A stretch of DNA of 33,545 nt from a virus. Numbering within the stretch: position 1 is the stretch's first letter; every line of letters begins with the position of its first letter. Made by a program: the position numbers and the translations under genes. The notes under the pieces were generated by a model. The model searched no databases. It saw only the letters and a list, made by a program, of their open reading frames with translations, and was not told the DNA's origin. Of the stretch, positions 1-33,545 are shown piece after piece. The stretch is taken from the IMG/VR virus record IMGVR_UViG_3300020582_000027, positions 1 through 33,545 of that record; one strand, 5' to 3'.

Positions 1-135
1 AAGCCTCGTAGCCACCTCCGTGAGTGGGCCCTGGATCGCGAAAAGTACCGTGGCCGGGTTGGCCGGCGCGGACCTATTCCGGACGACATCAAGGAAGACT
101 ACTACAATGAACACCCTGACGAACGGAGTGGGTGA
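1..135 (+). CDS. lsr2: Lsr2-like DNA-binding protein, C-terminal part (5' end outside window)
   Basis: Frame 1 is open from the first base and stops at 133-135, giving 44 residues. It contains REWA, then GRRGPIPDDI and a short helix. This matches the C-terminal AT-hook-like DNA-binding domain of Lsr2, where REWA is followed by RGRIP and a helix after a short loop. Lsr2 is the actinobacterial H-NS analogue that bridges AT-rich DNA and silences foreign genes; actinophages often carry their own copy. Its TGA overlaps the ATG of the next gene (TGATG), so translation is probably coupled. The N-terminal oligomerisation domain is not visible, so a short Lsr2-domain protein is possible. Confidence 0.72.
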   Translation, partial: KPRSHLREWALDREKYRGRVGRRGPIPDDIKEDYYNEHPDERSG

Positions 136-1802
136 TGTCTGACGCCGTTATGCATGCGCTCCACGTCCCGTGGTGGGTTCCGTTCGCGTTCTGGTTCGGG
201 CTCTACTTCCTGACGGCCTTTGGCTGGATCCTGAACGGCTACGGCATGGAGTACCTCGGCTGGCGCCATCCCGGACGGCCCGGCAAGATCCACCGTGTGC
301 TCGTCCGGTTCCACACAGGCGCACACATCCATCCGGACAAGAGCTATGGCGATGAGCGCAGGCTCCGCAGCATAGCCGGAAGCTCTAACCGCGCAACGCC
401 AGAAGGCGCAATCGTCTACTTCGCCCAGCGGTCGCGCGGTTACCGGGCGATCCGTAACAACGTCATTGTGATCCTGGTCCTGGTGATTCTGAGCTGCATG
501 GCAGACAGCCCGGCCGACACGGTGCGCGCCATCACCATCGCTATCGTCCTCGCCATACTCTGGAAGCTGACCGTTGTCGTGCTCCGGGCTCGTGTCGCCT
601 ACCGGCGAACCCATCCCGTCAGCCAGCCCGCGCTCGCCACGACCAAGATCGCCCGGCAGGTATTCGGAGCCGATGAAATGACGGAGGGTAACCGGCCGAT
701 CCTGGAAGTGGAAGAGAAGCCACAGCTGGAGGGTGTACCCAAGAACGTCCTCGCATCCCTGCTCGCGAGCAAGATGGGCTGCTCGGCTGCCGAGGTAACG
801 GCCCGGCTCAAGATGAGTCCGGAGCAGGGCAGTATTCAGCTTCCGGATACGTTCGGTGCGCTACTCCGTGAGCGCGAGCCGGTACAGGAGGTCATCGAGG
901 CGCACACGGTCGGCAAGGTCCGGTTCGTCTGGAAGACTACCGAGACGCCTCGCATGCTCGTGTGGATTCCGGTCATCGTTCCCAAGCTCCCGGACATGGT
1001 CCGCTTCCGCGACTACCTAGACAAGCTGGAAGCACTGGGCCCACGGGAGACCGGGCTAGGCGTCCGGGCTGACAAGACGATGTATGTGCAGAGCCACAAC
1101 GGAGACCTTCCGTGGTGGTGCCGGTTCATGGGCTCCGGTACTGGGAAGTCTATGAGCTTCCTCGTTAAGGCCGCGCAGATCGCCCACAAGGACCCACTAG
1201 CCGACATCTACTGCATCGACACCAAGCAGGTCTCGTTTGAGCCCCTCCATGGGATTCCCGGCATCCACATCTTCGACAATCCGGTCACGGAGATGGATAA
1301 GATCTGGAAGACTTTCTATGACCTGAACGGCATCCTCGAATCCCGGTACACGGCCGTCCGCGAGAAGCGCAAGCGGCTAACCGACTTCCGCGATATCTGG
1401 GTGTTCTGCGACGAGGGCAACCACCTGGGCGGCAAGCTCAAGACCTACTGGACCAAGACACTAGGCGAGTCGTCCGCGAGCCCGGTTATCTGGGCCGAGG
1501 CAATCGCGCCTCTTCTCCAGCAGGGCCGGCAGGCAAACATGTTCGGTGAGTTCATGTTCCAGGACCTAACCGACCGCGCGATGGGTGGGCAGTCCCTCAA
1601 GTTCGCGTTCTCGGCATTCTGCGCGGCTGGGTTCCAGCCCAACCAGTTCACGAGGACGATTGGCCCTCCGGCTATGGACTGTCTGGAAGGACCGGGTAAG
1701 ATACTAGTGTGCCAGGGGAATAAGCGAACCTGGACGCAAGGTTTCATGGATGACGAGCAATGGCTTCACGACTACGCGCTAGAGAACAGGAAGGGCCGAT
1801 GA
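135..1802 (+). CDS. FtsK/SpoIIIE-like DNA translocase with N-terminal membrane helices
   Basis: 555 residues from ATG 135; GGAG at 125-128 lies 6 nt upstream, and the GTG three bases earlier would be too close to it. There are hydrophobic segments near residues 10-32 and a pair near 105-155 (VIVILVLVILSC, then AITIAIVLAILW), a linker, and a P-loop ATPase domain with Walker A GSGTGKS at about 333-339 and a Walker B-like strand IWVFCDE near 420. This layout is that of FtsK/SpoIIIE/TraB motors, which move double-stranded DNA through a membrane pore. It is coupled to an upstream Lsr2-like gene and a downstream two-helix membrane protein. It could act in genome handling or in plasmid-like transfer; the phage role is inference. 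Confidence 0.82.
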   Translation: MSDAVMHALHVPWWVPFAFWFGLYFLTAFGWILNGYGMEYLGWRHPGRPGKIHRVLVRFHTGAHIHPDKSYGDERRLRSIAGSSNRATPEGAIVYFAQRSRGYRAIRNNVIVILVLVILSCMADSPADTVRAITIAIVLAILWKLTVVVLRARVAYRRTHPVSQPALATTKIARQVFGADEMTEGNRPILEVEEKPQLEGVPKNVLASLLASKMGCSAAEVTARLKMSPEQGSIQLPDTFGALLREREPVQEVIEAHTVGKVRFVWKTTETPRMLVWIPVIVPKLPDMVRFRDYLDKLEALGPRETGLGVRADKTMYVQSHNGDLPWWCRFMGSGTGKSMSFLVKAAQIAHKDPLADIYCIDTKQVSFEPLHGIPGIHIFDNPVTEMDKIWKTFYDLNGILESRYTAVREKRKRLTDFRDIWVFCDEGNHLGGKLKTYWTKTLGESSASPVIWAEAIAPLLQQGRQANMFGEFMFQDLTDRAMGGQSLKFAFSAFCAAGFQPNQFTRTIGPPAMDCLEGPGKILVCQGNKRTWTQGFMDDEQWLHDYALENRKGR

Positions 1803-2218
1803 TTAAGCGATGGATGTACCGGAGCGCTAGCAACGCACAGATGTCTCCGGCCGTGGGCGCTTTCTTCCTTGTAGTCGGGCTCGCCATTACGGTCTACATC
1901 TACCACCACATCATCATCCAGACGCTAGAGTACATGCTGATTGCCTGCGGCCTGATTGCGGCCGTCGCGGCGGCTATCGCTCTGATCGTCTCCGGCTACC
2001 GTTACAACCGCAAGCGGACGCGAGCCCGGATCACCGGAGCCCTCAAGGCCGTAGGCGAGGACCCGACTGGCATGACGTTCGGCGCGCTCGATGGAGCCCC
2101 ACCGATTCCGCCGCAGGACCGGGCGCAGATGGAGCAGACGGCCGACCTTCTGCGCGACGAGGGTGTTGAGCTGTCCTGGACTCAGGACGGCAAGACCCTG
2201 CGCGCCAAAAAGGACTAG
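1799..2218 (+). CDS. Two-helix membrane protein next to the translocase
   Basis: 139 residues from ATG 1799, overlapping the translocase stop as ATGA, with AGGAAGG just upstream. Two long hydrophobic segments sit at about residues 17-40 and 44-66, followed by a basic stretch (RYNRKRTRAR) and a soluble C-terminal half. I recognise no family. Position and topology recall the small Spd membrane proteins that accompany TraB in Streptomyces conjugative plasmids, but no sequence identity is claimed. It most likely works with the upstream FtsK-like motor at the membrane. Confidence 0.75.
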   Translation: MIKRWMYRSASNAQMSPAVGAFFLVVGLAITVYIYHHIIIQTLEYMLIACGLIAAVAAAIALIVSGYRYNRKRTRARITGALKAVGEDPTGMTFGALDGAPPIPPQDRAQMEQTADLLRDEGVELSWTQDGKTLRAKKD

Positions 2219-2343
2219 AGGCTCGCATACGGGTCAACGCCGGAGCCCTCGCACCGCTGGCACTGCTTCAGCGGGCAGAGGCGCGACGTCCCACTACCGC
2301 CGCACATCCCGCAGGGAATCTCAGGAGTCTCGTTCTCGCCCAT
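2215..2343 (-). CDS. 42-residue zinc-ribbon microprotein, probably leaderless
   Basis: Reading leftward from ATG at 2343, 42 codons end in TAG at 2217-2215, overlapping the end of the membrane-protein gene on the other strand. The peptide has CGMCGGSG, then CPLKQCQRCEGSG: two CxxCxGSG knuckles and one extra Cys, as in DnaJ-type zinc ribbons. A promoter-like -10 (TAGACT) ends only 6 nt before the ATG and there is no Shine-Dalgarno, so the mRNA is probably leaderless, which is common in actinobacteria. It is shorter than usual gene-calling limits. Function unknown; a zinc-binding role is inferred from the cysteines. Confidence 0.62.
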   Translation of the reverse strand: MGENETPEIPCGMCGGSGTSRLCPLKQCQRCEGSGVDPYASL

Positions 2344-2349
2344 ACCCAA

Positions 2350-2378
2350 AGTCTAGCCGAGCATGCCCAGCACGTCTA
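2350..2378 (-). promoter_or_regulatory. Promoter for the leaderless zinc-ribbon gene
   Basis: On the minus strand, TAGACG (2378-2373), a 17-nt spacer and TAGACT (2355-2350). The -10 box is 6 nt from the ATG, which puts the transcription start at or next to the start codon. Confidence 0.5.
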
Positions 2379-2418
2379 GAGGTTTTGCGAGAAAGTTCGA
2401 ACAGCCGGCCACGCTTGT

Positions 2419-2452
2419 TCGAAATTGGTTTCCTATCGAAATTGGTTTCCTA
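2419..2452 (+). repeat. Two contiguous 17-bp direct repeats, third degenerate copy downstream
   Basis: TCGAAATTGGTTTCCTA occurs twice head to tail (2419-2435, 2436-2452). A diverged copy TCGATTGTGGTTTTCTA is at 2465-2481. A further TTCGAA lies at 2396-2401. Iteron-like or operator-like, in the only long non-coding gap of the left arm. Confidence 0.75.
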
Positions 2453-2644
2453 ATCTGCAACCGTTCGATTGTGGTTTTCTAGAAATACCAATGACCAGCC
2501 AAAACTCATGAAACCGATCCGATGGGTAACTACTGCCTGCCCATGGTCGCTGCGCTCTGCATCGCTCTCTGGGTCGTGTAGGGCTATTTGCTGCAGAGTA
2601 ACCGGAAGTTGCCTAAAGTAGTCAAAGAAAGTTTGCCAGATCGT

Positions 2645-2673
2645 TCGCTTTTATGGCATGTCTGAGGTAGACT
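2645..2673 (+). promoter_or_regulatory. Promoter and conserved leader, first copy
   Basis: TAGACT at 2668-2673 with a weak -35 (TCGCTT, 2645-2650, 17-nt spacer). It is followed by the leader TAGGCGAAGAAAGGCGAG, which recurs before several later genes and ends in the ribosome-binding site. Confidence 0.5.
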
Positions 2674-2702
2674 TTGGTTGTAGGCGAAGAAAGGCGAGAG
2701 AG

Positions 2703-3218
2703 ATGAAACTGATAGCGTTCAACGTGAGCGACGGTACCGTGGAGATCCACAAGGCCGGCTGCGCGGACATCAAGCGAGGCGACCGGAAGCGCGGAAGCCA
2801 CCAGAGGTCGGCTCACTGGCGGTCGGATCAGGTCGAATTCGGCAAGATTGACTGGCCGACCAAGTACGACTTCTGCCACGACTACTGGGACAACGGAATC
2901 CTTTCCGAGCACGAGGCCGAGAACGGCAAAGGCTCGTTTGACGTCTGGCAGGGGATGGACTTCAAGCCCTGCTGTAACGCGCTCCCCCACGATATCCTCG
3001 TCGGTAGCGGCGAGCCGATCCCGGAGCCGGCCAAGCCCAAGACCAAGATCCAGGTCCGCAGGGAAGTCCGCGAAGTCCTCTACAACTCAATGATGAAGGA
3101 TCTAGAGGGTATGAAGGCCGACGTGAAGAATGGCTACCAGCCCCAGATGTACGCGGACTTGATGACAGAGCAGATAGAGCGCGTAGCCTTCATGTTCGGG
3201 ATGCGCGACGAGAAGTGA
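2703..3218 (+). CDS. Hypothetical phage protein, Cys/His-containing
   Basis: 171 residues from ATG 2703. This start is chosen over 2658 because the shared leader (AAAGGCGAGAGAG) ends right before it, and 2658 would lie upstream of the promoter start site. Visible features are an N-terminal VEIHKAGCADIKR segment, FCHDYW near residue 58, FKPCC near 90, and a C-terminal basic/helical region after residue 115. Several Cys and His residues could bind metal. I do not recognise the family. It is followed by a strong terminator, so it is a single-gene transcription unit. Confidence 0.72.
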   Translation: MKLIAFNVSDGTVEIHKAGCADIKRGDRKRGSHQRSAHWRSDQVEFGKIDWPTKYDFCHDYWDNGILSEHEAENGKGSFDVWQGMDFKPCCNALPHDILVGSGEPIPEPAKPKTKIQVRREVREVLYNSMMKDLEGMKADVKNGYQPQMYADLMTEQIERVAFMFGMRDEK

Positions 3219-3232
3219 GAGCGAGAGCAAGA

Positions 3233-3255
3233 GCCCGGCTCCGGCCGGGCATTTT
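3233..3255 (+). terminator. Intrinsic terminator with UCCG tetraloop
   Basis: GCCCGGC-TCCG-GCCGGGC, a perfect 7-bp stem with a UNCG-type loop at 3233-3250, followed by ATTTT. The T-tract runs directly into the -35 box of the next promoter. Confidence 0.85.
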
Positions 3256-3281
3256 GCTTTCCTGGCAACATCGGGTATACT
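3254..3281 (+). promoter_or_regulatory. Promoter TTGCTT-N16-TATACT
   Basis: -35 TTGCTT at 3254-3259, inside the T-tract of the preceding terminator, a 16-nt spacer, and -10 TATACT at 3276-3281. The leader CCTAGGCGAACGAAAG and an AGGCGAAAG ribosome-binding site precede ATG 3310. Confidence 0.72.
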
Positions 3282-3309
3282 TGCCCTAGGCGAACGAAAG
3301 AGGCGAAAG

Positions 3310-3594
3310 ATGTTGAAGGTTACCCCCACCGAGAAGATGATGCAGATCACAAAGGTTCCGGCCGGCATCAGGATGCGCCAGCTGGCAGGGATCAGCTATG
3401 TGGTCTATAGCATCGAAGTCAACGCGACCGGCTACTACCCGGTCATCGTCCGCGACACGGACGGCCACGCGCACTACTTCCGCCCGGACGCGAGGGTAAT
3501 CGTTCCGGTCGGTACGGTGTCGCTGGACGACTGCCAGGACCACGACGATGAGCATGGATGCTGCGACTCGTGCGGTAAGTGGGCCGACCGATGA
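3310..3594 (+). CDS. Small hypothetical protein with C-terminal Cys cluster
   Basis: 94 residues. The body is a predicted beta-rich segment (residues 25-70, with YYPVIVRDTDGHAHYF). The tail CQDHDDEHGCCDSCGKW has four Cys and two His that could form a zinc site. No known family recognised. It has its own promoter with the repeated leader and overlaps the next gene by ATGA, so the two are co-translated. Confidence 0.72.
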   Translation: MLKVTPTEKMMQITKVPAGIRMRQLAGISYVVYSIEVNATGYYPVIVRDTDGHAHYFRPDARVIVPVGTVSLDDCQDHDDEHGCCDSCGKWADR

Positions 3595-3770
3595 TGACGT
3601 TTGGGACTACCAAGCTAGCCGGGCGAGACGTACCGTGCCCGACCGGTAAGCAGATCCGGCAGGACCTCGCAGACTTGTGGTACGGCTGCCACGCGGTTAG
3701 CCGCGTTGACCCGGAGATCGCCCGCGTATGGTGGGAGCGATACCGTGCTTGGGGCGGCACAGGAAACTAG
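3591..3770 (+). CDS. 59-residue hypothetical protein
   Basis: Starts at ATG 3591 overlapping the upstream TGA; a second ATG follows at once. Short and basic, with a helical centre (IRQDLADLWYGCHAV) and a Trp-rich end (VWWERYRAWGG). Family unknown. It is the second gene of a two-gene unit closed by the terminator at 3776. Confidence 0.62.
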   Translation: MMTFGTTKLAGRDVPCPTGKQIRQDLADLWYGCHAVSRVDPEIARVWWERYRAWGGTGN

Positions 3771-3775
3771 GCGAG

Positions 3776-3800
3776 CGGCCCGGATCTTCCGGGCCGTTTT
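3776..3800 (+). terminator. Intrinsic terminator
   Basis: CGGCCCGGA-TCT-TCCGGGCCG, a perfect 9-bp stem at 3776-3796, followed by TTTT (3797-3800). As at 3233, the T-tract continues into a TTGCTT -35 box. Confidence 0.85.
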
Positions 3801-3825
3801 GCTTTCCGGAAACGTCGGGTATCCT
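3799..3825 (+). promoter_or_regulatory. Promoter TTGCTT-N15-TATCCT
   Basis: -35 at 3799-3804 overlapping the terminator T-tract; -10 TATCCT at 3820-3825. The leader ACTAGGCGAAACGAGAGG and AGGCGAGAAA lead to ATG 3854. Confidence 0.65.
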
Positions 3826-3853
3826 TGAACTAGGCGAAACGAGAGGCGAGAAA

Positions 3854-4303
3854 ATGACGACAGTACGCGAAGAGTACCCGGCCGAGTACGAGGCCGGATT
3901 CAAATTCGAGCGCTACGGTACCAAACCGGAAGTCTTCTGCGGAGGCGCGTATATCGAGGGCGAGCCCGGAGCTGCTGAGAAAGCTGACCGGTACTCCGCT
4001 TTCTGCGAAGGGATGTGCGACGGCACTCGTGCTCGTTGGGCGGCCGGAGGCGCGACCGATCGCGAGCGCGAGCTACTAGAGCAGGGTCACGCGGCGCAGC
4101 GGGCTCGCGGTATCGAGCCGCTGCCTATGCCGCCGACCTTCCGGCCGGTACCGGGCTCCGAGTATTTCGGAGAGATCAGCCGTTGTTGGTTCGCGACCGA
4201 CAGCGGAGACGGCGAAGTCATCCGTGCGGAGCCGACCCGAGAGCAGTCCGACAGCCCGGACGTCTGGCCCCTGACCGAGGACACCGTATGGGGTCCGGAG
4301 TAA
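3854..4303 (+). CDS. Hypothetical protein
   Basis: 149 residues from ATG 3854. Longer upstream starts would read through the promoter and leader, so this start is used. The first half looks compact (EYEAGFKFERYG, CGGAYIEG, FCEGMCDG); residues 60-90 are charged and helical (TDRERELLEQGHAAQRARG); the end is acidic. Family not recognised. It is a single-gene unit downstream of its own promoter; the next element is a structured RNA rather than a gene. Confidence 0.72.
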   Translation: MTTVREEYPAEYEAGFKFERYGTKPEVFCGGAYIEGEPGAAEKADRYSAFCEGMCDGTRARWAAGGATDRERELLEQGHAAQRARGIEPLPMPPTFRPVPGSEYFGEISRCWFATDSGDGEVIRAEPTREQSDSPDVWPLTEDTVWGPE

Positions 4304-4308
4304 ACCGG

Positions 4309-4337
4309 TAGCGCGCTCCGGATCTATGGAGTAGAAT
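4309..4337 (+). promoter_or_regulatory. Promoter of candidate noncoding RNA (TAGCGC-N17-TAGAAT)
   Basis: TAGCGC at 4309-4314, a 17-nt spacer and TAGAAT at 4332-4337. The same GTAGCGC-N17 arrangement occurs before -10 boxes at 5617 and 7049, and ATGGAGTAGA is shared with the latter. Confidence 0.55.
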
Positions 4338-4343
4338 TGCGAT

Positions 4344-4506
4344 AGTTAGCTGCGCCCCTTTGAGTGGTTCCTTCCGGGCGCGGCTAGCAGCGCCACCCGC
4401 GCAACACAATCTAACCAGCGGCTTGCTCAGACTGATCCCGTGATGTATGGCGGTAGGCTTGTTCCGCTGGCGACTATGATTGGACTTCGACGCGGGTGGC
4501 GTTTTG
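4344..4506 (+). ncRNA. Candidate structured noncoding RNA, about 160 nt
   Basis: No coding frame fits here. Transcription from the TAGAAT box should begin near 4344. The RNA could fold into a 5' hairpin, UAGCUGCGCCC (4347-4357) with GGGCGCGGCUA (4376-4386; 11 pairs, one G-U). It could also form a long-range perfect 11-bp stem, CGCCACCCGCG (4391-4401) with CGCGGGTGGCG (4491-4501), which encloses a 7-bp stem CCAGCGG (4415-4421) with CCGCTGG (4464-4470). The closing stem is followed by TTTTGCG, so the 3' end is also a terminator. A small regulatory RNA is the best reading. A tRNA was looked for and not found. Confidence 0.6.
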
Positions 4507-4531
4507 CGTTCTGGAGAAAATGGCCTATACT
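4504..4531 (+). promoter_or_regulatory. Promoter TTGCGT-N16-TATACT
   Basis: -35 TTGCGT at 4504-4509 sits in the T-run that ends the noncoding RNA; -10 TATACT at 4526-4531. A leader with CGTAGGCGAAC and AAAGGCGAGAACG precedes ATG 4568. Confidence 0.68.
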
Positions 4532-4567
4532 TGCCGTAGGCGAACTAACGTAGCAAAGGCGAGAACG

Positions 4568-5041
4568 ATGACTGAGACGACTGACCGGAAGACCTGGGAG
4601 ACGGAGCCCTGCGAGAAGCACGATCTGACGTGCTGCGGCGACTGTCTTGAGCAGGCCAAGCTGAAGCGCGACGAGCACGGTGACTTCCAGTACCGGAGCG
4701 ACTGCGCCGTACAGACGTACTCGGAGATCACCGGTATCAGCTACAGCATCGCGGCCTCGATTATGCTTGCGAACGGATTCCGTCCGGGAGTCGGCACGCG
4801 CGGCAGCGACCTCCGCGCCGCATTCGAGCAGACCGGTCTGACGGTCACCAATGTCACCTACATGGGCCCTGAAGGCGCAGTCGTGGCGTCGATGGAGGAA
4901 GGCCGGAAGTTCTACGTCCACGGCACCAAGGGCAAGCGAGCCCACGCATGGTCCATCACGGACGGCAACGAGAACCGGCCTTACTTCCCTCCGTACAACT
5001 ACCGTGTGTTTGAAGTCACGTCACCGGATTTTGACTTTTAA
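4568..5041 (+). CDS. Putative papain-like (C39-like) cysteine-protease-fold protein with Zn-binding N-terminus
   Basis: 157 residues from ATG 4568. An N-terminal CEKHDLTCCGDC (15-26) looks like a small zinc site. The rest has the order seen in papain-like/C39-type domains: a Cys at the start of a helix (SDCAVQTY, C46), a GTRGSDL turn near 77-82, a strand with FYVHG (115-119), and a His before an Asp/Asn (AHAWSITDGN: H126, D132, N134). C46/H126/D132 could be a catalytic triad. Phage proteins with this pattern are common, but I know of no assigned substrate. A peptidase, deubiquitinase-like or inactive structural role are all possible. Confidence 0.62.
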   Translation: MTETTDRKTWETEPCEKHDLTCCGDCLEQAKLKRDEHGDFQYRSDCAVQTYSEITGISYSIAASIMLANGFRPGVGTRGSDLRAAFEQTGLTVTNVTYMGPEGAVVASMEEGRKFYVHGTKGKRAHAWSITDGNENRPYFPPYNYRVFEVTSPDFDF

Positions 5042-5058
5042 CAAACATGAGGTAGACT
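5031..5058 (+). promoter_or_regulatory. Promoter TTGACT-N16-TAGACT
   Basis: -35 TTGACT at 5031-5036 (inside the last codons of the preceding gene) and -10 TAGACT at 5053-5058. The leader CCCTAGGCAAGAACGAAAGG leads to AGGCGAGAAG and ATG 5088. Confidence 0.75.
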
Positions 5059-5087
5059 TGCCCTAGGCAAGAACGAAAGGCGAGAAG

Positions 5088-5378
5088 ATGGACGAGATGC
5101 GGCGATGGAGCGCGGAGATCACATTCTACGGCTCCGACCTGGAGCTTGCGTGCCGTAGGAACGGCGAAACGATCGCGGCGAACGCGAGCGAGTACGACCT
5201 TCAGAAGGAACAAGCGAGGTCGGCCGTTAGCGAAGCGAGCGAGTACCTAAGAGCCGGGCTAGGCGAGATAGCCCACATTACCCTATTCAAGACTACCAAG
5301 GCTAACGGTACCGTTCCGGACCAGACTTGGTATGTGGAGCTTGACGAGCGCTCCGGCCGTTACGTCGGCCGTAGGTAA
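5088..5378 (+). CDS. Small hypothetical protein
   Basis: 96 residues. Pattern: a short beta segment (SAEITFYGSDLEL), a long helix rich in Ala/Glu (residues 30-58), then beta strands (IAHITLFKTTKA, QTWYVELDE) and a basic end. Family unknown. Its own promoter and repeated leader place it in the same regulon as its neighbours. Confidence 0.72.
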   Translation: MDEMRRWSAEITFYGSDLELACRRNGETIAANASEYDLQKEQARSAVSEASEYLRAGLGEIAHITLFKTTKANGTVPDQTWYVELDERSGRYVGRR

Positions 5379-5440
5379 GAGCCCGCGAGTAGGCGAGTAG
5401 ACGGGAACGATCGGTAAGGTTGATAGCGGAGCCCTGGCGT

Positions 5441-5596
5441 GTGGAGGTTCACTCCTACGCCGATAGGCCGCGTAAGGTTATGGTGTGGAAGCGAGGCCAC
5501 GAAAATCAGTGGTACTTTCAGAACTCACTAACCATCGACGAGGACGTTGACGCGGAGATTCTCAAAAAAGAGGTAATTAGCAGGCTGCCTGTGTAG
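5441..5596 (+). CDS. 51-residue hypothetical protein (short gene)
   Basis: An open frame of 52 codons from GTG 5441 with GGAG (5428-5431) 9 nt upstream; TTG 5420 is an alternative start giving 58 residues. The product has protein-like composition: VEVHSYADRPRKVMVWKR, then QWYFQNSLTIDEDVDAEIL and LKKEVISRLPV. It sits in a gap that otherwise has no gene, in the same direction as its neighbours. Function unknown. It falls below common ORF length cut-offs. Its TAG stop is also the first three bases of the next promoter's -35 box. Confidence 0.55.
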   Translation: MEVHSYADRPRKVMVWKRGHENQWYFQNSLTIDEDVDAEILKKEVISRLPV

Positions 5597-5622
5597 CGCT
5601 CTGTGCGTCTGTGCGCTATACT
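5594..5622 (+). promoter_or_regulatory. Promoter TAGCGC-N17-TATACT
   Basis: TAGCGC at 5594-5599 and TATACT at 5617-5622, 17 nt apart. The leader GATAGGCGAAAACGAAAGG and GGCGAGGACA precede GTG 5653. Confidence 0.6.
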
Positions 5623-5652
5623 TGGGATAGGCGAAAACGAAAGGCGAGGACA

Positions 5653-6612
5653 GTGGAACTTAGCAAGACGATGACGAGGGTTCGCGGGCTGATCGCGAAG
5701 GCCGAGAGCCTTGAGGCGATAGGCGACCCTGAGAGCATGAACGAGGCCGTGGCGCTCCGCGCGAAGGCGAACGAGATGATGGACCGGTACGGCCTTGAGG
5801 AGTGGGAGCTTCTGAAGGATGCTCCGACCGGATTCAAGCCAACCCGTATCAAGGTAGACATCGGAGAGGCCGGCAACCCGTTCCTATCCGAGACGTCTAC
5901 GCTCGTGAACGTAGTCGCGACCTTCTGCAAGTGCTCGTCCGTGTGGATGAAGGGCTCCGGCTACAAGAACGTCCGCGAAGAGTACTGCTACGTGTACGGG
6001 TACGAGAGCGACCTGCGGTATTTCGAGCTGCTGTTCACCACGATCTACCTCCACATGGCAGAAACGATCTTCCCCAAGCCCGACCCCAACCAGTCGCTAG
6101 GCGAGAACGCTTACGAGCTTCACAACGCCGGACTCAACTGGTTCGACATCGCGCAGGCGTACGGCTGGGAGCAGACCGATAGCTGGATGGGCGAGCCCAA
6201 GCTCATGTACCGTAACCGGGCGACCGGCGAGCGTGCCTCGTGGGGCAAGAGCATCGGCCGGATCAAGTCGGCTTACACCGCCGAGATCAAGGCTCGCGGC
6301 GAGGACGCTTTGCGTATCCCTCCGTCCGGCTCCGAGAACTTCCGCCGCAACGCGGTTCAGGGATACCTCCACCGGATCGCTCAGCGGCTCCGGGAGATCA
6401 CCGGGAAGCGCGGCACCGGGATGGAGCTAGTTCTAGCGGACAAGTCCCAGAATATCCGCGCGATGATCGACAGCGACTTTGACAAGGTCCGGATGGAACG
6501 GAACAAGGATGTCAAATACAACGCTGCGGCTTACCGGCGAGGCGTCAACCACGCCAACACGGCGAGCCTTCAGCCGGAGGCATCCGCCGCGCCGCGCGGC
6601 GAGCTAAACTAG
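5653..6612 (+). CDS. DUF2786-domain protein
   Basis: 319 residues from GTG 5653. The upstream ATG at 5611 lies before the -10 box and cannot be used by this promoter. Residues 8-50 (RVRGLIAKAES, then MNEAVALRAKANEMMDRYGL) match DUF2786, a helical hairpin of the form KxxxLLAKAES...EAxxAxxKAxELM. The middle is a mixed alpha/beta domain with Tyr/Cys-rich strands (EYCYVYGYESDLRYFELLF). The end is basic and helical. DUF2786 proteins are frequent in actinobacteria and their phages and their role is unknown. It is closed by a strong hairpin at 6618. Confidence 0.75.
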   Translation: MELSKTMTRVRGLIAKAESLEAIGDPESMNEAVALRAKANEMMDRYGLEEWELLKDAPTGFKPTRIKVDIGEAGNPFLSETSTLVNVVATFCKCSSVWMKGSGYKNVREEYCYVYGYESDLRYFELLFTTIYLHMAETIFPKPDPNQSLGENAYELHNAGLNWFDIAQAYGWEQTDSWMGEPKLMYRNRATGERASWGKSIGRIKSAYTAEIKARGEDALRIPPSGSENFRRNAVQGYLHRIAQRLREITGKRGTGMELVLADKSQNIRAMIDSDFDKVRMERNKDVKYNAAAYRRGVNHANTASLQPEASAAPRGELN

Positions 6613-6617
6613 GTACC

Positions 6618-6655
6618 GGAGCCCGGCTGGTCCACACCGTCGCCAGCCGGGCTCC
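6618..6655 (+). terminator. Strong hairpin, terminator without T-tract
   Basis: GGAGCCCGGCTGG (6618-6630) pairs perfectly with CCAGCCGGGCTCC (6643-6655), 13 bp with a 12-nt loop. No U-run follows, as is usual for many actinobacterial terminators. Confidence 0.7.
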
Positions 6656-6674
6656 CCTAACGTAAGGATCGACA

Positions 6675-7028
6675 ATGGGAAAGTTCAAGCCGGGCGATCC
6701 GGAGCGGAAGGCGAACGAGCTTCGCGCCGCTATCGCGGACAAGACCATGACCGAGGATGAGGCAGCCAATGCCATGTATGCCTGGGCCCAAGAGGTCGAC
6801 GACAAGGCCAGGCTCCGGAAGTTCAACACCGACAACGCCATCCAGGCTTTCCAGACTCTTGAGAAAGCTCGCCTCCGGCTCGATGAGGCCGATTATCAGC
6901 TTGCGAGGACCATCGCTATGGGCATCGACCGCGACCGATACCTGGAAGTGACCGAAGAGATCATAAAAGAGTACGAGCGTAAGCGCGTCAGTGCGTCTAA
7001 GGCTGGGAAACTTCCGCGCCTAGGGTAG
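6675..7028 (+). CDS. Helical hypothetical protein
   Basis: 117 residues from ATG 6675 with AAGGA 6-7 nt upstream. Nearly all helical and highly charged (EDEAANAMYAWAQEVDDKAR, LEKARLRLDEADYQLAR, VTEEIIKEYERKR), consistent with a coiled-coil or helical bundle. There is no transmembrane segment. Family unknown. It lies between a hairpin and the next promoter. Confidence 0.7.
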   Translation: MGKFKPGDPERKANELRAAIADKTMTEDEAANAMYAWAQEVDDKARLRKFNTDNAIQAFQTLEKARLRLDEADYQLARTIAMGIDRDRYLEVTEEIIKEYERKRVSASKAGKLPRLG

Positions 7029-7054
7029 CGCAAACGCTGCAGATGGAGTAGACT
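7026..7054 (+). promoter_or_regulatory. Promoter TAGCGC-N17-TAGACT
   Basis: TAGCGC at 7026-7031 overlaps the TAG stop of the preceding gene; TAGACT is at 7049-7054. The leader is longer than in the other copies but ends in the same AACGAAAGGCGAGAAG before ATG 7104. Confidence 0.6.
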
Positions 7055-7103
7055 TAGTTCTGTGAGGCCGAGAACGAACCGGCCCGGAACGAAAGGCGAG
7101 AAG

Positions 7104-7658
7104 ATGAAGTGTGGGAAAGGCCACGACCACGAGACCGTAGCCGATGTCAAGGCTTGCTACGGCGTGTGTGCGTCGGATGCTGAGTCGGCCGTCCGTCCGA
7201 ACAAGTACGCCGGACCTTGCTACCGATGCGGTAGCCGGGTAGAGGCGATGGCCGGCGCTATCGAGCGCGGCGAGCGCGGATGGACCGCGAGGCACCTTGA
7301 CGGTGAGTGCCCGGCTCCGCAGAAGACTGCCCCCAAGCGGCAGGACTACTCCGTGATAGCTCCCGGCTACTACGCGACCGTATCCGCGACCGGCGAGAAT
7401 GACTTTGACTTCTGGTTCATCAAGGCCGGACGGAAGCCCGGCTACCGGTTCGTCAAGCGCTATCTCGGCGGGCAGGGCCCAATCATGATTACGGCAGCGG
7501 AAGCGCTCCGGGCTCTTGACGAGATCATCGCGGAAGGTGTCGACAAGTGCGGCGACCGGTTCGCAGACGAGCTGGAGAAGTGCCGTGACTGCGGCCTCCC
7601 GCTTACCGACGAGACGAGCCGCCGCGAGCGGCGCGGCCCGGTCTGCCGGAACAAGTGA
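7104..7658 (+). CDS. Zinc-finger protein with DUF6011-like C-terminus
   Basis: 184 residues from ATG 7104; the repeated leader ends at this start. The N-terminus MKCGKGHDHETVADVKACY is a Cys/His knuckle seen on many actinophage proteins, followed by CYRCG. The C-terminus CRDCGLPLTDETS...GPVC fits DUF6011 (CxxCGxxLxxxxS...GPxC), a small zinc-binding module. The region between has an FWFIKAGRKPGYRFVKRY strand pair. A nucleic-acid or protein contact role is likely, but no function is known. It ends one base before the next gene's ATG. Confidence 0.72.
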   Translation: MKCGKGHDHETVADVKACYGVCASDAESAVRPNKYAGPCYRCGSRVEAMAGAIERGERGWTARHLDGECPAPQKTAPKRQDYSVIAPGYYATVSATGENDFDFWFIKAGRKPGYRFVKRYLGGQGPIMITAAEALRALDEIIAEGVDKCGDRFADELEKCRDCGLPLTDETSRRERRGPVCRNK

Positions 7659-7659
7659 C

Positions 7660-7965
7660 ATGAGCCGGACTGAGGTCGTCTACCTGCTCCATTTTGCGGA
7701 GCCGATAGGCGACCTTAGCCGTCCTCGTATGTGGGCCCAGCACTACGTGGGCAGCTACCTAACCGAGGCACGGCTGGCCCGGCACCGCGACGGTACGAGC
7801 GGCGTGCCGATCGTTGCCGAATTCTACCGGCGCGGAATCCCGTTTGTTGTCGCCCGGACGGCTCCCGGAAGCAAGAGGCTAGAGCGACAGATCAAACGCA
7901 ACGGGCACTTCCGCGACTACTGCCCCCACTGCGTAGCGAACCCGAGGAAAGGCATGTGGAGCTGA
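7660..7965 (+). CDS. GIY-YIG-like nuclease domain protein
   Basis: 101 residues from ATG 7660. VVYLLHF, then AQHYVGSY, RLARHRDG, GIPFVVART and LERQIKR match the actinobacterial variant of the GIY-YIG (URI) fold, where YLLHF replaces GIYxI, HYxG replaces YIG, and Arg, His and Glu follow in order. CPHC near the end is typical of this subgroup. Single-domain members cut or nick DNA in some systems; activity here is inferred only from the fold pattern. It overlaps the next gene by one base (TGATG). Confidence 0.68.
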   Translation: MSRTEVVYLLHFAEPIGDLSRPRMWAQHYVGSYLTEARLARHRDGTSGVPIVAEFYRRGIPFVVARTAPGSKRLERQIKRNGHFRDYCPHCVANPRKGMWS

Positions 7966-8156
7966 TGACCGCTACCGTCCATTTTCTAGAGCACATGCCG
8001 AATGCCGTCCGGCTAGTCGTCACGATATACCTGACCGGCTACGCAGTGCGGTCGATATTCGTGGCCGCGCACGACCACGGGGTAAACTACCCTAATGGGC
8101 GAGTCGGCCGGATCTTTATCAAACTATTCCACGGAAGGAACAACCCTCATGCCTAG
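7965..8156 (+). CDS. Small membrane-associated hypothetical protein
   Basis: 63 residues from ATG 7965, coupled to the GIY-YIG-like gene. One hydrophobic segment at about 14-34 (AVRLVVTIYLTGYAVRSIFVAA), then a basic tail (GRVGRIFIKLFHGR). Probably a single-pass membrane peptide. It overlaps the next gene's start by 8 bases. No family recognised. Confidence 0.55.
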   Translation: MTATVHFLEHMPNAVRLVVTIYLTGYAVRSIFVAAHDHGVNYPNGRVGRIFIKLFHGRNNPHA

Positions 8157-8784
8157 CAGCGACGAGGTTCCAACCATTCTCGGCAAGGCTCTCCGAGGCG
8201 AGCTAACCGACCGGGAGATTGCCCTCATCGGGCTCTCCGACGAGACCAAGCGCGCCATCACAGCAATCATCGAGCTAAGCCCGGCTCTGGAGGAAGCGAT
8301 CCTGAACGTTGCCGACCTCTGCTACCGCGACGGCCTGGACGCGGCTAGCGTCGGCTACGGCGAGCCGCTACCGGAAATGAAGCCAGACACGCGGATGCCA
8401 GAACCGTCGCTGCTGGATCTCCCGCTGAAGCTCCCGGAGCCGGAGCCGGAGACCTGCCAGGTATGCCACGACAAGCACGACTCGTCGGAGATAGTCAAGG
8501 TAGGCGAGACCTCCCTCATTCCGGGCCACGAGTACATCATCGTCACCAAGACCTCGCTCCAGAAGTACCCGCGCGAATGGCGCATGGGGTATCTCGGATA
8601 CACAGCCGGGCTCCAGTTCTCGGCGCGAGGTCCCGACCGGACTCACAGCGCCCAGTACGGAGGCACGCAGACCATCGATATGAGCGTGGTCGTCTCCGTC
8701 CGCGAAGTCGAGCGCGACGATGCCAAGCGCCATGTCGGCTCAGCAGTCAAGCATGCCCTCGATAGCGAGGCCGGTCATGAGTAA
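8149..8784 (+). CDS. Hypothetical protein with CxxC motif
   Basis: 211 residues from ATG 8149 with GGAAGGA upstream; an in-frame start at 8095 lacks a site. The N-terminal third is helical (residues 5-65). There is a Pro/Glu-rich linker (LPEPEPETCQVCHDKHD, with CxxCxxxH), then a beta-rich domain (GHEYIIVTKTSLQK, TQTIDMSVVVSVREVE). Family unknown. It is part of a run of coupled genes. Confidence 0.7.
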   Translation: MPSSDEVPTILGKALRGELTDREIALIGLSDETKRAITAIIELSPALEEAILNVADLCYRDGLDAASVGYGEPLPEMKPDTRMPEPSLLDLPLKLPEPEPETCQVCHDKHDSSEIVKVGETSLIPGHEYIIVTKTSLQKYPREWRMGYLGYTAGLQFSARGPDRTHSAQYGGTQTIDMSVVVSVREVERDDAKRHVGSAVKHALDSEAGHE

Positions 8785-9085
8785 GTCCTACCGCGTCGTG
8801 ATCGTGCCCGACGAGGAAGCCATTGGCGAATGGGTTGATCCTGAAGATCACGTCGCCATGGACCGGATGGAGCTGATCCTCACTATCGGAGACAAGGCCG
8901 GCACCGCGACCGGACGGCTGACGGCCAAGTTCACGCCGGAAGCCCTCGCGGATGACGCGCTTCGCCAGCTCCACCTGCGCAAGTGGATGAAGGTCGCGTC
9001 CGTGGAGCAGCTAGACCAGGCTGCGCTTATCGGGCTCCGTACCGGGCTAGAGATCGAACCACTACCAGAAGGGACAGGCGAATGA
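8777..9085 (+). CDS. Hypothetical protein
   Basis: 102 residues from ATG 8777, overlapping the upstream stop by 8 bases. Beta-rich first half (YRVVIVPDEE, MELILTIGDKAGTATGRLTA) and a helical second half. The upstream in-frame ATG at 8720 lies deep inside the preceding gene. Family unknown. Its TGA is shared with the next ATG. Confidence 0.68.
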   Translation: MSKSYRVVIVPDEEAIGEWVDPEDHVAMDRMELILTIGDKAGTATGRLTAKFTPEALADDALRQLHLRKWMKVASVEQLDQAALIGLRTGLEIEPLPEGTGE

Positions 9086-9372
9086 CTGGACACAGAACGG
9101 AACCCCTCCAGACGGTCACGACCGTCCGCAAGGCAGCCGAGACTCTGGGCTTCATGGTGACGGAGAATCCAGACCGGAGTAACGGCCATCTCACGCTGGA
9201 CATCACTCGTACACACGACCGGTACGAATACGTCGCCAGCTTCCGCCGCAAGGATACCGGCTACTGGGCCTGGGAATTCGGATACGATTACCGGGAGGAC
9301 CCGACGTTGCGCGTGCATACAATGACGCGCTTTATCGAGCGGCTCCGGTCAGAGGGAGACAGCCATGAGTAA
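9082..9372 (+). CDS. Hypothetical protein
   Basis: 96 residues from ATG 9082 (ATGA overlap) with AGGCGA upstream. One helix (TVRKAAETLGFMV), then antiparallel strands (HLTLDITRTHDRYEYVASFR, YWAWEFGYDYRE). Family unknown. It overlaps the next small gene by 8 bases. Confidence 0.68.
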   Translation: MTGHRTEPLQTVTTVRKAAETLGFMVTENPDRSNGHLTLDITRTHDRYEYVASFRRKDTGYWAWEFGYDYREDPTLRVHTMTRFIERLRSEGDSHE

Positions 9373-9529
9373 CCGGACGGCCCCAGCCGAAGCACTAACC
9401 CTCGCGGTAATCGCCGCGCGTGGCGACAAGGATCGGATCATCCTCGTCAGCCCGTCGATAATCCTCGTCGTCAACAGACCGGGATTCGATCCGTACTCCT
9501 GGCCCAAGAAAACCTGGAGGAAGCGGTGA
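9365..9529 (+). CDS. 54-residue hypothetical protein (short gene)
   Basis: ATG 9365 to TGA 9529, 54 residues, filling the only gap between two coupled genes. The upstream gene's end overlaps by 8 bases and the downstream GTG overlaps its stop (GTGA). There is a hydrophobic beta pair (DRIILVSPSIILVVNRP) and a basic Trp-containing tail. The overlap on both sides supports that it is translated. Function unknown. Confidence 0.6.
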   Translation: MSNRTAPAEALTLAVIAARGDKDRIILVSPSIILVVNRPGFDPYSWPKKTWRKR

Positions 9530-10356
9530 TCCACGGCAGGCCGCGCGGCTCGCATGATCCGGCCGTTTACATACCGACAATGAACCGGTACGGCAACCTG
9601 GAGCGGATCGTTCCGCTCTGGATGGAGCAGGACTTCCGGGTACGCCTCGTTGTCGAGCCGAGCGAGTACGGCGAGCATGCCCGGCTGGTTACCCGGATGG
9701 GGTGGAGCGGCCTAGGCGTTACCGTCATCCCAGTCCAGTCGCCTCGTCGCGGCATCGGCTACGCCAGGAGGGCTGCCGTTCTCCACGCACAGCACACCGG
9801 CCGGAAGTCGATCATTATGAGCGACGATGACATGAAGCCTGCGGGCGATATGCTCCCGCTACTCAAGGCCGCAGAAGACTCCGGAGCCCTGGGCGTGGGA
9901 GCCGTACGCGGTATCCACGACTACTTCACCGGAGGCGCGATCTCCCGGACTAGCGGCGTGATCCTGTGCCCTGGCGGATGGGGCTTCCAGCTATTCGGCC
10001 TCAACATCGCGAACACCGTCCTGCTAGGGAACTTTGACGAACGTCTCCATTCCTATGGCGAGGACGGCGAGCTAGCCCGGCAGGGTATCAAGGCCGGTAT
10101 CTTCTGGCGCTCCCACTGCGACGTCAAGTGCGCGCCGATCGGCAAGCGCTACGCGCCAGGAGGTATCAGCACGCGGTTCGCACGGCCGGAGTACCGGACG
10201 GACGCCGAGCGCGAATGCCTCAAGATCATCCACGACCGCTGGCCCTACTACACGAACGAGCCGGACAAGCCGCTCCGGGTAGCCTGGCAGCGAATGCTGG
10301 ATCACTATATTCCGGACTGGCGCGACCGCTCCGTGCTCCATGGCGGCTCGCTATGA
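9526..10356 (+). CDS. GT-A fold glycosyltransferase
   Basis: 276 residues from GTG 9526. VYIPTMNR opens a Rossmann-like strand; VRLVVEP and GIGYARRAAV follow in the usual order; SDDD (S99, D100-D102) is the metal/nucleotide-sugar DxD motif. The rest is the acceptor half (GGWGFQLFGLN, HSYGEDGELARQG). The pattern resembles the glycosyltransferases often found with TET/JBP oxygenases in phage DNA-modification loci, though no TET/JBP gene is in the window. The sugar acceptor could be phage DNA bases, a protein or a small molecule. Confidence 0.72.
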   Translation: MIHGRPRGSHDPAVYIPTMNRYGNLERIVPLWMEQDFRVRLVVEPSEYGEHARLVTRMGWSGLGVTVIPVQSPRRGIGYARRAAVLHAQHTGRKSIIMSDDDMKPAGDMLPLLKAAEDSGALGVGAVRGIHDYFTGGAISRTSGVILCPGGWGFQLFGLNIANTVLLGNFDERLHSYGEDGELARQGIKAGIFWRSHCDVKCAPIGKRYAPGGISTRFARPEYRTDAERECLKIIHDRWPYYTNEPDKPLRVAWQRMLDHYIPDWRDRSVLHGGSL

Positions 10357-10736
10357 ACCGGGCCGACTTCATCCAGCATCTAGAGGACGGACTACCGGCG
10401 ACCGTAGCCGTCCGCGAGGTCACCGGCCAGGTCCCAGTCATCGTCACGATAGCGGAAGGCGATGACGGGATCTTCTACACGCGGTATGGCCTCATGATGG
10501 CCGGCCCAGTCATGGCCGCCCTCGTCGTACTCAAGCTCAAGCTCAGCAACGTACCCGTCCGTTACATCGACAGGATCAAGGGTGGAGAGCCCTGCGGGAA
10601 GGTCCTGGAGGGAATGGAGCGAGCCGGGTACGTCATCGACTTTGGCCGCTCTATCAAGTCCAGCGCGCGACTCCAGTGGGAAGGCGCGATCGTTGGCGAG
10701 GCCGACGAGATATTCACAGAAGGGCTCTTCAAGTGA
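10353..10736 (+). CDS. Hypothetical protein downstream of glycosyltransferase
   Basis: 127 residues from ATG 10353 (ATGA overlap with the glycosyltransferase). Two strands (VPVIVTIAEG, GIFYTRYGLMM), a hydrophobic segment (PVMAALVVLKLKL) that is probably a buried helix, and an Asp/Glu-rich end. Family unknown. Coupling suggests a shared pathway with the transferase. Confidence 0.66.
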   Translation: MNRADFIQHLEDGLPATVAVREVTGQVPVIVTIAEGDDGIFYTRYGLMMAGPVMAALVVLKLKLSNVPVRYIDRIKGGEPCGKVLEGMERAGYVIDFGRSIKSSARLQWEGAIVGEADEIFTEGLFK

Positions 10737-11092
10737 ACAGGCCGCGTACCGGCGACAAGTACAAGTGGTGCGGAATACTGATCGAGATAGGCGACGTTGA
10801 CCCTGGAGGCCGTTGGGCCATTATCCACCGGACGTGGCCGGAGAACGACCGTGGAGCGCTTGGAATTGTGCCTGCGCATACGTCCGACAAGGAACAGCCG
10901 ACTCCGGACGGGAAGCTACCGGACGACTGGGAGCTTATCGAGGCCGCGAGCGGCCCAGAGCCAGCCCAGGAGCCCACAGCGACGGCCGGAGCGCTTAGGG
11001 TGTGGGACGGCGACTGGCCCGCTCCTGCGCCATGCTACCGCTCCGGTCTCGGCTTCATGGTTCACGGCCCCGGCTGCGAGCATCCGGCGTAG
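10733..11092 (+). CDS. Hypothetical protein
   Basis: 119 residues from GTG 10733, which shares bases with the upstream TGA (GTGA); AGAAGGG is about 8 nt upstream. N-terminal beta strands (KWCGILIEIGDVDPGGRWAIIHRTW), an Ala/Pro/Glu linker, and a short end with two Cys (YRSGLGFMVHGPGCEH). The linker suggests two small modules. Family unknown. Confidence 0.64.
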   Translation: MNRPRTGDKYKWCGILIEIGDVDPGGRWAIIHRTWPENDRGALGIVPAHTSDKEQPTPDGKLPDDWELIEAASGPEPAQEPTATAGALRVWDGDWPAPAPCYRSGLGFMVHGPGCEHPA

Positions 11093-11096
11093 CGCC

Positions 11097-11924
11097 ATGC
11101 GCAACCCCAACTGCGACCGATGCGGCAACAAGCTATCGAAGCCGAGGCTTGAGGCCGGTAAGCGGAAGTGCTACCTGTGCGAGGTCGCGGTGCGCAGAGA
11201 ACGGAAGCAGAGGGCTCATGACCGGAATATCGAGAGCGGCGATTTCACGGCCGCCGATTACTGGGAGCTTTACGAGAAGCAGGGAGGCCGCTGCGCGATA
11301 TTCTCGTGCCGGGCGAAAGGCAAGTCAAAGTTCCTAGCCGTCGAACACGATCACAAATGCTCTATGGGGCACGATCCTAGAGACTGGTGCCGTGTCTGTG
11401 TCCGAGGTCTTACCTGTAGCATGCACAATGAATGGATCGGCCGGGCTGGAGATGACCCTGACGTATTCGAGTCGCTAGCCGCATACCTACAACATCCGCC
11501 AGCGAGGGAAATACTAATGGGAAAGATGATCGTCGGTACCGACGTTGAAACAGTCGAGACCCTAAACAAGCAGTACCAGATACCGGCGAAGCGCGCTCTC
11601 AGGATACTCGATATAGCCCGGATGGTCGGGCCGACTCCGACAGCCGTTCTTGACGGCACGATCGTAGTCCGGTATATCAGGGTACCTCGCTCAGATAGGG
11701 TCCTGTACGAGATAATCGAGTCAGCGCCCAAGATCAATAGCAGGCTAGCTCTTACCCTCCTGACGGAGGACTACGGCCTTAGCGAACGCCGGGCCAAGAC
11801 GGCCCTCAATGGCGCGTGGAGTAATGGCGAGCGTAGGGTATCGACGCCGGAGGGAATCATCCGCATCGAGTACCACGGCCGCAGCGAAGAGGAATACATG
11901 TTTTCTATTGAGGAGGCGTCATGA
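11097..11924 (+). CDS. Endonuclease VII-type HNH nuclease with zinc fingers
   Basis: 275 residues from ATG 11097; the frame is open much further upstream but that part lies under the preceding gene. N-terminal CDRCGNKL plus CYLC form a zinc finger. QGGRCAIF, then AVEHDHKC and VRGLTCSMHNEWIG are the recombination-endonuclease VII (PF02945) pattern: two Cys pairs, the HxH core and the final Asn. T4 endonuclease VII resolves branched DNA during packaging. The C-terminal half (from residue 140) is a separate helical, winged-helix-like domain. It could equally be a free-standing homing nuclease. Confidence 0.75.
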   Translation: MRNPNCDRCGNKLSKPRLEAGKRKCYLCEVAVRRERKQRAHDRNIESGDFTAADYWELYEKQGGRCAIFSCRAKGKSKFLAVEHDHKCSMGHDPRDWCRVCVRGLTCSMHNEWIGRAGDDPDVFESLAAYLQHPPAREILMGKMIVGTDVETVETLNKQYQIPAKRALRILDIARMVGPTPTAVLDGTIVVRYIRVPRSDRVLYEIIESAPKINSRLALTLLTEDYGLSERRAKTALNGAWSNGERRVSTPEGIIRIEYHGRSEEEYMFSIEEAS

Positions 11925-12010
11925 AATTCCCGTGGTATCTGCTCTTCCTGGCGATCGCATTCGCGGTCGTTATCATCGGCCCGATGGTCGTATTGTCGGT
12001 GCATCACTAA
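11921..12010 (+). CDS. 29-residue membrane peptide
   Basis: ATG 11921 overlaps the upstream TGA and follows an excellent GAGGAGG site 4 nt away. The product is almost entirely one hydrophobic helix (WYLLFLAIAFAVVIIGPMVV) with a charged start and a His-His end. It stops at TAA 12010, which is also the first base of the next ATG. Too short for normal callers, but the ribosome site and both overlaps argue it is real. A role in the membrane is likely; partner unknown. Confidence 0.6.
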   Translation: MKFPWYLLFLAIAFAVVIIGPMVVLSVHH

Positions 12011-12150
12011 TGCTCGATTCCCTCCGCGAGTCCTTTTATGACTGGATGGCGCGTAACCGGTTCACTCCGGTAGCGATGTGGGTTATTGCCATATGCGCCA
12101 TTATGTCTGCCGTCATCCTCAGCTTCATCCCCTGGAGCCATCATGGGTAA
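12010..12150 (+). CDS. 46-residue single-pass membrane protein
   Basis: ATG 12010 in TAATG overlap with the preceding peptide gene. A charged N-terminal part (LRESFYDWMARNRF) precedes one transmembrane helix (VAMWVIAICAIMSAVILSFI). It overlaps the next gene's ATG by 8 bases. The pair of tiny membrane genes may form a complex. Family unknown. Confidence 0.58.
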   Translation: MLDSLRESFYDWMARNRFTPVAMWVIAICAIMSAVILSFIPWSHHG

Positions 12151-12865
12151 GCTACTCATCGACGTTCCGGATATCGCGAACGTTGCCGAGGTCCGCGAAT
12201 GTCTCATGGGCCAGTACGGGATAACTTCCCGGCAGGCCGACGAGATCATCCGTTTCACGGTCCAGGATACCGTGAATAAGTCAAAAGAATGGAAGGTGGA
12301 GAACGGCTTCATTACGCTCCGCTATCACGGGCTGAGCCGGTTCAGCCTGGAGGATAATACCGATGTGAAAAAGGTAGTAAACCGGCGTTCACTGGGGTAT
12401 AGTTCTACTAGAACCCATAAGACACCATCCGCAAGAAAGGGAATGGACATGCCACCTCGCAGGGGAAAGCCCGCAGCGGCTCCGGCCGAGCCGGAGGCCA
12501 ACGGCGAGATCGATCTCACCACGTACCTCACCAAGGACCTGTCCGCGACGATGGGCGACTACGCCACCTGGTTCCGGGACAACGTTGGCGATCCCGACGA
12601 GATCGAATCCGACCGGCTCCTGGCGCTGGGCAGCTCGCTGTACCCGCACTTCCAGAAGTCCGACTTCAACATCGCCCAGCGTGCCGCGAGGCGCGCGGCC
12701 CGCACCGCCGAGGCAGCCCCGGAGCCGGAGTCTGCGGCCACCGGCCGAGGCCGTGGGCGCGGAGCCCGGACGGCTCCCGCTGCGCCTCCTGCGGCCGCTC
12801 CGGCGCGCGGAGGCCGTGGCCGGCGCGGCACGGCAGCCGGGCGGGCTCCCGAAGCCGCCTACTAG
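12143..12865 (+). CDS. Hypothetical protein, two-part: N-terminal UBA-like part joined to RG-rich protein
   Basis: 240 residues from ATG 12143 with GGAG 7-8 nt upstream. Residues 1-85 (VAEVRECLMGQYGITSRQADEIIRF, then ENGFITLRYHGLSRF) resemble a small helical domain. Residues 86-102 look like translated intergenic sequence: the DNA there contains TATAGT, AAAGG and ATG. From residue 103 (MPPRRGKP) a second domain begins (YLTKDLSATMGDYATWFR) and ends in Arg/Gly/Ala/Pro-rich low complexity. It may be one fused protein, or two proteins with a second start at 12449. It heads the recombination block; the RG tail suggests nucleic-acid binding. Confidence 0.6.
   Translation: MGKLLIDVPDIANVAEVRECLMGQYGITSRQADEIIRFTVQDTVNKSKEWKVENGFITLRYHGLSRFSLEDNTDVKKVVNRRSLGYSSTRTHKTPSARKGMDMPPRRGKPAAAPAEPEANGEIDLTTYLTKDLSATMGDYATWFRDNVGDPDEIESDRLLALGSSLYPHFQKSDFNIAQRAARRAARTAEAAPEPESAATGRGRGRGARTAPAAPPAAAPARGGRGRRGTAAGRAPEAAY
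12398..12451 (+). promoter_or_regulatory. Internal promoter and start for the RG-rich protein
   Basis: TATAGT at 12398-12403 (weak -35), then AAAGG at 12436-12440 placed 8 nt before ATG 12449, giving a 138-residue product in the same frame as the longer ORF. The layout matches the promoter-leader-gene units further left, though the leader sequence differs. Confidence 0.42.
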
Positions 12866-12874
12866 CAAGACCCT

Positions 12875-12909
12875 GGGCCCTGCCGGCTCCCCGATTACCG
12901 GCAGGGTCC
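12875..12909 (+). terminator. Hairpin terminator
   Basis: GGGCCCTGCCGG (12875-12886) pairs with CCGGCAGGGTCC (12898-12909), 12 pairs including one G-U. No T-tract. Placed 10 nt after the RG-rich protein's stop. Confidence 0.65.
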
Positions 12910-12943
12910 AGTTCCATCGTTGGGGGATTCCGAGAGGATTCTG

Positions 12944-13054
12944 ATGGACCCGAGAAAGAGCTTCTCAAACGGAAACAGGCCGGACCCGAGAGACATCCCG
13001 CCCGGCTACTCGGCAGTATGGGATTGTATCCTGCCCGATCCCCTTTACCGCTGA
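12944..13054 (+). CDS. 36-residue hypothetical peptide
   Basis: ATG 12944 with AGAGGA 5 nt upstream, TGA at 13052-13054, set between two hairpins. The product MDPRKSFSNGNRPDP...GYSAVWDCILPDPLYR is Pro/Arg-rich with no hydrophobic segment. Being boxed between terminators with its own ribosome site suggests a real microprotein, but no homologue comes to mind. Confidence 0.42.
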   Translation: MDPRKSFSNGNRPDPRDIPPGYSAVWDCILPDPLYR

Positions 13055-13063
13055 TCCCTGAGC

Positions 13064-13102
13064 GGACTGCCCAGACCGCGATGCTGTGAGCCTGGGCAGT
13101 CC
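13064..13102 (+). terminator. Hairpin terminator
   Basis: GGACTGCCCAG (13064-13074) pairs perfectly with CTGGGCAGTCC (13092-13102), 11 bp with a 17-nt loop and no T-tract. It is followed by the conserved AACGAAAGGCGAGG leader. Confidence 0.65.
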
Positions 13103-13132
13103 CCTGAAAGACCAGCAACGAAAGGCGAGGCG

Positions 13133-14263
13133 ATGACAGCAACAGCGTCCATTCCTATTCTCCGGACGAGTGAGCGATCGGCGTTCAAACGCTGCATGTG
13201 GCGCTGGTGGATGGAGTACCGGGAGGGCTGGCGAACGCGCTACGTCCAGGCCGACGCGCTCTGGTTTGGCATCGGCATCCACGATGCTCTCGCTTCCTGG
13301 TACCTGAAGGGGAAGCGGCGCGGCCCGCATCCAGCCGACACTTTCGAGACCTGGGTTGGCGAAGAGATCGGCTACGCCAAGACCTACCTAGACGATTCGT
13401 TTGACGAGCCGGTCTGGATAGAAGCGAAAGAGCTAGGCATAGCGATGCTGGAAGGCTATGTCAACACTTACGGCAAAGACCCGCAATGGCATATCATTTC
13501 GACAGAGCAGCCGTTCCGCGTCACGATTACCCGGCATGGCAAGCCCATCGCGGTATTCTCCTCACGCTGGGACGGTGTCCTGCGGGATCTCGCGGACGGC
13601 CGGATATACCTAGCCGAGCACAAGACCGCTACTCAGATATCAACGGCCTATCTAGAGCTAGACGATCAGGGCGGCTCTTACTGGGCCGTAGCGAGCCAGG
13701 TACTGCAGGCAAAGGGAGTCCTCAAGCCGGGCGAGGAAATCGCCGGAATCATCTACAACTTCCTCCGGAAGGCTATGCCTGACGACCGGCCGATGAATGC
13801 GGCTGGCGAATACCTTAACAAGCCCCACAAAGAGGACTACGTCAGGGCTCTCCGCGCTATCGGTATCGAAAACGTAGAACAGTCGAGCCCCAAGAGCGGT
13901 CCCGTCCCAATCGAGAAAGCGACCGTAGCCGACCTCGATATGGCCGCGAGGTTTGCTAATGTAGAAGTCCTGGGCGAGGTGAGCCGGAGTCAGCCATCGC
14001 CGCTATTCGTCCGCGAGCCTATCCACCGTACCGCTCCGGAGCGGCAGACACAACTAGAGAAGATTGCCGATGAAGTCGAAGTGATGAATGCCGTTCGCGA
14101 AGGAATCATTCCGATACTCAAGACGTCTGCCAAGGACTGCCCGAAATGCCCGCTGTGGGGTCCCTGTACGCTTCACGAGCGCGGAGCCGATTCCTACCGT
14201 TCACTACTCCAGTCAAACTTCCTACAAATAGACCCGTACGAGGACATGAGAAAGAGTGCGTGA
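13133..14263 (+). CDS. Cas4/RecB-like PD-(D/E)xK nuclease with Fe-S cysteines
   Basis: 376 residues from ATG 13133, preceded by the repeated leader AACGAAAGGCGAGGCG. The nuclease core shows H50 (GIGIHDAL), D147 (SRWDGVL) and E162-x-K164 (AEHKT), as in the RecB/Cas4 family. C21 together with C336, C339 and C345 (CPKCPLWGPC) give the four-cysteine pattern that holds a 4Fe-4S cluster in Cas4 and AddB. There is no helicase domain and no cas1/cas2 nearby, so it is a phage recombination exonuclease rather than CRISPR adaptation. It is immediately upstream of a Sak4-like ATPase and SSB, its expected partners. Confidence 0.82.
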   Translation: MTATASIPILRTSERSAFKRCMWRWWMEYREGWRTRYVQADALWFGIGIHDALASWYLKGKRRGPHPADTFETWVGEEIGYAKTYLDDSFDEPVWIEAKELGIAMLEGYVNTYGKDPQWHIISTEQPFRVTITRHGKPIAVFSSRWDGVLRDLADGRIYLAEHKTATQISTAYLELDDQGGSYWAVASQVLQAKGVLKPGEEIAGIIYNFLRKAMPDDRPMNAAGEYLNKPHKEDYVRALRAIGIENVEQSSPKSGPVPIEKATVADLDMAARFANVEVLGEVSRSQPSPLFVREPIHRTAPERQTQLEKIADEVEVMNAVREGIIPILKTSAKDCPKCPLWGPCTLHERGADSYRSLLQSNFLQIDPYEDMRKSA

Positions 14264-15264
14264 CTACAATGGCTGATGGACCTGCCCCAGCACTACGCGG
14301 AACACAGCGTCACCGAGGCCGAGCCTCGCAGACCGCGAAGCAGGCTCGCGAGAACCCACTGGCGATGGTAGAGACCGACGTCACTATTGAGATTGAGGAT
14401 CTCTCCGCTCCCACGCAGAAGCCGCCGATCAACATTCTGCTCCATGGGCCGTCCGGACACGGCAAGACCCTACTAGCCGGAGGCGCGGCAGACGGCAGCC
14501 GTAACGTCTGGTTCCTGTCGACTGAGACGGAAGGCGTAGCGAGCGCGCGGGCCGTGGGATCTCAGGCCAAACTTATCCGGGCTCCGTCCTGGGAGTATGC
14601 CGTTTCTGGCGTTAAGTGGGCCGAGGCGAACCTGACCGAGCATGACTGGCTAGTGGTCGATTCCGGTACGCAGATGCAGGAATCATACATGCAGTGGATT
14701 CTGGAGCGCGAGAACGCGATCAATCCGCAGCGCGACCTCGATATACCGGCAATTCAGAACCACCAGAAGTATCAGAACGGATTCAAGCGGTGGGCCGGAC
14801 GGATTATTGCCGCTCCGTTCAACGTGATCTTTATCACAACATCAATGTCGGTCGATGACGCCGAGGGCGAGCCGCGCGTTATCCCACTGCTGCTGGGGAA
14901 GAAAGGCGAAATATCCGATTACGTTTCCTCTCAGTTCTCCGTCGCGCTATACTACTCCGTAGCGAGGGAATCGCGGGACATGACAGGACCGATCGTTAGG
15001 CGAGCGCTAGCCCAGCCTTTCCCTCCGTGGTTTGCTAAGGACCGCTATATGGCCCTAGGCAGAACTTGGGATGTCGGTGAAGGCGAATTCTTCGCGATGT
15101 CCGAAATGATAACGGCAATCGAGAAGTCGAGAGGCGTCAGTGGCAGCGAAGGTAGCGCTAGCCGACCCAGAAGGCCAGCTAGCCGAGTGGCTCCGCAAGC
15201 ACGTGGAAAAGCGGCACGGCCTACTCCGGTACGTCACGAAAGGGGAACACGCAGCAGATCATAG
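14260..15264 (+). CDS. Sak4-like RecA-fold ATPase (phage recombinase)
   Basis: GTG 14260 shares bases with the upstream TGA; ATG 14269 (331 residues) is the alternative start and is used for numbering here. Walker A is GPSGHGKT (60-67) and the Walker B-like strand is WLVVDSG near 127-133. FITTSM and a conserved VIPLLLGKKG segment follow, which fits the AAA_24/Sak4 RecA-core family of phage single-strand annealing proteins. The last 42 residues are Arg/Ser/Pro-rich and overlap another gene in a different frame, so they may be a poorly conserved tail. It works with the Cas4-like nuclease and SSB beside it. Confidence 0.8.
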   Translation: MTTMADGPAPALRGTQRHRGRASQTAKQARENPLAMVETDVTIEIEDLSAPTQKPPINILLHGPSGHGKTLLAGGAADGSRNVWFLSTETEGVASARAVGSQAKLIRAPSWEYAVSGVKWAEANLTEHDWLVVDSGTQMQESYMQWILERENAINPQRDLDIPAIQNHQKYQNGFKRWAGRIIAAPFNVIFITTSMSVDDAEGEPRVIPLLLGKKGEISDYVSSQFSVALYYSVARESRDMTGPIVRRALAQPFPPWFAKDRYMALGRTWDVGEGEFFAMSEMITAIEKSRGVSGSEGSASRPRRPASRVAPQARGKAARPTPVRHERGTRSRS

Positions 15265-15313
15265 GCTTCACGAGGGTTACCTAGATCACATCCACGAAAG
15301 GAACAACCTGTAA
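15140..15313 (+). CDS. 57-residue protein overlapping the ATPase 3' end
   Basis: In a different frame from the ATPase, GTG 15140 follows GAGAGGCG by 3-4 nt and the frame runs to TAA 15311-15313, giving LADPEGQLAEWLRKHVEKRH and GYLDHIHERNNL. Its amino-acid composition is far more protein-like than the ATPase tail it overlaps by 125 nt. The stop is TAATG-coupled to the SSB gene. Stops occur just upstream in this frame, so 15140 is the first possible start. Function unknown. Confidence 0.58.
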   Translation: MAAKVALADPEGQLAEWLRKHVEKRHGLLRYVTKGEHAADHRLHEGYLDHIHERNNL

Positions 15314-16203
15314 TGGCTAAGCTCCGGCCAGAGGACGTCGCAGATATCGACGTCAAGGCACTGGAAGCGGCGGAATACTCCACCGAGGAATTCGACAAGT
15401 ATTACGGCGAGACGCCGCCAGTCGGCACCGAACTCAACGCCTACGTCAAGCGGATGTGGTGGACGCGCTCCGCTCCCAAGGCCGGTGGCGGCGGCAACGA
15501 TCCGATGCTGAAGATCCTCACTGTCGCGGCCGAGAACGAGGGCGACCTGGCCGAGTACAACGACTGCCCATTCTGGCTCAACGTCACCCTGACGGAAAAC
15601 GCGAAGTTCCGCTGGGGTCCTTTCTTCGACAATTTCGGTCTATCGATTCGCGCGATCAAGGCGCGGAAGCTAGACATCGAGGACGCCGAGGACCAGAACG
15701 GCAACCTCATCAACTCCATCGACGGCTTCAAGCCGGGCGAGGACGAGGATGATGCGTGGTGCCGGATCATCACCGATCAGGAGCCGTACAACGGCGTCAT
15801 GCAACCGCGCGTCAAGGAATGGCTCCCGTGGGACGTGGAGGCCGAGTACAGCGACAACGGTGACGGCGACGAGGACGGCGACGAGGAAGCTGACGACGAA
15901 TACGAGGACGAAGACGAGCTAGAGGCCGAGGCTGAGCCTGAGGCCGAGCCTGAGCCTTCGGCGCGCGGTCGCGGCGCGGCCCGGAGCGCGTCCAGGAGCG
16001 CAGCTCCGGCTCGCGGCTCCCGTCCGGCCCGTCCGGCTCCGGAGGCGGCTCCTGCGCGGCGCGGTGGGCGTCCTGCGGCCGCTGCGGCGGCTCCCGCTCC
16101 GGCTCGCGGAAGGGCTGCGCGTCCGGCCGCTGCGGCGGCTCCGGCGCGTCGTGGCCGTGGCGGTCGTGGCGCTGGCGGTTCGTCAGAAGAGCCGCCGTTC
16201 TAA
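15313..16203 (+). CDS. ssb: Single-stranded DNA-binding protein with EEPPF tip
   Basis: 296 residues from ATG 15313, with AAGGAACAACC upstream. Residues 35-165 look like an OB-fold with aromatic strands (YVKRMWWTRSAP, CPFWLNVTLTE, KFRWGPFF). Residues 178-215 are strongly acidic. From 216 on there is a long Arg/Gly/Ala/Pro tail, and the protein ends SSEEPPF. That acidic-plus-PPF tip is the SSB signature that recruits replication and repair proteins. The linker is unusually long and basic. Its place after a recombinase and nuclease supports the SSB role. Confidence 0.8.
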   Translation: MAKLRPEDVADIDVKALEAAEYSTEEFDKYYGETPPVGTELNAYVKRMWWTRSAPKAGGGGNDPMLKILTVAAENEGDLAEYNDCPFWLNVTLTENAKFRWGPFFDNFGLSIRAIKARKLDIEDAEDQNGNLINSIDGFKPGEDEDDAWCRIITDQEPYNGVMQPRVKEWLPWDVEAEYSDNGDGDEDGDEEADDEYEDEDELEAEAEPEAEPEPSARGRGAARSASRSAAPARGSRPARPAPEAAPARRGGRPAAAAAAPAPARGRAARPAAAAAPARRGRGGRGAGGSSEEPPF

Positions 16204-16205
16204 TT

Positions 16206-16266
16206 CCTGCCCCCGATGGGCAGGATACGGCCCGGTAGGGTACCAGGCATCTGCCCTACCGGGCCG
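16206..16266 (+). terminator. Double hairpin terminator after ssb
   Basis: A 7-bp hairpin CCTGCCC-CCGAT-GGGCAGG (16206-16224) is followed by a 13-bp perfect stem CGGCCCGGTAGGG (16228-16240) with CCCTACCGGGCCG (16254-16266). No T-tract. It ends the recombination operon. Confidence 0.72.
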
Positions 16267-16290
16267 GCCATCAGTAAGGAAGGACCGACA

Positions 16291-17061
16291 ATGAGTCGCG
16301 TCACGATTCTGGGATGCGGCCCGGCTGGACTGGCGGCGGCTGCGGCCGTCGTCAGTTCCGGCCAAGAGGCCGTCATCGTAAGCAATACCCGCGAGCCTAG
16401 CCGTCAATACGGCTGTCAGTATCTCCACGCGCCAATCCCTGGGTACGAGAACGCTCCCCACGCGCGAGTCGGTTACTGGCTCATCGGTACGCCGGAAGAG
16501 TACCGGCAGAAGGTCTACGGCGACAAGTGGGAGGGCCGTGTATCGCCGGAGGACTTCATAGGCGAACACGACGCCTGGGATATCCGGTGGACGTACCGGG
16601 AGATGTGGAGCCGCCTGATCGACGGAGGCCTGGCCTGGATCCATGTTGACGAGCCGATCGCTGACGGCCGGATACCGCCCTGCGTCTATGACCTCCGCTC
16701 CGAGCGGATCATATCAACAATCCCGGCACCGGCGCTCTGCTGGAAGAAAGAGCACGAATTCCGGTATCACGCGATCTTCGCGAACGGAAGCACGATGGAG
16801 AGCCCTCGCACAGACAACATGATTATCTGCGACGGCACCGACCAGAATGCCTGGTACCGGATCTCTAACGTATTCGGATACAAGACAACGGAATGGGCGA
16901 AAGCTCCCATCGGCGCACGCGGTGGAGTAATGGTACCTAAGCCGCTCGCTACCGACTGCGACTGTCATCCGGAAATTTACCGCGTCGGCCGGTACGGGAA
17001 ATGGCAGAAGTCATATCTCGTCCACGAGGTCTACCCGGAGGTAATGGAGCTGGTAAGATGA
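16291..17061 (+). CDS. FAD/NAD(P)-binding oxidoreductase-like protein
   Basis: 256 residues from ATG 16291 with GGAAGGA upstream. The N-terminus RVTILGCGPAGLAAAAAVVS is a dinucleotide-binding beta-alpha-beta fold with GxGPAG and a second-strand end (AVIVS). The rest does not match a full FAD-oxidoreductase I can name: it is short, Trp/Tyr-rich (WDIRWTYREMWSRLI) and has CDCH near the end. It could be a flavin enzyme of nucleotide or cofactor modification. It heads a run of metabolic genes through 21062. Confidence 0.62.
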   Translation: MSRVTILGCGPAGLAAAAAVVSSGQEAVIVSNTREPSRQYGCQYLHAPIPGYENAPHARVGYWLIGTPEEYRQKVYGDKWEGRVSPEDFIGEHDAWDIRWTYREMWSRLIDGGLAWIHVDEPIADGRIPPCVYDLRSERIISTIPAPALCWKKEHEFRYHAIFANGSTMESPRTDNMIICDGTDQNAWYRISNVFGYKTTEWAKAPIGARGGVMVPKPLATDCDCHPEIYRVGRYGKWQKSYLVHEVYPEVMELVR

Positions 17062-17300
17062 TGAACGTTCTTTGTATCGACGGCCCGGCTCGCGGCGAGA
17101 TACACGAGGTAAAGTCAGCCCACAGCATCGAGGTCCGGAAGGAAGGGGTTGGGCTGTCGTTTTACACGGTCCACCATTTCGTTATCCTGAACCGTGTTAT
17201 CCGGGTAGCCTCCGTATATGAGAAGATCGATGATATCCTCCTGGATACCGCATTCGATCTCATCACCTCAGATCTAGCAAGGAAAGTAGTTATCAATTAG
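17058..17300 (+). CDS. Small hypothetical protein
   Basis: 80 residues from ATG 17058 (overlapping the upstream TGA; a second ATG follows at 17061). GGAG is 8 nt upstream. Predicted beta-rich throughout (NVLCIDGPARGEIHEV, FYTVHHFVILNRVIRVASVY). Family unknown. It directly abuts the HAD gene. Confidence 0.64.
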   Translation: MMNVLCIDGPARGEIHEVKSAHSIEVRKEGVGLSFYTVHHFVILNRVIRVASVYEKIDDILLDTAFDLITSDLARKVVIN

Positions 17301-17990
17301 ATGGTCGCAACATACCCGGAGGCTCGCTTGAATTCATCATTCCGTACCGGAGAGGGCAAGCCGGTAGTCGCGGTCGATATCGACGGCACGCTAGGCGACT
17401 ATCACGCTCACTTTCTATGGTTCGCAGAACAATGGCTGGGCCTTCCCATGCCGTCCGCGACCGAGATAAACCCTGGTCTCCCACTCAGCGAATTCATGGG
17501 AGTGGAGCATAGCGTCTACCGCCAGTGTAAGCTCGCTTACCGGCAGGGTGGACTCAAGCGGTTCATGCCCGCGTACCCGTACGCATCGGAGCTTACCCAC
17601 AACATCCGCGAGGCCGGAGCGCAGGTATGGATCTGTACTTCCCGGCCGTATCTCCGGCTAGACAACATCGATCCGGACACTCGCGAATGGCTCAATCGTA
17701 ACGGCATCCAGTATGACGCCGTTATCTTTGAGGGAGTCCTCGATGGGGGCGACCCAATGACGAAATACGGCGAACTAGTGCGCCAGGTCGGAGTAGACCG
17801 GATCGTGGCTGCCGTCGATGACCTCCCGGAGCAGACGCAGAACGCAGTCAAGCACCGCATCGCACGGGTCTATCTCCGCGACCAGCCGTACAACCGATCC
17901 TGGGACGTGCTAGGCGAGCGCGTTACCTCCCTCCCGGAGCTATGGGACCGGCTAGACATAGACCTGCAGGTATGGAAAGGATCGGCATGA
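17301..17990 (+). CDS. HAD-family phosphatase, 5'(3')-nucleotidase-like
   Basis: 229 residues from ATG 17301. HAD motif I is DIDGT (D26, D28), motif II is CTSRP (Thr113/Ser114) and motif IV is VDDLPE (D173, D174). A helical cap lies between motifs I and II (WFAEQWLGL). Phage HADs of this size are often deoxyribonucleotide 5'-phosphatases that adjust dNTP pools; the substrate is inferred. The first 20 residues precede the fold and may not belong, because the start has no strong ribosome site. It overlaps the SDR gene by 4 bases. Confidence 0.75.
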   Translation: MVATYPEARLNSSFRTGEGKPVVAVDIDGTLGDYHAHFLWFAEQWLGLPMPSATEINPGLPLSEFMGVEHSVYRQCKLAYRQGGLKRFMPAYPYASELTHNIREAGAQVWICTSRPYLRLDNIDPDTREWLNRNGIQYDAVIFEGVLDGGDPMTKYGELVRQVGVDRIVAAVDDLPEQTQNAVKHRIARVYLRDQPYNRSWDVLGERVTSLPELWDRLDIDLQVWKGSA

Positions 17991-18703
17991 TCGGCAGAGA
18001 CAAGATTCTTGTCGACAAGAAAAGGATTATGATCGTCGGCGGCACCAGCGGAATAGGCGAAGAGGTCTCGCGAATTCTCCAGAATACCCACCGCTGGGAT
18101 CTCGATCAGTTCATCCCGACCAGAGACTTCATGGATGTCACTTCCCGACATTCCGTTGAGACGTTCATCGAGATGTACGGCCCGTTCAGGTACATCGTCT
18201 ATTCGGCCGGGGCCAATCAGCTCGCCTGGATAAATGCCGCGAACGTTACGGATATTGCCGAGAATCTGTACGACGTCAACTGTGCCGGATTCATTCGGGT
18301 GATCTCGGAACACGTCCGGCAGTACCCAGAGGACGCTATCTCAGCCGTCGCGGTAAGCTCTGATGCGGCCGAGATCCCTATGCGCGGCTCCGTCGCGTAC
18401 TGCGCCTCTAAGGCCGCGCTAAACATGGCTGTGAAGGTCATGGCGCGCGAGCTAGCGCCGCTCCACCGTATCAACGCGGTCGCTCCGGGAATGGTTGAGG
18501 GTACGCCGATGACAGAGTACATCGATGAAACCGTGCCGGTATTCCGTGGGTGGACTCCGGACCAAGCTCGCAATTACGAGCGACAGAATACTCCCACTAG
18601 GCGGCGCGCTACTCTACAAGAGGTAGCCGATACAATCGTCTGGGCCCTGATGGGCCCTGCGCAGATGACCGGCTCTATCGTCTCTATCAACGGAGGAAGA
18701 TGA
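17987..18703 (+). CDS. Short-chain dehydrogenase/reductase (SDR)
   Basis: 238 residues from ATG 17987, with GGAAAGGA 4-5 nt upstream and ATGA overlap with the HAD gene. The NAD(P) loop is GGTSGIG (18-24), then YSAGAN, an S-S pair near 124, and YCASK (Y138, K142) with the catalytic Ser-Tyr-x3-Lys order; NAVAPG and SINGG close the fold. All SDR catalytic residues are present, so it should be an active oxidoreductase. The substrate is unknown; sugar-nucleotide or nucleoside chemistry fits its neighbours. SDRs are unusual in phages. Confidence 0.82.
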   Translation: MIGRDKILVDKKRIMIVGGTSGIGEEVSRILQNTHRWDLDQFIPTRDFMDVTSRHSVETFIEMYGPFRYIVYSAGANQLAWINAANVTDIAENLYDVNCAGFIRVISEHVRQYPEDAISAVAVSSDAAEIPMRGSVAYCASKAALNMAVKVMARELAPLHRINAVAPGMVEGTPMTEYIDETVPVFRGWTPDQARNYERQNTPTRRRATLQEVADTIVWALMGPAQMTGSIVSINGGR

Positions 18704-18705
18704 CA

Positions 18706-18969
18706 ATGCGTCTCAACGTCTATTCGCAGGAGCTTACCCGCGAAGTCGAGCTAGTCAGTAAGACTGCCGACACCGGCATTACCTACTACGGCGTGAGGAT
18801 GTACCTCGCGAGCCCGGACATTCTCCACCACACGCCGGAGGATGATGACCGGAGCGCCATCACCTTCTGGATTCCGAACAACAAGACGTTCAGCAAGGAA
18901 GCCCTGGAGGCGGTATTCGCGCACATGGCCGACCTCGCGGCGAACGCTCCGGACCCACAGGAGAACTGA
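18706..18969 (+). CDS. Small hypothetical protein
   Basis: 87 residues from ATG 18706, chosen because GGAGGA sits 8 nt upstream; ATG 18700 overlapping the SDR stop is the alternative. Beta strands (LNVYSQELTREVELVS, ITYYGVRMYLAS, AITFWIP) precede a C-terminal helix. Family unknown. TGATG overlap with the next gene. Confidence 0.66.
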   Translation: MRLNVYSQELTREVELVSKTADTGITYYGVRMYLASPDILHHTPEDDDRSAITFWIPNNKTFSKEALEAVFAHMADLAANAPDPQEN

Positions 18970-19424
18970 TGAGCTACGCCGACGACACAATTGACTGGCA
19001 GTCGATTCGCGACATCGATGCCTGGCTAGACCGCGCGGTCTCCGGCATGTATACGGATCAGCCGCTAGCGCAGGACTGGGCGCGCTTGTCGAAGGTCGCT
19101 GAGGAACTATCCGAGGCTCTGGAAGAGCTACCGGAGGACGCCACGGCACAGGACATCCGGCGCGTCAACGAGATCACAAAGGCTCTCGGAAAGGCCATTC
19201 AGGACCACATCGGCGCGACCGGTCAGAACCCCAGGAAAGGTACCGACCTTCAGGGGTATAATAAGATGCTAGGCGAGGGAGCAGATATCGTACTTACCGG
19301 CATCCTCATGATTCAGCATTTCACAAAAGACATCGAGGAAACCCGCAACATTATCCGGGCGAGGCTGACCCGGACATATATGCGAATGCTCGATGCGAAC
19401 CGGAGAGAGGATGACTCGATATGA
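18969..19424 (+). CDS. MazG-like NTP pyrophosphohydrolase
   Basis: 151 residues from ATG 18969 with AGGAG 5 nt upstream. All helical. EELSE (45-49) within KVAEELSEALEEL, and a later E-x2-D (GEGADIVLT), are the metal-binding motifs of all-alpha NTP pyrophosphatases. QNPRKG and MIQHFTKD resemble phage members of the family. These hydrolyse (d)NTPs to NMP and PPi, for example to limit unwanted nucleotides or feed a thymidylate synthase. It is coupled by ATGA to the ThyX-like gene. Confidence 0.72.
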   Translation: MSYADDTIDWQSIRDIDAWLDRAVSGMYTDQPLAQDWARLSKVAEELSEALEELPEDATAQDIRRVNEITKALGKAIQDHIGATGQNPRKGTDLQGYNKMLGEGADIVLTGILMIQHFTKDIEETRNIIRARLTRTYMRMLDANRREDDSI

Positions 19425-20431
19425 ACGAGGCAAAAACAGGATGGATCCATGAGGATGGGTCCGTCTGTGACGAGTACCTCGCGCCTCCGGAGGGTATGCC
19501 GCCGACCGGCTACTGGTGTACCCTGCATGAGCAGTACGTCCGGCACCCAGAGGCGACCGGAAGCACTCTGCCAGTCCGGTGGGCCGACGAGGCGATGTAC
19601 TCCGCTCTGCCGATCTCCGGTACCGGGCCGACCGTAGTCCTTTCCGACATGACGGCTAACCCGCTCCGTCTCGTCGCGGCGGTCAGCGAGCAGTACCGGG
19701 GCGGCATCTACTCCAACCCAGACGAGATCACTCGTGAGCAGGCGATGGAGTGGTATCACGGAGCGCTCAAGGCGCGCGGGCTCCCGGCTCCGCTCGAATG
19801 GGTCAACTTCTCATTCTACATCGAGGGAGTAACCCGCGCGTTCACACATCAGCTTGTCCGGCAGCGCACCGCGACGTTCGTTCAGGAGTCGATGCGGTTC
19901 GCGGTCAAAGAGAATGCCGCGATGGAGATCGTGATGCCGGAGTACATCGCCCGGCTCGCGGAAGATCACCCGCTGCGCGTCGAGTGGAATACCACTTCCG
20001 CGTACGTAGCCGCGAGCTATAACCGGATGGTGAATGGGGGAGTGCCCGCCGAGGACGCTCGCGGAATCCTCCCGACGAACATCGCCACTCGCGTCCACTA
20101 CCGGACGAACCTCCGGAACCTCATCGAGCATGCCGGGCTCCGGCTCTGCTCCCAGGCTCAGTACGAGTGGAAGCAGGTCTGGGCCGAGATGATCAAGGCC
20201 ATCCTCGCGTACGGCCCGGACTCCGAGCGCTGGCAGCAGGAAGCGATCGTGCGGATGTTCCGGCCGGTCTGCTACCAGACGGGCAAGTGCGAGTTCATGG
20301 GACCGGCCGACCGGTTCTGTTCGATCCGCGACCGCGTAGAGACTCATCATATCAAAGGAGAGCCGCCACTCGTTTGGGTCGATATCAACCCGCACGAAGC
20401 ACTCAGCTACGGAGCCGCAAGGAAGGCATGA
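19421..20431 (+). CDS. thyX: ThyX-like flavin-dependent thymidylate synthase with RQR motif
   Basis: 336 residues from ATG 19421. The core matches ThyX: THQLVRQRTATFVQESMRF, then GILPTNIATRVHYRTNLRNL and a HAGLRLCSQAQYEW segment. ThyX makes dTMP from dUMP with FAD and methylene-tetrahydrofolate and carries RHR-x7-S. Here it is R147-Q148-R149-x7-S157, so the motif His is Gln. The protein is about 100 residues longer than typical ThyX: about 75 residues at the N-terminus with Cys, and a Cys-rich C-terminal extension (CYQTGKCEFMGPADRFC). It may be a true synthase or a pyrimidine hydroxymethylase-type variant. Confidence 0.8.
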   Translation: MNEAKTGWIHEDGSVCDEYLAPPEGMPPTGYWCTLHEQYVRHPEATGSTLPVRWADEAMYSALPISGTGPTVVLSDMTANPLRLVAAVSEQYRGGIYSNPDEITREQAMEWYHGALKARGLPAPLEWVNFSFYIEGVTRAFTHQLVRQRTATFVQESMRFAVKENAAMEIVMPEYIARLAEDHPLRVEWNTTSAYVAASYNRMVNGGVPAEDARGILPTNIATRVHYRTNLRNLIEHAGLRLCSQAQYEWKQVWAEMIKAILAYGPDSERWQQEAIVRMFRPVCYQTGKCEFMGPADRFCSIRDRVETHHIKGEPPLVWVDINPHEALSYGAARKA

Positions 20432-20433
20432 CG

Positions 20434-20703
20434 ATGGCCGACGAGGAACCGAAGCGCTCATTCCCCATCGTAGACCAGACGGTAATCGCTAACGCGCTAG
20501 CGAGGCTCTCCGAGCCGCCTCACGTACATCGCTGGGAGATCCTAGGCATCCAGAGGCCGGCACGCCGCGCTCCGCACCCACGCATACCGGATAGCAATAC
20601 CACAATCGTCCTACTCCGCTGCCGGACGTGTAACTGGCCGGAGACGTCGGAGCTGGACGGTATGTGGACCGAAGAACAAGTCAGGGAAGGATACAGGCTA
20701 TGA
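20434..20703 (+). CDS. Small zinc-binding hypothetical protein
   Basis: 89 residues from ATG 20434, with GGAAGG 7 nt upstream (ATG 20428 would leave only 1 nt). VHRWEILG...TTIVLLRCRTCNWPETSELDGMWTEEQV is a pattern seen on many actinophage proteins: a His/Trp start, a CxxC pair and a GxWT turn. It probably binds zinc. Function unknown. Sits just after the ThyX-like gene. Confidence 0.66.
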   Translation: MADEEPKRSFPIVDQTVIANALARLSEPPHVHRWEILGIQRPARRAPHPRIPDSNTTIVLLRCRTCNWPETSELDGMWTEEQVREGYRL

Positions 20704-21062
20704 GCATGGCAGAGTCGGAAGCGCAGGAGACGGCCGACCGGGATGCGGCGCACGACTTCCTCAAGGCGATCGGGCTCACGCCGACTCCGGACGCCATAGG
20801 GCAGCTAGCCGGGCCGTTCGCGCTCGCGCTCTCGGTTATGTGCGAGCGTGGGTACGATCCGGAAGGCGCGACCTGGCGCACTAAGGGCTGGAAAGGTCTC
20901 GTCCACGACATCCTCAACAAGGCCGGGCGAATCAAGTTCCATTCCTGGCGGCACAACGACTTCGATGGTGACTCCGCGATCGACATTATCAACTTCGCCG
21001 GTTTCTACTGGCGCCAGCGTAACGAGGGCTCGAAGTGGGGAGAGCTAGGCGAGCCGTCATGA
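20700..21062 (+). CDS. DUF1599-like putative nucleotide-associated protein
   Basis: 120 residues from ATG 20700 with GGAAGGA 7 nt upstream; ATGA overlap. The second half (GLVHDILNKAGRIKFH..., then DSAIDIINFAGFYW) fits the KxxR plus SxxDxxxDxxNYA pattern of DUF1599 (nucleotide modification associated domain 1). Proteins of this group sit near nucleotide enzymes and include dNTP pyrophosphohydrolases. Family assignment is by motif pattern only. The context next to ThyX-like and MazG-like genes supports a nucleotide role. Confidence 0.58.
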   Translation: MSMAESEAQETADRDAAHDFLKAIGLTPTPDAIGQLAGPFALALSVMCERGYDPEGATWRTKGWKGLVHDILNKAGRIKFHSWRHNDFDGDSAIDIINFAGFYWRQRNEGSKWGELGEPS

Positions 21063-21439
21063 GGGCGAAAAAGCGCCGGAGCGATATCGGCCGAGAGCCC
21101 CACAAAGATCCCCGCTTCCTGGCCGCAGTCGACATGGTCGGCCGGAGCGGAGCCGACCAGTTCATGATGTGGTACTGCGACGAGCAGAAGCCGATCGTAT
21201 GGATAGCCGCCGCGCTCTTTGAGGAGAACTGGGAATGCGCGGCCGGAATGAATCCGCTCCGCGCTGTCTTCCGGCTCTGCGAGACGCTCGTGGACGGAGG
21301 TACCTGCGTCCATTGCGGTAAGCCGACCGGATTTGTCCCAGACCTGGACCCGACCGTACTAGGCGAGCTTATCTGCTGGTACCAGTGGGACCCTGAGCTA
21401 AAGACCTTTAGGCGAGGATGCGAAGGCGACGGGAAATGA
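21059..21439 (+). CDS. Hypothetical protein with Cys-pair motif
   Basis: 126 residues from ATG 21059 (ATGA overlap). Helical, with FMMWYCDEQKPIVWIAAALF and LVDGGTCVHCGKPTGFVP, a VDGGxCxHC knuckle found in several actinophage proteins. Ends with Trp and acidic residues. It probably binds a metal. Function unknown. Confidence 0.68.
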   Translation: MRAKKRRSDIGREPHKDPRFLAAVDMVGRSGADQFMMWYCDEQKPIVWIAAALFEENWECAAGMNPLRAVFRLCETLVDGGTCVHCGKPTGFVPDLDPTVLGELICWYQWDPELKTFRRGCEGDGK

Positions 21440-21636
21440 CGACCGGATGGGGCAGCGACGAAAGCGGACGGACTCAGGTCTATGGGTTCTGGACTCCGAA
21501 TGGATTCTGGCAGCTGATCCCTCCGGAGCCCATTCATTACGAGATCCCGGACATGACTCCGGAAGAGAGTATCCGGGCTGCGAACAACTACATCAAATCT
21601 CTTCTGGCTAAGCACGGCTTTATCTGGGGAGTGTAA
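21436..21636 (+). CDS. 66-residue hypothetical protein
   Basis: ATG 21436 overlaps the preceding TGA; an in-frame start at 21418 would add six Arg-rich residues. Tyr/Trp-rich first half (VYGFWTPNGFWQLIPPEPIHY) and a helical second half. Family unknown. Abuts the next ATG with GGGGAG before it. Confidence 0.6.
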   Translation: MTTGWGSDESGRTQVYGFWTPNGFWQLIPPEPIHYEIPDMTPEESIRAANNYIKSLLAKHGFIWGV

Positions 21637-21852
21637 ATGGCATCGGAACAGTTCGGCGTACTTGTCCGCGACTTCCCGGTAAGGACTAGCGACACGGATG
21701 CGCGTATGTTCGCATACCTCATCTGGTCCGCTAAGGTAGCCGAATTCGGGGCCGTTCCGGTATCGGGCGAGGCCGATCTAGATATCACGGAATGGGTAGC
21801 GGAAGGCGACGTCATTATGGTACGGGTACTAGGGCTAGCCGAGCGTGGCTGA
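21637..21852 (+). CDS. 71-residue hypothetical protein
   Basis: ATG 21637 directly after the previous stop, with GGGGAG 5-6 nt upstream. VLVRDFPVRTSDTDARMFAY, a short helix, and VIMVRVLGL strands. Overlaps the PHP gene's GTG by 8 bases, so it leads translation of the polymerase pair. Family unknown. Confidence 0.6.
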   Translation: MASEQFGVLVRDFPVRTSDTDARMFAYLIWSAKVAEFGAVPVSGEADLDITEWVAEGDVIMVRVLGLAERG

Positions 21853-22789
21853 CGCCGATATCACTTATGTTAATCTCCACGGCCATTCGACCTTTAGCCA
21901 CGGAGACGGTCACAAGCTGCCCCGGTACCATGTGGAGCGCGCGGCCGAGCTAGGCTATAAGGCTATGGCGCTTACCGAGCATGGTGGCGTTAGCTCTCAT
22001 TTCCAGCTTGAGAAATACGGCCTACAGCTAGGCGTCAAGCCGATATTCGGGCTAGAGGGATATACCGGAGCCGTCGATGACGAACACAGGGGACAGTTCA
22101 AGTTCCACCTCACAATTCTCGCGAGAGATTCCGGAGGGTACAGAAATCTCAATAAAGTCGTCACCCAGTCGTGGCGTGATTATCATTATCATCCGACCAT
22201 CTCAGGAAGCTCGCTCGCAGCGAACCGAGATGGACTGGCAGTATTGTCTGGATGCAGCGGTAGTCTTCTTGCTTGCTCTCTTCTCGGCGGTAAAGGGATA
22301 CCAGAGCCCGTCAGTAAGCGAGCCGGGTATAATCGAGCCCTAGAGGTAATCGAGCGGTTCTATGCTACATTCGGCAATTACTACTTCCTAGAGGTCCAGC
22401 CTTTCTGGGAACTGCCCAGGACGTCTGAAATCAATACCACGTACGAAAAGCTATCGAGGGAGACGGGCGTGCCTCTTGTCGTTACGTGCGACGTCCATTA
22501 CCCACGGCCGGGCGATGGCGAGATGCAGGCTATCCTCCATGCGGTCCATCGCGGGAAGCACTCGATTGACGATGCGCTCCGCGAATGGAATTACGAGGTC
22601 CCAATGACGCTTCCGGAATCCGACCGCGAGCTAGCCGAGCGGCTAATGAAGACTGGCCTTTCCCGGAGAGCCTCGATGGAGGCTATTCAGTCCTCCGCGA
22701 ACATTGCTGGTTTCTGTAACGTAACCCTACCGAAAGCCGACCGGCTCCGGTACCCGATTAGCGAGGATGACGAAGTGCCATGGATCTAG
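21845..22789 (+). CDS. dnaE: DNA polymerase III alpha, PHP domain as a separate gene
   Basis: 314 residues from GTG 21845. NLHGHSTFSHGDG supplies the HxH of the PHP active site; LTEHGG, FKFHLTILARDSGGYRNLNK, LAVLSGCSG and VTCDVHYPRPGD follow in DnaE order. It ends in the linker after SANIAGFCNV...RYPISEDDEVPWI and stops, where a normal DnaE would continue straight into the palm domain. PHP domains of family C polymerases bind metals and some proofread. Its metal residues look intact, so it may be active. It most likely pairs with the polymerase core at 23450. Confidence 0.82.
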   Translation: MADADITYVNLHGHSTFSHGDGHKLPRYHVERAAELGYKAMALTEHGGVSSHFQLEKYGLQLGVKPIFGLEGYTGAVDDEHRGQFKFHLTILARDSGGYRNLNKVVTQSWRDYHYHPTISGSSLAANRDGLAVLSGCSGSLLACSLLGGKGIPEPVSKRAGYNRALEVIERFYATFGNYYFLEVQPFWELPRTSEINTTYEKLSRETGVPLVVTCDVHYPRPGDGEMQAILHAVHRGKHSIDDALREWNYEVPMTLPESDRELAERLMKTGLSRRASMEAIQSSANIAGFCNVTLPKADRLRYPISEDDEVPWI

Positions 22790-23115
22790 AGCCGGAAGTG
22801 TGGGAGCGCGTAAAGAGGATGCCGAAACAGGGTGACTTCATTTATGTGGAACAGATCTGCCCGGTTCGCGCCTTTATCGGCCAGGTAGCCCTGATATGGA
22901 CGAACGAGAACGGCCGTCAGGTGATAGCCGTTGTCGATGGCGCCAATGACGTTATCAATCTGGCCGAGGATGACCGCTGGGTCTCTTATCACGGCACCCA
23001 CCGCGAGGTCGCTACCGTAGAAATCCTCCAGAGGTCCGGCCTGTGTATCTGCTGCGACGCTCCGCTACTAGCCGACCGCTCCGGGAACATCGACCACGCC
23101 TGGCTCTGGACCTAG
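22780..23115 (+). CDS. Hypothetical protein between the polymerase halves
   Basis: 111 residues from ATG 22780, overlapping the PHP gene by 10 bases. Beta-rich (GDFIYVEQI, AFIGQVALIWTNENGRQVIAVVDG) and ending with CICCDAPLLADRSGNIDHAW, a likely zinc knuckle. It shows no homing-endonuclease, intein or transposase motif, so it does not explain the polymerase split as a mobile insertion. Family unknown. Confidence 0.68.
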   Translation: MDLEPEVWERVKRMPKQGDFIYVEQICPVRAFIGQVALIWTNENGRQVIAVVDGANDVINLAEDDRWVSYHGTHREVATVEILQRSGLCICCDAPLLADRSGNIDHAWLWT

Positions 23116-23131
23116 TTATCCGGCCGGATAA
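23116..23131. repeat. 16-bp perfect palindrome
   Basis: TTATCCGGCCGGATAA, fully self-complementary, in the 27-base gap between genes and just before an AGGGAGG ribosome site. It could be an operator or a short hairpin. Confidence 0.7.
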
Positions 23132-23142
23132 GGGAGGCAACA

Positions 23143-23457
23143 ATGCGACTGGTAACGGTACTCATTACGCTTAACGATTCCGGCGCGATAACAATAGATG
23201 CCCGAGGTCCCGTCAAGGGCACGGAAGGTCTCGCGCTCCTACTAAGCGCGGCCGCAGATCTGGCGCGTGACGGAAAGGCGAATATCAAGTTATGGAAGGC
23301 ATCGACGGCTGGACGCGGAAGCTATGGCGGATATCCCAGCATGACGATATGCGAATCGACCTCGCAGGAGAGATCCAGGAAATTGTCGATGAGATGCGGG
23401 AGACGGCCGGACTGCCGGAATTCGGCATTAACGAGATCGTGGAAGCATAATGGGTAA
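23143..23457 (+). CDS. Hypothetical protein with out-of-frame-like tail
   Basis: 104 residues from ATG 23143 with a strong AGGGAGG 6 nt upstream. The first 52 residues look protein-like (TVLITLNDSGAITIDARGP, GLALLLSAAADLARDGKANI). From about residue 55 the composition turns Ser/Arg-rich (STSQERSRKLSMRCGRRPD) where a second gene begins in another frame. Either the overlap is real, or the true protein is shorter through a frameshift or sequence error. Family unknown. Confidence 0.5.
   Translation: MRLVTVLITLNDSGAITIDARGPVKGTEGLALLLSAAADLARDGKANIKLWKASTAGRGSYGGYPSMTICESTSQERSRKLSMRCGRRPDCRNSALTRSWKHNG
23292..23450 (+). CDS. 52-residue protein overlapping its neighbour in another frame
   Basis: ATG 23292 to TAA 23448-23450: MEGIDGWTRKLWRISQHDD, then RIDLAGEIQEIVDEMRETAG and LPEFGINEIVEA. 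The composition is typical of a helical protein, unlike the frame it overlaps. The stop is TAATG-coupled to the polymerase core, so it feeds ribosomes to that gene. It overlaps the 23143 frame over its entire length. Function unknown. Confidence 0.58.
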   Translation: MEGIDGWTRKLWRISQHDDMRIDLAGEIQEIVDEMRETAGLPEFGINEIVEA

Positions 23458-25753
23458 TACAGAAGTCAAGTCGGAGCGCTCCCGGCCAGAGGCCGAGGAA
23501 CTTCTGTGGAAGTGGCTCCGGTCCGGATGGGAGTACCGTAAGGTAGGCGAGCGGTCCCAGGAACAGCGCGAGTGGTACGGCGACCGCGTGAAGTATGAGA
23601 TGGACCTGATCCTTGAAAGAGGGCTCGCGGATTTCTTCCTGTTTACCTCCGACACGATCCGGTGGGGAAAGGATCACGGCGTGGCGTTCGGCCCCGGACG
23701 CGGCTCCACGGCCGCATCAGTTGTTGCCTGGCTACTCCGGATTACTGAGATCGATCCCTTCCGCTATCAGGGTATGGTCTTTGAGCGCTTCCTCGATATC
23801 TCCCGTCCGGACCCACCAGACATCGACGTTGACTGCTCCGACGAGGACCGCTGGAAGGTCTGGAAATACCTTGAGCGGAAATACGGCCGTGACTGTTTCG
23901 GGCACATCGGCAATTTCGTCCGGTACCGGGGCAAGAATTCCCTTGACGATGTAGCCCGCGTATACAACATACCCGTCTGGGTCGTTGAGATAATAAAGAA
24001 CCTCCTGATTGAGAGGTCGGGTGGAGACTCCCGGTTTGACTCTACCCTGGGCGATACCTTTGATATGTTCCCAGCGGCGCAGGACGTCCTGGACGAGTAT
24101 CCCGATCTCATTAAGGCGACGAGGCTAGAGGGCGACATACGCGGGATGAGCGTTCACGCCGCTGGCCTGGTAATCGCGAATAGCCCGCTAACGGATATCT
24201 GCGCCGTGTACGAGAAAGATGGCGTGCAGGTAATGTCCGTCGATAAGTACGACGCGGAGTACATGGGAGCCCTCAAGCTAGACTTCCTAGGGCTTGCCAC
24301 TATGGGAATGATCGCCCGCTGTCTAAAGATGGCCGGCCTGACTCTGGAGGACCTTTATGCGATTCCCGATACTGACCCTGGAGCTATCGAGATTTTCCGT
24401 ACCGGAGACGTCATCGGCGTGTTTCAGTTTGAGGGTAGAGCTACTCGGCTCGTCAACCGAGACGTCCGGCCAGATCACTTCATGCATATCACAGACGTCA
24501 ATGCGCTATCGCGTCCTGGCCCGCTGTTTTCCGGACAGACCGCAGACTACGTGGACGTCCGGCATGGGCGTAAGAAAGCAGAGAGCCTTCATCCGCTCGT
24601 AGACGAAATCACGCACGATACCTACGGGCAGATAATATATCAGGAGCAGATCCTCCGCATCCTCAAAGAGATGGGCGGATTCGACTGGTTCTCCGTATCG
24701 CAGATCCGGCGCATCATCTCCAAGAAAATGGGCGAAGCCGCATTCCAGATGTCATACGAGCAGTTCGCTCAGGGCGCACTCGATGGCTACGGAGTAGACC
24801 GCGAGCTAGCCGATAAGATCTGGAAGCGGCTTGTTACGTCCGGTACCTATTCCTTCAATATCGCCCACGCCATAAGCTACTCGATGCTCGCATTCTGGAC
24901 GGCATGGCTCAAGGCGAATTACCCGCTTGAGTTCTATGCGGCCTCGCTCGCGAAGGCGACGAAAGCAGAGACCCAGTTCCGGCTAATGCGGGATGCCCTC
25001 GCCCACTCGATAGACGTCCGGCCTCCGGACCCGAGGTATGCGCGACGGACCTGGACGCCGCATGTGGTAGCGAACGACCGGCCGGAGCTACGGAGGCAGG
25101 AGCTACTCGCCGGATGGGAGCAGGTCCCGAAAATCGGCAAGAAAATGGCCGAGCGGATAGACGCCGAGCAGCCGGATGGCGGCTGGAAGAGTTTCTATGA
25201 CCTAACCCGCATACAAGGCATAGGCCCAAAGACAGCCGAGCGCATGGCTGAGTTCGCGGCTGCCAATGACCCGTTCGGGCTCTACCGTACCGAGAAGAAA
25301 CTGGCGGCCGTTGACCGCTGGCTCAGGCAGCAGAAAACGGTCCCACAGCCGACGCATAACGGTGAGCATCTGGCGGCTATGGAAGTAGTAAAGAATCCTG
25401 CTCCGGGCCGTCGCTTCGCGCCTGGACCTGCGGTGGTTTATATGGGGGTAGTTAGGAGAGTTGAATATAAGGATATCGTTGAGGACGAACGGAGCCGCTC
25501 CGGTCGCGAGGTCGAAGAGATCCTAGCAGAGCTAAAGCGGCCCGATCTAATCAAGCGAGCTACCCTCCATATGTACGACGAAAGTGATGAGGAGGTTTAT
25601 GGTCGCGTCAATAGATGGAAGTTCCCTGGACTGCTAAAGAAACTACAGACGATTCACGTCAACCACGATGTCGTGGTTATCGCCGGATTCCGGATAGCCG
25701 GATTCGGCACGCCGGTGATGATTAACAATCTGTGGGTAATCGATCCCGATTGA
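23450..25753 (+). CDS. dnaE: Family C DNA polymerase core (DnaE palm, fingers, HhH, OB) as a separate gene
   Basis: 767 residues from ATG 23450. It begins in the region just before the palm (RVKYEMDLILERGLADFFLF) and has GPGRGSTAASVVAW, then PDIDVD (123-128) and KLDFLG (D278), which supply the catalytic Asp residues of DNA polymerase III alpha. QFEGRATRLV, SRPGPL and YQEQIL follow in fingers order, then HhH motifs (VPKIGKKMAERI, IQGIGPKTAERM) and an OB-like C-terminus (VVYMGVVRRVEY). There is no PHP domain; that is encoded at 21845. All polymerase motifs are present, so it should be the phage replicase subunit. Confidence 0.88.
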   Translation: MGNTEVKSERSRPEAEELLWKWLRSGWEYRKVGERSQEQREWYGDRVKYEMDLILERGLADFFLFTSDTIRWGKDHGVAFGPGRGSTAASVVAWLLRITEIDPFRYQGMVFERFLDISRPDPPDIDVDCSDEDRWKVWKYLERKYGRDCFGHIGNFVRYRGKNSLDDVARVYNIPVWVVEIIKNLLIERSGGDSRFDSTLGDTFDMFPAAQDVLDEYPDLIKATRLEGDIRGMSVHAAGLVIANSPLTDICAVYEKDGVQVMSVDKYDAEYMGALKLDFLGLATMGMIARCLKMAGLTLEDLYAIPDTDPGAIEIFRTGDVIGVFQFEGRATRLVNRDVRPDHFMHITDVNALSRPGPLFSGQTADYVDVRHGRKKAESLHPLVDEITHDTYGQIIYQEQILRILKEMGGFDWFSVSQIRRIISKKMGEAAFQMSYEQFAQGALDGYGVDRELADKIWKRLVTSGTYSFNIAHAISYSMLAFWTAWLKANYPLEFYAASLAKATKAETQFRLMRDALAHSIDVRPPDPRYARRTWTPHVVANDRPELRRQELLAGWEQVPKIGKKMAERIDAEQPDGGWKSFYDLTRIQGIGPKTAERMAEFAAANDPFGLYRTEKKLAAVDRWLRQQKTVPQPTHNGEHLAAMEVVKNPAPGRRFAPGPAVVYMGVVRRVEYKDIVEDERSRSGREVEEILAELKRPDLIKRATLHMYDESDEEVYGRVNRWKFPGLLKKLQTIHVNHDVVVIAGFRIAGFGTPVMINNLWVIDPD

Positions 25754-25766
25754 AATGGAGACCGTA

Positions 25767-26036
25767 ATGACGACTACTAGCGAGCACCGCGAGGAACACG
25801 TGGAAAACGATGACCTCGTCGTGGTCCAGGCCGCAGAGAATATGGACCGCGCGACCTTCTGCCGTCACATGTCCCTACGGCACGGCGAGAACCTGGGCGG
25901 GCTGCCCGGCCTTGACCCGGAATCCCTCTTCATTAGCGACTATGTTGAGGAATGCTGGCGAGCCTTCCACCGGCAGCTTCACGCGCTTCATCTCCAGGAG
26001 GACGTCGATCACGATCACGGGGTGTCATGGGGATGA
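25767..26036 (+). CDS. Hypothetical protein
   Basis: 89 residues from ATG 25767, chosen because GGAG is 6 nt upstream; ATG 25755 adds four residues. Acidic start, then DRATFCRHMSLRHGENLGGL and ECWRAFHRQLHALH, with many His residues that could bind metal. The pattern recurs in actinophage proteins of unknown role. ATGA overlap with the next gene. Confidence 0.66.
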   Translation: MTTTSEHREEHVENDDLVVVQAAENMDRATFCRHMSLRHGENLGGLPGLDPESLFISDYVEECWRAFHRQLHALHLQEDVDHDHGVSWG

Positions 26037-26323
26037 GCTACGAACACATGAACACGGCAGGCTTCCTCGTTACCCTCCGGCTACCCGACGAGATCCAGCC
26101 AGAGCAGGCGATCCGCGAGCTTCAGACCTGTATAACCTTTGGACACGCAGAGGTCGTGCTACAGTACGTCATCCCGGACCCTATCGATGAACAGGGACCA
26201 GAGACGGTAACCCTCGCGGACCTATGGGCAGCACACCGGAGGGCCATCAGCGCGCAAGGCCCAGGAATCGATCCTAAGCCCGCTCCGGAGCCTGGAACCC
26301 TACCCTCCGAAATTTCGCCCTGA
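26033..26323 (+). CDS. Hypothetical protein, last gene of the rightward arm
   Basis: 96 residues from ATG 26033 (ATGA overlap). TAGFLVTLRLPDEIQPEQAI, a strand with VVLQYVIPDPI, then a helix (LADLWAAHRRAIS) and a Pro-rich tail. Its last 50 bases overlap the convergent methyltransferase frame on the other strand. Family unknown. Confidence 0.64.
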   Translation: MSYEHMNTAGFLVTLRLPDEIQPEQAIRELQTCITFGHAEVVLQYVIPDPIDEQGPETVTLADLWAAHRRAISAQGPGIDPKPAPEPGTLPSEISP

Positions 26324-27044
26324 TGCGGCCAGCTGCCGGCTCTATGGGCTTCACGGCCCAGTCTAGCGGACGGCTCCCCTCCGGGCGACGGCCTAGGACG
26401 GCCCTACGCGGCCCGGAGGGCGACGGAGACGGCCGGAGAGCCCTCCGGACGGCTCCCGGTAAGCCTCGCGGCCCCGGCTCGCGTACGAGTGGGTCTGTGG
26501 GCTCTACACGCCTGACCATCTGATCATAGGACGCGGCGCGCGGCTTCATCCATACCCCACGGAATGGCCGTCTGTAGAAGCATGGCCAGCTGTATGGCTT
26601 GTGCGCTGAGTACGCCGAGATGAGCACCGATCCCGGCCGCATGCTTTCGCATACCTCGTTCTCCCAGGCGACCTCGACAGCGTCATCCTTGAATGGCCGG
26701 GCGATGTACACGATATTGAAATGCGACCACGGCGGATGCTTCTCGCGGAGATCCCACCGGTAGGCGTTGACGCCTAGCTCGCCCGCCTTAACGAGGTACT
26801 CGCGGCTGATCTCATAGCCAGTCTCATGAAGGCTGTAATAGTGCTTCGCGAGGTAGAGCTTTGTCCCGATACCGCAACCAGCCTCCGCGAAGAATAGCTG
26901 CCGGAGCCCGCTACGCTTAGACAGAAGCTGAACCGCGACCGTTAGCATCCGGTCAAATTCAGTTAGCTCTAGCGGGCTCCAGCGCCACATATCCGGATCA
27001 GGATCGGTAGTCTCACGTTCTAGACAGAGCTGATCCATCTCCAT
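26274..27044 (-). CDS. Class I SAM-dependent methyltransferase-like protein
   Basis: 256 residues leftward from ATG 27044 (ATG 27038 also possible). Residues 48-160 hold the Rossmann core: FFAEAGCGIGTKLYLA (motif I, GxGxG), GYEISREYLVKA, FNIVYIARPF and MRPGSVLISAYS. There is no DPPY or PCQ motif, so it is not an obvious DNA methylase; small-molecule or protein targets are more likely. The last 80 residues are Arg/Pro-rich, run through the inverted repeat at 26377 and overlap the convergent gene, so the functional end may be near residue 175. Confidence 0.65.
   Translation of the reverse strand: MEMDQLCLERETTDPDPDMWRWSPLELTEFDRMLTVAVQLLSKRSGLRQLFFAEAGCGIGTKLYLAKHYYSLHETGYEISREYLVKAGELGVNAYRWDLREKHPPWSHFNIVYIARPFKDDAVEVAWENEVCESMRPGSVLISAYSAHKPYSWPCFYRRPFRGVWMKPRAASYDQMVRRVEPTDPLVREPGPRGLPGAVRRALRPSPSPSGPRRAVLGRRPEGSRPLDWAVKPIEPAAGRIRAKFRRVGFQAPERA
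26377..26420. terminator. Inverted repeat between the convergent arms
   Basis: CCCTCCGGGC (26377-26386) pairs perfectly with GCCCGGAGGG (26411-26420), 10 bp with a 24-nt loop, in a very GC-rich stretch. Placed to stop transcription from both sides; no T-tract on the plus strand. Confidence 0.5.
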
Positions 27045-27081
27045 CTTGAAAAGCTGATTAATGGTAAAGATGGCCGGGCTC

Positions 27082-27468
27082 CTAACCTGCCCTTGTAAAC
27101 TGCTGTGGATGGGAAAGCGTGTACTCTCCCTTTGTACTCGCCGGAACGAGCGTCATGCCGCTATCGTCCAGGACGAACGGAAGCATTTCCTCGCCGGCCA
27201 GAGACCACGAGGCCACCATCTCCGTGCGGCCGTCCTCCCACTGGACTCGCCATCCGTCGCCACTCATCATTTCCGATCCTCCTGATCCTCCCTCGCCAGC
27301 TGTTCCTGGCGGCCCTTGTGGGCCTGCGGCCCCAGTATCGCCTTTTGGCCCTGCGGCCCCGGTCGCTCCGGTATCACCCTTTGGCCCGGCTGGCCCGGCT
27401 GGGCCCTGTGGCCCGGTAGGTCCTGGTGGTCCCTGGGGTCCGGGAGGTCCCTCTGGTCCTTCTGACAT
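27082..27468 (-). CDS. Collagen-like repeat protein (tail or fibre)
   Basis: 128 residues from ATG 27468 with GGGAGG upstream. Residues 3-58 are Gly-X-Y triplets ([20 protein letters not shown] and similar), which form collagen-like triple helices. A Gly/Ser hinge follows, then a compact C-terminal domain ([17 protein letters not shown]) that may trimerise or bind. Phage collagen-like proteins are usually tail fibres or decorations. It follows the endolysin gene on the leftward arm. Confidence 0.8.
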
Positions 27469-27477
27469 GACGCCTCC

Positions 27478-28338
27478 CTACCGGACGCTGTTCCAGCCGC
27501 CACGGTTGTACCGGCCCCACTTACCGGCGAGCGCGGGGCCATCGCCTGGGTCGGGTAGCCGCTGCTGGAAAGTGTAGACGTTGGAGTCCAGGCCGGTAAT
27601 CGAGATAACGAGTAGGCCGGTAACCGGGTTGACGGTGATGTCCGCGCCGCTCTTGCACTTGAAGTTCTTGTCCGGATCTACCTGGTACCAGCCCGCTCCC
27701 TCGAACTGATAGTGGAGACGGCCGTCATTCCAGACGGCTGCCATGTGGAGCTTGCCGTTAACGATGGTAACTGCCGGCATGTTAATACCTGCCATTCCCT
27801 GATCCGGTGGTGGTGTTGTGGACGAGCCTCCCTTGGCCCGCTTGATAACCTCGTCTAGTGGGAAGCCAGCGCCCGCGTCGTGGTGACCGCCTCCCATCGA
27901 GCCGAAGTTGACGTGCTGGCAGATCCCCTTGACCGTACCCGACTGGGCCTGGCTGTTGCTGAGGACGGTATAGGGGATCTTGTACTTGTCGCAGATATGA
28001 CGGAGCCAGTCCGCCGCGTTGTTGAGTAGGGTCGGCTTCCCCAGCCAGGTAGACCGCGACCACGAGGCGTAAGCGCACATCTCCAGGGACAGGCACCAGG
28101 GGTTCGCGTTGCCCTGAGTCCACGCCTTGTGGTTCTCGTAGACGTAAGCACCGAGCAGCCCGGCCGACGAGTTATCAGCTCCGTGGTGACTGGAGCACTG
28201 AGCGGAGGGATTCGCGAACCACGAGCCGAGCGACTCGATAGTCATCGCGCCTTCCGTCGTGTGGAATACCGCCACGTTGTACGGACCTCGCGAGGATGAG
28301 TAATGTGGCGACGGCATCCACTTTTCCTTGACTGCCAT
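27478..28338 (-). CDS. Endolysin, N-acetylmuramoyl-L-alanine amidase
   Basis: 286 residues from ATG 28338, TAATG-coupled to the gene before it. [10 protein letters not shown] (H26, E29), [23 protein letters not shown] and [17 protein letters not shown] are the Amidase_2 pattern with its zinc His residues. This enzyme cuts the bond between muramic acid and L-Ala in peptidoglycan. Residues 180-286, after a Pro/Ser linker (STTPPPDQG), form a beta-rich domain ([20 protein letters not shown]) likely to bind the cell wall. It has no signal peptide, so it should need a holin; three small membrane genes precede it. Confidence 0.86.
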
Positions 28339-28694
28339 TATTCGCTGACCTCCGCTTCCGCTTCCTCTGGAGCTTCCTCGTCCGGATCGCCTACAGGATC
28401 ATCCGGATGCCTCTCACGCCACCTAGCGAGCGCGGCCTGGTACGCGGCGATCCGTTCCCGGATCTGCGCCGTAGGCTTTTCCGTGTCCCAGGGCTCGCTC
28501 GCCTCTTCCGCAGGCTCAGGCGTAGGTTCCACTTCCTCCAGGACCACATCGCCCTCGTCCAGTTCGGACTGGTCGAATAGCTCTCCGAAGCGGACGCGGC
28601 GAGCGTGCCGCTTGTCCTGTCGTTCGTGCCTGCGCCCGACTCGCTCATCATGACGAGTGCGGGCTTCCTCGATGAATTCCGGAATGCTAACCAT
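28338..28694 (-). CDS. Charged hypothetical protein before the endolysin
   Basis: 118 residues from ATG 28694. Basic, His/Arg-rich first third (EARTRHDERVGRRHERQDKR), an acidic middle (ELDEGDVVLEEVEPTPEPAEE), a helix (IRERIAAYQAALARWRERH) and an acidic end. There is no membrane segment. Coiled-coil or spacer character. Its place between the membrane genes and the amidase suggests a lysis-related role, without proof. Confidence 0.68.
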   Translation of the reverse strand: MVSIPEFIEEARTRHDERVGRRHERQDKRHARRVRFGELFDQSELDEGDVVLEEVEPTPEPAEEASEPWDTEKPTAQIRERIAAYQAALARWRERHPDDPVGDPDEEAPEEAEAEVSE

Positions 28695-28917
28695 GCGCTT
28701 CCTCTTCCTTGAGCTTTTCGGCTTTCCTTTCGATACGCCAGTGCTCTATCATTCCGCCGGCAATAGATAGCGCTCCGGTCCAGATAGTCGAAAGCGTATC
28801 TTTGACGTCATCCGGCAGGTTCATAAGCGGGTGGTAATGGATAATGAGGAATACTGACACAGTACCGATAACCGCACCTATGGCCGCTCCGATAACCGGC
28901 CTCGGTATTCCAAGCAT
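28687..28917 (-). CDS. Small membrane protein, holin candidate
   Basis: 76 residues from ATG 28917, overlapping the next gene by 8 bases. One clear membrane helix (VIGAAIGAVIGTVSVFLIIHY, 8-28), a second weaker one (LSTIWTGALSIAGGMI, 42-58), and a charged C-terminal tail (RIERKAEKLKEEE). This two-helix plus charged-tail pattern is common in phage holins, which open the membrane so the endolysin can act. One of three candidates here. Confidence 0.62.
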   Translation of the reverse strand: MLGIPRPVIGAAIGAVIGTVSVFLIIHYHPLMNLPDDVKDTLSTIWTGALSIAGGMIEHWRIERKAEKLKEEEAHG

Positions 28918-29096
28918 CAGTTCTCGCCTTTCTCATTTTTCCGTTCCTCTTTCTCTTTGTCTTCGACATCCCTCTTAACCGACCGGGCGACGTGAAGGCT
29001 CGCATAAGCCGTCGCTACGGCCGAGAATCCAATAGCAAGCGAAACTAGATCACGGCCCGCAATAGTCGCCCAGTAATACCAGAAGTGCAGCCCCAT
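28917..29096 (-). CDS. 59-residue single-pass membrane protein (short gene)
   Basis: ATG 29096 to TGA 28919-28917, overlapping the genes on both sides (TAATG before, ATGA after). The N-terminus WYYWATIAGRDLVSLAIGFS and AVATAYASLHVA form one or two hydrophobic stretches, followed by a strongly charged tail (KRDVEDKEKEERKNEK). Could be a holin partner or antiholin. The overlaps on both sides make translation very likely despite its size. Confidence 0.66.
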   Translation of the reverse strand: MGLHFWYYWATIAGRDLVSLAIGFSAVATAYASLHVARSVKRDVEDKEKEERKNEKGEN

Positions 29097-29386
29097 TATG
29101 GCGTCTTATCGTCGGAGTCATTTTGTTCCTTCCTATCCCGGTTAATGCCGATATAGGCTCCAAGCAAGCCGACCATTCCGCCTATCCCCGCTATCAGTAC
29201 CTGCGTAGCGTTTTCGGACAACATCACTTCGGGTATTCTACCCTGCGTGATCTGAATGGCGCTGACCACCAGGATGAGCAGGACGGTCAGCGCGAGCCCG
29301 GCCGATAGCACTAGCGCTACAAAATCGACCGGATGCCAGTGAATGATATGCCTCCGTCGCGGCTCTTTCTTTGAGTTATCTAGCAC
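29096..29386 (-). CDS. Small two-helix membrane protein of the lysis cassette
   Basis: 96 residues from GTG 29386. Basic start (KKEPRRRHIIHWH), helix 1 (FVALVLSAGLALTVLLILVV, 22-41), helix 2 (VLIAGIGGMVGLLGAYIGI, 63-81), and a charged tail. Topology fits a holin. It is the first of three linked membrane genes after the tail genes and before the endolysin. Confidence 0.66.
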   Translation of the reverse strand: MLDNSKKEPRRRHIIHWHPVDFVALVLSAGLALTVLLILVVSAIQITQGRIPEVMLSENATQVLIAGIGGMVGLLGAYIGINRDRKEQNDSDDKTP

Positions 29387-29388
29387 TA

Positions 29389-30189
29389 TTAGACTCCAGT
29401 GATTGGGACTACTTTATCAACCATGGCCTGAGTCGCGGTAGTCGTATTGCTATTGCTTACCGCGTAGAGGATTCCGTCAGTACGGTAATCGACCGCAAAC
29501 CTTGCGAGCGGGTTGTTGCCGTCCGACAGGGTCTTGTTCGATACCGGCACATAGGCCGGAGGTAGCGGATTACTCGAATTGATCTGAACGGTAGCATTCG
29601 ATGTGGCATGCTGTGCCCCACCAGAGAACTGGACCTCTCCCGATGAGGTGAACCGGTAACGGAGCGGGCCGACACCGGATATTGCGCTCCATCCGGTATC
29701 CCCAACCACGTTGTGCCAGGAATCGTTCGCGAGGAAGCGGTCATCGACTAGCGTGGTAAGCGCTCCGGCCGACGTAGAAGTCCAGTGACTTACCGGAAGC
29801 TGCCAGATACCGCCAGTGGTCTGGGTGAGAGCCGGGATGACCGGCGAGGCCGCAGGAGTACCGGTAACGACTACCGGCTGAATCACTGTAGGCGACGTTG
29901 TAGCTCCACGGTTCAGCTGTAGCACAAGCCGGTCTATCCGGTTCTGCGCTGACGCGGCCGGAATGGGGGTGCTAACCGGAGCGTCACAGCGCCACAGCAT
30001 GCCCTTGATAACGGCATTCCCGTCCGCAATGACGGCGTTCCGGCCTCCGGTATCGAGCGACGGCACCATAGCGCTACCCACAGAGCCATCGATGCCCGAG
30101 AGCTTACCGGCGATCGATAGGAGCGCTTCCCATTCGCTAGTCGCCGCAAGCTGGGTGAAGGCAGACGGCCTCGCGTCATAAGTAGTCAT
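29389..30189 (-). CDS. Minor tail protein
   Basis: 266 residues from ATG 30189 (ATGA overlap). The N-terminal half (WEALLSIAGKLSGIDGSVGS, NAVIKGMLWRCDAP, NRIDRLVLQLNRG) matches the start of minor tail/baseplate proteins in actinobacterial siphophages. The C-terminal half is a beta-rich Ser/Thr/Asn-rich domain (RYRFTSSGEVQFSGGAQHAT) suited to receptor contact. It lies just before the membrane genes. Confidence 0.74.
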   Translation of the reverse strand: MTTYDARPSAFTQLAATSEWEALLSIAGKLSGIDGSVGSAMVPSLDTGGRNAVIADGNAVIKGMLWRCDAPVSTPIPAASAQNRIDRLVLQLNRGATTSPTVIQPVVVTGTPAASPVIPALTQTTGGIWQLPVSHWTSTSAGALTTLVDDRFLANDSWHNVVGDTGWSAISGVGPLRYRFTSSGEVQFSGGAQHATSNATVQINSSNPLPPAYVPVSNKTLSDGNNPLARFAVDYRTDGILYAVSNSNTTTATQAMVDKVVPITGV

Positions 30190-31415
30190 TTCGTCGCCAG
30201 CTTCCTTTCTAGTGCCTGAATCCGCTGCGTTAGCTGACCGATGATAGTCGTATCGGTAGCGGTCGCGTTGGCGTTCTGCCCCACTGTCGGTACGACCGAT
30301 AGCATTGGCGTCTGAGACGGATCGGCCGTGAGTGTAACGCTGGAGATAACGTCGCTGTAGACGGCTCCCGGCCTAACCTCAAGAGACACGATATCGCCCA
30401 GGCCGTAATCACGGCCGAATGTTAGGTATGGCGAGTCGGAGACCGTCGCGCTCATCGTGGGACCTCGCGCTCCGGTAAGCAGAGCGGTCGATGCGACAGT
30501 CCTGAGGTTATTCGCGTCCGTCTCCGAGCTATCATCCGTAAACAATTCCGTCTTGTTCCATTGTGTTGTAGCCGAGGCCGTCTGCGATATGAATGAGGCA
30601 GATCCCTGAATCAGCGCATCGGTACAAGTCGGGTCAACAATGTAGAAGTTAATAGCCGGGAGGTTACCGAGATCCTCGCTGAACCACGCCTTGCCGGCTA
30701 GATTCCGTGGAATGTATACATCGAACAGTAGCCGGTGCGTCGCTGGGTTACGGGTAATCAGTACGCCCATCGGGGTAGCCGCCTGCGCTATGAGAGCCCG
30801 GATGATATCCATCAGGTTAAGGTCTACGCCAGTACCAAACTTAACCGTGTAGCTGACGTTCGGCCCGCGAGCCTGGTCTGTGGCAATATCGAGTAGCGTA
30901 TGCTGCCTAGATGCAAGCGCCGCAGAGCCGACATTCCGCGAGACGTAATGCTTGATAGCGGTCTCCAACGGCATAGCGCTAACCGCGTCCGTCGCAGTAG
31001 CCGTCTGCGCGGTCCAGAGGGCTGCAGGGTTTGGATAGGCGATCCGATTACCGACAATAGCTAGGTAGTCCGCGCCGGATAGTGAGATGAATGGGCCGGA
31101 GAACGCTCCTGCGGCTCCGCCACCTATTGAGTTGGGAATCGAGTCGATGTATCCGGGCTGTTCGCATTTACCGCCGAACGAGAAGAGACCGCGCCAGTTA
31201 ACATTGACGATGAAGTCTCCGGACTGAATCATATTCCAGAGGACGTCCGAATACGGCACCAGCATCGTCCACGAGCCGACCGCGTTGTAATAGAGGGTAG
31301 CCGAGAGGTTGGCGAACTGAATGACTCCCTGGCTCACTAGGTTATTGTTAAGGAATTCGACCCAGACCTGATCCTGCGATCCCGAAGGTGGTGGCGTATA
31401 GCCGGGCATAGTCAT
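30186..31415 (-). CDS. Gp37-like tail protein (ReqiPepy6 Gp37 family)
   Basis: 409 residues from ATG 31415, TAATG-coupled to the upstream gene; the longer frame to 31430 lies inside that gene. QVWVEFLNNNLVSQGVIQFA, YLAIVGNRIAYP, IIRALIAQAATPMGVLI and TVASTALLTGARGPTM are typical of the siphovirus ReqiPepy6 Gp37-like family, a baseplate or tail-hub protein. It ends in a helix (IIGQLTQRIQALERKLATK) that may trimerise. Confidence 0.78.
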   Translation of the reverse strand: MTMPGYTPPPSGSQDQVWVEFLNNNLVSQGVIQFANLSATLYYNAVGSWTMLVPYSDVLWNMIQSGDFIVNVNWRGLFSFGGKCEQPGYIDSIPNSIGGGAAGAFSGPFISLSGADYLAIVGNRIAYPNPAALWTAQTATATDAVSAMPLETAIKHYVSRNVGSAALASRQHTLLDIATDQARGPNVSYTVKFGTGVDLNLMDIIRALIAQAATPMGVLITRNPATHRLLFDVYIPRNLAGKAWFSEDLGNLPAINFYIVDPTCTDALIQGSASFISQTASATTQWNKTELFTDDSSETDANNLRTVASTALLTGARGPTMSATVSDSPYLTFGRDYGLGDIVSLEVRPGAVYSDVISSVTLTADPSQTPMLSVVPTVGQNANATATDTTIIGQLTQRIQALERKLATK

Positions 31416-32314
31416 TACGCACGGCTCCATCGGTTAGTCCAGGAAAGGGTTATCTGCGTCGCGGCGGTAGCTCCCGACATCCCCACTAGTACATCGTTAT
31501 TGCCTCCGACTAGCGGCCATAGGTCTCGCAGAGTAGAGTACACGAGCGAGTCCCACACCGAGGTCGCTGTGCTGATGTTGTACGCGGACTGCTGACCTCG
31601 CTTTGTTACAACCTGGACTACCTGACCGGACGGAACGGGCGCATTCAGGGACCACACGCGACCGGTAGTCTTATTGGTAACAGTCGGCGTTCCCGGCCCG
31701 GTAATCGTCCATGTGGGATAGGCGAGCCCGGTACCGGGATTGATAATAATGTCCTCACCGAAGATAGCGCCGCCAGCAAGCGAGATAGGCAGGAGCGGGA
31801 GAATTCCGGCCGCGCTAACAAGACCGTACGAAATCTGATTCTGCGTAAGGTCGCTCCAGTATGGATCAGGCGTCTGGAGCGTAAGCGTATACAGCATCAT
31901 ATCGTTGAGGCCGACCTCCGGCACATCAAGCCCGGAAGTCATATAGACGGCTATCTGCCTCTGCGTACCGTCCGGCCGCTGAATGATAAGATAGCCCGGA
32001 GCCGGTACCTCGTTACGCCTATTGATGAATGCCCGCACGAATGTATCAAGCAGCTTATAGTAATCATTCTCGCTATCGCTCGCCGGACGCCCAACAAGGA
32101 TAGCCAGGATGATGGTTCCCGGCTGTGGCTGATAAAGATTGGGAATGGCCGTTCCGTCAAGCAGCGGAATAGTCTGCATCGCTACCGGCAGGCCGTCGAT
32201 TCCGGAGATAGCCGAGCAGACATAGCCATTCTTCATCGTTAGGTCGGAAAGGTTCCATAGACTGCCGTCTGGATCCTGATAGCTTATCTGGAGTGGTACT
32301 GGTGGCGCTGACAT
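31415..32314 (-). CDS. Distal tail (Dit-like) protein
   Basis: 299 residues from ATG 32314, TAATG-coupled to the tape measure gene. QISYQDPDGSLWNLSDLTMK opens a beta domain; VAMQTIPLLDGTAIPNLYQP, DYYKLLDTFVRAFI, GYLIIQRPDGTQRQIAVYM and YTLTLQTPDPYW match the Dit/Siphovirus tail component pattern. Dit proteins join the tail tube to the tip. Its position after the tape measure is the usual one. Confidence 0.78.
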   Translation of the reverse strand: MSAPPVPLQISYQDPDGSLWNLSDLTMKNGYVCSAISGIDGLPVAMQTIPLLDGTAIPNLYQPQPGTIILAILVGRPASDSENDYYKLLDTFVRAFINRRNEVPAPGYLIIQRPDGTQRQIAVYMTSGLDVPEVGLNDMMLYTLTLQTPDPYWSDLTQNQISYGLVSAAGILPLLPISLAGGAIFGEDIIINPGTGLAYPTWTITGPGTPTVTNKTTGRVWSLNAPVPSGQVVQVVTKRGQQSAYNISTATSVWDSLVYSTLRDLWPLVGGNNDVLVGMSGATAATQITLSWTNRWSRA

Positions 32315-33545
32315 TAACGCCTCCTACCCTGTCGCTGGAGATTCCCCTGCGTTATTGCCATCGCGTTGAAGGCCGTCCGGACGTGGCCTTCAATAGCCTG
32401 CCCGGTAAGCCCATCGAAGTGAGCGTGATAGGTCGCGCCTCCATCGAGCGCGGCCTGCCGCAATTGATCCTGCGTCACAACTAGCTCGTGCTGCCCGGAA
32501 GTGTTCCAGCCGAACGTACCAGACGGCCACCAGCCACCATTGTCGTATCCGTGCCCGGAGCCCATACCCATTCCGCCGCTTAGGAGCGTCGGCCCATACC
32601 GGTGCATAGCGTAGTTAATGGCCGCTGCTACGTTCGCGAGCGGGTCATAGATATTGCCCGAGGTACCGGGAACATGGAACGCCGAGAACGTAGCTCCGAT
32701 TACCTGAAGCAGGCCTCGCGACGGATCACCCATCTGAGCATTGATGTCGCTAAGGTTAATAGCATTCGGGTTGCCGCCGCTCTCAGTCTGCATCTGATAG
32801 AGGACCTGGCCCATTAGCGACATCGGGAGGTGGAGCATGCTAAGCGCCTGGAGGACCGTTCCGGCCCACTGGTTAACGCCTCCGCCACCACCGCCGAATA
32901 TCTTGTGCCAGAGGCTGCTAGCGATCCCTCCGGCCTTCCCCGCGATACCCTCTAGCGCATTCAGTGCCTTAGACGGTAGCTTAGCAACGTCCACAAGCGA
33001 CTTGGAGACGAGCGAGCCGAGAGCCTGCGGCCAGCCGCCGAATATCTGCCCCACGAGCGAGCCGAGGTTAGCGCCGGACGTTAGCATACCCTGAATTACA
33101 CCCTGCATGATATTCGCACCGACCGGCACCATAACCGAGGCCGGTGAATGGATACCGAAGAAATGCTTGACGGCATTGATAATAGGATCGACAACGTGGG
33201 ACTTGAGCCAGCTACCGACCCCATGCATAGCGCTATCGATACCATTCAGCATTCCCTGAATAATGCTCTCGCCTACCCCAACAAGCCAGGAGCCCGCCGA
33301 CGAGAGCCTATTCACCACTAGCCCACGGATAGTCCCGAACACATCCACGAGGTCGCGAACGCCTCGCTGTGCCCGGCCGATCGTATTGTTCCAGATCGAA
33401 TTCCAGTAATTGCTGATATCGGCACCGGTCTGATTAACGCGAGCGGCGACCTGATGCCTCTGGTCGTCAAATAGTGCCGCGATATCGTGAATTCCGCGCT
33501 GTGTCCGGCCGATCGTATTATTCCAGGTAATGTTCCAGGCCGACT
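32314..33545 (-). CDS. Tape measure protein, C-terminal part with lytic transglycosylase domain (5' end outside window)
   Basis: The minus frame is open from 33545 to TAA 32316-32314, about 409 residues; a GTG at 33348 is internal, not the start. It includes repeats (WNNTIGRxQRG twice), GIHSPASVMVPVGANIMQG and AVKHFFGIHSPA, the hallmark of tape measure C-termini, and then an SLT domain (VLYQMQTESGGNPNAIN with catalytic Glu, SRGLLQVI). The SLT part cuts peptidoglycan during DNA entry. Tape measures set tail length. The C-terminus is Gly-rich (GGMGMGSGHGYDNGG). Confidence 0.86.
   Translation of the reverse strand, partial: SAWNITWNNTIGRTQRGIHDIAALFDDQRHQVAARVNQTGADISNYWNSIWNNTIGRAQRGVRDLVDVFGTIRGLVVNRLSSAGSWLVGVGESIIQGMLNGIDSAMHGVGSWLKSHVVDPIINAVKHFFGIHSPASVMVPVGANIMQGVIQGMLTSGANLGSLVGQIFGGWPQALGSLVSKSLVDVAKLPSKALNALEGIAGKAGGIASSLWHKIFGGGGGGVNQWAGTVLQALSMLHLPMSLMGQVLYQMQTESGGNPNAINLSDINAQMGDPSRGLLQVIGATFSAFHVPGTSGNIYDPLANVAAAINYAMHRYGPTLLSGGMGMGSGHGYDNGGWWPSGTFGWNTSGQHELVVTQDQLRQAALDGGATYHAHFDGLTGQAIEGHVRTAFNAMAITQGNLQRQGRRR
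33371..33526 (-). repeat. 132-bp spaced repeat in tape measure gene
   Basis: CCGGCCGATCGTATTGTTCCAG at 33373-33394 recurs as CCGGCCGATCGTATTATTCCAG at 33505-33526, exactly 132 bases (44 codons) apart, encoding the WNNTIGR motif twice. Internal 44-residue repeats fit a helical tape-measure rod. Confidence 0.75.

Follow-up and report, generated by a model that had tools for sequence, protein, structure and literature searches.

The window analysed here is a 33.5-kb IMG/VR virus contig (33,545 nucleotides). Given that it encodes a DnaE-like polymerase, an exonuclease and a Sak4-like protein, together with tail proteins on the opposite strand, the window is assigned to a phage. The polymerase is ~47% identical to those of Mycobacterium phages, and the host is probably an actinobacterium. 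None of the GenBank phages is close to the window at the DNA level, and the lineage is one of poorly known soil phages.

The region under study, 4309-4508 on the plus strand, lies between two protein genes and is antisense to no gene in the window. Its features and those of the flanking cassettes, all on the plus strand, are the following.

3854-4303 (+): upstream cassette gene, 149 aa, no family; its homologue precedes an HNH-like gene in the relative L068
4309-4314 (+): -35 box TAGCGC, read from the sequence, followed by a 17-nt spacer
4332-4345 (+): extended -10 and start region TAGAATTGCGATAG, with the promoter family pattern TA...TTG...TAG
4345-4388 (+): 5' hairpin A, 13 bp, with the 18-nt loop CUUUGAGUGGUUCCUUCC; pair probabilities 0.93-1.00
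4391-4401 (+): 5' arm of the closing stem P1, GC-rich, 11 bp; pair probabilities 0.99-1.00
4407-4411 (+): 5' arm of stem P2, 5 bp, pairing with 4478-4482; probability 0.98
4415-4421 (+): 5' arm of stem P3, 7 bp, pairing with 4464-4470; probability 0.95-1.00
4464-4470 (+): 3' arm of P3, pairing with 4415-4421
4478-4482 (+): 3' arm of P2, pairing with 4407-4411
4491-4501 (+): 3' arm of P1, pairing with 4391-4401; also the putative terminator stem
4502-4505 (+): T-run of the putative intrinsic terminator (TTTTGCG); the hairpin-TTTTGC-promoter arrangement is also seen at 3252 and 3797
4526-4539 (+): promoter of the next cassette, TATACTTGCCGTAG, a member of the promoter family that drives gene 4568-5041
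4568-5041 (+): downstream cassette gene, 157 aa, no family; syntenic anchor in relatives

The gene units of this region share one plan, comprising a promoter, a short leader, a gene and a hairpin with TTTTGC, the T-run of which overlaps the following -35 box. The 3' end of the candidate RNA keeps to this plan: the closing stem is followed by TTTTGCG, the promoter at 4526 and gene 4568, and the T-run overlaps the -35 box of that promoter (TTTGCG, 4503-4508). A T-run or TTTTG doubling as the -35 box of the next family promoter was observed at 3252, 3797, 4502 and 5028 (+) of the window, and this compact overlap of promoter and terminator recurs through the early region and in relatives.

Promoter and predicted fold

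The phage possesses its own promoter family, made up of TATACTTGNNNTAG and closely similar sequences, preceded at a distance of 17 nt by a -35 box. A preliminary description of the locus had proposed a TAGCGC-N17-TAGAAT promoter, and its parts were all found in place, with TAGAAT at 4332-4337. This promoter also proved to be of the phage's own type, as a matrix built from 34 family promoters, from which the site at 4332 was excluded by construction, gave that site 22.9 bits. When the whole window was scanned on both strands, exactly six sites reached at least 22.9 bits, the five others being part of the training set of the matrix; the seventh-best site, which is the first outside the family, scored 11.7 bits. 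Gene starts are located 22-30 nt downstream of five of the six sites, while the sixth, at 4332, drives no gene. Across the relatives, a gene start was found within 60 nt for 37 of the 48 matches to the promoter motif. The TAGCGC-N17 arrangement looks poor when compared with the usual consensus. It recurs ahead of the TATACT in the 5617 promoter, which drives the conserved gene 5653-6612 and scores the same 22.9 bits, and it is likewise carried by L032/L058.

By its sequence, the promoter at 4332 appears sigma-70-like, the other members of its family each driving a single small gene, and transcription of the candidate RNA would start at A4344/G4345. Membership of this site in the phage's promoter family is the strongest support for the putative RNA gene. 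The promoter grammar is strict, nearly every copy leading to one small gene, and this makes an orphan copy stand out; RNA genes may thus be findable from sequence alone in this soil-phage lineage.

With regard to the fold, the segment 4344-4505, the ends of which are set by the promoter and the T-run, gave a z of -4.41, and none of 200 shuffles was as stable. The long-range stem P1 was recovered exactly as first described, with 11 Watson-Crick pairs, every one of which has a probability of at least 0.99. It runs straight into the expected TTTTGCG, which agrees with the proposal that the closing stem doubles as the terminator, and we regard P1 and TTTT as a candidate terminator at the 3' end of the RNA. 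Perfect stems of at least 11 bp running into TTTT were absent from all 3,000 shuffles, whereas a Watson-Crick stem of at least 11 bp anywhere in the region occurred in 12 of 3,000; with G-U pairs allowed, 71 of 3,000 had two stems of at least 11 bp that did not overlap. With a span of 111 nt, P1 differs from a compact terminator hairpin, and a simple terminator scan of the window does not list P1 with its T-run.

The 5' hairpin, which had been described as 11 bp at 4347-4386, is present but two pairs longer, and its 13 bp include two G-U pairs. The 7-bp stem P3 was also found as described, but the interior in which it lies is no more stable than shuffles. P2 is an additional stem that was absent from the preliminary description. 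The interior (4402-4490), which contains both P2 and P3, gave a z of only -0.29 when folded alone, and off-register 160-nt windows over the region were unremarkable in this GC-rich genome (best z -1.8). The excess stability therefore resides in the 5' hairpin and the closing stem.

Database searches and relatives

In keeping with the earlier reading that no coding frame fits, codon scores of the candidate region are negative in all six frames (best -0.11); those of the neighbouring genes range from +0.20 to +0.26. Six-frame translation revealed no protein relative, the only matches being short and weak and falling mostly in the promoter stretch that the neighbouring cassettes have in common. 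A remnant of a protein gene was rejected, as the six-frame translation shows no relic. Rfam gave no match at gathering thresholds nor at permissive ones (E up to 10), and a 6S RNA was rejected on the same covariance-model search; a tRNA or tmRNA was rejected as well, since ARAGORN finds none in the window. DNA searches of GenBank phages and plasmids returned only short chance matches. The closing-stem pattern was found in 12 stretches of the IMG/VR contigs, of which only the one in contig L014 (relative G001) matches the window, the other 11 being unrelated. The exact loop sequence has four matches in genome contigs, all of them within open frames of unrelated organisms, where the hairpin is absent. 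No direct precedent was found in the literature on actinophage small RNAs. The proposal of a new phage RNA sequence is thus consistent with the searches of Rfam and of known phages: the predicted sequence family is new, and its kind, a phage small RNA, is already known.

The sole relative carrying the RNA is IMGVR_UViG_3300021404_000032 (G001), 98% identical, which brings the total to two phages. Its copy differs by 3 substitutions in 161 positions and by a CCA insertion before the T-run, and folds with a z of -2.70. The promoter stretch shows no change in 41 positions; 6-13% of the third codon positions of nearby genes differ. Few stretches are better conserved between the two phages than the promoter and the segment, and their low divergence suggests constraint, in a comparison in which some 100-nt coding stretches are equally similar.

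A covariance search among related phages had been proposed as a check. A model built from the two copies and run over ~520 kb of relatives recovered only these two, the next hit having an E of 1.7, and copies that are 98% identical are too alike for the lack of a compensatory change to weigh against the fold. One stem change is uncompensated, namely G4378A in G001, which breaks a pair of hairpin A; the other two substitutions fall at loop or weakly paired positions. The preliminary view of a structured noncoding RNA consequently stands as regards a unit with its own promoter and terminator; that its fold is conserved is a conjecture, given a single, nearly identical relative.

More distant relatives share the neighbouring genes at roughly 45-75% protein identity, and neither DNA search nor the covariance model found the RNA in their contigs. 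L068 has homologues of both 3854 and 4568, and what separates them there is an HNH-like gene, itself equipped with a family promoter. The RNA thus appears to be an accessory cassette. With regard to the protein family of gene 5653, a genome scan found no cellular or prophage copy.

Proposed function and rival explanations

Phage small RNAs are usually found only through RNA sequencing of infected cells and, to our knowledge, few are known outside phages of Gram-negative hosts. On the basis of its promoter grammar, noncoding sequence and terminator, region 4309-4508 is a good candidate small-RNA gene. We consider that there is about an even chance that it encodes an accessory phage small RNA of a new family, transcribed independently and acting in trans. 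The evidence is sequence-based, comprising promoter membership, noncoding character, two strong stems, cassette position and presence in two phages, and from it we infer both transcription and action in trans. The phage's own family promoter would start transcription near 4344 and yield an RNA of ~160 nt, ending at the closing stem and TTTT near 4505; its gene would be one of a row of small accessory cassettes, each transcribed independently. During infection, the RNA may act in trans: the 18-nt loop, held out by the rigid 13-bp hairpin, would base-pair with at least one mRNA of the host or the phage, and stabilisation of the 3' end and termination of transcription would fall to the GC-rich rod. 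The loop is favoured as the pairing site because it is long, open and borne by the most stable stem. That it is the active part is nevertheless doubtful: when the loop, the apex and the internal loops were compared with the phage's translation starts, pairing was no better than with shuffles (P = 0.55 for the best target of the loop). Should the RNA prove real, the loop and the rod would be direct handles on phage control of the host.

Regulatory small RNAs are established in phages, among them OOP, PreS and c4 (PMC12197685). The c4 antisense RNA of phages P1 and P7 pairs with the phage's own ant mRNA, and its loops are thought to carry target-complementary segments (PMC12197685). The candidate resembles c4 in being a structured phage RNA, but has no sequence relation to it, and no target was found for the candidate. 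OOP of lambda is transcribed from its own promoter, pO, antisense to cII, whereas the Hfq-dependent PreS of lambda targets host dnaN (PMC12197685). Both are phage-encoded small regulatory RNAs, and a promoter of its own is shared by OOP and, by prediction, the candidate RNA; unlike OOP, the latter is antisense to none of the genes in the window. Grad-seq of PhiKZ identified intergenic ncRNA candidates, ~100 nt between two phage genes (PMC8545117). The candidate RNA is likewise intergenic, but those of PhiKZ were seen as transcripts whereas ours is predicted from sequence, and phage, host and sequence all differ.

The main rival is a structured RNA that binds a protein instead of an mRNA, acting as a decoy or mimic, for instance by holding the host's RNA polymerase as a 6S-like rod or by luring away a host defence or decay protein. 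An RNA of this type would equally have its own promoter and terminator, and, like 6S RNA, the candidate is shorter than 200 nt and forms, by prediction, one long rod with internal loops; an accessory slot in the early region, where relatives carry other small genes, would also suit it. However, neither 6S nor any other Rfam model matched at E up to 10, the inner rod is no more stable than shuffles, and the candidate has an additional 5' hairpin, which 6S RNA lacks. We consider protein binding unlikely.

The segment could also be a leader or attenuator of gene 4568: transcription begun at 4344 would terminate at the closing stem or continue into the gene, which would thereby gain an additional regulated promoter. 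Its position immediately before the gene and the terminator at its end fit this view, and a structured segment between promoter and gene is present in the 5653-family leader of the relative G016. A strong family promoter at 4526, placed after the terminator, serves gene 4568 itself, however, and makes a leader function less likely; in addition, the segment is missing upstream of the 4568 homologues in relatives, and no alternative anti-terminator fold was seen on informal inspection. The odds are accordingly well against this reading. The absence of any RNA gene, with the segment serving as a terminator or insulating spacer, a DNA cruciform or a protein site, and the promoter weak or decayed after loss of a small gene, would fit a variable slot that holds an HNH-like gene in L068 and a -35 box of the weaker TAGCGC type. 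Nevertheless, the slot holds no protein relic, the promoter and segment belong to the best conserved stretches between the two phages, and the equal-scoring promoter at 5617 drives a conserved gene. Because of the promoter, we regard a non-transcribed spacer as the least likely of these explanations, and as quite improbable.

Further noncoding elements

A second noncoding element was observed at 2475-2620 (+) of the window, with counterparts at L032 5500-5644 and L028 593-738, and is conserved further than the 4309-4508 RNA. The copy in the distant relative L032/G011 aligns over 146 nt with hardly any gaps and 70.5% identity, and the substitutions show no coding pattern on either strand. RNAalifold indicated changes on both sides of 7 of 39 pairs, in three sequences only. 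The element has no Rfam match, and its covariance model finds no further copies. It has also moved: in the window it precedes the 2703-3218 gene, and in L032 it follows the homologue of that gene. The noncoding stretch at L032 5500-5650 was considered as a counterpart of the 4309-4508 RNA and rejected, as it matches ~2475-2620 of the window instead.

An unrelated structured noncoding stretch is present in the same syntenic region of the relative G004 (L027 8277-8425, minus strand; z = -3.35), between two terminators. It is absent from L034/L036 and has no family promoter. Together with the 4309-4508 RNA and the element at ~2475-2620, this stretch would be a candidate member of a set of RNA cassettes. 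That each phage of the lineage has an unrelated structured RNA of its own within the promoter-terminator array, as an interchangeable cassette of the same standing as its small protein cassettes, for host takeover or anti-defence, is a speculative idea and very unlikely to hold.

In G016, a TATACTTG promoter is separated from the 5653-family (DUF2786) gene by the segment L047 11146-11256. This segment is strongly paired (z = -2.25), could form a pseudoknot and has no match in Rfam; it is possibly a regulatory leader. The same contig shares a repeated GTTCGAAATTGGTTTCC-like motif with the window (2416-2450 in the window and L047 8874-8898, 92% over 25 nt), which may be an operator or a replication-origin element.
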